DNA from: Acetobacter farinalis
GTDB taxonomy: Bacteria; Pseudomonadota; Alphaproteobacteria; Acetobacterales; Acetobacteraceae
Direction: 5' to 3'
DNA length: 64,000 nt
Assembly (NCBI RefSeq): GCF_011516935.1
Contig: NZ_WOTF01000001.1
Location: forward strand, 496,001-560,000
The position numbers and the translations under genes are program-made. The notes under the pieces were generated by a model. That model saw nothing but the letters and a program-made list of their open reading frames with translations. It was not told the DNA's origin and ran no database searches. Positions 1-64,000 of this stretch are shown here, piece after piece. Position 1 is the first letter of the stretch, and each line of letters begins with the position of its first letter.

Positions 1-15
1 GCCGGATTGCCTGTT

Positions 16-1563
16 ATGTCTGAAGCGCTCGCCCCTGACCTCAGCACGGAAATTGCCCGCCGCCGTACGTTCGCGATCATCTCGCACCCGGATGCTGGTA
101 AAACCACGCTTACGGAACGGATCCTGCGGGCCGGTGGGGCTATTCAGCTTGCAGGGAACGTGCGGGCCAAGGGGGAGCGGCGGCGTACCCGGTCTGACTG
201 GATGTCCATTGAGCGTGAGCGCGGGATTTCCGTTGTCAGTTCCGTTATGACCTTTGAGTATGGCGGCTGTATTTTCAACCTGCTTGATACACCGGGCCAT
301 GAAGACTTCTCGGAAGATACCTACCGCACCCTGACGGCTGTGGACTCCGCCGTCATGGTGATTGACGCCGCCAAGGGTATTGAAGACCGGACACGCAAGC
401 TGTTTGAAATCTGCCGCCTGCGCGATATCCCCATTGTCACCTTCATCAACAAGATGGACCGTGAGGCGCAGGACCCGTTCGCGCTGATGGATGAAATTGC
501 CTCCTCCCTCGCACTGGATACGGCCCCCGCCACATGGCCGGTTGGCCGTGCCGCCGGGTTTGTGGGGACGTACGACCTGCGGACAAAGGAACTGCATACG
601 CAGGACGCCCTGCCGCAGTCCGACCCACGGGTGGTGCAGGTTTTTGAGGAACTGGAACTGGCGGAAGCCGCCCTGCCCAGCTTCGACCGTGAGTCTTTTG
701 ATGCCGGGCATCTGACACCGGTTTTCTTCGGCAGCGCCATGAAGGAAATTGGCGTGACGGACCTGCTCGATGCGCTGGTGGCGTTCGGGCCTTCTCCGCG
801 GAACCAGGTTGCGGAAACCCGCACGGTGAAGGCGGATGAGCCGGAGATGACCGCGCTTGTTTTTAAAATTCAGGCCAATATGGACCCGAACCATCGGGAC
901 CGCATTGCGTTCGCCCGGATATGTTCCGGCAGGCTGACGCGCGGCATGCGCCTGCGCCACAGCCGCACCGGCAAGAGCTTTGCCGTGCATACACCGCAGT
1001 TCTTTTTTGCGCGGGACCGGCAGTTGGCGGAGGAAGCCTTCGCGGGGGACGTGGTGGGCATTCCCAACCATGGCACCCTGCGCATTGGCGATACGCTGAC
1101 AGAAAATGAAGATCTCAATTTTACCGGCGTGCCGCATTTTGCGCCGGAAATTCTGCGTCGCGTGCGGCTGGATGACGCGATGAAGGCCAAGAAGCTCAAA
1201 CAGGCGCTCACCCAGCTTGCAGAAGAAGGCGTGGTGCAGCTCTTCAAGCCGCAGGATGGCGCACAGCCGATTGTGGGTGTGGTGGGAACACTTCAGCTTG
1301 ACGTGCTTCAGGCACGCCTGAAGGCGGAATATGGGGTGGCGATCGGGTTTGATGCCGTGCCGTTTTCTCTGGCCCGCTGGGTTACGGGGCCGCGTGAGAA
1401 AATTGAAACCTTCTCCATGGTGAACCGCTCCGCCATGGCGGATGATCTGGATGATGATCCGGTGTTCCTCGCCTCTTCAGCCTTCATGATGCGCCGCACA
1501 CAGGAACAGAACCCGGATATCACGTTCCACGATATCAAGCAGATCGGGCTCGAGATTAAATAA
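16..1563 (+). CDS. prfC: Peptide chain release factor 3
   Basis: RF3 is a cytoplasmic translational GTPase that removes RF1 and RF2 from the ribosome after peptide release. The 515-residue product opens with the GTPase domain: P-loop HPDAGKTT at residues 24-31, the switch segment RERGISVVSSV, the G3 motif DTPGHEDFSEDTYRTL and NKMD for guanine recognition. The RF3-type second and third domains follow. Length is close to the usual 525 or so. I chose the ATG at 16; an in-frame TTG at 7 is possible, but the promoter and any upstream signal lie outside the window. It converges on the MFS gene with an 18-base gap. Confidence 0.96.
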   Translation: MSEALAPDLSTEIARRRTFAIISHPDAGKTTLTERILRAGGAIQLAGNVRAKGERRRTRSDWMSIERERGISVVSSVMTFEYGGCIFNLLDTPGHEDFSEDTYRTLTAVDSAVMVIDAAKGIEDRTRKLFEICRLRDIPIVTFINKMDREAQDPFALMDEIASSLALDTAPATWPVGRAAGFVGTYDLRTKELHTQDALPQSDPRVVQVFEELELAEAALPSFDRESFDAGHLTPVFFGSAMKEIGVTDLLDALVAFGPSPRNQVAETRTVKADEPEMTALVFKIQANMDPNHRDRIAFARICSGRLTRGMRLRHSRTGKSFAVHTPQFFFARDRQLAEEAFAGDVVGIPNHGTLRIGDTLTENEDLNFTGVPHFAPEILRRVRLDDAMKAKKLKQALTQLAEEGVVQLFKPQDGAQPIVGVVGTLQLDVLQARLKAEYGVAIGFDAVPFSLARWVTGPREKIETFSMVNRSAMADDLDDDPVFLASSAFMMRRTQEQNPDITFHDIKQIGLEIK

Positions 1564-1581
1564 TCCCGAGCCTGAGAGCCT

Positions 1582-2787
1582 CTACCGCCGCCGTTCAGTC
1601 AGGCAGACGGCAAACGCGAGGGCTGGGAGGGCTGCCCCCACAGCGGCGGCCAGCGGCCAGCCGCCGCGTGCATAGGTCCAGCTTCCAAGGGCTGATCCCG
1701 CCGCTCCCCCCAGAAAGAAAAGCGCCATGTAGAGCCCGTTCAGGCGGGCGCGGTTTTCCGCAGGCAGCATGAACAGGGCGCGTTGCCCGAGCACCAGATT
1801 GGCGGTTACGCCGAAATCAATCACAATACCCGCCAGCGCCAGCATGAGTACAAAAACGGACTGCGGCATGAGCGGGCTGACCAGAAAGGCAAGGCAGACC
1901 AGCGCCATGGCGGCAAGTGTTGCAGGCCATGTCCAGCCTTTATCGGCCATGCGCCCGGCAATGGGGGCTGCAATGGCTCCGGCCACACCAACGAATGCAA
2001 AAAGTGCAATCTGACCCTGAGAAAAATGGAACGGCGGGGCCGCCAGCAGCAGGGGCGTTACGGTCCAGAACAGGCTGAATGCACCGAACATGCAGGCATG
2101 ATAGAACGCCCGCCGCTGGAGCACCCGTGTGGTGAGCAGCAGCGCCACCATTGAGCTGAGCAGCGCGCCATAGTGTTTTTTGGTGGCTGGCCTGTGCTGC
2201 GGCAGAACGCGCTGCAACAGGATGGACAGCACCAGCATGATCCCGGCTGAGATCAGGAAAATGGCGTGCCAGGACGAAAACTGGGTCACAAAACTGGACA
2301 CGGGGCGGGCCATCATAATGCCCAGCATCAGGCCGCTCATGACATTGCCCACCACACGGCCCCGGATGCCTTCATGCGCGAGGCCGGCGGCCAGAGGCAC
2401 CAGAATCTGCACAGCAACAGACAGAACCCCGATCAACCCGATGGCCAGCAGGAAGGGCAGCGGGTGGTGTGCAAACGGCAGTGCCAGAAGGGCGAGCATG
2501 ACAAGGCGTGTCATCCAGACAATCAGGCTGCGGTTTTCCAGCAGATCGGCCAGCGGCACAATCAGCAGAAGGCCGAGGCAGTATCCAAGCTGGGTGATGG
2601 TGACAATCAAGCCGGACTGGCTTTGCGGGAGAGCCAGTGCGGTGCTGATGGGGCCAGCCAGCGGCTGGGCGTAATACAGATTTGCAACGATCAGCCCGCA
2701 GGCCGCGGCGATAATCCGGACAAGTGCGGGGCTTGGGGCTGCCTGTTTAACAGGGCGGCTGGATGTGGACGGATGGTGTGATGTCAT
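1582..2787 (-). CDS. MFS transporter, drug/sugar efflux type
   Basis: This is a 401-residue inner-membrane protein made almost entirely of hydrophobic segments, consistent with the 12-helix major facilitator fold. The segment GYCLGLLLIVPLADLLENRS near residue 70 matches the loop 2-3 motif of efflux-type MFS members. The substrate cannot be read from sequence. Its start codon overlaps the stop of the upstream Nudix gene by 4 bases (ATGA), so the two are probably cotranscribed and translationally coupled. The product ends with a short basic tail. Confidence 0.85.
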   Translation of the reverse strand: MTSHHPSTSSRPVKQAAPSPALVRIIAAACGLIVANLYYAQPLAGPISTALALPQSQSGLIVTITQLGYCLGLLLIVPLADLLENRSLIVWMTRLVMLALLALPFAHHPLPFLLAIGLIGVLSVAVQILVPLAAGLAHEGIRGRVVGNVMSGLMLGIMMARPVSSFVTQFSSWHAIFLISAGIMLVLSILLQRVLPQHRPATKKHYGALLSSMVALLLTTRVLQRRAFYHACMFGAFSLFWTVTPLLLAAPPFHFSQGQIALFAFVGVAGAIAAPIAGRMADKGWTWPATLAAMALVCLAFLVSPLMPQSVFVLMLALAGIVIDFGVTANLVLGQRALFMLPAENRARLNGLYMALFFLGGAAGSALGSWTYARGGWPLAAAVGAALPALAFAVCLTERRR

Positions 2788-3509
2788 GAACGGGTGGCAT
2801 CCAGTAAGGCACGGGAAGTAGGGAGCAGGTCAGTGCGGTTCAGCCACGCGTCAATCTCGGCGGGTGGAACCAGCGCCAGTTGGTCATATTCCTGATTTGC
2901 CGAGCTTTCCCAGCAGGCGGTTACGGCACTGAAAGAGAGCGGGGTGCGCATGGGGATACCGATATCCAGAATCCGGGTGCCGGGGTGGCGGGCAATCAGG
3001 CGCGGGGAGCCGACATGCAGGCTTTCGGCGGTCAGGCCAAGTTCTTCCTCGGCTTCTGCCAGAAGCTGTTCGGCGAGATTGACGGCGGTGCTTTCTCCGC
3101 GCCGTTCAATGCTGCCCGCAGGGGGGCTTTGCCAGAAATTCCCCTGATACAGGGAGGAAGGGTGCCGCCTGCCCAGAACGTAGCCTTCAGGCGTTTCCAG
3201 CAGGCCGATGACGGCAAGCGGTTGCAGCCGAAGGTGCGGATACAGGGCCGGGTTTTTCATCTGCGCCAGAACGGAGCGGTAATCTGTCCAGTGGCCGGAG
3301 ATGGCTGTGCGGGTCACGCGGTCTGCTGAAAAAACGCAGCCGTTGAACAGGGAGGGATTTGTCTGGCAGGCCGCCGCCCAGATGCGTGTGATCTCCGCCT
3401 CAATGTCCGCCGTATGCTGTGGAGCATGTGTGGTGACGGTGAGTGTGCAGGAGGGGGAGAGGGGCAGGAGAGGCCAGTGGCCGGAAAAGCTCGGGATCAT
3501 GCCGCCCAT
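2784..3509 (-). CDS. Nudix hydrolase family protein, NUDT22-like
   Basis: A Nudix-fold protein of about 241 residues. The central segment from PPAGSIERRGES to AEAEEELGL is a recognisable but altered Nudix box: the EE and the GL are present, the arginine of REUxEE is replaced by alanine, and the spacing from the first glutamate is longer than usual. The N-terminal part (IWAAACQTNPSLFNGCVF) resembles the region before the Nudix domain in NUDT22-type UDP-sugar hydrolases; that link is inference from motif memory. ATG 3509, ATG 3500 and GTG 3518 are all possible starts and none has a strong ribosome site. It is coupled to the MFS gene by an ATGA overlap. Confidence 0.7.
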   Translation of the reverse strand: MGGMIPSFSGHWPLLPLSPSCTLTVTTHAPQHTADIEAEITRIWAAACQTNPSLFNGCVFSADRVTRTAISGHWTDYRSVLAQMKNPALYPHLRLQPLAVIGLLETPEGYVLGRRHPSSLYQGNFWQSPPAGSIERRGESTAVNLAEQLLAEAEEELGLTAESLHVGSPRLIARHPGTRILDIGIPMRTPLSFSAVTACWESSANQEYDQLALVPPAEIDAWLNRTDLLPTSRALLDATRS

Positions 3510-3570
3510 GATACGCACGGCACGGGAACAGGTGTGAAAAAAACTGTAGCCTGAGCGGCAGGACCGCCAG

Positions 3571-3605
3571 AAAAAACGGGAGGCGGGTAAAACCCGGCCT
3601 CCCGT
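3571..3605 (-). terminator. Rho-independent terminator after icd
   Basis: On the minus strand a hairpin with a 13-14 base stem (one bulged base) and a 3-base loop is followed by six T residues (A run 3571-3576 on the plus strand). It starts 16 bases past the stop of the isocitrate dehydrogenase gene. Confidence 0.85.
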
Positions 3606-3620
3606 CGGCCTGAGGGCGGC

Positions 3621-4652
3621 TCAGACGAGCTGCTGTTTCAGGGCTGCGGTCAGATCTTTGGTAGAGGCATTGCCGCCCAGATCTTTCGTGCGGACGTTGC
3701 CTTCCGTAATGACCTTCTTGATTGCGAGGTCGATACGGTCTGCCAGATCCTGACGGCCGACATGCTGGAGCATCATCACCGCGGCCAGCAGCAGGGCCAG
3801 AGGGTTGGCAATGCCTTGCCCGGCAATGTCGGGTGCGGAGCCGTGCACGGCTTCGAACACAGCGGCTTTTTCACCGATGTTGGCACCCGGAGCCATGCCC
3901 AGACCGCCAACAAGGCCAGCCGTGAGGTCAGACAGGATGTCACCGAACAGGTTGGTGGTGACAATCACGTCAAACTGCCACGGATTGATGACGAGCTGCA
4001 TGGCGCAGGCATCCACAATCCGTTCATTGAACGCAACGCGGCCTTTATATTCCTCGGCAACCTTACGGCCTTCCTCAAGGAAGAGGCCGGTCAGCAGTTT
4101 GAGGATGTTCGCCTTGTGAACAATGGTAACCGTCTTGCGGTTGTTCTTGAGCGCATACTCAAAAGCAAACCTCACAATGCGACGGCACTCTGCACGGGAG
4201 TTGAAGCCGGTGCTGAGCGCAATACCCTTCGGGTCATCCCCAACCGGAACATAATGTTCCATGGCTGCGTAATAGCCTTCAAGATTTTCACGGAACAGGA
4301 CCAGATCAATCTTGTCGAACTTGCCACCGGGCACAATCGTCTTGGTGGGGCGCAGGTTGGCGAACAGCCCGAACTCCTGACGCAGTGTGACGTTGATGGA
4401 TTTGAAGCCGCCACCCACCGGTGTGGTCAGGGGGCCTTTCAGAGCAAGGCCGGTGCGGCGGATGCTCTCAATGGTCTGTTTGGGCAGCGGGTCATTGACC
4501 GCATCCACCCCGGCCATGCCGGCAAGCTGGGGGTCCCACTGGAACGGGGCGCCAACGGCATCAAGAAGTTCGGTAACTGATTCAACAATTTCAGGCCCGA
4601 TCCCGTCACCGGCAATAAGAGTGGCGGGGATGGTTTTGCTGTCTGTCGTCAT
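3621..4652 (-). CDS. icd: Isocitrate dehydrogenase, NAD-type
   Basis: This cytoplasmic enzyme oxidises isocitrate to 2-oxoglutarate and CO2 in the citric acid cycle. The 343-residue protein has the beta-decarboxylating dehydrogenase signature: the substrate-phosphate loop [20 protein letters not shown], the ENLEGYY segment, the metal-binding region [17 protein letters not shown] and the cofactor loop [15 protein letters not shown]. An acidic residue after HGSAP, where NADP enzymes carry lysine, favours NAD. 3-isopropylmalate or tartrate dehydrogenases are relatives but fit less well. ATG 4652 is preferred over an upstream start at 4715 because GGGAG lies 8 bases before it. A NAD-linked enzyme fits the acetate-oxidising cycle implied by the aar locus. 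Confidence 0.9.
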
Positions 4653-4746
4653 TCTGGAAGCTCCCTTCACTTCGCAGCTTTTCTGCTCTTCTTCGGCCAG
4701 GCAAGCGATTCCCAATTGCGTGACCAGTTGCGATAATCAGGTTCTC

Positions 4747-6525
4747 TCACGCTCTGTTGAGAGGCGCACAGGCGGTTTTCAGCCAGTTTCTGGCATCAGA
4801 TGGCAGGTGAGGGCCTATATGGGCCATGATTTGTGCATGGTAGGCATCCAGAACCTGAGCATCTTCCTCCCCCAGAAGGGCCGGATCAATCAGGTTTCTG
4901 TCAAAAGGAGCGAGAGTCAGCGTCTCAAACACATGGCCGGGGCGGTTCTCTCCGGCGCTCTCGCGCACAAGCACCAGCGTTTCCAGCCGGATTCCGTAGG
5001 CTCCCGGTTCATAATAGCCGGGTTCGTTGGAGAGAATCATGCCGTCCTGCAACACAATGGCGGAGGGGGTTTTGGCGATCCGGGCCGGACCTTCATGCAC
5101 GGAGAGAAAGCTGCCAACGCCGTGGCCGGTGCCGTGATCATAATCCAGCCCGACCTGCCACAGGTCATAACGCGCCAGGGCATCCAGCGCGTGGCCGGTG
5201 GTGCCTGTGGGGAAGCGGGCGCGGCCAAGGCGCAGGTTGCCCTTCAGCACGCGGGTAAAGGTTTCCTTCAGGCGGGCTGGCGGGGTGTTGGGGCCGGTCC
5301 AGACTGTGCGGGTGACATCCGTTGTGCCTTCCGGATACTGGCCGCCACTGTCAATCAGGTAGACTTCATCCGCATTCAGGGGGCGGTCACTCTCCGGTGT
5401 CACGCGATAATGAATCACGGCACCATTCGGCCCCGCGCCGGAAATGGCGGGGAAGGATTCCCCACGGTAGTCAGCCCCTTCCGCCCGGAAGGAGTCCAGC
5501 TTGCTGGCGGCCTGAAGCTCTGTCGTGCCGCGCGCGTCTTCCGTGCTCAACCAGTGCAGGAAGCGGCACAGGGCTACGCCGTCTTTCAGATGGGCCTTGC
5601 GGGCGCCTTCCTGCTCCGTGGCGTTCTTGCGGGCTTTGGGCAGCAGGCACGGGTCCGGGCTTTCCTGCACGATGGCGCTGTGGCGGCGGAGCACCTCCGT
5701 AAACCAGATGGCATTGCTGGCCGGGTCCACTCCCACGGTCTTGCCGGCGAGTGTGGCCAGTATGGTTTCCATGGTGTCCGGCTCGTGCACGCGCACATCC
5801 GTGCCCAGCCATTCGCGCACATCTGCCGGGATCTTGCTGGCCTGAATGAACAGATCCACCGAGGCATCGGCATGCAGCACGGCAAAAGCCAGAACGACCG
5901 GAGTGCAGGGAAGATCGGTGCCCCGGATATTCAGCAGCCATGCGATGGAAGCTGAATCGCTCAAGACAGCGGCGGCCTGTCCGGCTTCAGCCAGAGCATG
6001 GCCGAGGCGGGTGCGCTTGTCGTGTGAGCTCTCGCCCGCATAAACCAGCGGATGAATGCTGGCCGGGGCGGCGGGGAAGGCCGGGCGGTCTGCCCACAGG
6101 GCGTCTGTCAGGTTTTCAGCGGTGGGGACCAGTTCAATGCCGGAGAGATGCGTGAAAGGCCGCAGCTCCGCACTGCTCATGATACGCGGGTCATACCCGA
6201 TGCGGGCGTGAGCGGGGGCCTTCCGGGCGAGCCATGCCGGGGGTGGGGTCTGGTGGATGTGCTGGCGTTCCCAGCAGGTGCTGTCCACCTGCTGGTCCAT
6301 CTGGGTGATGTAGCGTCCATCCGAGAAAACCGCGGCGGACTCTGCCAGCACCAGCGCCATGCCGGCGCTGCCGGTAAAGCCCGTCAGCCAGGCCAGACGG
6401 TCCGCACAGGCGGGAGTATATTCGCCCAGAAATTCATCACTGTGGGGGATAATCAGCCCATCCAGACCATTCTGTTTCAGGAGCGCACGCAGGGCGGCAA
6501 GACGGGTGGCGGATGCGGACGGCAT
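4747..6525 (-). CDS. Xaa-Pro aminopeptidase, M24B
   Basis: A large (592-residue) cytoplasmic aminopeptidase P that removes N-terminal residues preceding proline. Two N-terminal creatinase-like domains precede the pita-bread catalytic domain. The dinuclear metal ligands are visible: the two aspartates in VYLIDSGGQYPEGTTDVTRT, the histidine in DHGTGHGVGSFLSVHEGP, and the glutamates in LSNEPGYYEPGAYGIRLE. About 600 residues matches the long bacterial and eukaryotic cytosolic form rather than the 440-residue PepP. ATG 6525 has GAGG six bases upstream, so I prefer it to the in-frame start at 6561. A terminator separates it from prmA. Confidence 0.93.
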   Translation of the reverse strand: MPSASATRLAALRALLKQNGLDGLIIPHSDEFLGEYTPACADRLAWLTGFTGSAGMALVLAESAAVFSDGRYITQMDQQVDSTCWERQHIHQTPPPAWLARKAPAHARIGYDPRIMSSAELRPFTHLSGIELVPTAENLTDALWADRPAFPAAPASIHPLVYAGESSHDKRTRLGHALAEAGQAAAVLSDSASIAWLLNIRGTDLPCTPVVLAFAVLHADASVDLFIQASKIPADVREWLGTDVRVHEPDTMETILATLAGKTVGVDPASNAIWFTEVLRRHSAIVQESPDPCLLPKARKNATEQEGARKAHLKDGVALCRFLHWLSTEDARGTTELQAASKLDSFRAEGADYRGESFPAISGAGPNGAVIHYRVTPESDRPLNADEVYLIDSGGQYPEGTTDVTRTVWTGPNTPPARLKETFTRVLKGNLRLGRARFPTGTTGHALDALARYDLWQVGLDYDHGTGHGVGSFLSVHEGPARIAKTPSAIVLQDGMILSNEPGYYEPGAYGIRLETLVLVRESAGENRPGHVFETLTLAPFDRNLIDPALLGEEDAQVLDAYHAQIMAHIGPHLPSDARNWLKTACAPLNRA

Positions 6526-6564
6526 GGCAGGCCTCACAAATACTGTCTTGAGGAAAGGCAATTG

Positions 6565-6598
6565 TAAAAAACGCCTGCATGAGGTGTCATGCAGGCGT
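6565..6598 (-). terminator. Rho-independent terminator after prmA
   Basis: A perfect 12-bp stem (6571-6582 with 6587-6598) and a GGTG/CACC loop, followed on the minus strand by a run of at least six T residues. It begins six bases beyond the prmA stop and insulates prmA from the aminopeptidase gene. Confidence 0.92.
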
Positions 6599-6603
6599 CG
6601 GGT

Positions 6604-7515
6604 TCAGTGTGTTTGCGCGGAGGGGCGGCGCAGGACCAGTGTGGCCCAGTCCCCTTCCGTAAAGGTGTGTTCCAGCACCAGCCCCAGCCTGCGGTGCGCG
6701 GCCAGCACCATGCGGATCTGGGTGCGCAGCAGGCCCGCCAGAATGACCGTGCCGCCGGGGGCCAGATTATGGGCCAGATCTTTGGCCATCAGGCACAGGG
6801 GGCGGGCCAGAATATTGGCAAACACCAGATCATACGGCGCGGTGTGGCGAATTTCCGGGGTTCTCCAGCCATTGCCCAGTCGGCATGTCAGGGCACGGCC
6901 CAGCCCGTTGCGCTCTGCATTCTGCGCGGCCACGCGCACGGACCAGGGTTCTATATCAACCGCCAGCACCTTTTTGTGCAGCAGGGCCGCGGCGGCCATG
7001 GCCAGAATGCCTGACCCGCAGCCCAGATCCAGAATGTTGCGCGGGTTGCGGTAGGCAATGCGTTCCAGCGCACGCAGGCAGCCCCGTGTGGAACCGTGTT
7101 CGCCCGAGCCGAAGGCCACTCCGGCATCCAGCGTCAGCGCGATGCGGGTGGGGTGCCTTGCATCGGGCAGGTGGGTGCCACGGATAACAAAACGCTGCCC
7201 CACATCCTGCTCGGGGAAGGATTCATAGGTGCGGGCCAGCCAGCCTTCGGCCTCCGTCGCGCTGCGTTCGAGCGGTGCGCTCACGCCAGAGGTGAGCTGT
7301 GCCAGAACAAGGGCTGTGGCCAGATCATCTTCCCGGTGCCCGACGTCTTTTACGCCTTCTACCCGCCAGAGGGTGCCTTCCGGATTGGCTTCAAAAATAC
7401 CAACCGTGGTGCAGACGCTGCCGATGGCATTTTCATAGGATTCGACAGCAGATTCCGGAACGGTGACCGCAACCGTTTCCAGAGCGGAGGCGTGACGACG
7501 GGGAGCAACGGCCAT
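6604..7515 (-). CDS. prmA: Ribosomal protein L11 methyltransferase
   Basis: An S-adenosylmethionine-dependent enzyme that trimethylates ribosomal protein L11 in the cytoplasm. The 303-residue product has a PrmA-like N-terminal substrate domain and a Rossmann methyltransferase domain with motif I ILDLGCGSGILAMAAA; the preceding segment DAGVAFGSGEHGSTRGCL is typical of PrmA. The active-site segment FANILARPL replaces the NPPF/Y loop of N6-adenine methyltransferases, as expected for this family. Its ATG overlaps the helicase stop by one base (TAATG), so it is translationally coupled to uvrD. Confidence 0.94.
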   Translation of the reverse strand: MAVAPRRHASALETVAVTVPESAVESYENAIGSVCTTVGIFEANPEGTLWRVEGVKDVGHREDDLATALVLAQLTSGVSAPLERSATEAEGWLARTYESFPEQDVGQRFVIRGTHLPDARHPTRIALTLDAGVAFGSGEHGSTRGCLRALERIAYRNPRNILDLGCGSGILAMAAAALLHKKVLAVDIEPWSVRVAAQNAERNGLGRALTCRLGNGWRTPEIRHTAPYDLVFANILARPLCLMAKDLAHNLAPGGTVILAGLLRTQIRMVLAAHRRLGLVLEHTFTEGDWATLVLRRPSAQTH

Positions 7516-9740
7516 TAAAGCTTCTCTAAAAAAGTGGATTGGAGGTGTTTGATGCCGTCTTCATTTTCAAAGGCGACATCAACATGATGATGATTGGCTG
7601 CGACAATGATGCCCTCTCCAAATCTGGGGTGGCGCACGCGGTCTCCCAGTTGGAAGGAGGCGGCCTGTTCAGCCAGAGGGTCCCGCCGCCTGCGGGCGAC
7701 AAGTGGCGCACCCCCGGCAAAAACCGAGTCCGCGGAGCGCAGGGCGCGATGCAGGGTGTCCCGCGCTTCATGCCGGATAACATGCTCGTCCGGCAGTTCC
7801 TCCAGAAAGCGGCTGGGCATGGAAGGCTGCCAGTTTGCGTAGATGCGCCGCCGGGCGGCATGGAAAATCAGGGCATGTTTGCGCGCACGGGTAATGCCCA
7901 CATAGGCAAGCCTGCGCTCTTCCTCCAGCCCTTTCAGCCCGCCTTCATCCAGCGTGCGCTGGGAGGGAAACACGCCTTCCTCCCAACCGGGCAGGAAGAC
8001 AATATCAAATTCCAGCCCCTTCGCGCCGTGCAGGGTCATGAGGGAAATGCGGGCATCTCCGGCATTTTCGTCATGCTCCATCACCAGCGCGACATGTTCC
8101 AGAAATTCACCCAGCGTGCCGAAATCCGCCAGAGCGCGGACCAGTTCCTTCAGGTTTTCCAGCCGCCCCGGCGCTTCCGGTGAGGTATCGGCCTGCCACA
8201 TGGCCAGATAGCCGCTTTCTTCCAGCAGGTGTTCCACCGCCACCACATGCCCCTCACGCGCAAGGATATCGCGCGTGGTGTCCAGTGCTGTCATCAGCGC
8301 CCTGACGAGATCACCGGTTTTGCCCTTCAGTTCCTTTTCCGCCAGCAGGGCCTGTGTTGCGGCTGTCAGGGGAATATGGCGGCTACGGGCGGCGGCATGC
8401 AGCTTCTGCACCCCCGCAGGCCCCATGCCGCGCTTTGGGGTGTTGAGAATGCGTTCAAACGCCAGATCATCCGAAGGCTGGTTGAGAACGCGCATATAGG
8501 CCAGCGCATCACGGATTTCGGCGCGCTCATAGAATCGCACCCCGCCCACAATGCGGTAGGGCACGCCGCTCTGAACCAGCTTTTCTTCAAAGGCGCGGGT
8601 TTGGAACCCGGCGCGGACAAGGATGGCCATTTCCGAAAGGGAGTGCCCTTCGGCCCGCATTTTCTGCGCCATACCGCAGACATCACGGGCTTCTTCATCC
8701 GAATCCCCAACGCCGACCACGAGCACTTTCTCGCCGCTGGCATCATCCCGGCCGGAGCGCAGGGTTTTGCCCAGCCGTTCATCATTATGGGCAATCAGCC
8801 CGGCAGCGGCCCCCAGAATATGGCGGGTGGAGCGGTAGTTGCGTTCCAGCCGGACAATCTGCGCACCGGGGAAATCTTTCTCAAACCGCAGGATATTGCC
8901 CACTTCCGCCCCGCGCCAGGAGTAGATGGACTGGTCATCATCCCCCACGCAGCAGATGTTGGAGGGCTCACCCGGCCTGAGGGCCAGCAGCCGCAGCCAC
9001 AGATACTGGATGGTGTTGGTATCCTGATACTCATCCACCAGAATATAGCGGAACAGGCGGTGGTACTGGGCCAGAACATCGGGGCGGGTGCGCAGGATTT
9101 CCGTGACATGGAGCATCAGGTCTCCAAAATCACACGCATTCAACTGGATCAGCCGGGCCTGATAGGCGGTGTAGATGGCGCGCACATGGCCATCCGCAAA
9201 ATCGGAATCTTCGGCGTCGGTCACGCGCTCGGGTGTCAGGCCCCGGTCTTTCCAGCGCTGGATAACGCCCAGAATGCCCGGAGCAGGCCAGCGTTTGGTG
9301 TCAATCTGCCAGGGTGTCATCACCTGCTTGAGCAGGCGGAGCTGGTCATCCGTGTCCAGAATGGTGAAGCTGCTGCTCAGGCCCACATAATCGGCATGGC
9401 GGCGCAGCATCCGGGCGCACAGGGCGTGGAAGGTGCCAAGCCATAACCCTTCCGCCGGGCTGCCAAGCAGCAGGGAGACACGCTCACGCATTTCCTTGGC
9501 GGCTTTGTTGGTAAAGGTAACGGCCAGAATCTGCCAGGGTTTGGCGCGTTCCGTAAGCAGGATATGGGCAAAGCGTGTGGTCAGCACCCGTGTTTTGCCT
9601 GTGCCCGCACCGGCCAGAACCAGCAGGGGGCCATCCGTGGTTTCAATGGCGGCGCGCTGTTCAGGGTTCAGGCGTGCGAGATAGGACTCGCCCTGATCAG
9701 GAGATGATGAAAAAAGCGCGGAGGAAGGGTGTTCGGACAT
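7515..9740 (-). CDS. uvrD: ATP-dependent DNA helicase UvrD/PcrA
   Basis: A 741-residue superfamily 1A 3'-5' helicase for nucleotide excision and mismatch repair and for clearing recombinase or stalled polymerase. The Q motif LNPEQRAAI is followed by Walker A (AGAGTGKT, residues 43-50), LVDEYQDTN (motif II), GDDDQSIYSWRGA (motif III), LERNYRS (motif IV), LMTLHGAKGLEFD (motif V) and AYVGITRARK (motif VI). The C-terminal PcrA-type tail has GDRVRHPRFGEG. The reading frame stays open upstream to 10655, but ATG 9740 is where the conserved protein begins; the upstream part is antisense to the radC-like gene. Start is coupled downstream to prmA. Confidence 0.95.
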   Translation of the reverse strand: MSEHPSSALFSSSPDQGESYLARLNPEQRAAIETTDGPLLVLAGAGTGKTRVLTTRFAHILLTERAKPWQILAVTFTNKAAKEMRERVSLLLGSPAEGLWLGTFHALCARMLRRHADYVGLSSSFTILDTDDQLRLLKQVMTPWQIDTKRWPAPGILGVIQRWKDRGLTPERVTDAEDSDFADGHVRAIYTAYQARLIQLNACDFGDLMLHVTEILRTRPDVLAQYHRLFRYILVDEYQDTNTIQYLWLRLLALRPGEPSNICCVGDDDQSIYSWRGAEVGNILRFEKDFPGAQIVRLERNYRSTRHILGAAAGLIAHNDERLGKTLRSGRDDASGEKVLVVGVGDSDEEARDVCGMAQKMRAEGHSLSEMAILVRAGFQTRAFEEKLVQSGVPYRIVGGVRFYERAEIRDALAYMRVLNQPSDDLAFERILNTPKRGMGPAGVQKLHAAARSRHIPLTAATQALLAEKELKGKTGDLVRALMTALDTTRDILAREGHVVAVEHLLEESGYLAMWQADTSPEAPGRLENLKELVRALADFGTLGEFLEHVALVMEHDENAGDARISLMTLHGAKGLEFDIVFLPGWEEGVFPSQRTLDEGGLKGLEEERRLAYVGITRARKHALIFHAARRRIYANWQPSMPSRFLEELPDEHVIRHEARDTLHRALRSADSVFAGGAPLVARRRRDPLAEQAASFQLGDRVRHPRFGEGIIVAANHHHVDVAFENEDGIKHLQSTFLEKL

Positions 9741-9794
9741 GTTCACTTCACCCTTATATAGTCTTGAAAGCCTGAGGCCAATCGGAGCAGTGGC

Positions 9795-10637
9795 ATGGTG
9801 TCCTCCGTAAAAGGAGAAAAACCGACCCGTTTTGGAACGGGAGAGGAACAATCCTTTTCCTCCACCGGCCCAACAGGGCACCGGCAGCGGATGCGCACGC
9901 GGGTGCTGACAGCCGGAGCGGGGTCTCTGGCGGATTATGAACTGCTGGAAATGCTGCTTTTCCCCGGCGTGCCCCGGCGGGATACAAAACCGCTGGCCAA
10001 GGCGCTGATTACCCATTTCGGCTCTCTGGCGGCCGTGCTGGAAGCCCCTGCGGAGGCGCTGAAGGCGGCCGGGGCCACACGGGCCAATGCAGAACTGCTG
10101 GAGCTTGTGCCTCTGGCGGCGGACCGTCTGGCGGCCCCAAAGGCCCCCGTGCGGACTGACCTTGGAAGCTGGGATAAGCTGCTGGCCTATTGCGCGGCGC
10201 ATCTGGCCCATGCGCCCACCAGCTTTCTGCATGTGCTGTTTCTGGACAGCCGAAACCAGTTGCTGGCCGATGAACGCTTCAAGACGGGAGAGCGGTTTGA
10301 AACAGAGGGAAATCCGGCCCCTGAGGGGATGAGCGCGCCCCCACCGGCCTGCGTGCAGGGAGGTGCTCAGGTAGGGCTGGAAAAGGAGCGGATTCCCGTG
10401 CCTCAGCTTGTCTCCTCCATCATGCAGCGGGCGCTGGCGCTGCATGCCTGTTCCCTGATTACCGTGCGGCTGGCCGGGGCGGATGTGCAGCCTGACCGCC
10501 AGCTCCTGCATGATGCGCCGCTGGTGCAGGCGTTGCTCCATTCCGCCCCCCTGCTGGCCGTGACCATGCATGATCATGTGGTGCTGAAAGGCCGCCGCTG
10601 GCGGAGCTTCCGGCATCTGGAGCAGCAGGGATGGTAA
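9795..10637 (+). CDS. RadC paralogue with degenerate JAB/MPN motif
   Basis: A 280-residue RadC (UPF0758) family member. The N-terminal helix-hairpin-helix half is well kept (RTRVLTAGAGSLADYELLEMLLF, written in parts: RVLTAG, LADYELLEMLL, FGSLAAVLEA), and so are LHVLFLDSRNQLLADE and the distal HDHVVLKG. The catalytic metal motif is gone: where RadC has HNHPSGD this copy reads VRLAGADVQPD, without either histidine. About 35 residues rich in glycine and proline are inserted just before the former active-site region. GGAG seven bases before ATG 9795 supports the start. Its stop overlaps the next radC start (ATGGTAA), so the pair is translated together. A structural or DNA-binding role is possible; a metalloprotease-like role is not. 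Confidence 0.85.
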   Translation: MVSSVKGEKPTRFGTGEEQSFSSTGPTGHRQRMRTRVLTAGAGSLADYELLEMLLFPGVPRRDTKPLAKALITHFGSLAAVLEAPAEALKAAGATRANAELLELVPLAADRLAAPKAPVRTDLGSWDKLLAYCAAHLAHAPTSFLHVLFLDSRNQLLADERFKTGERFETEGNPAPEGMSAPPPACVQGGAQVGLEKERIPVPQLVSSIMQRALALHACSLITVRLAGADVQPDRQLLHDAPLVQALLHSAPLLAVTMHDHVVLKGRRWRSFRHLEQQGW

Positions 10638-11404
10638 GCCGCCGCTCAAAGGCAAAACGGAGCACAGCAGAGGCCGGGCTGGCCGATATGGCGGGCTTCA
10701 CGCTCAGCACGCTGGATGCGCAGCCTGCGCACTCTGTGCCGATGCCGCCCCTGATGTCTGGTCTGGCGGAGGTGGGGCTGTTTATTGGCGATGTGGTGGA
10801 AGACCAGAGCATTCTGGCCCGACTGATTGCGCTGGTGGCCCCCCGGCATCCCGATGCGGGCACACTGGCGGCCTCTCTGCTCCGGCGCTTCGGGTCTCTG
10901 GCGGCCCTGCTCTCAGCGTCTGAGCAGGAGATGCAGGAGGTGTTGGGAAAGGCTCCGGCCCTGCATGTTGCGCTGCGGCTGGTGCAGGAAGCCGGGCTGC
11001 GGCTGCACCGTGTGCGGCTCAAGCGCACAGGCGTGCTGGCCGACCGTGCCCAGTTGAAAGCCTATCTCAGCGCCATGCTGGCGCATGAGGTGGTGGAGCA
11101 GGTGCGCGTGCTGTTTCTGGATGCCCGCCATCATCTGCTGGCGGATGAAATGCTGGGGCGTGGGACCGTGGACCACACTCCCGTCTACCCGCGGGAGGTG
11201 GTGCGGCGCGCTCTGGAACTTCAGGCGGAGGTTCTTGTGCTGGTGCACAATCATCCCAGTGGGGACCCATCTCCCTCACAGGATGATATTCTCATGACAC
11301 AGCGCATTGCGCAGGCCGCCACCCTTATGGGGATTACCATCTGGGATCACGTGATTGTCGGCGGCGGCCAGCTTTTGAGCCTGAAAGAGGAAGGTCTGTT
11401 TTAA
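10631..11404 (+). CDS. radC: RadC family protein (JAB/MPN), intact motif
   Basis: A 257-residue RadC protein with the JAB1/MPN metal-binding motif intact: an upstream YPREVVRRALEL, then VHNHPSGDPSPSQDD, then MGITIWDHVIVGGG. The N-terminal half is the RadC helix-hairpin-helix region (DAGTLAASLLRRFGSLAALL). The first 35 or so residues are basic and low in complexity. Family members are commonly linked with repair or natural transformation, but no enzymatic activity is firmly established. Start codon sits inside the stop region of the upstream radC-like gene with a seven-base overlap, so expression is coupled. It converges on purK with a 33-base gap. Confidence 0.9.
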   Translation: MVSRRSKAKRSTAEAGLADMAGFTLSTLDAQPAHSVPMPPLMSGLAEVGLFIGDVVEDQSILARLIALVAPRHPDAGTLAASLLRRFGSLAALLSASEQEMQEVLGKAPALHVALRLVQEAGLRLHRVRLKRTGVLADRAQLKAYLSAMLAHEVVEQVRVLFLDARHHLLADEMLGRGTVDHTPVYPREVVRRALELQAEVLVLVHNHPSGDPSPSQDDILMTQRIAQAATLMGITIWDHVIVGGGQLLSLKEEGLF

Positions 11405-11437
11405 GCCTGCCCGGTGTTGTTCCCGCAGGTGCGGTTT

Positions 11438-12625
11438 TCAGGCGCAGTCCTCTTCCTGTTCTTCCTCCGCCCGGGTGGCCAGCGGGCCGAGGGCATCCTG
11501 AATGCCCAATGCGCCGGGCAGGCTGCCACAGGGGAACAGGATGTTCACATGGCCCATTTTCCGGCCGTCACGGGCTTCTTCCTTGCCATATAAATGCGGG
11601 AGGAGGCCGGGTGTCGCCAGAATCTGGGGCCACAGGGCCATATCATCCGGGCCGACGAGGTTCTTCATCACGGCATCGGAATGCCGGATGGCGGGGGGCA
11701 GGGGCAGACCCGCCACGGCGCGGATATGCATTTCAAACTGGTCCGCCGGGCAGGCGTCCATGGTCCAGTGGCCGGAGTTATGCGGGCGCGGAGCCATTTC
11801 GTTCACCAGCAGGGCGCCGGAGCGGTCCAGGAACATTTCCACACCCAGAATGCCGACAAGATCCAGTTTTTCGGCAATGGTGATGGCGAGGGCCTGTGCC
11901 TGCTGCGCTGTTTCCTGCGGTACGGGAGCCGGGGCCAGCGTGAGATCCAGAATCCCGTCCCGATGATGATTGAGGCCGGGGGCGAAGCAGCGAGTCGTGC
12001 CGTCTGTACCGCGCACCACCATCACGCTGAGTTCGCAGGCGAAATCCACCATGCCTTCCGCCACCAGCGGGTGCGGAGCGAGGGAGGCAAAAGCCTCTTC
12101 CAGTTGGGCGGCCTCATAAACCCGCGCCTGTCCCTTGCCGTCATACCCGTTGCGGGTGGTTTTCAGGATGAAGGGAAAACCGAGCGCCTCTGCCGCGGCG
12201 TGCAGGGAGGCGTGGTCTGTCACGGCATGCCAGGGCGCCAGCGGGATTTCCGCGCTCGAGAGGAAGGTCTTTTCGGCCAGCCGGTCCTGACTGATGCGCA
12301 GAATGGCGCCGGAGGGGTGCACCGGGCAATGCTGTGCGAGGCAATCCAGCGCGTCAGCACTGATATTCTCGAATTCAAATGTGACGACATCCACCGCGCG
12401 GGCAAAGGCTTCCAGCGCCGTGTGATCCTCATACGCGCCGAGGGTTACGGCATGGGCAACCTGTGCGGCCGGGCCGTTTGCCTCCTGCGTGAGAATATGG
12501 GTGCGAAAGCCGAGCCTGGCGGCCGCCATGGCGGACATGCGGCCAAGCTGGCCACCACCGACAATACCAATAACAGCGTTCGGCCCGAGGCCGGACGAAG
12601 AAGAGCGGGAAGAGGAGGCTGACAT
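11438..12625 (-). CDS. purK: N5-carboxyaminoimidazole ribonucleotide synthase
   Basis: An ATP-grasp enzyme of purine synthesis that uses ATP and bicarbonate to turn AIR into N5-CAIR. The 395-residue protein starts with a serine-rich leader and then the GIVGGGQLGRMSAMAAARLG nucleotide-binding loop typical of PurK. KTTRNGYDGKGQ is the ATP-grasp loop, and LLVNEMAPRPHNSGHWT is the metal and substrate segment. It follows purE with a one-base TAATG overlap, so the two proteins that act in sequence are coupled. Confidence 0.95.
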   Translation of the reverse strand: MSASSSRSSSSGLGPNAVIGIVGGGQLGRMSAMAAARLGFRTHILTQEANGPAAQVAHAVTLGAYEDHTALEAFARAVDVVTFEFENISADALDCLAQHCPVHPSGAILRISQDRLAEKTFLSSAEIPLAPWHAVTDHASLHAAAEALGFPFILKTTRNGYDGKGQARVYEAAQLEEAFASLAPHPLVAEGMVDFACELSVMVVRGTDGTTRCFAPGLNHHRDGILDLTLAPAPVPQETAQQAQALAITIAEKLDLVGILGVEMFLDRSGALLVNEMAPRPHNSGHWTMDACPADQFEMHIRAVAGLPLPPAIRHSDAVMKNLVGPDDMALWPQILATPGLLPHLYGKEEARDGRKMGHVNILFPCGSLPGALGIQDALGPLATRAEEEQEEDCA

Positions 12626-13164
12626 TACTTTTTTTCAGAAAGCGGGGCGTTCGGGACGGAAGCAGTCTGCACAGCGCGCCATGCCTCCAGCTTTGCGGCC
12701 AGTTCCGGTTCCTGCAAGGCCAGAATGGAGGTGGCCAGAAGGGCGGCGTTTTTCGCGCCCGCAGCCCCGATGGCCAGTGTGCCAACGGGCACACCACCGG
12801 GCATCTGGACAATGGAGAGCAGGCTGTCCATGCCTTTCAGGGCGTGGGATTCAACAGGCACGCCCAGCACGGGCAGGCGTGTCCATGCGGCGCACATGCC
12901 GGGCAGATGGGCCGCCCCACCAGCGCCTGCAATAATCACGCACAGGCCGCGGCCTGCGGCAGTTCTGGCGTAGTCCGCCAGACGGTCCGGCGTGCGGTGT
13001 GCGGAGACAATCAGGGTTTCATGGGCAATGCCCATTTCTGTCAGGATGGCATCCGCATGGCGCATGGTCTCCCAGTCCGACTGGCTGCCCATGATAATGC
13101 CGACCTTCGGGGCAAGGTTTGCGTCCTGAATCGGGGTGGAGGGCAGGGGGGCGGTTTCGCTCAC
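12625..13164 (-). CDS. purE: N5-CAIR mutase, class I PurE
   Basis: PurE converts N5-CAIR to CAIR in the purine pathway. The 179-residue protein contains [16 protein letters not shown] and the [13 protein letters not shown] motif with the catalytic histidine, followed by [14 protein letters not shown]. These features mark the bacterial class I mutase rather than the class II carboxylase. The start codon is GTG at 13164 and I see no strong ribosome site in front of it. Operon with purK. Confidence 0.95.
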
Positions 13165-13194
13165 GGTGATGCACTATCCGGTTGTAGAAAAAGG

Positions 13195-13401
13195 TCAGGC
13201 AATATCGTCGGGGATCAGTTCGCTTTCAAGCCGTGTAATTCTGTCACGGAGCAGTAATTTACGTTTTTTCAGTCTTTGAAGCTGTAACTGGTCTGTCAGG
13301 ACGCTTCCATCGGTCAGCCGACTGATGATGGTATCAAGATCACGATGTTCACTGCGGAGTTCATGGAGCTGGCCGAGTAGTGAATCGCGGTCTTTCAGCA
13401 T
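13195..13401 (-). CDS. DUF465 (YdcH-like) small coiled-coil protein
   Basis: A 68-residue protein made of two charged helices (LGQLHELRSEHRDLDTIIS and LQLQRLKKRKLLLRDRITRLE), the pattern of the DUF465/YdcH family. Function is not established for the family. The frame stays open upstream to 13593, but AGGAG lies just before ATG 13401 and family length fits that start. It is transcribed away from a second DUF465 gene 250 bases off, and reads toward purE. Confidence 0.8.
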   Translation of the reverse strand: MLKDRDSLLGQLHELRSEHRDLDTIISRLTDGSVLTDQLQLQRLKKRKLLLRDRITRLESELIPDDIA

Positions 13402-13653
13402 GGTGCTTTCTCTCTCCTGCGTGGCGGGTGGACCGGCTGTGCACCGGCGTTTGCCGTGTGCTTCTCCAGAGTCCTGCCAGAACGTGCGGCCTTCAGTCTT
13501 GCGCATGCGTGGCACGGAGGCCAGCGGCAAAAAAAGAAATTTCAGATATGTTTCGAATGCATGCCTGAATTGTCGGGATTGTGAAAATAACATGAAAAAA
13601 CGCGGAGAGAGTGCGCTAGCGTGAGGAGACCATCAACCGAATGGAGGCAGTCA

Positions 13654-13818
13654 ATGACCTACCAGTCCAGGATTGAGAGTCTTAAGTCCCGCCACTCACG
13701 GATCGACAAGCAGATCTCTTCGGAAGGTGGGCGACCCAAGCCAGATGAACGTGTTCTGATGTGTCTCAAATTGCAGAAGCTGCGCATCAAGGAAGAAATA
13801 GAGCGCCTTTCTGCCTGA
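13654..13818 (+). CDS. DUF465-like small protein
   Basis: A 54-residue basic helical protein (SRIESLKSRHSRIDKQIS, then LKLQKLRIKEEIERL), again the two-helix DUF465 pattern but shorter than its divergent neighbour. GGAGG seven bases before ATG 13654 gives a clear ribosome site; in-frame starts at 13621 and nearby lack that support. Role unknown. Confidence 0.75.
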   Translation: MTYQSRIESLKSRHSRIDKQISSEGGRPKPDERVLMCLKLQKLRIKEEIERLSA

Positions 13819-13954
13819 GCCATGGCCCGCTTTTTGGCCCTGTGTCAGGGCAAGGCGGGCTTTCTCTCCTCTCTGCTGACGAAGAGAGTTTCCGAAAATC
13901 GCCGGAAAGACTGCCAGAAAGGCGGTCAACAAAAGTGAGTATCATTCTGGCCTG

Positions 13955-13988
13955 AAAAGGACACTGGCCAGCGCAAGGCTGGCCAGTG
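13955..13988 (-). terminator. Hairpin terminator after trcR
   Basis: An 11-bp perfect stem (13962-13972 with 13978-13988) and a 5-base loop, followed on the minus strand by a short T-rich tract. It lies 8 bases past the trcR stop. The T run is only four long, so termination may be partial. Confidence 0.7.
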
Positions 13989-13996
13989 CGCGAGGA

Positions 13997-14608
13997 TTAC
14001 TCTTCGCCTTCGGCGTGTTCCATCGCACCCATCATATCCGCAATATCCAGCGGCGGCGGCTGAGGAATTTCCTGCCCGTCGCGCTCCAGACGTGCCGTGG
14101 CGGCATTGACTGCGGCGTTCAGGTCCATCTGGCTGCACAGGCCGATGGTCACCGGGTCGCGCGGTTTGATGTTCGGCGTGTTCCAGTGCTGCTTGTCTCG
14201 CACTTTGGCAATGGTGTCTTTCGTGGTGCCCAGCAGTTTGACAATCTGAAGATCATTCAGCTGCGGGAAGTTGCGCAGCAGGAACGCAATCCCATCCGGA
14301 CGATCATGCCGTTTGGCAACAGGCGTATAGCGTGCGCCCTTGGAGCGGCGCTTGACCGGGTTGCTGGTAGCCAGAATTTTCAGCCGTGCGTCCGGGTTGG
14401 CCTCGCAGCGGTGAATTTCTTCCAGCTTGAGCTGGTGGTTGGCAACGGGGTCATACCCCACAATGCCCTGAGCAACCTCACCATCGGCAATAGCCTGCAC
14501 TTCCAGAGGGTGCATGCCGCAAAACTCGGCAATCTGAGTAAAGCTCAGGGCGGTTTTTTCAATCAGCCACACGGCGGTGGCCTTGGGCATCAGCGGTAAG
14601 GTCGTCAT
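13997..14608 (-). CDS. trcR: Cell-cycle transcriptional regulator TrcR (DUF1013)
   Basis: A 203-residue protein of the DUF1013/TrcR family, known almost only from Alphaproteobacteria and linked there to RNA polymerase and cell-cycle control. It begins LPLMPKATAVWLIEKTALSF, with the helix-turn-helix-like FTQIAEFCGMHPLEVQAIADG next, and a second motif around LNDLQIVKLLGTTKDTIAKVRDKQHWN. ATG 14608 has a GGAAG element nearby and matches the usual family N-terminus; upstream in-frame starts to 14740 do not. A hairpin terminator follows. Confidence 0.88.
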   Translation of the reverse strand: MTTLPLMPKATAVWLIEKTALSFTQIAEFCGMHPLEVQAIADGEVAQGIVGYDPVANHQLKLEEIHRCEANPDARLKILATSNPVKRRSKGARYTPVAKRHDRPDGIAFLLRNFPQLNDLQIVKLLGTTKDTIAKVRDKQHWNTPNIKPRDPVTIGLCSQMDLNAAVNAATARLERDGQEIPQPPPLDIADMMGAMEHAEGEE

Positions 14609-14815
14609 TGCTTCCATCCTGTCGGTCGGTCGGCGCTTGCGCAGGCACCGGAGAAACTGGACGGTCCGGAAACCATTCCGAAAGCCCGCGTGCCTGCCGG
14701 CGCGCATCTGTGGCGACGATATGGGGGGAGCGTCCCTCACAGGTCAAGCAGCAAATGTGCTCATTGGAAAAAGGAGGAACCGGGGTTCCTCCTTTTCCCG
14801 CTCTTTAACGCGTGA

Positions 14816-15355
14816 TTACGCCGCGGCCGCGGCGGGCTGGGTGCCGGTGGCTGTTGGCGGGATGGCCTCACCCGGAGTGCCGGAACGCTCCGTGTGCGCC
14901 TCCGGCCCGGAGAAGCTGCCGGCGAGAGTGCCGGAAGAGCTGGAGGATACGGGGATACGGCGGGGCTTGAGGGCTTCCGGCACGATCTGGCGAACAGAAA
15001 TGCGCAGGAGTCCGTTATTCATGTCGGCACCGGTTACTTCCACATGGTCCGCCAGCGCAAAGCGGCGTTCAAAGGCGCGGCGCGCAATCCCGCGATACAG
15101 GATTTCCCCTTCGTTCTGCGGTTCACTGACCCGGCCGGACACGACAAGCGTGTTATCCTGCACAACCAGTTCAATATCATCGGGGCCAAAGCCCGCCACA
15201 GCCATGGTCAGCGCGTAACGGTCGCTCCCCGTTTTGGCGATATCGTAAGGCGGGTAGCTCGGGCTGGCGGTGGTGCGGGCGGCTGTATCCATAACCTGCG
15301 CCAGCCGGTCAAACCCGATGGCGCTGCGGAACAGCGGTGCAAAATCGTAACTCAT
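14816..15355 (-). CDS. Small heat shock protein, Hsp20 family
   Basis: An ATP-independent holdase chaperone of the IbpA/Hsp20 family, 179 residues. It starts with the FAPLFRSAIGFDRL motif common to class A bacterial sHSPs. The alpha-crystallin domain runs from about residue 34 to 130 (AGFGPDDIELVVQDNTLVVSG, in parts), including GILYRGIARRAFERRF. The C-terminal tail is unusually rich in serine, glycine and alanine and lacks an obvious IxI motif. GAGGAGG lies 10 bases before the ATG and is embedded in a ROSE-like hairpin, so heat-controlled translation is likely. Confidence 0.93.
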   Translation of the reverse strand: MSYDFAPLFRSAIGFDRLAQVMDTAARTTASPSYPPYDIAKTGSDRYALTMAVAGFGPDDIELVVQDNTLVVSGRVSEPQNEGEILYRGIARRAFERRFALADHVEVTGADMNNGLLRISVRQIVPEALKPRRIPVSSSSSGTLAGSFSGPEAHTERSGTPGEAIPPTATGTQPAAAAA

Positions 15356-15424
15356 GGTTCAAAAACCTCCTCGTTCAGCAAGGTCTTGCCGTGATGCGCC
15401 CCCTTGAGGCGGGCTGCAGCGGCA
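15356..15424 (-). promoter_or_regulatory. ROSE-like RNA thermometer in hsp20 leader
   Basis: Read on the minus strand, the 5' leader folds as two hairpins. The distal one closes with TGCCG/CGGCA (15387-15391 with 15420-15424) around a GCCC/GGGC stem. The proximal one pairs AAGACCUU and CU, with a bulged G inside a UUGCU motif, against the Shine-Dalgarno AGGAGGUUUU (15362-15387 region). A UYGCU motif opposing the SD with an unpaired G is the hallmark of ROSE elements that control alphaproteobacterial hsp20 genes. The fold is by hand, not by a program. Confidence 0.72.
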
Positions 15425-15476
15425 GGGTGAAGAGGAAAGCCCCGGTATTGGGCACTTGCCTCTGGGCTAAACGTGG

Positions 15477-15509
15477 AAAACCCCGCCCCCTGTTTCAAGG
15501 GGCGGGGTT
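15477..15509 (-). terminator. Rho-independent terminator after rpmE
   Basis: A GC-rich 11-bp perfect stem (15479-15489 with 15499-15509) and 9-base loop, followed on the minus strand by TTTT. It lies between rpmE and the hsp20 leader. Confidence 0.82.
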
Positions 15510-15555
15510 CCGGATTTTTCAACCAGTCTGATCAAGTCAGTCCGGGAAAGGGGGA

Positions 15556-15786
15556 TCAGCCCTTTGCGCGCGTGCCGATGCCAGCAAAGCGCTTGTTGAA
15601 CTTCGCAACCTGACCCCCGGTGTCCATCATACGCTGCACGCCAGTCCATGCCGGGTGAGACTTCGTGTCCACGTCCAGACGGAGCGTGTCACCAGCCTTG
15701 CCGGTGCAGGAGCGGGTTTTGTATTCGGTGCCATCGGTCATGATGACGGTGATTTCGTGGTAGTCAGGGTGAATGCCGGGTTTCAT
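15556..15786 (-). CDS. rpmE: 50S ribosomal protein L31, zinc-independent type
   Basis: A 76-residue ribosomal protein of the large subunit. The family core is clear ([32 protein letters not shown]). The four zinc-binding cysteines of C+ type L31 are absent: the positions read TVIMTDG and DVDTKSHP instead of CxC and CxxC, so this is a C-minus form. ATG 15786 has GGAAAG about 8 bases upstream and gives the usual N-terminus, so the start at 15807 is rejected. Confidence 0.95.
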
Positions 15787-15829
15787 ATGTTGCGTCTTTC
15801 CGTTCAAAAGGCTGTCCCGATACCGACCG

Positions 15830-15855
15830 GGCTATGCGTGCGAGTGCGTATAGCC
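15830..15855 (-). other. Stem-loop in rpmE leader
   Basis: A 9-bp stem (15830-15838 with 15847-15855, one wobble pair) with an 8-base loop, about 45 bases upstream of the rpmE start on the minus strand. It could be part of an autoregulatory L31 leader or a dyad operator. No T run follows, so it is not a simple terminator. Confidence 0.4.
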
Positions 15856-16056
15856 GTCTGTGCAGGAGGGATCAACAACTCATGCAGTCTTCCGGGCCGC
15901 TTTTGGTCTGAACAGGCACAAAATCTGCGTTGATGCGGCTGTAAAAGCACGTCTGGTGAGGAATCACCACGAATCGTTGCGGTTTGGACTTGTTAAAAAG
16001 GGTTCATACTGGATAAAGAGCAGATATTCTGCCTGCGAATAAGGATAAGACAACTT

Positions 16057-16515
16057 ATGGCCGACATTAAATCTCATGTGCACACCCCCGGCTGGGTGGG
16101 CGAATTCCGTGCGTTTATCATGCGCGGCAATGTTATTGATCTGGCCGTTGGTGTCATCATCGGTGCGGCTTTCACGGCCATTGTGAACAGTCTGGTGAAG
16201 GATATTTTTAACCCGCTGCTCGGCCTGATCATTGGCGGGATTGATTTTTCCAATCTTTTCATCACGCTGAAGGGCGAACACTTCGCCACTCTGGCGGAAG
16301 CCCAGAAAGCGGGTGCCGTCACGCTGAACCTTGGCCTGTTCATCAATGCGGTTATCCAGTTCCTGATCATGGCGCTGGTGATTTTCTGGTTCGTGAAGAT
16401 TCTGAGCCGCCTGCACACACAGCAGGAAGCAGCACCTGCCGCACCGCCGGAACCCACCAAAACGGAAATCCTGCTTGAGCAGATCCGTGATGAACTGGCA
16501 GCCCGCAAGGTCTGA
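16057..16515 (+). CDS. mscL: Large-conductance mechanosensitive channel
   Basis: An inner-membrane tension-gated channel that releases solutes on hypo-osmotic shock. The 152-residue protein has the typical FRAFIMRGNVIDLAVGVIIG-like first helix (here EFRAFIMRGNVIDLAVGVII), the periplasmic loop, the second helix NAVIQFLIMALVIFWFVK and a cytoplasmic C-terminal helix rich in alanine and proline. AAGGATAAG lies upstream of ATG 16057. It is transcribed away from rpmE across a 270-base gap that also carries the rpmE leader. Confidence 0.96.
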   Translation: MADIKSHVHTPGWVGEFRAFIMRGNVIDLAVGVIIGAAFTAIVNSLVKDIFNPLLGLIIGGIDFSNLFITLKGEHFATLAEAQKAGAVTLNLGLFINAVIQFLIMALVIFWFVKILSRLHTQQEAAPAAPPEPTKTEILLEQIRDELAARKV

Positions 16516-16663
16516 CAGCGCTCTGGCTGAGCAGTCTGGTCAAAGCCAGTCTGCGCAGTGCTGGTCTGGTTCGTCAGGCCAGAGCTGATGCGGTCTCCCT
16601 GATGCGCTTTTTGGGGCGCTGAGGGGATTTCCCGGAAAGACAGATATGGGGTAGGCTCGTTTC

Positions 16664-17029
16664 ATGACGCGTCCCGTATCTGGATTTCCGGTTTTTTTTC
16701 GTCTGGTGGCCGGGCTTGCGGGCCTTGTGGCTCTGGCAGGCTGCCAGTCTTCCGCCGGCATGGTGGCCATAAACCCCACCCCCCGCACACTGATGTACAG
16801 CTATATTATTGCCAACGGTATGGCCCGGGGGCAGGTCATGTCCGGCGGTGTGCCGTCCGGGCGGCTGCTTCAGCTTGTTGATGCGGATCGTGCGGCTCTG
16901 GCGGCAATCCTGACGGCGGAGCAGAGCCCGTCCGGCGCAGGGATGCAGAATGCGGGTCGGGCCATGGAAAATTTTCTGGCCGTGATTGAGCAGCCAGATC
17001 CTGCGCCTCCTTCAGTTGTGCGGCGCTAG
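16664..17029 (+). CDS. Small putative lipoprotein, function unknown
   Basis: A 121-residue protein with a type II signal peptide: a short basic start, a hydrophobic stretch and the lipobox LVALAGC ending at about residue 27. The mature part is about 95 residues, with a helical region (YIIANGMARGQV and DADRAALAAIL) and a short proline-containing tail. I do not recognise the family. It stands alone, followed by a strong bidirectional terminator shared with secF. Confidence 0.65.
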   Translation: MTRPVSGFPVFFRLVAGLAGLVALAGCQSSAGMVAINPTPRTLMYSYIIANGMARGQVMSGGVPSGRLLQLVDADRAALAAILTAEQSPSGAGMQNAGRAMENFLAVIEQPDPAPPSVVRR

Positions 17030-17088
17030 AGGTTCTCCAGAACGCGGCCTGACGAGGCGTTTTCCCGCTTTTCGATTCTCCACCGATA

Positions 17089-17125
17089 AAAAAGCGTTCC
17101 GAGCAGAGGGTGCGGAACGCTTTTT
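17089..17125. terminator. Bidirectional terminator between lipoprotein gene and secF
   Basis: A 12-bp perfect stem (17089-17100 with 17114-17125) whose ends are A5 on one side and T5 on the other, with a 13-base loop. It can stop transcription from both converging genes. Confidence 0.93.
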
Positions 17126-17153
17126 CGTGTGAGCGGATGTGGTGTGCGGCCGA

Positions 17154-18086
17154 CTACTTGGCCGGCGGTTTGGCATCCCGCTTGAGGCGGCCTTCACCCA
17201 TAAAGAGCAGCAGCGGGGCTGCGATGAAAATGGAAGAGGATGTGCCAACCACAATCCCGAACAGCATGGTCCATGCAAAGCCGGAGAGGGTAGTGCCCCC
17301 GAACAGGGCCAGCGGCAGGGAGGCCAGAAACACGGTGGAGGAGGTGCCGAGTGTGCGGTTCAGGGTCTCGTTGATGGAAAGATCAATGAGTTCACGCAGC
17401 GGCATGGTGCGGTATTTGCGCAGGTTTTCACGCACGCGGTCATACACCACCACCTTGTCATTCGTGGAATATCCCAGAATGGTGAGGATGGCCGCCACCA
17501 TGACCAGATCGAACTCAAAGCCGGTAATCACCAGAAAGCCGATGGTCTTGGTCAGGTCCAGCACCAGCGTGATCACGGCGCTGAGGGCGAACTCCCACTC
17601 GAAGCGGAACCAGATATAGCCCAGAATCATCGCCAGACTCAGGCCCAGAGCCAGCATGCCATTCCGGAACAGTTCGGCAGAGACAGACGCCCCGACGGCA
17701 TCCGCCCGCAGAACGGTGGTGCCGGGTTGGGCTTCCGCCACCGCGTGGCGCACGGTGTCCACAATGGCGTTGGTTTTCTGCGCGTCTCCCGCATCCAGAC
17801 GGATCAGTACGTCATCCGGCGCGCCGAAGGACTGGATGGAGGCGTGTGCAACATTATGCGCGGCCAGCGCGGAACGCAGTTTGGCGAAGTCCGCCGGGCC
17901 GGGTGTTTTGGCTTCCACCACAATGCCGCCGCGGAAATCCAGCCCCAGCGTGAGGCCGGGATGCAGGAACAGCACAACGGAGAGCAGAGACAGCGCCGCG
18001 GAGACAATCAGCCCCGCATAGCGCCCGCGCATGAAGTTGATGTGAGTATCCTTGCGTACAAAACGCAGGAGAGGACGTCCGAACAT
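17154..18086 (-). CDS. secF: Protein translocase subunit SecF
   Basis: The inner-membrane partner of SecD, which uses the proton-motive force to finish Sec-dependent export. The 310-residue protein has a first transmembrane segment followed by the LTLGLDFRGGIVVEAK motif, a periplasmic domain, and five more membrane segments including GYSTNDKVVVYDRVREN and the LNRTLGTSSTVFLASLPLALFGG region. Length fits the family. It follows secD by only 12 bases. Confidence 0.96.
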   Translation of the reverse strand: MFGRPLLRFVRKDTHINFMRGRYAGLIVSAALSLLSVVLFLHPGLTLGLDFRGGIVVEAKTPGPADFAKLRSALAAHNVAHASIQSFGAPDDVLIRLDAGDAQKTNAIVDTVRHAVAEAQPGTTVLRADAVGASVSAELFRNGMLALGLSLAMILGYIWFRFEWEFALSAVITLVLDLTKTIGFLVITGFEFDLVMVAAILTILGYSTNDKVVVYDRVRENLRKYRTMPLRELIDLSINETLNRTLGTSSTVFLASLPLALFGGTTLSGFAWTMLFGIVVGTSSSIFIAAPLLLFMGEGRLKRDAKPPAK

Positions 18087-18098
18087 AAGCGCCTCGTC

Positions 18099-19658
18099 TC
18101 AGACAGGCAGGCTGGTCGGGCGCGTGCGCGCATACCAGCGGACCATGAGCAGTCGGGAAAGCAGGAGAGTCGTGAACAGGGTGGTCACGATTCCGATGGT
18201 GATGGTCAGCGCGAAACCCCGCACAGGGCCTGTGCCGAACACAAACAGCATGACATGCGCCAGCAGGGCCGTGGCGTTACTGTCCACAATGGTGGAGGTG
18301 GCGCGCTCGAACCCGGCCTGCATGGCCGCCAGAGGAGTGCGCCCCCGTGCCACCTCTTCCCGGATGCGTTCATTGATAAGGATATTGGCGTCCACCGCCA
18401 TCCCCAGTGTCAGCAGCATCCCGGCCATGCCCGGCAGGGTCAGGGTGGCTTCAAAGAGGGAGAGAATGGCGACCATCAGCACAAGGTTGGCCAGCAGTGC
18501 GATGTTCGCATACCAGCCGAAGCGACCGTAAAACAGCGCCATGAACAGGATGACGAGCATGAAGCCTGCCGCCAGACTGAGCATGCCGGCCTTGATGGAA
18601 TCCGCGCCGAGAGACGGGCCAATGGTGTGCTGTTCTATCACGCTCAGCGGAGCGGGCAGGGCGCCCGCACGCAGCATGAGCGCGAGGTCTGTCGCTTTCT
18701 GGGCATCAAACCCGCCGGTAATCTGCCCGTTTCCGCCCGTAATGGGGGAGCGGATGACCGGGGCTTCAATCACCTTGTTATCCAGCACGATGGCGAAGCG
18801 CCGCCCCACATTGGCCTGCGTGACCGTGGAGAAGGCGTGGGTGCCAACGGAATCGAAAGTGAAGGTCACGGCCCATTCGCCGGTCTGGGAATCAATGACG
18901 GCACCTGCATTGGTCAGGTCCGTGCCATCCACATCGACATGGTCATAAACCGGGAGCGGCGGGCCATCTCCTTCTGAGGACATGGGCAGCAGGCTGACGC
19001 CCGGAGAAGCAGCCGTTGCGTGGGCCGGATTGGGGTCCACCAGACGGAAGGTCATTTTCGCGGTGGTGCCCAGCAGGGTCTTGATCCGTTCCGGGTCACT
19101 CACGCCGGGCAGCTCAACCACAATGCGGTCATCTCCCTGACGGGTGATTTCCGGGTCCACCGCGCCGGTGGCGTCAATACGGCGGCGCACAATCTCGATG
19201 GACTGGGTGACAGCTTCCCGTGCCCGCGCCTTCAGCGCCTCGGGCGAGAGTGTGAGGACAATGCCGCCACTATCCTGTTTCTGAACGGAAAACTCGTTAG
19301 GGACCACACGCGGCAGTTTGTTCAGAGCCGCGAGGTCCGCCTCGGTTTCCGAAGGGTCGCGCGGTGTGAAGGAGACTGTGCCAGCCTCTGCGTTGGTGGT
19401 GATGTTGCGGTAGCCAAGCTGGGATTTCAGCAGGGCTTCCCGCGTGCTGTCTGCCAGTGTCTGCAACCGGTCATGCGTCAGGCTTTGCAGATCAACCTGC
19501 ATGAGCAGGTAGGACCCGCCGCGCAGATCCAGCCCCAGATGAATCTGGCGCCATGGCATGGAGGGGAAGGGGTTGCGCAGACCATTGGGCAGGCAGAGCA
19601 GCAGCCCTAAAAGGCACACACCCAGTACCGAGGCCATCTTGAGGCGGCTGTAATACAT
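18099..19658 (-). CDS. secD: Protein translocase subunit SecD
   Basis: Inner-membrane subunit of the SecDF export motor, 519 residues. After an N-terminal membrane segment comes LGLDLRGGSYLLMQVDL, then the large periplasmic P1 domain, and a C-terminal block of five membrane segments (from SLGADSIKAGMLSLAAGFML) including GMAVDANILINERIREE and the SNATALLAHVML segment. ATG 19658 starts MYYSRLKM, right before the first membrane helix; the frame runs open to 19859 but that part is not SecD-like. No yajC is adjacent, unlike in many proteobacteria. Confidence 0.95.
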   Translation of the reverse strand: MYYSRLKMASVLGVCLLGLLLCLPNGLRNPFPSMPWRQIHLGLDLRGGSYLLMQVDLQSLTHDRLQTLADSTREALLKSQLGYRNITTNAEAGTVSFTPRDPSETEADLAALNKLPRVVPNEFSVQKQDSGGIVLTLSPEALKARAREAVTQSIEIVRRRIDATGAVDPEITRQGDDRIVVELPGVSDPERIKTLLGTTAKMTFRLVDPNPAHATAASPGVSLLPMSSEGDGPPLPVYDHVDVDGTDLTNAGAVIDSQTGEWAVTFTFDSVGTHAFSTVTQANVGRRFAIVLDNKVIEAPVIRSPITGGNGQITGGFDAQKATDLALMLRAGALPAPLSVIEQHTIGPSLGADSIKAGMLSLAAGFMLVILFMALFYGRFGWYANIALLANLVLMVAILSLFEATLTLPGMAGMLLTLGMAVDANILINERIREEVARGRTPLAAMQAGFERATSTIVDSNATALLAHVMLFVFGTGPVRGFALTITIGIVTTLFTTLLLSRLLMVRWYARTRPTSLPV

Positions 19659-20007
19659 TCTCACCTGATCAATCGATTTTTGTCGCCCGGACCATGCCGT
19701 TCCCCGGCCCGTGATGCAACACTTCCCGGCCAGATGCAGGCGTATTGCGGGGGATTTGATGGGGCGGAGTGGCGGGGTTGCATCACATTCCCGCAAGGGC
19801 CGTCCGGCCTGACCCCTGCCGTGCAGGGCGAAATATACGGGTATCGGGTTTTCGGGCACGGAGTCGGGCGGAGGCTGAAAAATTTATGGTTTTTTTACAG
19901 AGTGCGGCTTTGCCCGGGGCTGACGCGAAGAGGGTTTGGGTTTTCTGCGGGAGGCTGCTACCGCTGGCCGGACAATGGTGCGCTAGCAGGTCTGGAAGGT
20001 CTGAAAG
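19659..20007. other. Intergenic region between divergent secD and oxidoreductase gene
   Basis: This 349-base gap holds no gene I can support. It separates two divergent genes, so it must carry both promoters; the only AT-rich patch is around 19876-19900. I checked for tRNA and small SRP RNA signatures and saw none. Several short open frames cross it with no ribosome site or recognisable product. Confidence 0.5.
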
Positions 20008-20988
20008 ATGAATGGAACTCTGCGGGTTGGGGTGATCGGGGCTGGGCATTTTGGCCGGTATCATGCCCTCAAGGTCAGAGATGTGCCCCGTGAGGCTCTG
20101 GTTGGCCTCTTTGACCCGGATGCAGGGCGGGCGGCAGACGTCGCGCGGGAAGCCGGGTGCCCGGCCATGGCTTCAGTGGAGGAACTGCTGGCGGTGTGTG
20201 ACGCTGTGGTTGTGGCGGCCCCGGCGGAATATCATTTCGAGCTGGCTGTGCAGGCCCTGCGGGCTGGCAGACATGTGCTGGTGGAAAAGCCGGTGGCGGC
20301 TACGCTGGAGCAGGCGGATTTTCTGATCACGCTGGCAGAGCAGAGCGGTCTGGTGTGTCAGGTGGGGCATTTGCTGCGCTACTCGGCGGAGCACGAGGCA
20401 ATTACCCGGCGAATCACCCGCCCGCTTTATATTGAGGCCACGCGGATTGCCCCCTTCAAGCCGCGTGGCACGGATGTTTCCGTAATTCTGGATCTGATGA
20501 TCCATGATCTCGATCTGGTTCTGGCGATTGTGGACAGCCCCATTGCGCAGGTTGATGCGCTGGGGGCGGCTGTCAGCTCGGAGTATGAAGATATAGCCAA
20601 TGCCCGTGTGCGCTTTGAGAACGGCTGTGTGGCGACCATTACCGCCAGCCGCATTTCCCTGAAGACAGAGCGGCGGATGCGGCTGTTTTCAGAGGAAGGC
20701 TATCTCTCTGCTGATTTCGGAAAACGCGAACTGACCATGATCGGCCGGGAAAAAGGCCTGCCCCTGCCGGGCACGGGAGGATTCCGCCGGGAGGCGATTT
20801 CATGGAAAGATCATGATTCTCTCTTTGCGGAGCATGAGGCTTTTGTGGCGTCCTGCCTGGATGGCGCCCCGGTGAAGGTGGATGCCCGCGCCGGGCGGCG
20901 GGCGCTGGCTGCCGCACTGGCCGTGGCGGAGGGCATCACGGAATCACGGCGCCGTATGGAAGCGTCCGGGCTGATTCACGCAGGGTGA
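20008..20988 (+). CDS. Gfo/Idh/MocA family oxidoreductase
   Basis: A 326-residue cytoplasmic NAD(P)-dependent dehydrogenase. The Rossmann start is RVGVIGAGHFGRYHALK, the EKPVAATLEQAD segment holds the conserved lysine of the catalytic EKP motif, and the C-terminal alpha/beta domain carries MIHDLDLVLAIV. The substrate is not certain; members of this subgroup include UDP-GlcNAc 3-dehydrogenases that modify lipid A, which is a guess here because no lipid A genes adjoin. It stands alone upstream of the nrd operator. Confidence 0.85.
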   Translation: MNGTLRVGVIGAGHFGRYHALKVRDVPREALVGLFDPDAGRAADVAREAGCPAMASVEELLAVCDAVVVAAPAEYHFELAVQALRAGRHVLVEKPVAATLEQADFLITLAEQSGLVCQVGHLLRYSAEHEAITRRITRPLYIEATRIAPFKPRGTDVSVILDLMIHDLDLVLAIVDSPIAQVDALGAAVSSEYEDIANARVRFENGCVATITASRISLKTERRMRLFSEEGYLSADFGKRELTMIGREKGLPLPGTGGFRREAISWKDHDSLFAEHEAFVASCLDGAPVKVDARAGRRALAAALAVAEGITESRRRMEASGLIHAG

Positions 20989-21083
20989 AAAAAATCCCGG
21001 AGAGCCTGAAACAATTTATGATCGGCAAAAACTGCCATCTTTTCAAACACAAGCCTTTTTTAAAGGTTAGGGTGTAAAAAAAT

Positions 21084-21129
21084 CACTAGATATGGGGGCA
21101 TATATGTCGCAAGAACGCGACATATAGTG
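21084..21129. promoter_or_regulatory. Candidate NrdR operator (two boxes) upstream of nrdA
   Basis: Two degenerate matches to the NrdR box consensus (CACwATATaTwGTG core): CACTAGATATGGGG at 21084-21097 and CGCGACATATAGTG at 21116-21129, each with 11 of 14 matches. They are 32 bases apart start to start, about three helical turns, which is the usual NrdR spacing. A perfect 10-bp inverted repeat (21101-21110 with 21117-21126) overlaps the second box. Distance to the nrdA start is about 100 bases. Confidence 0.65.
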
Positions 21130-21226
21130 AGGTCCAGAGGCAGGCGGCGCGACTTGGAGCGCGGTTTTCTGCGGCTTCGCCCCTTCACGACAGATCACGT
21201 CAATGCATAAACCGGAGCAAGTCACC

Positions 21227-23164
21227 ATGAGTCTGATCGACGTTCAGGAAAATGAAAGCCGTCGTTCCATGTCTGGCTCCGGGGAAGAAGCGGACCTATT
21301 TGAGCCCGGCAAGCTGGAAGACATGGTGCAGCTGCCCGGCCACCATCAGGTGCGGGTTGACCGCACGCGGGATGCCCTGCTGACACCGTTTGGCAAGGCC
21401 ACGCTGGATAACCGCTACCTGCTGCCGGATGAGAGCTATCAGGATCTCTTCGGGCGTGTGGCCTCCTATTACGGGGCGGATGCCGGGCACGCACAGCGTA
21501 TCTATGACTATATGAGCCAACACTGGTTCATGCCCGCAACGCCGGTGCTCTCCAACGGCGGCACAACACGCGGCCTGCCGATTTCCTGCTTCCTGAACGA
21601 AGCAAGTGACAGTCTGGAAGGCATTGTGGGGCTGTGGAACGAGAATGTCTGGCTGGCCAGCAAGGGCGGCGGCATTGGCTCCTACTGGGGCAACCTCCGC
21701 TCCATTGGGGAAAATGTCGGCCGTAATGGCAAGACATCCGGTGTTATTCCGTTCATCCGCGTGATGGACAGCCTGACACTGGCCATCAGCCAGGGTTCCC
21801 TGCGTCGTGGCTCTGCTGCGGTGTATCTGCCGGTCTGGCACCCGGAAATTGAAGAATTTGTGGAAATCCGCCGCCCCACCGGGGGGGACCCCAACCGCAA
21901 GGCCCTGAACCTGCACCATGGTGTGCTGGTGTCTGATGCCTTCATGCGCGCTGTGGAAGCGGATGAGGAATGGGGCCTGCTCTCCCCGCGGGATAATTCC
22001 GTGATCCGCAAGGTTTCGGCCCGCGCTCTGTGGATTCGTATCCTGACAGCGCGCATGGAGCAGGGCGAACCCTACATCGTCTATTCCGACCACGTGAACA
22101 ACGCCCGTCCCGAACACCACAAGCTGGCGGGGCTTGAGGTGAAAACCTCCAACCTGTGCTCGGAAATCACCCTGCCGACCGGGATTGATCACCACGGCAA
22201 GCAGCGGACGGCGGTGTGCTGCCTCTCATCCCTGAATCTCGAGACATGGGATCAGTGGTCAGAGAACCCGCAGTTTATTGAAGACGTGATGCTGTTCCTG
22301 GATAACGTGCTTCAGGACTTCATTGACCGCGCTCCCCCGGAAATGGCGCGCGCGGCTTATGCCGCCATGCGGGAGCGGTCTGTCGGGCTTGGGGTCATGG
22401 GCTTCCATTCCTTCCTGCAGAGCAAGAATGTGCCGTTTGAAGGTGTGGTCGCAAAGGTCTGGAATCGCAAGATTTTCAAGCATATTCGCGAGCAGGCCGA
22501 TGCCGCCTCCCGCAAGCTGGCGGACCTGCGCGGCGCCTGCCCGGATGCCGCCGAATATGGCATTCAGGAACGCTTCTCAAACAAGATGGCCATTGCCCCC
22601 ACCGCGTCCATCTCCATTATCGCGGGCAATGCCAGCCCCGGTATTGAACCGATTGCCGCGAACGTGTTCCTGCAGAAAACCCTTTCCGGCTCCTTCACGG
22701 TGCGCAACCGCCACCTGCAGCAGCTTCTGAAGGAAAAAGGGCAGGATACGGAAGAAGTCTGGTCCTACATCACCCTCAACAAGGGGAGCGTGCAGGATCT
22801 GGACTTCCTGACGCAGCAGGAAAAGGATGTGTTCAAGACCGCGTTTGAGCTGGACCAGCGCTGGATTGTGGAACACGCGGCAGACCGCCAGCCCTATGTG
22901 TGTCAGGCGCAGTCGGTTAATCTGTTCCTGCCTGCCAATGTGCATAAGCGCGACCTGCACCAGATCCATCACATGGCGTGGAAGAAGGGCCTGAAGTCTC
23001 TGTACTACTGCCGTTCCCTGTCCATTCAGCGTGCTGATACGGTGAGCAATGTGCTGACCAAGGAAGGGGTTCTGGCGGCTGAGGCGGCCCGTCGGGCCGG
23101 AGATGCCGCTGAGGCCCAGGCTTCGAACGGAAGCAATTATGATGAATGTCTGGCGTGCCAGTAA
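21227..23164 (+). CDS. nrdA: Ribonucleoside-diphosphate reductase, class I alpha subunit
   Basis: The catalytic subunit that makes deoxyribonucleotides, 645 residues. The ten-stranded barrel shows ATPVLSNGGTTRGLPISCFL with the first active-site cysteine, KTSNLCSEITLP with the radical cysteine and its partner, and a C-terminal NYDECLACQ tail with the CxxC pair that is re-reduced by thioredoxin. The usual N-terminal ATP-cone of about 90 residues is absent; the protein begins directly with the barrel-preceding segment. ATG 21227 has GGAG nine bases upstream; an in-frame ATG at 21203 is an alternative. Followed by nrdB after 59 bases, under the NrdR-like operator. Confidence 0.95.
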   Translation: MSLIDVQENESRRSMSGSGEEADLFEPGKLEDMVQLPGHHQVRVDRTRDALLTPFGKATLDNRYLLPDESYQDLFGRVASYYGADAGHAQRIYDYMSQHWFMPATPVLSNGGTTRGLPISCFLNEASDSLEGIVGLWNENVWLASKGGGIGSYWGNLRSIGENVGRNGKTSGVIPFIRVMDSLTLAISQGSLRRGSAAVYLPVWHPEIEEFVEIRRPTGGDPNRKALNLHHGVLVSDAFMRAVEADEEWGLLSPRDNSVIRKVSARALWIRILTARMEQGEPYIVYSDHVNNARPEHHKLAGLEVKTSNLCSEITLPTGIDHHGKQRTAVCCLSSLNLETWDQWSENPQFIEDVMLFLDNVLQDFIDRAPPEMARAAYAAMRERSVGLGVMGFHSFLQSKNVPFEGVVAKVWNRKIFKHIREQADAASRKLADLRGACPDAAEYGIQERFSNKMAIAPTASISIIAGNASPGIEPIAANVFLQKTLSGSFTVRNRHLQQLLKEKGQDTEEVWSYITLNKGSVQDLDFLTQQEKDVFKTAFELDQRWIVEHAADRQPYVCQAQSVNLFLPANVHKRDLHQIHHMAWKKGLKSLYYCRSLSIQRADTVSNVLTKEGVLAAEAARRAGDAAEAQASNGSNYDECLACQ

Positions 23165-23223
23165 GTCTCATAAGAGCTTCATAACTTTCTGATTTTAAAA
23201 CTTTCCTCTTAAAGGACAGTCTC

Positions 23224-24240
23224 ATGAGCGAAACATCTGCCGGACCGGGCGAGCCGGAACAGCACTTTGACCTGCTGACCGCCAACCCCGTGTACAAGCC
23301 CTTTCGCTATCCGTGGGCTTATGATGCGTGGCTGACCCAGCAGCGCGTGCACTGGCTGCCGGAAGAAGTGCCGCTGGCTGACGATGTGAAAGACTGGCAC
23401 CGCGTGCTGAATGACAGCGAGCGGAATCTGGTGACCCAGATTTTCCGGTTCTTCACCCAGTCCGACGTGGAGGTGAACAACTGCTACATGAAGCATTACA
23501 GCCGGGTGTTCAAACCGACTGAAGTGCTGATGATGCTCTCGGCATTCTCCAACATCGAGACCATCCATATCGCGGCCTACAGCTATCTGCTGGATACGCT
23601 GGGTATGCCGGAAGCCGAATATTCCGCATTCCTTAAGTATAAGGAAATGAAGGATAAATACGATTACATGCAGGCGTTCTCTGTGGACAGCAAGCATGAA
23701 ATCGCCAAGACGCTGGCAGCCTTCGGGGCCTTTACCGAAGGGCTTCAGCTTTTTGCATCCTTCGCCATTCTGCTGAACTTCCCGCGCTTCAACAAGCTGA
23801 AGGGCATGGGGCAGATTGTTTCCTGGTCCGTGCGGGATGAAACACTGCACTGCCTGTCCGTCATTCGTCTGTTCCGTGAGTTTGTACATGAAAACCCGGA
23901 AATCTGGACGGATGCGTTCCAGCAGGAACTGCGGGATATCTGCGCGACCATTGTCGAGCATGAAGAAGCCTTTATCGACCTCGCCTTTGAAATGGGTGAA
24001 GTGGAAGGGCTGAATGCCGAGCAGGTGAAAACCTACATCCACTTTATTGCGGACCGCCGCCTGATTCAGCTTGGGCTCGACCCGCTTTACAACACCACGA
24101 CCAATCCGCTGCCCTGGCTGGATGACATGCTGAACGCGGTGGAGCACACCAACTTCTTTGAAAACCGCTCTACGGAATACAGCCGCGCCTCAACCATGGG
24201 AACATGGGAAGAAGCGTTCGAAGCCTCTGTTTTTGAATAA
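23224..24240 (+). CDS. nrdB: Ribonucleoside-diphosphate reductase, class I beta subunit
   Basis: The radical-generating partner of NrdA, 338 residues. The iron ligands and radical tyrosine are visible: aspartate in FFTQSDVEVNN, then SNIETIHIAAYSYLL carrying Glu, His and the Tyr that corresponds to Tyr122 of E. coli. The second ligand half appears in SWSVRDETLHCLS and the EHEEAFIDLAFE helix. No ATP-cone is fused to its N-terminus. AAAGGA sits upstream of the ATG. It ends about 20 bases before an imperfect hairpin at 24262-24294. Confidence 0.95.
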   Translation: MSETSAGPGEPEQHFDLLTANPVYKPFRYPWAYDAWLTQQRVHWLPEEVPLADDVKDWHRVLNDSERNLVTQIFRFFTQSDVEVNNCYMKHYSRVFKPTEVLMMLSAFSNIETIHIAAYSYLLDTLGMPEAEYSAFLKYKEMKDKYDYMQAFSVDSKHEIAKTLAAFGAFTEGLQLFASFAILLNFPRFNKLKGMGQIVSWSVRDETLHCLSVIRLFREFVHENPEIWTDAFQQELRDICATIVEHEEAFIDLAFEMGEVEGLNAEQVKTYIHFIADRRLIQLGLDPLYNTTTNPLPWLDDMLNAVEHTNFFENRSTEYSRASTMGTWEEAFEASVFE

Positions 24241-24397
24241 AAAACGGCACTGACAGGGCTCGCCCGAAGCGTTCTGTAGAAGGAGGCTTCGGGCAAGGGC
24301 TTTGTTCAGGTTGCCTCTGGGGCGCGTTGCTTCGAGGCCTGGTGGGGGACTGAAGGCGTGTCTCATCCCGCGCCCCCGTTCTCGCAGGCACACAGAC

Positions 24398-25135
24398 TTA
24401 CAGGCCGGGCAGGGCTGCTCCCTCTTCCAGTACGGCGCGTGCCTGTGGGGTAAAACGCCCGTCTTCCTCATGTAAAATCATGCCAGACACCAGACGGGCC
24501 GGGCTGCGGACCCCATAACGCGCTTGAAGGAGCAGAATGCGGGCCTCTCTCCCGGCTTTTGGCCAGAAGGGGTAGGAGGTGATGCCGCCAAAGCCGCTTT
24601 CTGTCAGATGTGTGATGGCGGCGGCCATCAGGCTGGCAGGCAGGGCAAGGGTCAGGCTGCCTTTGTGCCTGAGCAGGCGTGCAGAGCCCTGAATCCAGGT
24701 TTTCAGCGTGTCCGGCTGTGCCCGTCGGGCCAGATCGCGCCGCTCTGTGGCGGAGGCTGTGCTGTCCGGATCATGCCAGGGCGGATTCGCAAGGCAATGG
24801 TCAAACAGGCCTTCAGGGAGCGTGTCTGGAAATCTGGCATTCAGAATGCTGATGTCCGTACGGGCATTGGCGCTGAGATTCTGGTGCGCAAGGGCTGCGG
24901 TTTCCGTGTTCTGCTCCACGCCGGTGCCTGTCAGGCCGGGGATGCGGTGAGTGAGGCACAGCAGGCCAGCTCCCGCCCCGCAGCCGATTTCCACCACGCG
25001 CTGCGCGGCGCGGGCCGGGACGGCGGCGGCCATGAGCACCGGCTCCAGCCCGGTTCGGTAGCCAATACGGAACTGCGCGTAGGCAATGCGCCCACCCAGC
25101 AAGGTGTCTTGAGAAAGTTCTGAAGAATGGGCCAT
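24398..25135 (-). CDS. tRNA1(Val) A37 N6-methyltransferase TrmN6-like
   Basis: A 245-residue Rossmann-fold methyltransferase of the YfiC/TrmN6 group that methylates N6 of adenine in tRNA. Motif I is VVEIGCGAGAGLLCLTHR and the catalytic motif is CLANPPWHDPDSTASA (the NPPW loop of N6-adenine enzymes). The opening DTLLGGRIAYAQFRIGYRTG is the usual start of this group. A general small-molecule N6 methyltransferase is a less likely alternative. Transcribed away from the polyprenyl synthase gene across 117 bases. Confidence 0.82.
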   Translation of the reverse strand: MAHSSELSQDTLLGGRIAYAQFRIGYRTGLEPVLMAAAVPARAAQRVVEIGCGAGAGLLCLTHRIPGLTGTGVEQNTETAALAHQNLSANARTDISILNARFPDTLPEGLFDHCLANPPWHDPDSTASATERRDLARRAQPDTLKTWIQGSARLLRHKGSLTLALPASLMAAAITHLTESGFGGITSYPFWPKAGREARILLLQARYGVRSPARLVSGMILHEEDGRFTPQARAVLEEGAALPGL

Positions 25136-25252
25136 AAACGGGCCTTAACAAAAAGGGTCTGGCTGTCTTGAAGCGGTTGATGCTTGACCGTTTTTCTGGT
25201 GCCCCGCATATGGTTGGGCGTCAACTCATCCCATGGCTGGGGGATATAGCGT

Positions 25253-26341
25253 TTGAATGTTGCAGTTAGTCTGCCAGAGTCTGGTAGTCTGCCAGAGTCT
25301 GGCAGGGCCACAAGCCAGGATGGATCTAGTGTTTCTGTGAGTAAGCCAGGAGAAGCGGGCTTAAAGGCCCTGGCCGATTACCTCGCGCAGGATATGCGCG
25401 CCTGTAATCAGGTGATTGTTGCACGGATGCAAAGCCCGGTTGCGCTTATCCCGCAACTTGCCGCGCATCTTGTTGCCGCCGGGGGCAAGCGCCTGCGCCC
25501 GTTGTTGACGTTGGCTACGGCCCGACTCTGTGGGTACGACAATCAGGACGGCAAGCTGCGGCATGTTGAAATTGCGGCCTGTGTTGAATTTATTCATACC
25601 GCGACCCTGCTGCATGATGATGTAGTGGATGAAAGCCAGCTCCGCCGCGGGCTGGCCAGCGCCAATGCCATTTTCGGAAACAAGGCTTCCGTGCTGGTGG
25701 GCGATTTCCTGTTCGCACGGGCTTTCCAGATTCTCACAGCCGATGCCTCGCTGGAGGTGATGGCGATTCTGTCCGCGGCGTCCGCCACGCTGGCGGAAGG
25801 CGAAGTCATGCAGATGACAACGCAGAATGATCTCTCCACCTCGGTCGATCAGTATTTGCAGGTGATCTATGGCAAAACCGCGGCGCTGTTTGCAGCCGCG
25901 TGTGAAGCCGGTGCGGTGATCGGGGAGGGAACACCGGAGCAGCGTGAAGCCCTGCGGGTTTACGGCGCCAATCTGGGCATGGCCTTCCAGCTGGTGGATG
26001 ATGCGCTGGACTATGCGGCAGATCAGGCTGTGCTGGGCAAGGAAGTGGGGGATGACTTCCGGGAAGGGAAAGTGACACTCCCTGTTCTGGCAGCCTATGA
26101 GGCAGGCAGTGAGGAAGACCGTGTGTTCTGGCGACGCGTGATTGAAGACAGCGAGCAGACGCCTGAGGATCTGGACGCCGCTCTGGCGCGTATTGCACAG
26201 ACTGATGCCATCGGGGTCACCCTGCGCAAGGCGGAAGAGTATGCCGCAAAGGCGCGGGATGCCCTGAACCTGTTTGCTGACAGTGAAATTCGCGGGCTGC
26301 TGATTGAAACAGCGAGCTATTCAGCCAACCGCGAGAGTTAA
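25253..26341 (+). CDS. ispB: All-trans polyprenyl diphosphate synthase
   Basis: Makes the long isoprenoid side chain of ubiquinone. The 362-residue protein contains the first aspartate-rich motif LLHDDVVDESQLRRG and the second motif FQLVDDALDYAADQ, with AGGKRLRPLLTLA before them. Ubiquinone is the quinone of acetic acid bacteria, so a nona- or decaprenyl product fits. The start is uncertain: ATG 25253 adds 28 residues with a repeated LPESG, while GTG 25337 gives an N-terminus more like other IspB proteins. If the later start is right, the tandem palindromes at 25271-25305 lie in the leader. A terminator follows at 26387. Confidence 0.92.
   Translation: MNVAVSLPESGSLPESGRATSQDGSSVSVSKPGEAGLKALADYLAQDMRACNQVIVARMQSPVALIPQLAAHLVAAGGKRLRPLLTLATARLCGYDNQDGKLRHVEIAACVEFIHTATLLHDDVVDESQLRRGLASANAIFGNKASVLVGDFLFARAFQILTADASLEVMAILSAASATLAEGEVMQMTTQNDLSTSVDQYLQVIYGKTAALFAAACEAGAVIGEGTPEQREALRVYGANLGMAFQLVDDALDYAADQAVLGKEVGDDFREGKVTLPVLAAYEAGSEEDRVFWRRVIEDSEQTPEDLDAALARIAQTDAIGVTLRKAEEYAAKARDALNLFADSEIRGLLIETASYSANRES
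25268..25305. repeat. Tandem 18-bp repeat of palindromes near ispB start
   Basis: Two 18-base units (25268-25285 and 25286-25303) differ at one base. Each contains a palindrome CTGCCAGA-G-TCTGG(C/T)AG; the second is perfect over 17 bases (25289-25305). In the ATG-25253 reading frame they encode two LPESG units. They may be coding duplication, a leader hairpin or a pair of operator sites. Confidence 0.75.
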
Positions 26342-26386
26342 GAGACGCTCCAAATTCTTGGGCGTGCGGTCAGGGAATGACCGTCA

Positions 26387-26415
26387 AAGGGTGGCCGTCA
26401 GGCCGCCCTTTTTTT
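26387..26415 (+). terminator. Rho-independent terminator after ispB
   Basis: A 10-bp stem (26387-26396 with 26401-26410, one wobble) and a 4-base loop run into seven T residues. Its end overlaps the murI stop codon on the other strand. Confidence 0.9.
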
Positions 26416-27283
26416 ATGGGCAGCCTTTTTGGAGAGCGTCCGCCGGAGCTGCCTTCTGAGCGGTGTCCCATAATGCAATGGTCTCAAATCCGTAGGGCGG
26501 CAGGGCCTTGATAAGGGCCGCACACTCAGGCGGCTGTGCCGTGAACCATGCGCGGGCAGGTTCGCGCCTGTGCGGCGCTGGGGGCAGGGTGCTGAGCACG
26601 GTTGCCGTGTGGCGGGCTACGGCTTCCGCCGGGTCCAGCCATGTGATGCCGGGCGGAGAGACAGCACGGAGCTGCTCCAGCAGAAAGGTGTAATGGGTGC
26701 AGCCCAGACCCACGGTATCCAGCCTGTCTGAACAGTCCCGTGTAAAAAGCCCGTTGATTTCCGCCCGGATCGCCTCATCCGGCACGGAATGCCCCCGGAA
26801 AACCTGTTCCGCATGGGCCGCCAGACCCGGGGCAGCGTGCGCGATCAGGGTGCAGTCTGGTGCGTAAAGCGCCTGAAGCGTGCTGAGATAAGGGCGCGTG
26901 CTGGTGGCGCGGGTGGCCAGTAGACCGATGACATGCGTTCGGGTTGTGCGGGCCGCCCAGCGGATGGGAGGCACGCAGCCGATGAAGGGCATATCGGGGC
27001 AGGCTGCGCGCAGGGCGTCCAGTGTCAGCGTGCTGGCGGTGTTGCAGGCCACCACAACCGCTTGCGGGCGCAAGCGCTGGATGGCTTCTGAGAGCAGGGA
27101 GACAATTCGCTTGATGAGAAACGCATCCTCCTGCTCTCCGTAAGGAAAGACGGCTGTATCCGCCAGATAGCTGACGGATACGGCGGGGCAGAGTGTGCGA
27201 ATCGCCCTGACAATCCCAAGCCCTCCAATTCCGGAATCAAACGCCAGAATATGTTGGGTGGAGGGGTGGGCAGGGCTGGTCAT
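26414..27283 (-). CDS. murI: Glutamate racemase
   Basis: A cytoplasmic cofactor-independent enzyme that makes D-glutamate for peptidoglycan. The 289-residue protein shows FDSGIGGLGIVRAI, VACNTAST with the first catalytic cysteine, and VGLGCTHYTFLLE with the second. Length is normal. It is 13 bases downstream of pyrE on the same strand, so cotranscription is likely although the pathways differ. Confidence 0.94.
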   Translation of the reverse strand: MTSPAHPSTQHILAFDSGIGGLGIVRAIRTLCPAVSVSYLADTAVFPYGEQEDAFLIKRIVSLLSEAIQRLRPQAVVVACNTASTLTLDALRAACPDMPFIGCVPPIRWAARTTRTHVIGLLATRATSTRPYLSTLQALYAPDCTLIAHAAPGLAAHAEQVFRGHSVPDEAIRAEINGLFTRDCSDRLDTVGLGCTHYTFLLEQLRAVSPPGITWLDPAEAVARHTATVLSTLPPAPHRREPARAWFTAQPPECAALIKALPPYGFETIALWDTAQKAAPADALQKGCP

Positions 27284-27296
27284 GCGGCGGGAAAAC

Positions 27297-28058
27297 TCAG
27301 GCAGGTTTGTCTTTGTTGGCCTTGAAGGCAGCGGCTTCTTCCAGGCTGCCTACGCCGCCGTGGCGGGCGGACCATGCAGCCGGATTTTCAAGAAAGCGCC
27401 GCACTTCTGCCGCAGCTTCTTCCGAGAAGTAAGGACGCGTTGAACAGGCTTCCAGCACATCCCACCATGTGCACAGGGCATGCAGGGAGATGTTCATGTT
27501 TGTCAGAGACTGGTGTGCCCCCGGAAAGACACCGTAATAGAAGATGACAAAGGCATGATTGATCAGCGCACCGGCATCCCGCAGCGCATTGGCGAAAGCG
27601 ACCTTGGAGGCACCATCTGTGGTGAGGTCTTCCACCAGCAGGGTGCGCATGCCCTCGGGCACATCCCCTTCAATCTGGGCGTTACGGCCAAAACCCTTCG
27701 GCTTTTTGCGCACATACGCCATGGGAAGCATCATGCGGTCCGCCATCCATGCGGCGAAGGGAATGCCCGCTGTCTCACCGCCTACAACGGCATCAAGGCT
27801 TTCATAACCGACATGACGCCCGATTTTCTCAACGCCCAGCTCCATGATCTTGGCGCGGGCGCGGGGGAAGAAAATGATGCGGCGGCAATCGATATAAACC
27901 GGGGATTTCCAGCCGGAGGTGAGGGTATAAGGCTCTTCCGGGCGGAAGTTGATGGCTTTGATTTCCAGCAGCAGACGTGCCGTGCACAGGGCCGCATCGC
28001 GGTCCCAGTCGCTGGTCTCGCCAGAGTGCGGGGCGGCCAGGTTTGCGGGTGACGTCAT
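27297..28058 (-). CDS. pyrE: Orotate phosphoribosyltransferase
   Basis: Joins orotate to PRPP in pyrimidine synthesis, 253 residues. The PRPP-binding motif is RTLLVEDLTTDGASKVAFA, with VVGGETAGIPFAAWMADR before it and the lysine-rich VRKKPKGFGRN loop between. The C-terminal extension of about 45 residues is longer than in E. coli PyrE. ATG 28058 has AAGGAAG seven bases upstream; the frame stays open to 28421 but that stretch overlaps the divergent ELM1-like gene. Confidence 0.93.
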   Translation of the reverse strand: MTSPANLAAPHSGETSDWDRDAALCTARLLLEIKAINFRPEEPYTLTSGWKSPVYIDCRRIIFFPRARAKIMELGVEKIGRHVGYESLDAVVGGETAGIPFAAWMADRMMLPMAYVRKKPKGFGRNAQIEGDVPEGMRTLLVEDLTTDGASKVAFANALRDAGALINHAFVIFYYGVFPGAHQSLTNMNISLHALCTWWDVLEACSTRPYFSEEAAAEVRRFLENPAAWSARHGGVGSLEEAAAFKANKDKPA

Positions 28059-28160
28059 GAAGCGCTTCCTTGAATTTGGCGGTTGGAATTTGCTTTGGCA
28101 TAGCTCTCGGCGGCCTGAAAATCTATGCTTCTTCTCAGTCTTCCGTGTCGGAATGAGAAA

Positions 28161-29084
28161 ATGACCTTCTCTGTGACAAAGTTGGCGCCTGTGTGGGTGG
28201 TTGAAACCACATTCGGGCCGGAGCCCGGCCCGGCCTATGTGCTGGCTTCCCGCCTTGGGTGCCTGTTTCGGCGGGTGCGGATGGAAATGCTGGCTCTCGA
28301 TTCGTTTCTGGAAGAACGGCGTGAACCCGGGCTGATTCTCACATCCGGCTGGCGCTCGGGCTATGCCGCCCTCCGGGCCGGACGCAGGGCAGGGTGCCCG
28401 GTGGTGTGGTGTGTGCGGCATGAGGGCCGCTCAGCCTCCATGCTGCGGTCCCTGCCGTTTGATCTGGTGGTGGCGCCTTCTCCCGCAGCGCCCACGGCAC
28501 GGTTCTGCCCGACATTGGGGCCAATGACGCTTTCCTCCCCCGCCGTGCTGGCCCGTGCGGGCAAGGCCTGGCAGGAGCGGCTGGAGCATCTGCCGCATCC
28601 GCGAGTCACGGTTGTGGTGGGGGCGGGTGCGTATCGCACGCAGGAAGAGGCGCTGCTGATGGGCAAAAAGCTGGCCGGGCTGGTCAACCGTCAGGGTGGT
28701 GCGGTGCTGCTGGTTGTGCGGGATGACAGCAAGCCTGATCTGACGGACGCCTTTATTACCGGGCTGAGCGAGACATTCTTGCTCGTCTGGCGGCAGGGCG
28801 AGCCGGATGAAGACCCTCTGGCAGGCTTCATGGCGTGTTCAGACTGTGTCGTGGCTGGCGGGGGAGACAGTGCACTGCTGGCCGAAGTCTGTGTGGTGGA
28901 TCAGCCGGTTTTCCTGATGGAGCGTGAACAGGACCTGCGCGGCGTGCGGGGCAGGCTGGCGCGGCGTCTGGTTGAAGAAGGCCATGCACGGTTTCTGGAG
29001 CACAGCCTCGCACCGTGGCCACGCACAGTGCTGGATGAAGCTGGCCGCGTGGCGTCTGTCCTGCGGAGCCGCTGGAGTCTGTAA
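28161..29084 (+). CDS. ELM1/GtrOC1-family protein
   Basis: A 307-residue protein of the family named after plant ELM1 (DUF1022), which has a glycosyltransferase-B-like fold and is found in many Alphaproteobacteria without a defined role. Visible marks are LTSGWRSGYAALR, the VRHEGRSASMLRSLPFDLVVAP segment in the middle and ACSDCVVAGGGDSALLAE near the C-terminus. ATG 28161 (with GGAATGAG upstream) is preferred to 28125. The last codons overlap an 18-base tandem duplication that spans the stop. Confidence 0.8.
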   Translation: MTFSVTKLAPVWVVETTFGPEPGPAYVLASRLGCLFRRVRMEMLALDSFLEERREPGLILTSGWRSGYAALRAGRRAGCPVVWCVRHEGRSASMLRSLPFDLVVAPSPAAPTARFCPTLGPMTLSSPAVLARAGKAWQERLEHLPHPRVTVVVGAGAYRTQEEALLMGKKLAGLVNRQGGAVLLVVRDDSKPDLTDAFITGLSETFLLVWRQGEPDEDPLAGFMACSDCVVAGGGDSALLAEVCVVDQPVFLMEREQDLRGVRGRLARRLVEEGHARFLEHSLAPWPRTVLDEAGRVASVLRSRWSL

Positions 29085-29107
29085 AGAAACTGGAGCCTGT
29101 AAAGAAA
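29072..29107. repeat. 18-bp tandem duplication across the ELM1-like stop codon
   Basis: Two copies, 29072-29089 and 29090-29107, differ at one base. The first includes the last codons and the TAA stop of the upstream gene. It looks like a recent local duplication. Confidence 0.8.
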
Positions 29108-29214
29108 GTTGTGATCAGCCGCCCTGTGCCAAACCCTGTTTCCAGCTTGCATCTTCATGGAAATTGGCGTTTAATCTGCGTTGTTGAGAGTGGTTATTAA
29201 CTAAGGATGGTGCC

Positions 29215-29454
29215 GTGTCTGTTGAACCAAGTCGGATCGCGCGGAAATGCGAACGCGCAGTCGTCACGGCCTATCAGGAACTGCGTGAAGTCGGCACAGA
29301 AGATGTGACCGCGTTTCACGCCTGCACAACGCTCTACCGCATTCATCACCCTGAAGCGTCCCTAAACGAAGCGCGTCGCCTTGTGTCCGAATGGATTGAC
29401 CACCACGTCGTGCGTCAGTCCAAGGCCCCGACCAAGGGGTGTGACTGCGGTTAG
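29215..29454 (+). CDS. Small protein of unknown function
   Basis: A 79-residue protein starting at GTG 29215 with AAGGA seven bases upstream. It is mainly helical (ARKCERAVVTAYQELREV, then LNEARRLVSEWIDHHVVR) with a histidine-rich centre and a C-terminal CDC. I do not recognise the family. A strong terminator at 29492 marks it as a real single-gene unit between the ELM1-like gene and the converging gltA. Confidence 0.65.
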   Translation: MSVEPSRIARKCERAVVTAYQELREVGTEDVTAFHACTTLYRIHHPEASLNEARRLVSEWIDHHVVRQSKAPTKGCDCG

Positions 29455-29491
29455 AATAGCCGCTCTCAGGTTCTCTCGAAATTTTTGAAGA

Positions 29492-29526
29492 AGCCGGAGC
29501 GGGTGGCTGCTCTGGCTTTTTTGTTT
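29492..29526 (+). terminator. Rho-independent terminator after small protein gene
   Basis: A 9-bp stem (29492-29500 with 29509-29517, one wobble) with an 8-base loop, then a T-rich tract. It lies 38 bases beyond the small gene. Confidence 0.85.
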
Positions 29527-29637
29527 TGAAAACACAGGAAGGCGCTTGCCTCGGCCAACCCCGCTCAATCAGGCCCATTCAACGAGCCGGGATGCGGCAT
29601 GAGGCGGGGAACACGCTTTTTCGAGGTGGTCTCTGGC

Positions 29638-29664
29638 TGAGGCGTGCCGATGGGGCACGCCTCA
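29638..29664. other. Strong stem-loop downstream of gltA
   Basis: A perfect 11-bp stem (29638-29648 with 29654-29664) and 5-base loop, 28 bases past the gltA stop. No T run follows on either strand, so it may stabilise the gltA transcript end rather than terminate it. Confidence 0.6.
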
Positions 29665-29691
29665 AGTAGGTTCAGAGGGTAAGCGTGTGGC

Positions 29692-31002
29692 TCAGCGTTT
29701 GTCGAGCGCAACGAAGTCCCGTTCCGGAGCCCCTGTGTAGAGCTGGCGGGGGCGGCAGATGCGCTGGCCGGGTTCCTCAATCATTTCCTTCCACTGGCTG
29801 ACCCAGCCGGTGGTGCGGGCCACGGCAAACAGCACGGTGAACATGCTGGTGGGAATGCCCATGGCTTTCAGGATAATGCCTGAATAGAAATCCACATTCG
29901 GGTAGAGTTTCCGCTGGACGAAATAGTCGTCATGGATTGCGATTTTCTCAAGCTCGATGGCGAGGTCAAGCAGCGGATCATCCTTGATGCCCAGCTCACC
30001 CAGCACTTCGTGGCAGGTCTGCTGCATGATCTTCGCGCGCGGGTCGAAGTTCTTGTAAACGCGATGGCCAAAGCCCATCAGCTTCACGCCGCTGGATTTG
30101 TCTTTGACCTTGGCAATGAAGTCCGGGATATTTTCCTTGTTGCCGATGGACGCCAGCATTTTCAGGACAGCTTCATTCGCGCCACCGTGGGCAGGCCCCC
30201 ACAGGGCGGCAATCCCTGCGGCAATGCAGGCAAACGGGTTTGCCCCGGTGGAGCCCGCCATGCGCACAGTGGAGGTGGAGGCGTTCTGCTCATGGTCTGC
30301 ATGCAGGATCAGGATCCGGTTCATGGCGCGGGCCAGAACGGGATTGATCTTGTAGGGCTCGGAAACCCGCGCGAACATCATGGAGAGAAAGTTCTCCGCA
30401 TAGTTCAGGTCATTGCGCGGATAGATAAAGGCTTCGCCCTGCGTGTATTTGTAGGCCCAGGCGGCAATGGTCGGGATTTTGGCGATCAGCCGCATGGCGG
30501 CAAGCTCACGGTTATCCTTGATCGCGATATCGCTGGCATCCGGATAGAAGGCGGAGAGCGCTCCAACCGTGCCACACAGAATGGCCATAGGATGAGCATC
30601 ACGCCGGAAACCGTTGAAGAAATTCCGGATCTGCTCATGCAGCAGGGTATGGTTTGTCAGGGTGTTGGAGAATTTCTGGAATTCGGCGGTGTTCGGAAGC
30701 TCGCCGTTCAGAAGCAGGTAGATCACCTCTTCATAGGACGCGTGTTCCGCAAGCTGGGCAATGGGGTAGCCACGATGCAGGAGAACACCCTTTTCTCCAT
30801 CAATGAACGTGATCTTGCTGGAGCAGGACGCGGTTTCACCATAGCCGGGGTCATATGTAAAAACGCCCATCTCCCCAGGGAGCTTGCGAATGTCGACAAC
30901 ATCCGGCCCCAGAGTACCTGACAGGATAGGCAGTTCCGTTGTTCGTCCACCGAGCGACAGGGTTGCGACAGACCGCTGACCTTCATTCTGCGATGTGCTC
31001 AT
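29692..31002 (-). CDS. gltA: Citrate synthase (AarA type)
   Basis: Joins acetyl-CoA and oxaloacetate into citrate at the head of the citric acid cycle. The 436-residue protein is the hexameric type II form: [60 protein letters not shown] with catalytic histidine, and [17 protein letters not shown] with a second. In Acetobacter aceti the equivalent gene aarA is needed for acetic acid resistance. ATG 31002 has AAGGAAA upstream; upstream in-frame codons to 31206 are rejected since they overlap the sixA end. It is the last gene of the minus-strand aar run. Confidence 0.96.
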
Positions 31003-31151
31003 GGTGTTTCCTTCTGCATTATGGGACCGCAGCCTCTTGCGGCCTGCTCTTTGAATCTTTTCCCCGATCCCGAAAGAAACAGGAAGCTGGTGGATGATAA
31101 ACCGCGCGTTATCAGGACGGGTTTTTCTTGGAAAACCGGGCTTTCTGTGCT

Positions 31152-31679
31152 TCAGGGTCGCGCGAATGTGTCCAGCGTCAGGCTTTTTGCATCGCACGAG
31201 GCCCAATCCGGCATGCTCTGCGCGTTTTCAGACCCCCACATGTGAAAGACCGCCAGAGAGGCGGTGGCGAATCCCTGGTCCAGAATCGGGGCCTGATCAT
31301 CCAGCCAGCGGGCGAGTGCCGAGATGCCGGGATTATGGCCGATCAGCAGGACAGTGCGGGCGCTGGCAGGGGCTTGCCGGATGCGGGCAAGCAGGGCGTC
31401 GGGTTGGGCTTCATAAATATCGGGGCAGAACAGTGTGCGCAGTGCCGGAGTGGTCTGGAACGGCGCGAGGGCGGCCAGAGTTTCCCGCGTGCGGCGGGCG
31501 GGGCTGCACAGAACAAGGTCTGGCGCCAGAGCCTGCGCCCGAAGCCATGCCCCGCAGCGGGCAGCGGCGCGCTGCCCTTCGGCAGTAAGGGGGCGGGCTC
31601 TATCCGCTTCCTCGCTGAAGTCGCCCTCCGGAGGGTTGGCGGCTTCAGCATGCCGCAGCAGCAGAAGGCGGCGTGTCAT
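31152..31679 (-). CDS. sixA: SixA-like histidine phosphatase (aarB locus equivalent)
   Basis: A 175-residue histidine phosphatase with the RHG-type motif [10 protein letters not shown] at the start and the second catalytic histidine in [16 protein letters not shown]. SixA removes phosphate from phosphohistidine on signalling proteins, and the gene between citrate synthase and AarC in Acetobacter aceti (first called aarB) was reassigned to SixA. Position beside gltA supports the same role here. ATGA overlap with the upstream chorismate mutase gene. Confidence 0.86.
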
Positions 31680-32002
31680 TTAGCCGCCGATTCGGCGGAC
31701 TGCTTCGCAATAGCTTCATGATGGCGGATGACTTCATGGATAATGAAGTTCAGGAATTTCTCGGCAAAATCCGGATCCAGATGGGCGTCTTCCGCAAGCT
31801 GGCGCAGGCGGGTGATCTGGCGGGCTTCACGCTCCGGGTCCGCCGGGGGCATGTCACAACGCGCCTTGAGCGCGCCGACGGCCTTGGTGCAGCGGAAGCG
31901 TTCCGCCAGCATCGCCACCAGAGCGGCGTCGATATTGTCTATGCTGCGGCGGAGGTCCAGCAGGGCATCCTGAGGAGAGAGCTGGTCTGTCACGGTGTGC
32001 AC
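31676..32002 (-). CDS. Chorismate mutase, AroQ type
   Basis: Converts chorismate to prephenate for phenylalanine and tyrosine. The helical AroQ fold is shown by LLDLRRSIDNIDAALVAMLA, FRCTKAVGALKAR and the later NFIIHEVIRHH, with the usual arginines and lysine of the active site. About 108 residues is a normal monofunctional size. The start is uncertain: GTG 32002 and GTG 31993 are both in frame and neither has a good ribosome site, while the frame open to 32116 would overlap the metallophosphatase by 44 bases. Stop overlaps the sixA start (ATGA). Confidence 0.82.
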   Translation of the reverse strand: MHTVTDQLSPQDALLDLRRSIDNIDAALVAMLAERFRCTKAVGALKARCDMPPADPEREARQITRLRQLAEDAHLDPDFAEKFLNFIIHEVIRHHEAIAKQSAESAAK

Positions 32003-32072
32003 GATCTTTTGTTTCTGTTTCTGTCTCGTAAGAGAATAAGGCCGTAATGCCCTGAGCGCTACCGTAGACTGT

Positions 32073-32816
32073 TTACAGGCCTTCCCAGGAGTTTTCCATA
32101 AAATCGGCAGGGACATCCAGCCAGGCCAGATGGCCGCCCTTGCCCGCGCCTGTATCCGTAAAAATGGCCTGCCCCCCGGCGCGGCCGGGAATGGTCAGCG
32201 GGCAGCCATTGGTGGAGCGCTGGTCATGCCCGCAATAAACCGTGTAGCCGGTGGGAATGTGGTTGACCCAGTTCAGGCAGCGTTCCGGGTAGCCATCTTT
32301 CTGTATTCTGTTGGTTGTCTCTCCGAACAGGGCGCGGGAGAGCAGGAAGGTCACGCGCCCCAGGGCGGGCGGTGGTGGCTCCATCAGCATCCGGACATCA
32401 AAAGCCCCATGCACAAAGATCATGCGGCCGAGCACCAGCCACGCCGGGGCGGCTTCCAGCATGGCCAGCGCGGTTGCGAGGACATCCGCATTCTCCGGCA
32501 GGCGAAGCTGGGCGAGCGTGGCCTCCAGCGGCGGGTCCGGGCGCAGTTTCTTGCCCAGCAGGGCGCGGCCCAGCTTGCGGTCATGGTTTCCAATCAGGAA
32601 CAGGCCGCGCCCTTCGGCCATGACAGACTGCATCAGCCGGAGCACGCCCGCGCTGTCCGGCCCGTAATCCACCAGATCACCCAGTTGGATAATGAATCGG
32701 TCCGTGGCGATGGCGTGCCGAAAAGCCTGCAGATCTCCATGCACGTCTCCCACAATGCGGAGTCCTTTCCGCATTGCCGCTTTCACGTTTTCGTCAAGGA
32801 AGAACCCTGTGTGCAT
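32073..32816 (-). CDS. Metallophosphatase, serine/threonine phosphatase-like
   Basis: A 247-residue calcineurin-fold enzyme with all the metal-site motifs: GDVHGDLQAF, QLGDLVDYGPDS, LFLIGNHDRKLG, the FVHGAFD histidine and the YCGHDQRS segment. This order fits PrpA/ApaH-like phosphatases; whether the substrate is a phosphoprotein or a dinucleotide polyphosphate cannot be told. MRKGLRIVGDVHG at 32774 is a possible later start. It heads the run metallophosphatase - chorismate mutase - sixA - gltA and is divergent from aarC. Confidence 0.8.
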   Translation of the reverse strand: MHTGFFLDENVKAAMRKGLRIVGDVHGDLQAFRHAIATDRFIIQLGDLVDYGPDSAGVLRLMQSVMAEGRGLFLIGNHDRKLGRALLGKKLRPDPPLEATLAQLRLPENADVLATALAMLEAAPAWLVLGRMIFVHGAFDVRMLMEPPPPALGRVTFLLSRALFGETTNRIQKDGYPERCLNWVNHIPTGYTVYCGHDQRSTNGCPLTIPGRAGGQAIFTDTGAGKGGHLAWLDVPADFMENSWEGL

Positions 32817-32897
32817 CTGCTCTCATTACCTCTCTCCTTTCCATGTAGGCGCCACAGGCGGAAGCAGGGAAGGGAGAAGCCGTATTTTTTTGTCGGA

Positions 32898-32919
32898 ACA
32901 TGTTTGTGCACAAGCATGT
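32898..32919. promoter_or_regulatory. 22-bp palindrome between metallophosphatase and aarC
   Basis: The arms ACATG and CATGT flank a perfect 10-bp palindrome TTGTGCACAA, with one non-matching pair (T and G) at positions 32903 and 32914. It lies about 165 bases upstream of aarC and 80 bases upstream of the divergent gene. It is placed like an operator; no T run follows, so a terminator is unlikely. I cannot name the regulator. Confidence 0.5.
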
Positions 32920-33061
32920 GACGCGCCACGCCCGGAGTTTTCTGCCTAACTTTACCTACGTCATCCGGCTCCACTGGAGTGCCGGTGGGAAGGAGCGAAG
33001 CATTGGGGTATAAAACATATCATTTTCCCGGTTGCTTCGTTTTGCGTCGGAACAGCAATAA

Positions 33062-34599
<1,538 letters not shown>

Positions 34600-34600
<1 letters not shown>

Positions 34601-34623
34601 AAAAAGGCCGGGAGACCGGCCTT
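34600..34623 (-). terminator. Rho-independent terminator of the smc-distal gene
   Basis: An 8-bp perfect stem (34604-34611 with 34616-34623) and GAGA/TCTC loop, followed on the minus strand by six T residues. It overlaps the stop codon of the exported orphan gene and abuts the aarC stop. Confidence 0.85.
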
Positions 34624-35381
34624 CAGCTGCCCCCGGCGAGAGCCTGGGTCAGCTGGGCAGGCTGGGGTGTGACAACAATATCAACCGGCCGGTCAGCCAG
34701 AAACTCTTCGGTGGAGAGGGCTGGTGTGGCCGGGTTTTCCGTAATGATGGCTTCCGCATCGCGGTGCACCAGCGTGAACAGGTTTGGTGACGCGGTGGGG
34801 GAGAGATAGGCGGCGTAGGGGTGTGTCCCCGCCATACGGTGCGCCGCATAGGCATCGCGCACAGAATGAATGGGAATGGCGACCAGCAGGTCCGGGTCAG
34901 CCTGCAGGGCGGTTTCCGTTGTTTCTCTGGAGGAGGACACCAGCACAACACGGTCCAGCATTCTGGCCTTGCGCACAAGGGCGGCGACATCTGCCGGATT
35001 GGTGTTGTTCAGATCCAGCATCAGCAGGGTATGGGCTCGGCGGGATGAGGCCAGAACATCACTGAGCTGGCTGGAACCGGGCATGACAATCACGCGCCCG
35101 TCTTCCTGAGAGGCAAGCTCAAGCCGCAGCATGGCGGGGCTGCTCTGGCGCGCCAGCCCTGCGGAGGCGGCTGTCATGCTCAGGCCGGTGCCGGGCGTGC
35201 AGATAATCAGACCATGATGGATGCGTTCAAGCAGCCCATATGCCTTGGACTGGTGCAGCACAAAGCCCGCACTGGCCAGCATGCAAACGCCCACGGCCAG
35301 CACACCTTTTCCAAGGCAGCGCTTGAGCGGGCTACCCGCGCATTTGTGGGGTTTGTCCGATGTCGTATCAGGATGCGGCAT
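34623..35381 (-). CDS. Exported protein of unknown function, possibly GDPD-like
   Basis: A 252-residue protein with a basic N-terminus and one hydrophobic segment (GVLAVGVCMLASAGFVLH, residues about 26-43), so it is anchored in or exported across the inner membrane. The soluble part has LLMLDLNNTNPADVAALVRK and LDRVVLVSSSRETTETALQA, which recall the middle strands of glycerophosphodiester phosphodiesterase barrels, but the catalytic HR and ExD motifs of that family are not visible. I treat the function as unknown. It is 15 bases downstream of smc and probably in the same operon. Confidence 0.6.
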   Translation of the reverse strand: MPHPDTTSDKPHKCAGSPLKRCLGKGVLAVGVCMLASAGFVLHQSKAYGLLERIHHGLIICTPGTGLSMTAASAGLARQSSPAMLRLELASQEDGRVIVMPGSSQLSDVLASSRRAHTLLMLDLNNTNPADVAALVRKARMLDRVVLVSSSRETTETALQADPDLLVAIPIHSVRDAYAAHRMAGTHPYAAYLSPTASPNLFTLVHRDAEAIITENPATPALSTEEFLADRPVDIVVTPQPAQLTQALAGGS

Positions 35382-35396
35382 CTGTTTTTAAAATCC

Positions 35397-38300
35397 CTAG
35401 TCCTGTTGCTCAGCCATGGCGGCTGCGCGGGCAAGATCAACCGACAGAACGCGACTCACCCCGCGCTCCTGCATGGTGACGCCAAAAAGATGGTCCATAT
35501 GAGCCATGGTCAGTTGATGGTGAGTGACAACCAGAAAACGGGTTCCTGCTTCTGTAACCATGTCCCCCAGAAGGGAACTGAAACGTCCGACATTCGCATC
35601 GTCAAGAGGTGCGTCAACTTCGTCGAGGACGCAAACGGGAGCTGGATTACAGCGAAATACTGCAAAAATCAATGAAAGAGCGGTTAAAGCCTGTTCACCT
35701 CCCGAAAGAAGGGAGAGAGTCGCCAGCTTTTTGCCCGGTGGCTGGGCATAGATTTCAAGCCCGGCTTCAAGAGGATCATCACTCCCCACAAGGCCCAGAT
35801 GCGCCCGCCCGCCTCCGAACATGCGGGAGAAGAGGGACTGAAAATGCTGGTCCACCTGCGTGAAAACCGCCATCAGGCGTTCCCGGCCTTCCTTGTTCAG
35901 GGAGCCGATGGAACCACGCAGGCGCGCAATGGCGGATTCAAGATCCGCAATTTCAGCTGCCAGTGTATTGGCTTGCCCGGAGGCTTCTTCCGCTTCTATT
36001 TCCGCCCGCAGGTTGACCGGCCCCATTTCTTCCCGCTCACGCGTCAGGCGGGAGATCTTGCGGCGGAGGGAGCTTTCCGCCGCTTCTGTCAGATCTGTGG
36101 TGGGGTGATGGGGTGGTGCGGGGTTCTCGGCCAGAAGTTGGTCCAGAATGGCCTTGGCCTGCTCGCTCCGGCCTTCGGCCTTCAGCAGGTTTTCCCGCGC
36201 GGTGGTGAGCTGTGCCTCGGTCCTGCGGCGCTGTTCCGTGGCTTCGGCCAATGCGGTTTCTGCATCCGTGCGGGCTTTATCAGCTTCAGCATAGGCGGCT
36301 TCGGCTTCGGTCAGGGCCTGAAGCGTGTTTTTCTTCAGCCGTTCCGCTTCTGCCGGAAGTTCCGAGACGGTCTGATGCTCCGTGCGGGCGGCGTCCAGCC
36401 GGGCCTGTGCGTGGGCCAGGTCTGTCCGGGCGGACGCGGCCCGTGTTGTCCAGTCCTGCAAGGCAGCATCCAGAGAGGCCAGGCGGTTGGCCAGAGTGGC
36501 CTTTTCCGCATGAAGGGCGGCGCGCAGTTCGCGCACCTGCTCCAGCTCCGCTGTCAGGCTGCCGCGCTGTTCCCGCAGGCTTTCCAGATCGGCTTCACCA
36601 GTCTCCGGCAGCGCGGCGGAGGCCTCGTCCCGCAGGGTGAGGGCGCGGGCCTTGCGCTCTTCCGCCTCGGTCTGCTCGGCCTGAAGCGTGTGCAGGCGCG
36701 GGGTGAGGGCCGCCAGACGTGCGCGTAGTTCGAGCGAGAGTTCCTGCAGTTTCTGGTGCTGCTGTATGGCGTCCTGCGCCGCGGCTTCCGTCTGGGTAGC
36801 GGTGTGTTCTGCCGCGCGGCAGGCGGCTTCGGCTTCGGTCTGGCGGGCTTGGGCGGCGTGCAGGGTGGCTTCAATCTGCTGGTCGGCCTGCCCGGCGGCA
36901 AGGCGGCTTTCCAGATCAGCCACCGTACCTTCCTCTGCCGCCAGATCCTGCCGCAGGCGGTCACGTTCGGGCAGCAGGGTTTCCAGCCGCGCGCTGGCGG
37001 TGGCCTGCTGGTTTTCCGCGCGGGTGAGAGCGTCCTGCGCTGTGCGGAGGGCCTGCTCGGCAGTTTTCAGAGCCGTGCGGGCCTGTTGTTCGGCCTGCTG
37101 GGCGGCGGTGTCCTGCTGGCGGGCCTGATCCAGAGCGGCTTTCAGGGATTCTGCCTGCGGCAGAGCCTCCCGGGTGGCCGTGGCCGTGGCGAGTGCGGCC
37201 TCGGCGTCCAGACGCGCGGCTGTGGCGCGTTCCTGCTGTGGGCGTAGGCCATCCAGCCGCGCGCGGGAGGCCGCATGGCGGCGCTCAAGGTCCGCTTCCT
37301 GCGTGCGGGCCTGTTGCAGGGCCTGTTCCAGCTTTGCGCGCTGGCTGCGCTGCTCCGCGGCCTGCTGTTCCATGTCCCGCTGGGCGGCCGCGGCTGCGGT
37401 GGCAGCCTGTTCCGCTGCCGGGAGGTCAGCCTGAAGAGTGGCAATCCGCTGTTCTGTTTCTTTGAGAATACGGCGCTGTCCAAGGCGACGGGTGGCGGCA
37501 TCGGGCTCCCCGCCGCGTGCATAGAACCCATCCCAGCGCCACAGGTCCCCCCGGAGGGAGACAAGGCTTTGCCCCGGCATGAGGGAGGCCTGTAAGGCGT
37601 GGCCATCCACGCCCTCTGGCAGCAGGCCGATGCGGCCCAGAATGCGGTTCAGGGCCTCCGGGGCTGTCATATGGGCCTTGAGAGGCACAGCACCACCCGG
37701 CAGCGCGGGCTGCTCGGGCAGGGCGGGCAGCGTGTGCCAGCCACGGGCGGCTTTGTCCGCCACCGGGGCATCCAGCCCTTCAGAAAGGGCTGCGGCCAGA
37801 GCGGCTTCATACCCTTCCGGAATATCCATCCGGGCAGAGACGGGTTCTTCCGTTCCGGCGTCTTCCGTGCCCAGCGCCTGCGCAAGCCCGTCCGCCTGCG
37901 CCTGAAGGCGGGTGAGTTCCGTGCGGAGCGTGTTGTGGTGCGCAAGTGCGTCGTTATGCGTGGTTTTCAGGTCCGCCAGAGCCGTTTCGGCCTGAGTGAG
38001 TGCCTCCGCTACGGCGCGAAGCTGGTCTTCCTGCGTTCTCCGCCGGGCCTGTGCGTCCTGAAGTGTGGCATCGGGGATGGCTTCGGCCTGTGCCTGCGTC
38101 AGCCCGCGTGTCAGGGTTTCCTCTTCCTGACGCGCACGATGCAGGGCTGTCTGCGCTGCGGTGAACGCTGCCTCTGCCGCCTTGCGGTGGCTTTCGTGGT
38201 CCTGAAAGGTACGGCTGGCCTGTGTCAGCGCCGCAGAGGTTTCCCGCCGGGTGCTGTCGGCCTCTTCCAGCGCCCGTATGGCGGCCTGATGCGCGGCGGC

Positions 38301-39923
38301 GGCCTGTTCCGCTTTTTCCCGCAGGGCCTGAAGGGCGGCGTCTTCCAGCAGGGCGCCCTGTGTTTCAGCATGGCGTGCTTCAAGGCGGGACAGATCAGCC
38401 CGGAGGGTGTTCAGCTTCGCACGGGTGCGGTCCAGAGCTTTGCGGGTTTCGGCCTGTGTCTGGCGGGCGTTTTCCGCATCGTTCCGCACGATGGAGAGGG
38501 CAACGCTGGATTCGGAGCGGGCGCGGTCTGCGTCCTCAAAGGCTGTGCGGGCCGCTGCCTGTGCCGCGCGAGCGTCCTGCACGGCGAGAGTTGCTGCCGC
38601 CATGCTCTCCTCGGAGGGCATACGGTCCTTCAGGGCGTTCAGTTCCGCCTCAAGGGTGGCAACGGCGTCCGAGGCCCGGGCCAGCAAGGCAGTTGCGGCT
38701 TCCAGTTCCTCCGTTGCGCGGTCCCTGCGTGCGCGGGCGGCGGCCAGAGTTTCTGTCTGGTGCGCGAGTGTACGCTCGCTTTCTGCCAGTGCTGCGCTCA
38801 GTTCGGCCTGGCGGGTTTCTGCTTCCGCGGCGCGGAGCGGGAGGGAGGCTTCCGCGGCCTCGGCTTCCGCCTTTTCCGCCTTCAGCCGCTCCAGCGTGCG
38901 GGTGGCGTCTTCCTCGCGGGTCTGGGCGGCAGCGTAATCGGCTTCATGCTGCTGGAGGCGGTCTGCCGCACTGCGGGCTTGCGCGGCGGCGCGTTCTTCT
39001 TCCCGAGTGACCCCTTCCGCCGTTACACGGCACCGTTCCAGAACCGTGCGGGCTTCATCCGCACGGGTGCGGATGGCGGGTAGTTTCTGGTTGGCTTCAA
39101 ATTCTGCAACCACCGCGCTTTCGGCGGCTTCTTCATGCTCTGTCAGGGCATGGCGGGCGCGGGTGGCTGTTTCAATGGCGTGTGCCACGGCCTGCCGGGC
39201 CCGGGCGTGGAGCACGGCCAGCAATTCTGTCTCGGCTTCCCGCAGGGCGGAGGAGAGTTCCCGATAGCGCCCGGCCTCGCGGGATTGTTCGGCCAGCCCG
39301 CCCAGCCGCGCTTCCAGTTGCTGGCGCAGGTCTTCAGCGCGGGTCAGATTGCTTTCTGTGGCGCGGAGCTTGAGTTCCGCTTCATGCCTGCGGGCATGGA
39401 GGCCGGTAATGCCCGCGGCTTCTTCCAGAATGGAGCGGCGTTCTTCCGGTCTGGCCCCCACCAGCATGGCCACCCGACCCTGACTGACCATGGCGGAGGA
39501 ACGCGCACCCGAGGCGAGATCCGCAAACAGGGTCTGCACATCCCGCGCGCGGGCGGGCTTGCCGTTTATCCGGTATTCACTGCCGGAGCCGCGTTCGGCC
39601 CGGCGGGTGATCTGGAGTTCATCCTGATCCGCAAAGGCTGCGGGGCCACGGCCCTGCGTGCCTTCGAGCGTGACGGTGACTTCCGCCAGAGAGCGGGCAG
39701 CCCGGCCCGTGGTGCCGGCAAAAATCAGATCATCCATTTCTCCGCCGCGCAGGGAGCGGGCGGAGGATTCCCCCATCACCCAGCGCAGGGCTTCCACCAC
39801 GTTGGATTTGCCGCAGCCGTTCGGGCCCACAATGCCGGTCAGGCCGGGGAGAATTTCCACGGTGACGGGATCGGCAAAGCTTTTGAACCCGGCAATCCGC
39901 AAGCGAACAAAACGAACTGTCAT
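35397..39923 (-). CDS. smc: Chromosome segregation protein SMC, long-armed
   Basis: An ABC-type ATPase that organises and segregates the chromosome. At 1508 residues it is about 300 longer than most bacterial SMCs. The N-terminal head has Walker A (GPNGCGKS, residues 33-40); the hinge lies at roughly 690-810 (MDIPEGYEAALAAALSEGLD onward); the C-terminal head has the signature LSLLSGGEQALTALSLIF near 1400 and Walker B VCVLDEVDAPLDD. The arms between are alanine-, glutamate- and glutamine-rich coiled coil of about 500 residues each, both longer than usual by a similar amount. No scpA/scpB nearby. It follows dsbA after 35 bases. Confidence 0.96.
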   Translation of the reverse strand: MTVRFVRLRIAGFKSFADPVTVEILPGLTGIVGPNGCGKSNVVEALRWVMGESSARSLRGGEMDDLIFAGTTGRAARSLAEVTVTLEGTQGRGPAAFADQDELQITRRAERGSGSEYRINGKPARARDVQTLFADLASGARSSAMVSQGRVAMLVGARPEERRSILEEAAGITGLHARRHEAELKLRATESNLTRAEDLRQQLEARLGGLAEQSREAGRYRELSSALREAETELLAVLHARARQAVAHAIETATRARHALTEHEEAAESAVVAEFEANQKLPAIRTRADEARTVLERCRVTAEGVTREEERAAAQARSAADRLQQHEADYAAAQTREEDATRTLERLKAEKAEAEAAEASLPLRAAEAETRQAELSAALAESERTLAHQTETLAAARARRDRATEELEAATALLARASDAVATLEAELNALKDRMPSEESMAAATLAVQDARAAQAAARTAFEDADRARSESSVALSIVRNDAENARQTQAETRKALDRTRAKLNTLRADLSRLEARHAETQGALLEDAALQALREKAEQAAAAHQAAIRALEEADSTRRETSAALTQASRTFQDHESHRKAAEAAFTAAQTALHRARQEEETLTRGLTQAQAEAIPDATLQDAQARRRTQEDQLRAVAEALTQAETALADLKTTHNDALAHHNTLRTELTRLQAQADGLAQALGTEDAGTEEPVSARMDIPEGYEAALAAALSEGLDAPVADKAARGWHTLPALPEQPALPGGAVPLKAHMTAPEALNRILGRIGLLPEGVDGHALQASLMPGQSLVSLRGDLWRWDGFYARGGEPDAATRRLGQRRILKETEQRIATLQADLPAAEQAATAAAAAQRDMEQQAAEQRSQRAKLEQALQQARTQEADLERRHAASRARLDGLRPQQERATAARLDAEAALATATATREALPQAESLKAALDQARQQDTAAQQAEQQARTALKTAEQALRTAQDALTRAENQQATASARLETLLPERDRLRQDLAAEEGTVADLESRLAAGQADQQIEATLHAAQARQTEAEAACRAAEHTATQTEAAAQDAIQQHQKLQELSLELRARLAALTPRLHTLQAEQTEAEERKARALTLRDEASAALPETGEADLESLREQRGSLTAELEQVRELRAALHAEKATLANRLASLDAALQDWTTRAASARTDLAHAQARLDAARTEHQTVSELPAEAERLKKNTLQALTEAEAAYAEADKARTDAETALAEATEQRRRTEAQLTTARENLLKAEGRSEQAKAILDQLLAENPAPPHHPTTDLTEAAESSLRRKISRLTREREEMGPVNLRAEIEAEEASGQANTLAAEIADLESAIARLRGSIGSLNKEGRERLMAVFTQVDQHFQSLFSRMFGGGRAHLGLVGSDDPLEAGLEIYAQPPGKKLATLSLLSGGEQALTALSLIFAVFRCNPAPVCVLDEVDAPLDDANVGRFSSLLGDMVTEAGTRFLVVTHHQLTMAHMDHLFGVTMQERGVSRVLSVDLARAAAMAEQQD

Positions 39924-39958
39924 GGAGAAACGGGCTTACCGCAGGCTGAGAGAGGCTG

Positions 39959-40585
39959 TCAGCTTGCGTCTGCCAGAGCCTTGGTGAAGGCTTCGTATGT
40001 CATGTCGTTCGAGATCTGCACCTTGTTGTTGAAACGGAAAGTGGGCGTGGAATCGAAATGATACTTGTCCTGCGCTTCCGTCTGCTGGGAGAGGATGAAC
40101 TGCATGAGCTGCTGGTCAGCCACGGTTTTATCAAACACATCCGCGGGCATACCGGCGAAGGCTGCCATTTTTTTCAGGGCTTCCAGCGGGCTGCTGTCAC
40201 GCACATAGGCCCAGCGGTCCAGACTGGCGAGCAGGGAGGCCGTAAACGGTTCATAACGTTCCGGCGGCAGGGTGCGGGCCACCATGGCGGCAACCGTTGC
40301 AAGCTGGTCTGTGGGGAAATCATGGAAGACGTAACGGATTTTCCCGGTGTCGATCAGGTTTTTCTTGACCAGCGGAAAGGTGTTTTCAGAAAAATGGGCG
40401 CAGTGAATGCAGGTGAGGGAGAACCATTCTTCCACCACCAGCTTTGCGTTCGGGTCACCCAGTTCACGCGTGGCCATGCGTGGGTCCGCCCCAGCGGCGG
40501 GAGCGGCAAAAGCCAGACCATGCGTTGCCGTTGCGGCCAGAGCCGTGCCTGCGGTGACAAGGAGTGAGCGGCGGGAAAAGGACAT
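39959..40585 (-). CDS. DsbA-like thioredoxin-fold protein with Tat signal
   Basis: A periplasmic thiol:disulfide oxidoreductase of the DsbA/BdbD group, 208 residues. The N-terminus SFSRRSLLVTAGTALAATA has a twin-arginine motif and hydrophobic stretch ending near AFA-AP, so export by the Tat system is likely, which is unusual for a DsbA. The active site is LTCIHCAHF with Cys59 and Cys62. ATG 40585 is preferred; the frame open to 40660 overlaps the end of corC. Same-strand neighbours are corC upstream and smc downstream. Confidence 0.88.
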   Translation of the reverse strand: MSFSRRSLLVTAGTALAATATHGLAFAAPAAGADPRMATRELGDPNAKLVVEEWFSLTCIHCAHFSENTFPLVKKNLIDTGKIRYVFHDFPTDQLATVAAMVARTLPPERYEPFTASLLASLDRWAYVRDSSPLEALKKMAAFAGMPADVFDKTVADQQLMQFILSQQTEAQDKYHFDSTPTFRFNNKVQISNDMTYEAFTKALADAS

Positions 40586-40656
40586 CGGAAATCCTGGCTC
40601 CGTTACAGGTGAGACTGATCTGAAGTTTAAGGGATGGCGGCAGAACACCTCGTCCG

Positions 40657-41601
40657 TCAAGACGTGCGCTGGCTCCCGGCGTCGCTCTCCCCCTCGCCGG
40701 GGGTGGGTTCCGCCGCGTTGGGCAGTTTGCGCACCCGCACCCGGCGGATATGCCGTGCATCGGCATCCAGCACCCGGAAGACATAGCCGTTTTCGTGTGT
40801 GAGCACTTCTCCGCGGGTCGGGACGTGGCCGGCCATGCGGAACACCAGCCCGCCGATGGTCTCGATTTCCGCTTCCTTTTCCGAAGGCGTGAGAATCGCG
40901 CCCACCTTCTGCTCAAATTCCTGTACCGGGCAGCGGGCATCCACATCATAGGTGCCGTCCGGCCGCTCCGTGATCATGGTCACGGCGGGTTCATCGTGCT
41001 CGTCCGCAATATCGCCCACAATGGTTTCAATCAGGTCTTCAATCGTGACCAGACCGTCCACGCCGCCATATTCATCAATCACCAGAGCCAGATGTGTCTG
41101 CCGTTGGCGCATTTGCAGCATCAGGTCCATCACCGGGATCTGTGGCGCGATCATCAGAGGCTGGCGGAGCAGGGGTTCGATATTGAACGCCTCGCTGGTG
41201 CCGACATAGGCGATCAGATCCTTCACATGGATCATGCCCACAATATCATCGAGCTGATTGCGATAGACCGGCATGCGGGAATGGTTTTCCCGGCGCATCA
41301 TGGCCAGCGCGTCATCCAGACTGATGGTGACAGGCATGGCGATAATATCCGGGCGCGGGATCATCACATCATCAGCGGAGATATTCCGCAGGCGCAGGAT
41401 ATTGGCAATCAGCACACGTTCCTGCCGGTCCAGTTCGGGCTGTTCGCCTTCGGGCGTTTCCGACTCGTTGGCAGCCTGCTGCACCAGTGCCGCGATGGAA
41501 CTACGCAGGCCCGGCGGGGGCTTCTTCCGGCCGAAAAAGGAGAACAGGCTCCGGCCCGGTGTTTCCGGCCCTTCGGATCGCGTGGTCTCGTGCTCGCTCA
41601 T
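40657..41601 (-). CDS. corC: CorC/HlyC-family CBS-domain protein
   Basis: A 314-residue cytoplasmic protein with two CBS domains (MIPRPDIIAMPVTISLDDAL and the second around QTHLALVIDEYGGVDGLVTI) and a C-terminal CorC/HlyC domain (ETIGGLVFRMAGHVPTRGE). It lacks the DUF21 membrane domain. CorC is implicated in magnesium/cobalt efflux; the ybeZ-ybeY-corC order is classical. ATG 41601 overlaps the ybeY stop by four bases (ATGA) and is preferred to 41616. Confidence 0.9.
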   Translation of the reverse strand: MSEHETTRSEGPETPGRSLFSFFGRKKPPPGLRSSIAALVQQAANESETPEGEQPELDRQERVLIANILRLRNISADDVMIPRPDIIAMPVTISLDDALAMMRRENHSRMPVYRNQLDDIVGMIHVKDLIAYVGTSEAFNIEPLLRQPLMIAPQIPVMDLMLQMRQRQTHLALVIDEYGGVDGLVTIEDLIETIVGDIADEHDEPAVTMITERPDGTYDVDARCPVQEFEQKVGAILTPSEKEAEIETIGGLVFRMAGHVPTRGEVLTHENGYVFRVLDADARHIRRVRVRKLPNAAEPTPGEGESDAGSQRTS

Positions 41602-42120
41602 GCCCGTGGTTTCCATGGGTTTGGAATGTGCAGCCGGGAGAGCAGGCGCCCTTCCAGCATTTCCATTTCGCGGGCTTCTCCCGCCTGATGATGATCATAC
41701 CCGGCCAGATGCAGGCTGCCGTGAATGATCAGATGCGCCAGATGATGGCTGACAGGCTTGCGCGCCTGGCGGGCTTCACGCAGCACGGTTTCCAGAGCGA
41801 GAATGATATCTCCGCCGGGAATGCCCGGGGGCGGATCAAATGTCAGAACATTGGTGGGGCGGTGCTTGCCGCGGTGCTGGCCGTTGAGCACACGCACCAC
41901 GCGGTCTGTTGAAAGGACAACACTGCCGGGCTGCCTGCCGTAGCCCGCGCAGGCGGCAAGGGCGCGCCGCACCAGCTTTTCCGGGGCTGGCACGTAACAG
42001 CGCCAGCGCCGGTCCTCTGTCAGGATTTCGGGCGTTTCTTCAAACGCGTGTGATGGGAAAAGACCTGACGCAACAAGACTTTCCGGGTCAGCCACGTTCG
42101 GGGAATGAACGTGGCCTGTA

Positions 42121-42137
<17 letters not shown>
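41598..42137 (-). CDS. ybeY: Endoribonuclease YbeY
   Basis: A zinc-dependent single-strand RNase for 16S rRNA 3' maturation and ribosome quality control, 179 residues. The metal site HLIIHGSLHLAGYDHH carries three histidines, and VLNGQHRGKHRPTNVLTF is the conserved upstream part. ATG 42137 has AGGAG five bases upstream and lies 17 bases inside the ybeZ end, which supports coupling; the frame open to 42278 is rejected. Confidence 0.94.
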
Positions 42138-43238
<1,101 letters not shown>

Positions 43239-43242
<4 letters not shown>

Positions 43243-44675
43243 GCGTAAACTTTCTCCTCTTCCAGAACGCCATTCAGCGAATTGGTAAGCCGTTCAGTAA
43301 TACGGACAGGCAGTTCCTGACCAATCAGATCTGGCGTGCCGGTGACATGCACCGGCTGAAGCCAGGGGGAGCGCCCGGAAATCTGGCCCGGCTTGCGCCC
43401 TTCCGATGTGAACAGGACAGGCACGGTCTGCCCCACGAGCGACTGGTTGAACGCATCCTGCTGTTCCCGCAGCAGGGCCTGCAGGGCTTGCAGGCGGGCG
43501 TCTTTCACGTCTTCAGGCACCTGTAACGGCGCACCGGCGGCAGGTGTTCCGGGCCGGGGGGAGTATTTGAAGGAATAGGCCTGCGCGAAGGTTACATCCC
43601 GCACCAGTTGCATGGTGGCTTCAAAATCCTCATCCGTCTCGCCCGGATGGCCGACAATGAAGTCCGATGAAAGAGCGAGGTCCGGCCGCGCCTCGTGCAG
43701 CTTCCGGACAATCTCGCGGTAGTCATCCGCCGTGTGGCCACGGTTCATGGCCCGCAGGATCTTGTCGGAGCCGGATTGCACGGGCAGGTGCAGGAACGGC
43801 ATGAGGGCCGGAATATCCCGATGCGCGGCAATCAGGGCCGCATCCATATCACGCGGGTGGGATGTGGCGTAACGGATGCGGTTCAGGCCCGGAATGGCCG
43901 CCAGTGCTTCGGCCAGTTGTGCCAGCCCCCACACATCACCCTGCGGGCCGGCGCCATGATAGGCGTTCACATTCTGCCCGAGCAGGCTGATCTCCCGCAC
44001 GCCGCTTTCCACCATGCGGCGGGCTTCCGCCAGAACGGACGCAACCGGCCGGCTGACTTCCGCCCCGCGTGTGTAGGGCACCACGCAGAAGGAGCAGAAC
44101 TTGTCACACCCTTCCTGAATGGTGAGGAAAGCGGTGAGGTTCCCCGGTGTCTGCGGTGCGGCGGCATCGGGCAGGAAGTCAAACTTCTGCTCCGCGGGGA
44201 AATCCGTCTCGATCACGGCACCACCGGCGCGGGCGGCGCGGGCCACCATTTCCGGCAGGCGATGATAGGTCTGCGGGCCGAGCACGATATCCACATAGGG
44301 TGCGCGAGCCAGAATTTCCTGCCCTTCGGCCTGCGCCACGCAGCCTGCGACCGCAATAATGGTCTGCTCACCGTGTGCTGTGCGCTCGTCCTTGATTTTC
44401 CTCAGCCGCCCCAGTTCGGAAAAGACCTTCTCGGCGGCCCGGTCCCGGATGTGGCAGGTGTTGAGAATGATCATGTCCGCCGCCTCGGGCGTTTCCACCG
44501 GCTGATAACCCAGCGGGCGCAGGACATCGCTCATGCGGGCGCTGTCATACACATTCATCTGGCAGCCCCATGTGATGACATGAAGACCACGTGCGGGCAG
44601 ACCACGTGCGGGCGAGGGGGAAGAGGGGGGAAGTCCAGTCATGGCAGCAGTGGTTCCGGCACACCGCAGGCCCAT
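43239..44675 (-). CDS. miaB: tRNA-2-methylthio-N6-dimethylallyladenosine synthase
   Basis: A radical-SAM enzyme that thiomethylates A37 of tRNAs reading UNN codons. The N-terminal methylthiotransferase domain begins [13 protein letters not shown] and carries three cluster cysteines (also LNTCHI and AVAGCVAQ). The radical SAM motif is [17 protein letters not shown], and a TRAM-like C-terminal domain binds tRNA. The frame begins at 44675, but the conserved protein starts near residue 31; ATG 44642 is an alternative. It heads the coupled run miaB-ybeZ-ybeY-corC. Confidence 0.95.
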
Positions 44676-44769
44676 TCCTTACGGCAGGAGGAGGGAATCA
44701 GGCGAGCGGGGCCTGAGGTCAAGAGTCTTTTCCGCTGGCAGAGGGCAGATACACCATAAAAAGGAGTCC

Positions 44770-45915
44770 TCACCGGTTCTTCAGGTATGAAGCAAAACGC
44801 GGGGCCACTCTGTCAAGCAGAGGTTTTGTGACACGGGATTTATTACAGGGCAGTTCCGCAGGATCACACCGGCCGGGCTGGATAACCGGGGTCTGGTTCT
44901 GGCGCAGTTCCGCAGCGCCTCGGGCCACGGCATGCCATGCGGCCTGAGCCAGCGCCTTCCGGCTGGGGAAGAGTTCCGGGTCCAGCGGTTCATGCAGCAC
45001 CACCGTGGCCCGGGAGGCATGCCACTGGGCAAGCTGCCAGAGGTGGGGGCCGAGATCCATATCTCCGTACCAGGCAAAAACAGGCCGCCGCCGCCGGACC
45101 ACGGGCAGGCCTTCCAGCTTATCATACACAATGGAGATCGGCTGGATGATGGGGGACATGCCCGGTGCGTAAACTACCGGCAGCGCGCTTTTTTCACCCT
45201 CAGGCAGCCGGGGCAGTTTTGCGATGGCGAAAAACGCGGACATGAAGGGTAGCACGCGGGAGCCATCAGAGGATGTGCCCTCGGGGAAGAGAACCAGATT
45301 GTCCCCCTCCACCATGCGGCGGATCATCAGGTCACGCTCACGCCCGGTGGTGCTACGCTGGCGGCTGACAAAAATGGTGCGGCCGATTTTTGAGACCAGC
45401 CCCATGACAGGCCAGTTCTCGATATCTCCCTTGGCCACGAAAACAGACGGCAGAAGCTTGCCCAGAACCAGAACATCCAGCCATGTGGAATGGTTGGAGA
45501 TATAAATAACCGGGCGTTCCCCCCGTGCGCGGGCGCGTGCGCCGCCAACCGTGCCAGCCCGCTTGCCAATAACCCGGATACGCAGGCCAAGCAGTTTGCA
45601 CAGGATGCTCCAGATGACACGCGTCCAGCGGATCTTGACGGTGCCGGGCACCAGCAGGAGGCAGGCTTCAAACCCGACAGAAAGCGGAACCCACACGGCA
45701 ATGGCCCCAAGCCGCAGGACTGCCCGCGCCTGATTGCCAAAGCGGCAGCAAGTCGCAACCCATTCCGGAAGCGGGGAGAGAAACACGCCTCCCGGCTGGC
45801 CGGGTGCTCCGGCGATGGGGGGCAGAGGCGGGGAGGCGCGCTTCATGATCTTGCCCCGGCCACGCACAGGCAGGGGGTGGGCTTGCTGCAGGAATGGAGA
45901 ATCATAGGCTCTCAT
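44770..45915 (-). CDS. plsC: Lysophospholipid acyltransferase, PlsC type
   Basis: An inner-membrane enzyme that adds an acyl chain to lysophosphatidic acid. The HX4D-type motif is ISNHSTWLD and the second motif is LFPEGTSSDGSRVLPF; a hydrophobic region (RLGAIAVWVPLSVGFEACLL) precedes them. The start is uncertain: ATG 45915 or ATG 45846 fit the family, while the open frame to 46041 does not. The C-terminal 60 or so residues are basic and unusual. It is followed by miaB after 95 bases. Confidence 0.87.
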   Translation of the reverse strand: MRAYDSPFLQQAHPLPVRGRGKIMKRASPPLPPIAGAPGQPGGVFLSPLPEWVATCCRFGNQARAVLRLGAIAVWVPLSVGFEACLLLVPGTVKIRWTRVIWSILCKLLGLRIRVIGKRAGTVGGARARARGERPVIYISNHSTWLDVLVLGKLLPSVFVAKGDIENWPVMGLVSKIGRTIFVSRQRSTTGRERDLMIRRMVEGDNLVLFPEGTSSDGSRVLPFMSAFFAIAKLPRLPEGEKSALPVVYAPGMSPIIQPISIVYDKLEGLPVVRRRRPVFAWYGDMDLGPHLWQLAQWHASRATVVLHEPLDPELFPSRKALAQAAWHAVARGAAELRQNQTPVIQPGRCDPAELPCNKSRVTKPLLDRVAPRFASYLKNR

Positions 45916-46060
45916 AACGCGAACTGAGCCGGTCGGACAATCGTGCTTCGCAAGTGCTGCGCAAGATGGCACAAGAGAATACGGAGTGTACTGATCCAAA
46001 AGCCTGAAAGTGATCTCATTTTCGTCATGGTGGTGGAGCACAATACGAACAGTACGACGA

Positions 46061-46073
46061 AATGTGACACATT
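46061..46073. promoter_or_regulatory. 13-bp palindrome between plsC and tamA
   Basis: AATGTG-A-CACATT is a perfect 13-base dyad in the gap between divergent plsC and tamA. It could be an operator for one or both, or chance; there is no second copy nearby. Confidence 0.3.
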
Positions 46074-46129
46074 AAGAGGCAGGGTAAGCGTGTGAGGGTG
46101 AAAAGCGGGTTGGGCGGAGGTGCGTGCAG

Positions 46130-48067
46130 GTGAGCGGTAAGGGCGTTCTGAACGGTCTCGTGTTAACAGCGAATCGTGTCGTGACCGGTTTTACGCTCTG
46201 GGGCGTGGCCGCGGGGTGTGCCTGGGCAGCGGACCCGCAGCCTTACGTGACGCAGCTTGAAAGCTCCGGGCAGGCCGATCTGGATGCCGCGCTGAAATCC
46301 TCATCCGATCTGCTGGGCTTACAGGCAACACAGGCCGTGGGGCCGTTTGCGCTCGCCGGGCGGATCCGGAATGATTATGACCGCCTTCGTTCCGCTCTGG
46401 ACAGTTACGGCTATTACAATGGCACGGTGCAGATCACCCTGCATCGGGCCAAGGAAAAAGATTCCGTCCAGATGGATGGGCTCTCTCCCGCCCTTGCTGA
46501 CTGGCTGAACAGTGTGCCGGCGGGTGAAAAAATAACCGCTGACATCAAGGTTCAGAAAGGCCCGCTTTATCACCTTGGGTCGATCACGGTACAGGATCCG
46601 AAGACCAAGGCTCCGGTTGTTCTGACAAAAGCACAGCAGGAGGCGTTTGGCCTGAAAACCGGGCAACCTGCCGTGGCGCAGACGGTGCTGGGCAGTGGGG
46701 GCTCCCTGCTGGATATCCTGCGGGAGGAAGGGCATGCGCTGGCGCAGGTGGACAAGCCCCGCGCCTACCTGCAGCCGCAGACCCATACGCTGGATATTGT
46801 CTACCCTGTTTCAGCCGGACCGGTGCTGAATATTGGTACGATTGATGTGGATGGGCTGAAGCGGGTGCATGAGTCCTTTGTGCGCCGCCGTCTGACCGTG
46901 CGGGAGGGCGAGCTTTATCAGCCCTCCAGAATTGAGGCCGCACGGCAGGACCTGACTTCGCTTGGCGTGTTTTCCAGCGTGACGGTGAAGGATGGCTCCA
47001 CACAGCCGGTCAATGGCACCATGCCGCTGGACTTCACGTTGCGGGAAGGCAAGCGCCGGTCCGTGGGGGCGGAAGTGGGGTATTCCACGGATTTGGGGGG
47101 GCGCGTCGGCGCGACGTGGACGCATTATAACCTTCTGGGCAATGCCGAGCGTCTGAAGTTGACGGCCCTGATCACCGGTCTGGGCGGCTCCGCGCAGCAG
47201 GGGCTGGGGTATGATGTCTATGCGGACTTCATGAAGCCCGATTTTTATAGCCGGAACCAGAATCTGAGTGTGCGGATTGAAGCCCTGCGCCAGTTGTTCT
47301 GGTCCTACCGCCAGACGGCATTTCTGGTGAGTGCCGGTATTGCCCGGCGGATTGATAAACATTGGAATATCAATTTCGGGCTCTCGGGCGAGCAGGAAAA
47401 AATTGATCAGTTCAACGTCACGCGGGACTACACGATTGTCTCGGTCCCGCTGGCGGCCACGTTTGACAATACAGGTGTTGGAAACCCGCTTGAACCGGCG
47501 CAGCATGGTGTGCGGGCCAGCATCAATGCAACGCCGTCTGTCTCGCTTGGAAACAAGGGGAGTGGCACGTCGTTTTTCACCATTCTCAATGCTTCGGCCT
47601 CAACCTATTTTGACCTGACACATCTTGGCATCAGCCGCCCCGGACGCAGCATCATTGCCCTGCGCGGGATGATCGGCAGCATTCAGGGTGCCTCCACATA
47701 CGATATTCCGCCAGACCAGCGCATGTATGCCGGCGGCAGCGCCACGGTGCGCGGCTACCGCTGGCAGGGTGTGGGGCCGCAATACGGGCGCACGCGCTAC
47801 GCCATTGGCGGGACATCGCTGGATGCCGGGACCATTGAATACCGCCAGCGGCTCTTCAAAAGTTTTGGTATGGCCGGGTTTGTTGATGCCGGGCAGGTGG
47901 GCAGCAGCAGCATGCCCTTTACCGGCACCCTGCGTGTGGGGGCCGGTGCCGGTGTGCGCTATTATACCCCGATTGGCCCTGTGCGGGTGGATGTGGCCGT
48001 GCCGCTCAACCGGGCGTATCGCGGAGACAAGTGGGATCTGTATATCGGTCTTGGGGAGACGTTCTGA
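46130..48067 (+). CDS. tamA: Outer-membrane translocation assembly protein TamA
   Basis: An Omp85-family outer-membrane barrel with N-terminal POTRA domains that works with TamB in envelope biogenesis. A signal peptide (hydrophobic stretch ending CAWA-AD near residue 37) is followed by POTRA domains (for example RIRNDYDRLRSALDSYGYYN and GTIDVDGLKRVHESFVRRRL) and a 16-strand barrel with the conserved YAGGSATVRGYRWQGVG region. The final strand ends in GLGETF, with C-terminal phenylalanine as expected for an outer-membrane barrel. GTG 46130 has GGAGG nine bases before it; GTG 46124 is the alternative. Stop overlaps the tamB start by one base. Confidence 0.92.
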   Translation: MSGKGVLNGLVLTANRVVTGFTLWGVAAGCAWAADPQPYVTQLESSGQADLDAALKSSSDLLGLQATQAVGPFALAGRIRNDYDRLRSALDSYGYYNGTVQITLHRAKEKDSVQMDGLSPALADWLNSVPAGEKITADIKVQKGPLYHLGSITVQDPKTKAPVVLTKAQQEAFGLKTGQPAVAQTVLGSGGSLLDILREEGHALAQVDKPRAYLQPQTHTLDIVYPVSAGPVLNIGTIDVDGLKRVHESFVRRRLTVREGELYQPSRIEAARQDLTSLGVFSSVTVKDGSTQPVNGTMPLDFTLREGKRRSVGAEVGYSTDLGGRVGATWTHYNLLGNAERLKLTALITGLGGSAQQGLGYDVYADFMKPDFYSRNQNLSVRIEALRQLFWSYRQTAFLVSAGIARRIDKHWNINFGLSGEQEKIDQFNVTRDYTIVSVPLAATFDNTGVGNPLEPAQHGVRASINATPSVSLGNKGSGTSFFTILNASASTYFDLTHLGISRPGRSIIALRGMIGSIQGASTYDIPPDQRMYAGGSATVRGYRWQGVGPQYGRTRYAIGGTSLDAGTIEYRQRLFKSFGMAGFVDAGQVGSSSMPFTGTLRVGAGAGVRYYTPIGPVRVDVAVPLNRAYRGDKWDLYIGLGETF

Positions 48068-51000
48068 TGGCTGGGCACATTGAGGAAAATCCCGCCCCAC
48101 GTCGCTCGCCTCTCCGCCGTGCGGGCCGCATTCTTGGTATTTCAGCAGGTGTGCTGACGGGTGTTGCCGTTCTGGCTGTTGGCGTCATTCTGGTGGGGGC
48201 CAATACCGGGCCGGGGCGCGCGCTGCTGATCAGGCAGACCACAGCACTCACAGGCGGCAGCGTGACCCTAGCAGGGATGTCCGGCCGCTTTCCTGATCAT
48301 TTCCATCTGGACTCCATCGCGCTGCATGACACGCAGGGTGTCTGGCTTTCCCTGCGCAATGTGGACCTGAACTGGTCCCCGGTGAGCATGCTCTGGCGCA
48401 CCGCCCGGATCTATGCCCTGACGGCGGATGAACTGGCTATTCCGCGCCTGCCGGTGGCAGACCCCGCCGCGCCGCCTTCGCCTCCGGCCACCACGGCAAC
48501 AAAGTCCAAACTCGGTCTGAGTGTGGATATCCGCACGCTGGCGGTGCGGCGCATTGCCGTGGGCGCGGCTCTGGCGGGTGTTCCGGCAAGCTTCTCCCTG
48601 TCCGGCCATGGGAGCCTCTCTTCCATTGATCCGGTGATTGACGGGCTGAGCCTGCCCAATTTGCCGAAATCGGATATCGCGCTGCACGTCAAACGGCTGG
48701 ATGCCAGCGGGCAGATTGACCTGACCACGACAACCGGAGGCGGGCTGCTCGGCCTGCATCTGGATGCGCAGGAAGGCAAGGATGGCTTTGCCGCGGCCAG
48801 ACTGAAGATGCCGCAGCTCACGCCCTTGTCTCTCGCGCTGGATATCAAGGGGCCGACAGACGCGGCTGTACTGGGGTTTTCCGCTGCGGCGGGGCCGGTA
48901 ACAGCCAAGGCGGATGGCGTGCTGAACCTGCTGGCCGGAGAAATGGGGCGTCTGTCTGCGCAGTTTGACGCGCCCAAGCTTTCCCTGACACCGGATATCG
49001 GGTGGGACACCCTTCATCTGGCCGTCCAGCTTAAAGGAAAAATGGCCGCACCGGATGGCACGGCTGAGTTGCTGGTCGAAAGGCTGGCCGCGGCCGGAGC
49101 TGCGGTGGGAACGCTGAAAGCCACGTTCAATGGCCAGAGCGGGCGGCCCGGCGTGGCGGACCTGCTGCATCTTGTCATGACGGCGGAGGGGGTGCGCATT
49201 CCCGGCAGTGCGCCGAACCTGCTGGCTTCCGCGCCGCTGCAACTGGACGCGAAGCTTTCTCCGCAGCCCGCCGGAAAACCGCTGGAATTCGATCTTTCAC
49301 ACCCCCTGCTGCATCTGACAGGCTCTGTGCTGACTGCGGCGCCGCAACGGGGCACGCTCACCCTGACCCTGCCGGACCTCCGCCCCATCGGGCAGGTGGC
49401 GGGCACACCGCTGCAAGGGAATACCGCTCTCACGGCGCAGTTTGACCTGCCCGCCAAAGCGGAGGGTGACACCCACCTGAAAGCGGATGGCACTCTGGCC
49501 ATTACCGGTGGCCAGCCTCAGGCTGCGGGGCTTATCGGCCCGAAAGGCACCTTTGCGCTGGTTGCCGCCATGCGCCCGCAGAGCGGTTCCGTGTCACCAG
49601 AAAAGGCCGCTCCTGCCGCGACACCCGCCGCGCCCGGCCCCAACACGAACCCGGGTGGGGCTGGCCCTGCGCCCGCGCAGAAGGCGCAAGCCCCGCAGCC
49701 TGCTGCGCAGTCTGGCGGGCAGCAGATTGATCTGACGTCCCTGACCGTGGACGGACAGGCCCTGCACCTGAAGGCGCAGGGCCGGGTGGATGTCGGGCAG
49801 GATCTGGATATCACCGGCACGCTGGCGCTGCCTGATCTGGCGCGGGCGCTGCCCTCCCTGCGGGGCGGGGTCACGCTGGCGCTGTCCGCCAAGGGGCTGA
49901 TGCAGGATTTTGTGGCCAAACTGCACCTTGAGGGAGACCCCGGCACCGCGACCATGCCGCGCGGCCCTGTGGTGCTGGATGCTGATCTTGCCCATCTGCC
50001 GTCCGCGCCACAAGGCACGGTGGATGCGCATGGTTCGGTTAATCGTGCGCCCTTGCTGCTCAACGTGGCTCTTGCGCAGGATGCCAAGGGCAGCCGGCAG
50101 ATTGACCTGAAAAAACTCTCCTGGAACAGTCTTCAGGGGCAGGGGTCGCTCTCTCTTGCCGCAGGAGAGGTGGTGCCGCTGGGCACGCTGGACCTGAAAG
50201 TAGGGCGGCTTGCTGACCTGAAAGAGCTTATCGGCCAGCCGATTTCCGGGGCGCTGGTGGCGGCTGTCAAAACCACGCAGGTGGACCAGAAGCCGCTGGT
50301 GGCGCTGAAGCTGGATGGCAATGTGGCCATGCCGCAGGCCAAAGTCGGTTCACTTTCTCTGGCCGGAACGATCAAGGACCCGGCAGCGCACCCGAATGTG
50401 GATTTGAACCTGAAGCTGGGCGGTCTGGCTGCGGCCGGGGTGACAGGGCAGGCGCGTCTTGCCGCGAAAGGACCGGACAGCGCCATGGCGCTGACTGCGC
50501 AGATTGGCCCGGCAAGCTGGTCTGGCAGCCCGCTCTCTCTTGATATGGCGGCCTTGCTCAATCTTCCAGCCAGGCAGGTGCGGCTGCAAAAGCTGGCCGC
50601 CACGGCCCGGCAGGAAAATCTGCGGCTTCTGGCGCCGGCGCTGGTTTCCTTTGGTGAGACCATGGGGGTTGACCGCCTGCGTGTGACACTGGGCACGCAG
50701 GGCGCGGAGCCCGCTACGGCGGATATCGCCGGGCGTATCAAACCCACGCTTGCGGCCACGGTGGATGTGCGCAACCTGACACCGGCTCTGGCACGGCCCT
50801 TCATGCCGGACCTGCGTGCGCAGGGCACGCTGGCTGTTCAGGCAAAAGTCAGCGGCACCATGGAGCGCCCTGTGGGGCAGGTGCATCTCGCAGGGCACGG
50901 GCTGCGGATGCAGGGGGCTTCGGCTGTGGCCTCTCTCCCGCCTCTGCAACTGGATGCCTCGGTTAATCTGGCGGGCACTGCCGCCAAGGTGCAGGTGCAG

Positions 51001-52395
51001 GCGGAAGCCGGACCAAAGCTGGCGCTGGGGGTTTCCGGCACGGCCCCGCTTTCCAAAACCGGGCCGGTTAACCTACGCACCAGCGGGCATCTGGATCTGG
51101 CCATTGCCAATGGCTATCTGGGCGCACAGGGGCGGCAGGCGCTGGGGCAGATCCAGCTTGCCTTGCAGGTGGCGGGAACACTGGGCGCACCCCGTGTGAC
51201 CGGCGCGGTAGACCTGTTGAATGCGGATATTCAGGATTTTGCGCAGGGTGTGCATCTGGCTGCCATTAACGGGCGTATTGTGGGGGAAGGGAGCAGTATT
51301 GTTATCCAGAACCTGAGCGCAAAGGCGGGAGGTGGCACTCTGGGGCTTACGGGGTCTGTCGGGGTTCTGGCACCGGGGTTGCCGGTGGACCTTCATTTTG
51401 TGGCGCATAATGCCCGCCCTGTTGCCAGTAGCCTGCTGACGGCTGTGATGAATTCGGACATCACCATCAAGGGGCAGGCGCAGGCCCGGATGGATGTGGC
51501 CGGGGGCATTGATCTGCAGAAAGTGGAAATCAATATCCCCAACTCCCTGCCATCGTCCGTGGCGCGGCTGGATGTGGTGCGTCCGGGGGACAAACCACAG
51601 ACGGATGCAGATGCGGCGGCCAGCGCAACGGCGAGCGTGATCGGGCTGAATCTGATCGTGACATCCCCCGGCAAATTTTCCGTGCGCGGACATGGTCTGG
51701 ATGCGGAAATGGCGGGCAGGCTCAGGATCAAGGGAACGAGTTCCGCACCGTTGGTCAGCGGTGGGTTTGACCTCAAGCGCGGAAATTTCGATCTGGCCGG
51801 GATTTCGCTCAACTTCACGAAGGGGCGCGTGGGCTTCAACGGCAGCAGCGTGGACCACAAGCTGGACCCCACGCTGGATTTCGAGGCAGACCGCGTTGTG
51901 AACGGGCAGACCGCCATGCTGAAGGTGGGGGGCTATGCCAGCGCTCCCAAAATCAGCTTTGAATCCATCCCGCCTCTCCCGCAGGATCAGGTGTTGGCCA
52001 TGCTGCTGTTCGGCACGGATGCCCACTCGCTCTCATCCACCCAGATGATAGAGCTGGGAACGGCACTGGCAACGCTGACAGGCGTGACATCTTTTGACCC
52101 GATGGGCACGCTCCGCAAAACCCTGCATCTGGACCGGCTTGCCGTTGGCGGTGGTTCAGGCGTGGGGAATGGCGGCACCACGGTGGAAGCCGGGAAATAT
52201 GTGATGCGTGGCGTTTATGTAGGGGCCAAGCAGGCCACCTCCGGCTCGGGCACGCAGGCGCAGGTGCAGGTTGATCTGACCAAACACCTCAAGCTGAACA
52301 CCACGGTGGGCACGGGCGGGAACGTGACAGGCTTCACCACCCCGGAAAATGATCCCGGCAGCAGTGTCGGGCTGCTCTGGCAGTACCGTTACTGA
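48067..52395 (+). CDS. tamB: Translocation and assembly module protein TamB
   Basis: A 1442-residue inner-membrane-anchored AsmA-like protein that bridges the periplasm and is thought to carry lipids or outer-membrane proteins with TamA. One membrane anchor (ILGISAGVLTGVAVLAVGVI) is followed by long repetitive beta-strand arrays, a proline/alanine-rich linker around residue 520-560, and the C-terminal DUF490 domain with DQVLAMLLFGTDAHSLSSTQ. Its ATG (48067) shares a base with the tamA TGA stop. The frame is also open upstream to 48031 but overlaps tamA. Confidence 0.93.
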   Translation: MAGHIEENPAPRRSPLRRAGRILGISAGVLTGVAVLAVGVILVGANTGPGRALLIRQTTALTGGSVTLAGMSGRFPDHFHLDSIALHDTQGVWLSLRNVDLNWSPVSMLWRTARIYALTADELAIPRLPVADPAAPPSPPATTATKSKLGLSVDIRTLAVRRIAVGAALAGVPASFSLSGHGSLSSIDPVIDGLSLPNLPKSDIALHVKRLDASGQIDLTTTTGGGLLGLHLDAQEGKDGFAAARLKMPQLTPLSLALDIKGPTDAAVLGFSAAAGPVTAKADGVLNLLAGEMGRLSAQFDAPKLSLTPDIGWDTLHLAVQLKGKMAAPDGTAELLVERLAAAGAAVGTLKATFNGQSGRPGVADLLHLVMTAEGVRIPGSAPNLLASAPLQLDAKLSPQPAGKPLEFDLSHPLLHLTGSVLTAAPQRGTLTLTLPDLRPIGQVAGTPLQGNTALTAQFDLPAKAEGDTHLKADGTLAITGGQPQAAGLIGPKGTFALVAAMRPQSGSVSPEKAAPAATPAAPGPNTNPGGAGPAPAQKAQAPQPAAQSGGQQIDLTSLTVDGQALHLKAQGRVDVGQDLDITGTLALPDLARALPSLRGGVTLALSAKGLMQDFVAKLHLEGDPGTATMPRGPVVLDADLAHLPSAPQGTVDAHGSVNRAPLLLNVALAQDAKGSRQIDLKKLSWNSLQGQGSLSLAAGEVVPLGTLDLKVGRLADLKELIGQPISGALVAAVKTTQVDQKPLVALKLDGNVAMPQAKVGSLSLAGTIKDPAAHPNVDLNLKLGGLAAAGVTGQARLAAKGPDSAMALTAQIGPASWSGSPLSLDMAALLNLPARQVRLQKLAATARQENLRLLAPALVSFGETMGVDRLRVTLGTQGAEPATADIAGRIKPTLAATVDVRNLTPALARPFMPDLRAQGTLAVQAKVSGTMERPVGQVHLAGHGLRMQGASAVASLPPLQLDASVNLAGTAAKVQVQAEAGPKLALGVSGTAPLSKTGPVNLRTSGHLDLAIANGYLGAQGRQALGQIQLALQVAGTLGAPRVTGAVDLLNADIQDFAQGVHLAAINGRIVGEGSSIVIQNLSAKAGGGTLGLTGSVGVLAPGLPVDLHFVAHNARPVASSLLTAVMNSDITIKGQAQARMDVAGGIDLQKVEINIPNSLPSSVARLDVVRPGDKPQTDADAAASATASVIGLNLIVTSPGKFSVRGHGLDAEMAGRLRIKGTSSAPLVSGGFDLKRGNFDLAGISLNFTKGRVGFNGSSVDHKLDPTLDFEADRVVNGQTAMLKVGGYASAPKISFESIPPLPQDQVLAMLLFGTDAHSLSSTQMIELGTALATLTGVTSFDPMGTLRKTLHLDRLAVGGGSGVGNGGTTVEAGKYVMRGVYVGAKQATSGSGTQAQVQVDLTKHLKLNTTVGTGGNVTGFTTPENDPGSSVGLLWQYRY

Positions 52396-52435
52396 GAAGC
52401 TGTGCCGGGAGTGATTTGCTGAGGCTGTTCCCGCA

Positions 52436-52456
52436 AAGGCTGCGTCAGGCAGCCTT
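52436..52456. terminator. Hairpin between converging tamB and xthA
   Basis: An 8-bp perfect stem (52436-52443 with 52449-52456) and a 5-base loop. The flanking T/A run is short on both sides, so it is probably a weak terminator; it touches the xthA stop codon. Confidence 0.6.
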
Positions 52457-53262
52457 CAGAACTGGAAATCCACCACCACGGGCACATGGTCGGAGGGGCT
52501 GGCCCAGTCTCGTGCTTCCCGCGCGACCGTCATGCCCGAGAGGTTCGGAACCAGATCAGGCGTGACCCACACATGGTCCAGACGGCGGCCCCGGTTGGAG
52601 GCCTTCCAGTCGCGATTGCGGTAGGACCACCATGTGTACAGTTTTTCCTGCGGCGGGACAAAATGCCGCATGGCATCCACAAAGCCTGTTTCCATCCAGC
52701 GGTTCAGCCGCTCGGTTTCCGGCGGGGTGTGGCTGACAATGTTGAGCAACTGCTTGTGGCTCCACACATCATGTTCCAGCGGCGCGATATTGAGGTCTCC
52801 CACCAGAACGGCGCGCTGCGGCCTGCGGGCCTCAAACCACGCGGTTACTTCCTCAACAAACGCCAGCTTGTGCGCAAATTTCGGGTTGGCCTCCGGGTCC
52901 GGGATGTCGCCTCCGGCGGGCACGTAAAAATCATGCAGCTCCACCGGGCCTGATGGCGTGGCGAGGGTCGCGCCCACATGGCGGCAATCTTCCTTGCCAT
53001 GCCAGTCCGGCAGATTATCCAGCGGGGTTATCGGGTGGCGCGAGAGAATGGCGACACCATTATAGCTCTTCATGCCCTTGTAATGCAGGTGCTCAAAGCC
53101 CAGGGCGCGCACGGCCTCTTCGGGGAAGAGCGGGTCCGGCACCTTGGTTTCCTGAAGGCAGATAACGTCCGGGGCCAGAGCGGCTGCCAGCTCTTCAAGC
53201 CGGGGCAGGCGCAGGCGGAGGGAATTGATATTCCATGTCACAAGTCGCATAGGCTGAGGCAT
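52456..53262 (-). CDS. xthA: Exodeoxyribonuclease III / AP endonuclease
   Basis: A base-excision repair enzyme, 268 residues. Catalytic motifs: VTWNINSLRLRLPRL, VICLQETKVPDPLFP, FYVPAGGD (tyrosine site), VLVGDLNIAP, RLDHVWVT and SDHVPVVV. Length is typical. ATG 53262 has AGGA six bases upstream and an in-frame ATG at 53250 begins the conserved domain; the frame open to 53610 is antisense to the dipeptidase. Confidence 0.95.
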   Translation of the reverse strand: MPQPMRLVTWNINSLRLRLPRLEELAAALAPDVICLQETKVPDPLFPEEAVRALGFEHLHYKGMKSYNGVAILSRHPITPLDNLPDWHGKEDCRHVGATLATPSGPVELHDFYVPAGGDIPDPEANPKFAHKLAFVEEVTAWFEARRPQRAVLVGDLNIAPLEHDVWSHKQLLNIVSHTPPETERLNRWMETGFVDAMRHFVPPQEKLYTWWSYRNRDWKASNRGRRLDHVWVTPDLVPNLSGMTVAREARDWASPSDHVPVVVDFQF

Positions 53263-53364
53263 TGCGCATCCTGGTTTGCGGGGCAAGAGAAAACCGTCAC
53301 ATAATGAGTGCGCACCGCAGGGTATGTGCCTTGTAATCTTTACCAGCAGGACCATTTTCCTCTC

Positions 53365-54453
53365 ATGACGTCTTCCCCACAGGCTCGGCAGGGCCAGCCT
53401 CACTCCGTTTCCTCTCCTGAAGCTGAAGCGCTGCACCGCGCCCTGTTCACGCTGGACAGCCATATCGACATCCCCTGGCCGGATCAGGATGATGCCTTTG
53501 AGGAGACAGAGGCCCGCCGGGTTGATCTGCCCAAGATGCAGAAAGGCGGGATGTCCGCGGGTTGCTTTGTGGCCTATATCGCCCAGGCGGAGGTGAATGC
53601 GGAAAACCACGCTCAGGCGCAGGCCCAGTGTCTGGCCATGCTGGATGTGATCAACAGCATGCAGGGCACCCGGAATGGGGTGACGGCGCGCGTGTGCGCC
53701 ACAGTTTCAGAAATCAATGCGGCGCATGAGGCCGGGGTTCTGGCCGTTATTCCAGCCGTGGAGAACGGCTATGCCATGGGGGATAATCCGGCTCTGCTCG
53801 CGCAGTTCCGCGCCAGAGGGACGCGGTATGTGACGTTGACCCATAATGGCCACAACGCTCTGGCGGATTCCGCCGTGCATCGCCCCAGTCTGGGGGACAA
53901 GCCGGAGACACATGGCGGGCTTTCCGCGCTGGGGCGTGAGGCGGTGCGGGAAATGAACCGGCTCGGACTGCTGGTGGATGTCTCTCATGCCTCCAGAAAC
54001 ACCATGATGCAGGCTGTGGCGGCGTCCGCCGTGCCGGTTGTGGCCAGCCATTCCTGCGTGCGGAGCCTGTGTGACCATCCGCGCAATCTGGATGATGGCC
54101 AGCTGGATGCGTTGAAGGAGAGCGGGGGCGTGATCCAGATTACCGCCATGCCCGCCTTCCTGAAGCCGCGTGAGGGGGATGCGCCGCGGTCTGCCGGTGT
54201 TGCCGATTTTGTGGACCATATTGACTATGTCGTGCGGCGTATTGGCCCGGAGCATGTGGGCATCTCATCTGATTTTGATGGCGGCGGCGCGCTGGCCGAC
54301 TGGCAGAACGCCACGCAGGGCGTGAACCTGACGGCAGAGCTTCTGCGCCGTGGGTATGACAGGAGCGAAATTGCCGCATTCTGGGGCGGAAATTTCATGC
54401 GGTTACTTGCCAGGGCGGAAGCTGTGGCAGAACAAAGCGGGACTATTGGCTGA
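53365..54453 (+). CDS. Membrane-type dipeptidase, M19 family
   Basis: A 362-residue zinc dipeptidase of the renal dipeptidase family. The metal-binding HxD is in TLDSHIDIPW, the bridging glutamate in AVENGYAMG, and the later metal histidines are in VDVSHAS and ASHSCVRSLCDHPRNLDD; HVGISSDFDGGG carries the catalytic aspartate. No signal peptide is seen, so it is cytoplasmic here. ATG 53365 is chosen (in-frame open sequence begins at 53308). Confidence 0.88.
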   Translation: MTSSPQARQGQPHSVSSPEAEALHRALFTLDSHIDIPWPDQDDAFEETEARRVDLPKMQKGGMSAGCFVAYIAQAEVNAENHAQAQAQCLAMLDVINSMQGTRNGVTARVCATVSEINAAHEAGVLAVIPAVENGYAMGDNPALLAQFRARGTRYVTLTHNGHNALADSAVHRPSLGDKPETHGGLSALGREAVREMNRLGLLVDVSHASRNTMMQAVAASAVPVVASHSCVRSLCDHPRNLDDGQLDALKESGGVIQITAMPAFLKPREGDAPRSAGVADFVDHIDYVVRRIGPEHVGISSDFDGGGALADWQNATQGVNLTAELLRRGYDRSEIAAFWGGNFMRLLARAEAVAEQSGTIG

Positions 54454-54672
54454 AAAGCACAGCGCCAGATTTTTGTGAGTTTTGTCCACTTCCTCTCTTG
54501 ACAGGTCTTATTTTTAACAAACTCTCCATGGTTGGGCTGACGGCTTTGGAGTGCGGTGCATAAAATTCTTTTAAATCAATGGGTTGTTCTGTTTGGCTAA
54601 AAAATATGCAATGCGTCAGGAGTGCGGGAAATCTGCGGATTTCGGGGTGTCAAGCCCGGCTGGTCCACAGAC

Positions 54673-54681
54673 TTATCCACA
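54673..54681 (+). promoter_or_regulatory. Perfect DnaA box upstream of uvrC
   Basis: TTATCCACA matches the consensus DnaA box exactly, in the 267-base region before uvrC. Two weaker TCCAC matches (near 54484 and 54662) lie in the same region, which is AT-rich compared with the rest of the window (about 54500-54610). It may be a DnaA-regulated promoter; an origin is not shown. Confidence 0.45.
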
Positions 54682-54720
54682 AAATCGGTGGATGAAATTC
54701 CTGCCTCGAAAGAGCGCCTG

Positions 54721-56634
54721 ATGGCATCTGAAAACTCTTCAAACGTGCCCCCCGGCGGGGCGGAGGAGGGCACCCCCTCTGCCCCGCTGAAAGGGGTGGA
54801 GGTGATCAGGGAGGCGCTGAAAACCATGCCTCTCTCCCCGGGCGTTTACCGCATGCTGGGGGAGAAGGGAGACGTTCTCTACGTTGGCAAGGCGCTGGCG
54901 CTGAAAAAGCGGGTGGTCTCCTACACGCAGGTGAACCGCCTGCCCGAACGCCTGCGCCGGATGGTGTCTGAAACAGTCTCCATGGAGATTGTCACAACCC
55001 ATACAGAGGCCGAAGCCCTGCTGCTTGAGGCCAACTACATCAAGCGCATGAAGCCGCGCTTCAACATCCTGCTGCGGGATGACAAGAGTTACCCCTGGCT
55101 GATGCTGACAGACGGTCATCCTTTCCCGCAGATCGCCAAACATCGTGGCAAACCGGTGAAAGGGGCCAGTCTGTGGGGGCCTTTTGCGTCAGCCTGGGCC
55201 GTGAACCAGACCCTCAATCTGCTGGAGCGTGTTTTTCTGCTGCGCTCCTGTGCGGATGCCGTGTTCAACAGCCGAACCCGGCCATGCCTGCTGTACCAGA
55301 TCAAGCGCTGTTCCGCGCCCTGTGTGGACCGGATTGATCAGGCGTCCTACGCGACGCTGGTTGAGCAGGCGCGGGCCTTTTTGTCCGGCAAGGATCACGC
55401 CCTGCGGGAAGAGATGAGTGCGGAGATGCATCGGGCGGCTGAAGCGCTGGATTTTGAGCGTGCGGCCACCATGCGGGACCGTATCCGCGCGCTGGCGCAG
55501 ATGCAGGATTCCAGTGTGGTCAATCCGGCCTCCCTCCAGAATGCCGATGTTTTCGGGATATGGCAGGAAGCCGGGCAGGCCTGCATTCAGGTCTTCTTCA
55601 TCCGGGGCGGGCGCAATAACGGTAACCGGTCCTTTTTCCCGGCCCATACGCAGGAAGAGGCTCCGGGCGATATTCTGGCAGCCTTTATCGCGCAGTTTTA
55701 TGATGACAAACCATGTCCTGCGCAGATTCTGGTCAATCATGATCTGCCGGAAGAAGCGCTTCTGGCCGAAGCGTTGACCTTGCGGCGTGAGCGCCGGGTG
55801 GAAATCCTGCACCCCATGCGGGGCGAGAAAAAGCAGGTGCTGGATCACGCGGTAGCCAACGCGCGGGACGCCCTGCACAGGAAGCTGGCCGAGAGTGCCG
55901 GGCAGGCCAGACTGCTGGAGGGCGTGGCGCGGGTGTTCGGGCTGGACGCCCCACCCGAGCGAATTGAAGTATATGATAACAGCCACATCATGGGCTCGCA
56001 CGCCTATGGCGTGATGATTGTTGGCGGCCCGGAAGGCTTTGATCGGCGCGCTTATCGCAAGTTCCTGATCAAGGGGCCTGTAACCCCGGGGGATGACTTC
56101 GCGATGATGCGGGAAGTGCTGGAGCGCCGCTTTGGCCGCGCCTTGAAAGAAGCGGCGGAGGGGGATGTGTCAAACTGGCCGGATGTGCTGCTGATTGACG
56201 GTGGCGCAGGGCAGTATTCCGCCGTGCGCGGTGTGCTGGATGATCTGGGTGTGACGGGTGTCAAGCTGGTTGGCATTGCCAAGGGGCCGGACCGCGATGC
56301 CGGGCGGGAATGGTTCCATACCGGGGATGCCCCGCCATTTCAGCTCGAACCGCGTGATCCTGTGCTGTATTACCTGCAAAGGCTGCGGGATGAGGCGCAT
56401 CGCTTTGCCATCACCACGCATCGGGCCGGGCGTTCCAAAACGCTGGTCACATCCGAACTGGATGACATTCCGGGGGTCGGGCCTGCACGGAAAAAAATGC
56501 TGCTCAACACGTTTGGCTCCGCGCGGGCCGTGAAGCAGGCAGGTCTGGCGGAGCTCGAATCGGCGCCGGGGATCAACCGGGAGACAGCGCGAGCCGTGTA
56601 TGGCCATTTTCACCCGGACTGGACGCCGGGATAG
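54721..56634 (+). CDS. uvrC: Excinuclease ABC subunit C
   Basis: The nuclease that makes both cuts in nucleotide excision repair. The product has a GIY-YIG N-terminal domain ([20 protein letters not shown]), the [20 protein letters not shown] segment, a UVR motif ([20 protein letters not shown]) that binds UvrB, the UvrC RNaseH-like nuclease domain ([33 protein letters not shown]) and a C-terminal helix-hairpin-helix ([15 protein letters not shown]). ATG 54721 gives 637 residues; GTG 54622 is in frame and would add a 33-residue leader of no clear family match. Confidence 0.95.
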
Positions 56635-56733
56635 CCCCCGTTTTCAGCCGTGCAGGGAACTTCTGGGTGAGTGGCTGAAAGCACCACTCAGAAACCATTT
56701 CAGCTGTGCGGGAAATAGGCTAGCATTCTACAG

Positions 56734-57306
56734 ATGCTGACAGACCTGCCGAATGTTCTGACCATATCGCGTATCGTAGCGATCCCGATTGTGGTGCTTC
56801 TTGCCGCATGCGGCACGCCGCTAATGGATGCGATGGCGTGTCTGCTGTTTATTCTGGCCGGGGTGACCGACTATTTTGATGGCAAGCTGGCGCGGTCCCG
56901 CCATCAGTTGTCCGACTTCGGGCGGATGTTCGATTCCATTGCAGATAAACTGCTGGTGGGGGCCTGCCTGATGACACTGGCCGGGCTGGGCCGGATGCCC
57001 TATTTCACCCTGTGGCCTGCCATTATCATTCTCTGCCGGGAAATTCTTGTGTCCGGCATGCGGGAATATCTGGCCGAACGCCGGGCCAGCCTGCCGGTGA
57101 CACGCCTTGCAAAATGGAAAACCGGCTTTCAGATGACGGCTATCGGCTTCCTGCTGGCCGGAGATGGCACAGGTGTACTGCTGGGGATGCCATGGCTGCA
57201 TGTCGCGCTGATTGGTGCGGTTCTGCTGTGGATTGCCGCAGTGCTGACCCTCATCACCGGGTGGGATTATCTGACAACGGGGCTGCGCCACGTTAATCTC
57301 TCGTGA
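56734..57306 (+). CDS. pgsA: CDP-diacylglycerol-glycerol-3-phosphate phosphatidyltransferase
   Basis: An inner-membrane enzyme that makes phosphatidylglycerol phosphate. The 190-residue protein has the CDP-alcohol phosphotransferase motif DYFDGKLARSRHQLSDFG followed by RMFDSIADKLLVG, with all the aspartates. It starts LPNVLTISRIVAIPIVVLLA, the usual PgsA opening helix. Follows uvrC on the same strand after 99 bases. Confidence 0.94.
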   Translation: MLTDLPNVLTISRIVAIPIVVLLAACGTPLMDAMACLLFILAGVTDYFDGKLARSRHQLSDFGRMFDSIADKLLVGACLMTLAGLGRMPYFTLWPAIIILCREILVSGMREYLAERRASLPVTRLAKWKTGFQMTAIGFLLAGDGTGVLLGMPWLHVALIGAVLLWIAAVLTLITGWDYLTTGLRHVNLS

Positions 57307-57470
57307 ACTGCCGTTTTAAAATCACGCCTGCCGGATAGAGGGGCGGCAAATCCGGTCCACCGGGTTGTGTCGCCTTCGCAAACCGTTATTTAAGTTTCAG
57401 GCGGCATGCTTGGTGCCGGGGCAGGGATCTCTGATTCGCCTGCATGTGTCATGGTTAGCGGAGTCAGTTG

Positions 57471-58103
57471 ATGCGGAAAGCCGCTCTTGTTGGTGTGTGT
57501 CTGGTTTTGAGCGGGTGCTCCGGGCTCGGGAAATTTGTATCCGATACCGCAACACTACCGGGTGCGAATCCTAACGCACCCTCCGGGGATACGCTCAACA
57601 TGCGCCGGGTGCGTGGGTATTCCACTGCGGAAACCCCGCTGCTGCCCTCCGGTGGCGATATCTGGCCGGGGCCGCCCGCACCGCTGCCAACGCTCGCCGA
57701 TGTGGAAAAAGAACGCTCAGGCACGGTTCTGGGTGGTAGCGCTGGTCTGGGGGGTGGACCGCTCTTGCAGGATGGTGGGGAACTCAGCGTTGGGGAGCCG
57801 GATGGCTCTTCGGATTCCATCACAGGAAAGCTGCCGGATGCGGAACCTGATGCTGCATCGCGATACGGCGCTCAGCCCGAATCTGCCTCTACCATTGAAA
57901 TTCCCAATGGAGACGGCACCATAACACTCATTCACCCGGATGGGTCTGTCACAACAACACAAGCCACGAAGCCGACCACGGCTCCGGCTCCCGCCCCGAC
58001 TGCGGTTCCGGCTCCAGTTCCAGCGGTAACTTCAGCCCCAGCCTCAACCCCAAACCATGTTCCGGTTTCCCCTCCGGCTCAAGCTCCTGCTCCGCAGCAT
58101 TGA
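57471..58103 (+). CDS. Putative lipoprotein with proline/alanine-rich tail
   Basis: A 210-residue protein beginning RKAALVGVCLVLSGC, a short lipoprotein signal with the lipobox LVLSGC at residues 13-18. The middle has YSTAETPLLPSGGDIWPGPP and a later IEIPNGDGTITLIHPDGSV that looks like a short beta-hairpin. The last 45 residues are alanine, proline, valine and threonine, like a periplasmic spacer that crosses peptidoglycan. I do not recognise a family. ATG 57471 has GGAG seven bases upstream. Confidence 0.65.
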   Translation: MRKAALVGVCLVLSGCSGLGKFVSDTATLPGANPNAPSGDTLNMRRVRGYSTAETPLLPSGGDIWPGPPAPLPTLADVEKERSGTVLGGSAGLGGGPLLQDGGELSVGEPDGSSDSITGKLPDAEPDAASRYGAQPESASTIEIPNGDGTITLIHPDGSVTTTQATKPTTAPAPAPTAVPAPVPAVTSAPASTPNHVPVSPPAQAPAPQH

Positions 58104-58256
58104 GCGGGGGCGTTGTGCGCGCAGGGTGGCATGCATAGAGGAGAGTGGCTGACGTGCGGCGGGCTGCGGCTACAGTGTTACGGCCACAGTGTGTGGTATG
58201 AACAGGCACGCCGCAGGTTGCCGCCTTCGGGGCATTGAAAGTTTAAGGATACGGGT

Positions 58257-58520
58257 ATGACGCAGGACGTCACGATTTTCTATTTCGCTGCATTGCGCGA
58301 GCAGATGGGGCGGGAGAGAGAGGCTGTCAGCCTGCCTGCATCCCCCATGACGGTAGACGCCCTGATACAGGGCCTGCGCAGGCAGGACTCTGTGATGGAT
58401 GAGGTTTTTGCAGCCTCTCCGCGTTTGCGGGTTGCCATCAACCAGACCCTCGCAACGTTTCAGGATACCGTGAAGCCGGGCGATGAACTGGCCTTTTTCC
58501 CTCCCATGACCGGGGGATAA
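58257..58520 (+). CDS. moaD: Molybdopterin synthase sulfur-carrier subunit
   Basis: An 87-residue ubiquitin-like protein that carries thiocarboxylate sulfur to MoaE in molybdenum cofactor synthesis. It begins VTIFYFAALREQMGRE and ends FFPPMTGG, where the diglycine is adenylated and thiolated. Followed by moaE after five bases. Confidence 0.94.
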   Translation: MTQDVTIFYFAALREQMGREREAVSLPASPMTVDALIQGLRRQDSVMDEVFAASPRLRVAINQTLATFQDTVKPGDELAFFPPMTGG

Positions 58521-58525
58521 GCCCC

Positions 58526-58990
58526 GTGCTGCATAGTCCCGAGCCGCGTGTTCTTGTTCAGGAAGACCTGTTTGATATGGGGGCGGAGATGACCCGCCTT
58601 TCCACCGGTGCGCCAGGAACAGGCGGGATCAGCGTATTTATGGGGCAGGTGCGGGGTGGGCCGGACGGGCTGGAAAGCCTTACGCTGGAGCACTATCCGG
58701 GCATGACTGAAAAGGTTCTGACTGATCTGGCGGCAAGCGCCATGGAGCGGTTCAGCCTGCTGGGGTGCACGCTTATCCATCGTGTCGGCACGCTGGCGGT
58801 GGGAGCCCCGATCGTGTTTGTGGGCACCGCCTCCGCCCACCGGGCGGAAGCTCTGGCGGGAACACATTTCCTGATAGACCGACTCAAGACCGGCGCTCCG
58901 TTCTGGAAGTGCGAACAGTATCAGGATGGACGCCGGGTCTGGGTTGAAGCGCGGGACGCGGATGATAAAGCCGCTGCCTCCTGGGATTAG
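58526..58990 (+). CDS. moaE: Molybdopterin synthase catalytic subunit
   Basis: The large subunit that converts cyclic pyranopterin monophosphate to molybdopterin with MoaD, 154 residues. Conserved features are AGTGGISVFMGQVRG-like TGGISVFMGQVRGGPDG, LEHYPGMTEK, HRVGTLAVGAPIVFVGTASA and the catalytic-site PFWKCEQYQDGRRVWVEARD with the lysine. Moco is needed here for oxidoreductases elsewhere in the genome. Confidence 0.94.
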   Translation: MLHSPEPRVLVQEDLFDMGAEMTRLSTGAPGTGGISVFMGQVRGGPDGLESLTLEHYPGMTEKVLTDLAASAMERFSLLGCTLIHRVGTLAVGAPIVFVGTASAHRAEALAGTHFLIDRLKTGAPFWKCEQYQDGRRVWVEARDADDKAAASWD

Positions 58991-59090
58991 CGCGTCCTGC
59001 CAGGTATCGTGAGGGCGGCTCCGCCTGTGCGTAGCGAGGCTGTCCGGTGCGCTTGCGGCATGGCCTCGGCGCACCCAGCGTGGGGGCGTG

Positions 59091-60431
59091 TTAGGTAGAC
59101 AGAACCCGGTAAATGGCATCCGTCAGGATTCGCAGGTCTTCTGGCGGAATCGTGAAAGCCGGCGTGACGTACACGATGGAGCGGAAGGGGCGGATCCACA
59201 CATTTTCCGCAATAAAGCGCTGGCGTAGGGCATCCGGGTTGGCGATTTTTTCCAGCTCCACCACGCCGATAGCGCCCAGCACGCGCACATCCTTCACGCC
59301 CGGCAGCATGCGGCAGGGTTCCAGCGCTTCCGTCAGGTGCCGGTTGATTGCGGCCACCTGCTCAAGGCGAGGCTCTGTTTCAAACAGATCCAGCGCGGCA
59401 TTGGCGCTGGCGCAGGCCAGAGCGTTGGCCATAAAGGTGGGGCCGTGCATCAGGGCGTGGTCCGGCGTGTCTGAAAGAAAGGCCTCAAACACATGCGGGC
59501 GGGCCACGGTGGCGGCCAGCGCCATGGTGCCGCCTGTCAGCGCTTTGGAAAGCGTGATGATATCCGGCACAATCCCTGCCTGCTCACAGGCGAACATCGT
59601 GCCTGTGCGGCCAAAGCCGGTAAAAATCTCGTCCAGAATAAGAAGCAGGCCATAGCGGTCCGCCGCCGCCCGCAAGGTGCGCAGGACAGCGGGGGCGTGG
59701 AACAGCATACCGCCCGCGCCCTGCACCAGCGGTTCGGTGAGAATGGCTGTCAGTTCATGGGCGTGCTCATCCAGCAGCTTGAAAAAGGCGGCTTCACTCT
59801 CCTCATCCTGCGGGAGCGGGGCGATGATATGGGTGGCCAGCACATCGCCATACAGGTGGTGCATGCCTTCCTCCGGGTCACACACCGCCATGGTTGCAAG
59901 GGTATCTCCATGATATCCGCCCTTGAACGCCAGCATTTTGGTACGCTTTGGCTCGCCTGTGTTCAGCCGGTACTGAATGGCCATTTTCATGGCGACTTCC
60001 ACGGCAACGGAACCGGAGTCCGTAAAGAAAACACGCTCCAGATCTCCGGGCAGCAGGGCGCTCAGGCGGCTGGCAAGCCGCAGGGCGGGCTCATGCACCA
60101 TGCCGCCGAACATGACATGCGGCATGGTCTCCAGTTGTGCCTGAACGGCCGCGCGGATGTGGGGATGATTGTAGCCGTGGCAGGCTGTCCACCACGCGGC
60201 AACGCCATCCACCAGTTCCCGGCCATCGGTAAGCTGAATGCGGGCATTCTGCGTGCTTCGGGCGGCCAGAGGGGCGGGCGCTGTTTTCATCTGGCTGTAG
60301 GGTAGCCAGATATGCGGCAGGCCCTGCTGATACCAGTCGGGCATGGGGGGCGGGCTGTGCGGTGTGGCCTGTTCTGCGTGCTGAACGGTGGGGGTGCGGG
60401 GTGCTGCAGAGGGATTCCGGGGGGAAGACAT
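59091..60431 (-). CDS. bioA: Adenosylmethionine-8-amino-7-oxononanoate aminotransferase
   Basis: A PLP-dependent enzyme that turns KAPA into DAPA using S-adenosylmethionine as amino donor, 446 residues. It shows VAAWWTACHGYNHPHI, FFTDSGSVAVEVAMKM, FKGGYHGDTLATM, LLILDEIFTGFGRTG with the PLP aspartate, LSKALTGGTMALAA with the PLP lysine and FMANALACASANAALDLF. An N-terminal leader rich in serine and proline precedes the catalytic domain. ATG 60431 has CAGGAG ten bases upstream. Divergent from bioF with a 60-base gap. Confidence 0.95.
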   Translation of the reverse strand: MSSPRNPSAAPRTPTVQHAEQATPHSPPPMPDWYQQGLPHIWLPYSQMKTAPAPLAARSTQNARIQLTDGRELVDGVAAWWTACHGYNHPHIRAAVQAQLETMPHVMFGGMVHEPALRLASRLSALLPGDLERVFFTDSGSVAVEVAMKMAIQYRLNTGEPKRTKMLAFKGGYHGDTLATMAVCDPEEGMHHLYGDVLATHIIAPLPQDEESEAAFFKLLDEHAHELTAILTEPLVQGAGGMLFHAPAVLRTLRAAADRYGLLLILDEIFTGFGRTGTMFACEQAGIVPDIITLSKALTGGTMALAATVARPHVFEAFLSDTPDHALMHGPTFMANALACASANAALDLFETEPRLEQVAAINRHLTEALEPCRMLPGVKDVRVLGAIGVVELEKIANPDALRQRFIAENVWIRPFRSIVYVTPAFTIPPEDLRILTDAIYRVLST

Positions 60432-60491
60432 TGCACGAGAACTCCTGTTGGGTGATTGACCGGCGGTCCCGGCTCCGGCACCACTCGCTTC

Positions 60492-61688
60492 ATGACGCGG
60501 TTTGATCATCTTTTCCAGCGGGGGCTGGAGGAACTGGCCGAACAGGGGCGTCTTCGCGCGCCGCGCAGTCTTCAGCCCGCAGCCAATGGGCTGCTGGCAA
60601 AAGAAGACGGCACCGTTCTGGTTGATTTCTCCTCCAACGATTATCTCGGCCTGCGGGCGCACCCTCTGTTGCGGGAGCGTGCCCTTGCGTGGGGCGAACG
60701 GTATGGCACCGGTTCAGGCGCTTCACGGCTGGTGACAGGCACAGCACCCGGCGTGGTGGCGCTGGAAGCCCGGCTGGCGGCCCTGAAAGGGATGGAGGCC
60801 GCCTGCATTTTCTCGTCCGGCTGGCAGGCGAACGCCACTCTGGTGCCAGCCCTCGCGCAGATATCCCTTGCCGCCACGGGCGCGCCTCCTGTGCTGCTGG
60901 TGGACAGGTTGATTCATGCCAGCCTGTATCATGGGTGTGCTGCGGCGGGTGTGCGGCCGGTGCGCTACCGGCATAATGATCTGGACCATCTGGAAGACCT
61001 GCTGCGCAAGGCAGACGCGCCCGGGCTGAAAATCATCCTGACGGAAAGCGTTTTCAGCATGGATGGAGATCGGGCCGATATGGCGGCGCTGGGTGCGCTG
61101 GCCCGGTGCTACGGGGCGTTCCTGTGTGTGGATGAGGCCCATGCCACCGGCATTCTGGGGGCAGGGGGCAAGGGGCTGGCGGACGGGCAGGCAGACCTGA
61201 TTATCGGCACGTTCAGCAAGGCGCTGGGCGGGATGGGCGCGTTTGTTGCATCCTCCTCCGCCGTGTGCCGCTGGCTGGTGAACAAAGGCTCGGGCTATAT
61301 CTATTCCACAGCGCCTTCTCCGCTGGTGCTGGGGGCGGTGGAGGCCGCACTGGACCTGCTGCCGCATTTGGACGAGACCCGCCAGCATGTGGCCGGGCTG
61401 GCGGCCCGGTTCCGCCAGCATATGGCCCGTGCCGGGCTGGAAACGGGGCCATCTTCTACCCAGATCGTGCCCGTTGTGGTGGGGAGCGAGCAGAGAGCTC
61501 TGGCGCTCTCACGCAAGGTGGAGCAAGCAGGGTTTCTGGCCATCGCCATTCGTCCTCCAACCGTGCCCCCGGGCGCGTGCCGCCTGCGTGTGGTGCTGCA
61601 CGGCACACACACGGAAGCGCAGGTGGATCAGCTTGCGCAAGGGCTATGCGCTGCCGTGGCGGAGCTTGAGGCAGAAGGGCTGTCATGA
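60492..61688 (+). CDS. bioF: 8-amino-7-oxononanoate synthase
   Basis: A PLP-dependent enzyme that condenses pimeloyl-ACP (or pimeloyl-CoA) with alanine to KAPA, 398 residues. Key parts are VDFSSNDYLGLRAHP, YGTGSGASRLVTGT, FLCVDEAHATGILGAGGKGL, IGTFSKALGGMGAFVA with the PLP lysine and YIYSTAPSPLVLGA. ATG 60492 starts the conserved protein; an upstream start at 60456 would add 12 residues overlapping the promoter gap. Stop overlaps the next start (ATGA). Confidence 0.95.
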   Translation: MTRFDHLFQRGLEELAEQGRLRAPRSLQPAANGLLAKEDGTVLVDFSSNDYLGLRAHPLLRERALAWGERYGTGSGASRLVTGTAPGVVALEARLAALKGMEAACIFSSGWQANATLVPALAQISLAATGAPPVLLVDRLIHASLYHGCAAAGVRPVRYRHNDLDHLEDLLRKADAPGLKIILTESVFSMDGDRADMAALGALARCYGAFLCVDEAHATGILGAGGKGLADGQADLIIGTFSKALGGMGAFVASSSAVCRWLVNKGSGYIYSTAPSPLVLGAVEAALDLLPHLDETRQHVAGLAARFRQHMARAGLETGPSSTQIVPVVVGSEQRALALSRKVEQAGFLAIAIRPPTVPPGACRLRVVLHGTHTEAQVDQLAQGLCAAVAELEAEGLS

Positions 61689-62368
61689 CGGGCCTGCAAC
61701 CGGTTTTCGTGCATGGGTGGGGGTTCGGGCCGGAGGTCTGGCGGCCCGTGCTGGAAGCGCTTGAGCAGCCTTCCTCAACCCTGTTGGATCTGGGCTACTT
61801 CGGGGCGCCACAGGCGGAAACACAGGCTCAGCACCATGCGTTGATGAAGAGCGGGCGGCCTGTGCTGCTGGTGGGCCATTCCTTCGGGTTTCTCTGGGGG
61901 CTTTCGCAGGGCGCGTGGCCGGAGGGCAGCCACTTTCTGGGGATCAATGCATTCGGGCGTTTTTCCGCGGGGGATACGTTTGTGCAAGGCGTAGCACCGC
62001 GTGTGCTGTCCCGTATGCAGGCGGGCTTGCAGCGTGATGCCGGGCAGGTGGTGAACAGTTTTCGCGCCCGGTGCGGCGCAGAACCCGCGGCCGCGCACGA
62101 TCTGTGCGTGCCAGCACTGGCGGACGGGCTGAACGGGTTGATGACGCTGGATGCACGGCCTGTTTTGGCGCATCTGGCCGGGAATGTGAGGATTCTGGCG
62201 GGCGAGCAGGACCCAATTGTTAGCCCGGATATGACACGGGCTTCCCTTCCGGCCGGTGTGCCGGTTGAATGGCAGGGCGAGGGGGGCCACATGCTGCCGC
62301 TCACGCATCCGCATATCTGCGCCGGGGCTGTGCGGCGCATGATGTCTGAAACGATGGAAAAGCCATGA
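61685..62368 (+). CDS. Alpha/beta-hydrolase, putative pimeloyl-ACP methyl ester esterase
   Basis: A 227-residue hydrolase lodged between bioF and the bioC-bioD fusion. It has FVHGWGFGPEVWRPVL, the nucleophile elbow LLVGHSFGFLWG with Ser66, the acid in LAGEQDPIVSP and the histidine in EGGHMLPLTHPH. The position and the triad fit the step that removes the methyl ester BioC installed, as BioH does. It is not close to E. coli BioH by the motifs I can compare, so the assignment rests on context. It overlaps both neighbours by four bases (ATGA). Confidence 0.75.
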   Translation: MTGLQPVFVHGWGFGPEVWRPVLEALEQPSSTLLDLGYFGAPQAETQAQHHALMKSGRPVLLVGHSFGFLWGLSQGAWPEGSHFLGINAFGRFSAGDTFVQGVAPRVLSRMQAGLQRDAGQVVNSFRARCGAEPAAAHDLCVPALADGLNGLMTLDARPVLAHLAGNVRILAGEQDPIVSPDMTRASLPAGVPVEWQGEGGHMLPLTHPHICAGAVRRMMSETMEKP

Positions 62369-63789
62369 CTGACGCCTCTTCTCACGCCCGACACGTCCGA
62401 ATTCAGCAAAGTTTTGACTCCGCTGAGGCGTATGAGGCCACCGCCGTGCTGCAACGTGTGGCGGCCCGGCGTCTGTTTGAAGAGATCCAGAGACGGCTGG
62501 CAGGCCGCGTGCCGACCCGCATTCTGGAAATTGGCTGCGGCACGGGCTTTCTGACGGAGTTGCTTCACAGGGCATGGCCTCAGGCGGAGCTGGTGGCGAC
62601 AGATCTGGCCCCACGCATGCTGGAGCGCGCCCGCGCGCGCGTTGGCAATACCGTGCGGTTTTATGAGATGGATGCCGCCCGCCCCGATGTTTCAGGGCCG
62701 TTTGACCTGATTTGCGGTAATCTGGTTTTTCAGTGGCTGGACGCACCACAAACAGTTTTGCGCACGCTGACTGGCCTGCTGGCTCCCGGCGGGGTGGTCG
62801 GGGTTTCAACCCTGCTGGCAGGGACATTTGAGGAATGGCAGAGGGCCTGCGCTGCGGAAGGGCTTGCGGCCGCAACACCGGAGTATCCCGCAGAGCAGGC
62901 CCTTCAGGCATGGCAGCCCGACCTGTGTTCCGGGCGCTGGGTGGCGGAACGCTGCCTCCAGTCCTTTGAGGACGGTCTGGCTTTTGTCAGGCATCTGAAA
63001 GATACGGGGGCATCTGTGCCACGGGAAGGGCGGCGGCCGTTTTCTCCGGCGCAGTTGCGGCGTGTTTTACGGCGTTTTGAAAAAGCTGGCGCTGTTGTGA
63101 CCTGGAATCTGGCCTATGGCTGTTTTCAGAAGCCGCAGCGTGCCGGGGTTTTTGTGACCGGAACAGATACCGGTGTGGGAAAAACCCTGACGTCCGCCTG
63201 TCTGGTGCAGGCCTGGAAGGCGCTCTACTGGAAACCACTGCAAAGCGGCCTTGCGGATGAGGCGGGGGATACCGCAACGGTTCAGGCATTGAGCGGGTGC
63301 GCGGTGGAGGACTGCTTTGCTCCTGCTGGAGCTTATCAGGCACCGCTCTCCCCTCTGGCAGCGGCACAGGCGGAAGGGGCGGAGATTGACCCGGCAGGCC
63401 TAATTCTTCCTCTGGATCAGGCCGAGCGTCCTTTGGTGGTGGAAGGGGCTGGCGGCCTGATGGTGCCAGCCACAGAAACACTGATGATGATTGATCTGGC
63501 AGAACGTTGGGGGCTGCCGGTTGTGCTGGTTGCCCGCAGCGGGCTGGGCACCCTGAACCATACCCTTTTGAGTCTGGAGGCCCTGCGTGCGCGTGGGCTG
63601 GCTGTTGCGGGTGTGGTGTTCAGCGGGCCGCTTAATCCGGAAAACAGCCGTACAATTCAGGAAAAAGGACGGGTGCGCATTCTGGCAGCACTTCCGCAGC
63701 AGGAGAAGATTACGGCTCAGAGTGTTGTGGAGCTGAGCCGTTTGCTTCCCTCATGGCGTGATGTCTGCACACCCGTGCAGGATCAATGA
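62365..63789 (+). CDS. BioC-BioD fusion: malonyl-ACP O-methyltransferase / dethiobiotin synthetase
   Basis: One 474-residue protein joins two biotin enzymes. Residues 1 to about 258 are BioC: SAM motif [15 protein letters not shown] (residues 53-67), [15 protein letters not shown] and [14 protein letters not shown]. Residues about 261-474 are BioD: the P-loop [14 protein letters not shown] (261-274), YWKPLQSG (catalytic lysine region), [17 protein letters not shown] and [20 protein letters not shown]. The linker is short ([10 protein letters not shown]). No stop or frameshift separates them. It starts four bases inside the upstream hydrolase gene and ends seven bases into lexA, read convergently. 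Confidence 0.93.
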
Positions 63790-64000
63790 TACCGGCGGAT
63801 CAATCCGGCCAGTTTCCCCTGAATATGCAGGCGTTCGGCTGGCACAATGCGGGTTTCATAACGCGGGTTGGCGGGCTCGAGCGCGATGGTGTTGCCCTTG
63901 CGGCGCAGGCGCTTGAGCGTGACTTCACTGTTATCAATCAGAGCGACGATAATCTGGCCATTCTCAGCATCTTCCGCACGGCGGATAATCACGTGATCTC
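63783..64000 (-). CDS. lexA: LexA repressor, C-terminal part
   Basis: The window ends inside this gene; only about 72 C-terminal residues are seen. They form the LexA S24-type autoprotease domain: [20 protein letters not shown] carries the catalytic lysine, followed by [15 protein letters not shown] and [15 protein letters not shown] at the end. LexA represses SOS genes and cleaves itself when RecA is active. It converges on the bioC-bioD gene with a seven-base overlap and no terminator between. Confidence 0.9.

Follow-up and report, generated by a model that had tools for sequence, protein, structure and literature searches.

A putative three-hairpin ROSE-like RNA thermometer in the hsp20 leader of Acetobacter farinalis

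ROSE-like RNA thermometers are described in the accessible part of PMC3669281 as elements of two to four hairpins in the 5' leaders of small heat shock genes, in which a U(U/C)GCU motif pairs imperfectly with the Shine-Dalgarno (SD) sequence in the 3'-most hairpin. This thermosensing hairpin contains non-canonical pairs, and its opening upon heating controls translation. ROSE sensing is said to depend on the non-canonical pairs in the accessible text of PMC4166951, which also cites Waldminghaus (2005) for a survey covering over 40 predicted ROSE elements. The leader studied here resembles the elements of the Rfam families RF00435 (ROSE) and RF02523 (ROSE_3), described for B. japonicum hspA and for ibpA of Pseudomonas and E. 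coli, in so far as the accessible descriptions also give a small heat shock gene leader, imperfect pairing of the motif with the SD sequence and upstream hairpins. In Gluconobacter oxydans 621H, a ROSE element upstream of hsp20 gene GOX_RS07835 was predicted with Rfam and no transcription start site was detected for it (accessible part of PMC5756330); it is likewise located before an hsp20 gene of an acetic acid bacterium, but differs from the present leader in being an RF00435 match. FourU thermometers, as far as described in the accessible part of PMC4166951, also sequester the SD sequence in a short hairpin of a heat shock gene leader. Assignment to this type was rejected because the leader has no run of four consecutive U residues pairing with AGGA and instead carries CCUUGCU with a bulged G. 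Within the partial coverage of the literature search no thermometer in an Acetobacter hsp20 leader was found, and an earlier prediction, for example in the survey of Waldminghaus (2005), is possible.

The window, the stretch of 64,000 nucleotides (64 kb) analysed here, contains on its minus strand a gene encoding a small heat shock protein of 179 aa (hsp20; 14816-15355; PF00011, E 1.6e-17). IbpA is the NCBIfam model closest to the product, with a score below the IbpA cut-off. The 5' neighbour is rpmE, encoding ribosomal protein L31 (15556-15786, minus strand; PF01197, E 2.1e-26), and an L31 gene is found upstream in 54 of 56 hsp20 loci. Downstream of hsp20, at 13997-14740, lies a gene for a TrcR-family transcriptional cell cycle regulator (PF06242, E 3.2e-63). 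The structured leader is located in the untranslated stretch between rpmE and hsp20, and this putative leader of about 110 nt very probably represents a three-hairpin ROSE-like RNA thermometer. The whole conserved element (about 15467-15364, minus strand) matched R1, a covariance model derived from 21 Acetobacter leaders with the one of this locus among them, at 85.8 bits (E 4.1e-21); the next-best R1 match within the window reached only 11.5 bits.

All three predicted hairpins are read on the minus strand. Hairpin I (15431-15463) is formed in the predicted fold by AGAGG (15463-15459) and CCUCU (15435-15431) with an inner UGCCC/GGGG stem, which is also present in the RNAalifold consensus, and G15453 is bulged in the predicted fold. 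Hairpin II (15387-15424), indicated by folding and covariation, is closed by UGCCG (15424-15420) and CGGCA (15391-15387) and has an inner GCCC[G]CC/GGGGGC stem. Hairpin III (15365-15384), the presumed thermosensing hairpin, combines the anti-SD sequence ACCUUGCU (15384-15377) with AGGAGGU (15371-15365) around the loop GAACG and contains the SD sequence AGGAGG (15366-15371), 10 nt before the ATG. Its pairs are A-U, C-G, C-G, U-A, U-G, C-G and U-A, with G15379 bulged after the single U-G pair. The DNA on this strand reads TGCCG...CGGCA, AG, ACCTTGCT (15384-15377), GAACG, AGGAGGT (15371-15365), TTTTGAACC and ATG (15355-15353). Hairpins I and II (15463-15387) share a design with the SD hairpin, each having a bulged G next to C-G pairs (UGCCC/GGGG and CCGCC/GGGG). 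The sequence-only reading had described UUGCU paired to AGGAGG with a bulged G before hsp20; this pairing is read directly, and RNAalifold, applied to a MAFFT alignment of the 21 Acetobacter leaders, predicts the same hairpin including the bulge unaided. The second hairpin upstream of it, closed by TGCCG/CGGCA, is present at 15424-15387 as described. The extent given for the element, 15356-15424, was correct in its coordinates and pairing, but left out hairpin I further 5'.

The leader shares three characteristics of the ROSE-like class as given in the accessible part of PMC3669281. It belongs to a PF00011 gene which starts 10 nt after the SD sequence, UUGCU with a bulged G pairs with the SD sequence in the 3'-proximal hairpin, and its three hairpins, of which I and II covary, fall within the required two to four. 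Gene type, hairpin number and motif support the proposed match to the ROSE core described for hsp20 genes. Of the irregularities expected in the thermosensing hairpin, a bulged G and one U-G pair are visible in the sequence. A match to the Rfam ROSE covariance models, which the same reading had put forward as a check, was looked for in the window, in the leader and, with RF00435, in the own genome, and none was obtained: with all Rfam models used, no ROSE model gave a match at gathering score in the 64-kb window or at E<=10 on the leader, and RF00435 had no match in the own genome. The leader is reported by neither RF00435 nor RF02523 and hence is no member of the Rfam families as modelled. 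Refuting the ROSE reading takes both the lack of a model match and the lack of conserved pairing, and it was not reached, since the pairing is conserved in related leaders (see below). The absence of RF00435 from the own genome says little, because none of 14 control genomes was matched either.

With strict filters and 16 candidates scored in each genome, RF00435 matched at least 29 of 249 family genomes, at least 25 of them above the cut-off. Among 190 class genomes there were 5 with a match, and no match exceeded the cut-off. The cmscan search covered the window and 40 other leaders, a set without L004-L058; ROSE_3 gave a sub-threshold match to one of 20 further leaders (L078; 22 bits, E 0.29). 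R1 was set aside as a family-wide search tool, as it matched just 24 of 249 genomes at E<=0.01 (strict filters, 15 candidates scored). The stem in the present leader is ACCUUGCU/AGGAGGU, whereas RF00435 matches in the family (L099-L105) read CCAUGUUGCUC..GGAGGAUAUGG. Many of the RF00435 loci shown stand, judged by eye, before an HSP20-like protein. For 21 of the 29 RF00435 genomes the best hsp20 place was listed as well, and the two places coincided in none (19 on different contigs, 2 far apart). RF00435-type ROSE elements precede other hsp20-like genes in L099-L128, among which L099-L105 are nearly identical across several genera, and several such elements occur on one contig in genomes G106 and G250. 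There are hints that the elements in L099-L128 may have been transferred or duplicated.

Leaders of hsp20 were gathered from the genus and family, and 76 were read, L042 and L075 being one locus. The CCUUGC core precedes the SD sequence in 64 of the 76, a CUGCC version in 11 and neither in one. CUGCC takes the place of UUGCU in L042, L061-L067, L069 and L070; for three of these (L066, L067 and L070) the 38-nt fold has a bulged G, placed by hand one step earlier in the stem, possibly a register-shifted version. To R1, 75 loci were offered regardless of core motif, resulting in 68 matches at E<=1, 3 of which were not hsp20 leaders, and 66 distinct rows. In this open set 95.4% of pair cells were kept compared to 82.8% in shuffles, both-side changes occurred at 18 of 20 pairs, and the covariation score was 0.359 against 0.153 in shuffles, a value reached by none of 500 shuffles and by no slid structure (at most 0.136). 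A stricter set used 61 sources that had been selected for the CCTTGC motif and a limit of E<=0.001, which 18 sources did not reach. Its 43 matches gave 95.4% paired cells versus 85.8%, both-side changes at 11 of 20 pairs and a covariation score of 0.325 versus 0.154. Both alignments were fitted to the R1 structure, which favours that structure in these figures.

Covariation of hairpins I and II is seen in both sets, hairpin II corresponding to helices 2 and 3. In helix 1 (hairpin I) both-side changes were present at 5 of 6 pairs in the 43 rows and at all 6 in the 66 rows. The comparison shows these two predicted upstream hairpins to be conserved by compensatory changes. Hairpin III is paired in 97.5% of cells in the open set and in 98.3% in the stricter set, the latter figure being partly built in because the sources were chosen by the CCTTGC motif. 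Six of its 8 pairs show at least one both-side change in the open set, each in just one or two rows, and in 5 of 43 stricter-set rows the U-G pair is changed to U-A with the pair kept. Comparison of the leaders also shows that the anti-SD sequence CCUUGCU and the SD sequence are able to pair in a short stem from which one G is bulged. The conserved UYGCU/SD pairing in related hsp20 leaders, whose absence the earlier reading had named as one part of its refutation, was looked for and found (CCUUGC in 64 of 76; 97.5% pairing over 66 rows).

The pattern CCTTGCT-N2-14-GGAGGTT occurs once in the own genome of 2.94 Mb, before hsp20, and its reversed control does not occur. Among the 249 family genomes 159 contain it and about 96 contain the reversed control, so that much of this genome count is background. 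Among class genomes it was present in 27 of 190 (the own genome included) versus 35 for the reversed control, which is no excess, and on these counts the idea that the CCUUGCU version has spread beyond the family was considered unsupported. The bare motif was rejected as proof of specificity because of the frequent reversed control; just the position before hsp20 counts. Among the first 150 family motif matches listed, 88 precede a listed hsp20 match, at 4-21 nt from its start. Where the hsp20 of a genome is listed, 88 of the listed motif matches lie before hsp20 versus 14 elsewhere, and the remaining 48 come from genomes without an entry in the first 150 hsp20 places. Among the matches listed, 62 of 150 hsp20 places have no motif match in front.

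A second hsp20 gene in the own genome (L002) encodes a protein that is 39% identical over 131 aa. Its leader carries GUCUCGCU before GGGGAGGC (L002 1359-1380), judged by eye to be a UCGCU core; GUCUCGCU is a separate core facing its own SD sequence, and its G can be bulged. In paralogue leaders from the genus GUCUCGCUC..GGAGG or a near version precedes the SD sequence in 19 of 20, the exception being L096. RNAalifold on the 20 paralogue leaders recovered the first hairpin, covarying and with a bulged G, but predicted no SD hairpin. Folded one by one as 38-nt sequences, 12 of the 20 showed a paired SD sequence and a bulged G (shuffles 3.0%), and ROSE_3 scored 27.5-28.6 bits on 3 of the 20, under the cut-off of 43. 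Upstream of the paralogue loci of relatives (L079-L098), CTTGCG- or GTTGCG-like boxes are found instead of CTTGAA.

Between rpmE and the leader lies a terminator-like hairpin, a 35-nt inverted repeat ending in TTTT (15477-15511, minus strand), which may terminate rpmE; a simple terminator scan did not list it. At its top or loop stands CTTGAA (15499-15494, minus strand), a likely RpoH -35 box, followed after 17 nt by CCACGTT (15470-15476, minus strand), a possible -10 box with a poor match to the published RpoH -10. The RpoH1 promoter reads CTTGAA-N15-16-CCTATAT in the accessible part of PMC4843759; against this consensus the spacing of 17 and the Acetobacter CCACGTT deviate, and some other genera have CCTATTT. 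A CTTGA box is present about 128-153 nt before the start in 56 of 56 hsp20 loci. The stem around it pairs at 9 or 10 of 10 positions in 39 of 47 distinct sequences, with 21 different left arms, and own arms form a mean of 8.9 of 10 pairs versus 7.3 of 10 for arms matched across dissimilar loci. The changes in this predicted stem are compensatory in the relatives. A mean of 13.1 pairs spans the CTTGA box in folds of the 56 loci versus 8.4 in shuffles, with 14 pairs at this locus, and at several loci shuffles do as well (for L047 in 48 of 50). Eight of the 47 sequences have no good stem, indicating wider conservation of the box than of the hairpin. Doubtful, in our view, is the further idea that the rpmE-hsp20 junction acts as one conserved heat-control cassette, with the -35 box in the L31 terminator loop, rpmE transcription competing with hsp20 initiation and the mRNA then being held by the thermometer. 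If true, a single piece of DNA would link growth (transcription of L31) to the defence against heat. A terminator-like hairpin overlapping a heat shock promoter would, if functional, tie hsp20 to ribosome production, an arrangement judged uncommon; no RpoH box in an rpmE terminator was found in a literature coverage that was partial and included few subscription journals.

The leader could have been conserved for mRNA stability or for binding of a protein or sRNA, with RpoH-driven transcription as the sole heat control and an incidental SD hairpin. The CTTGA box in all 56 loci, at about -128 to -153, is in line with this, as is the folding of the full leader: in a 142-nt stretch (the full leader plus 30 nt of coding sequence) ViennaRNA predicted no opening upon heating, the mean unpaired probability of the SD sequence being lower at 55 C (0.22) than at 20 C (0.33). 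Full-leader melting curves were rejected as support for heat opening for this reason. The isolated hairpin showed a weak rise over this range, from 0.04 to 0.22, and with the bulged G removed in silico the SD sequence stayed closed at every temperature (0.00-0.01 unpaired); all these melting figures are to be read with the limit that nearest-neighbour rules omit non-canonical pairs. Control by RpoH alone is nevertheless unlikely, as the anti-SD sequence is itself highly conserved, has kept its pairing with the SD sequence and carries the motif that defines ROSE, and the second hsp20 has a different anti-SD sequence of similar design.

Distinctly improbable is a working alternative register, CCUUG/CGAGG, that leaves the last SD bases free and would mildly damp translation without acting as a switch. 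Within the 20-nt hairpin of this sequence its stability exceeds that of the ROSE register by 0.45-0.75 kcal/mol, and the same stem was picked up by the terminator scan, but relatives with GCAGGAGG or CAGAGAAGG have no CGAGG partner, and 97.5% of cells in the 66 rows retain the ROSE register. Chance complementarity between the SD sequence and an upstream C/U-rich stretch has to be considered as well. About 48% of shuffles pair most of the SD sequence in 38-nt folds, compared to pairing at 43 of 56 loci, and pairing of the SD sequence in a predicted fold was dropped as evidence because shuffles show it over half as often. The motif pattern, too, arises by chance in many genomes. Pairing with a bulged G was seen at 15 of 56 loci (shuffles 2.6%) and at 3 of 20 further loci (shuffles 2.1%). 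The position before hsp20, the conservation and the covariation of the leader make the chance explanation hardly credible.

The ROSE-like thermometer is best read as ordinary in kind; judged from sequence comparison, its lineage and its absence from the catalogue are probably what is new about it. In this model hairpin III would hide the SD sequence at growth temperature; upon heat shock the weak stem, with its bulged G and one U-G pair, would open and ribosomes would load, while hairpins I and II would stay folded and support hairpin III. Translation of hsp20 would in this way be under direct temperature control. Transcription would start from the RpoH promoter with its -35 box in the hairpin loop that follows rpmE, and promoter and thermometer together would place hsp20 under heat control at two levels. 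The remark that fermentation generates heat suits Acetobacter and is no evidence for the thermometer. The results indicate that in acetic acid bacteria and their relatives ROSE-like thermometers are widespread before a conserved hsp20 and were missed by annotation models, and the leader may offer a compact, testable control element for heat-limited industrial strains.
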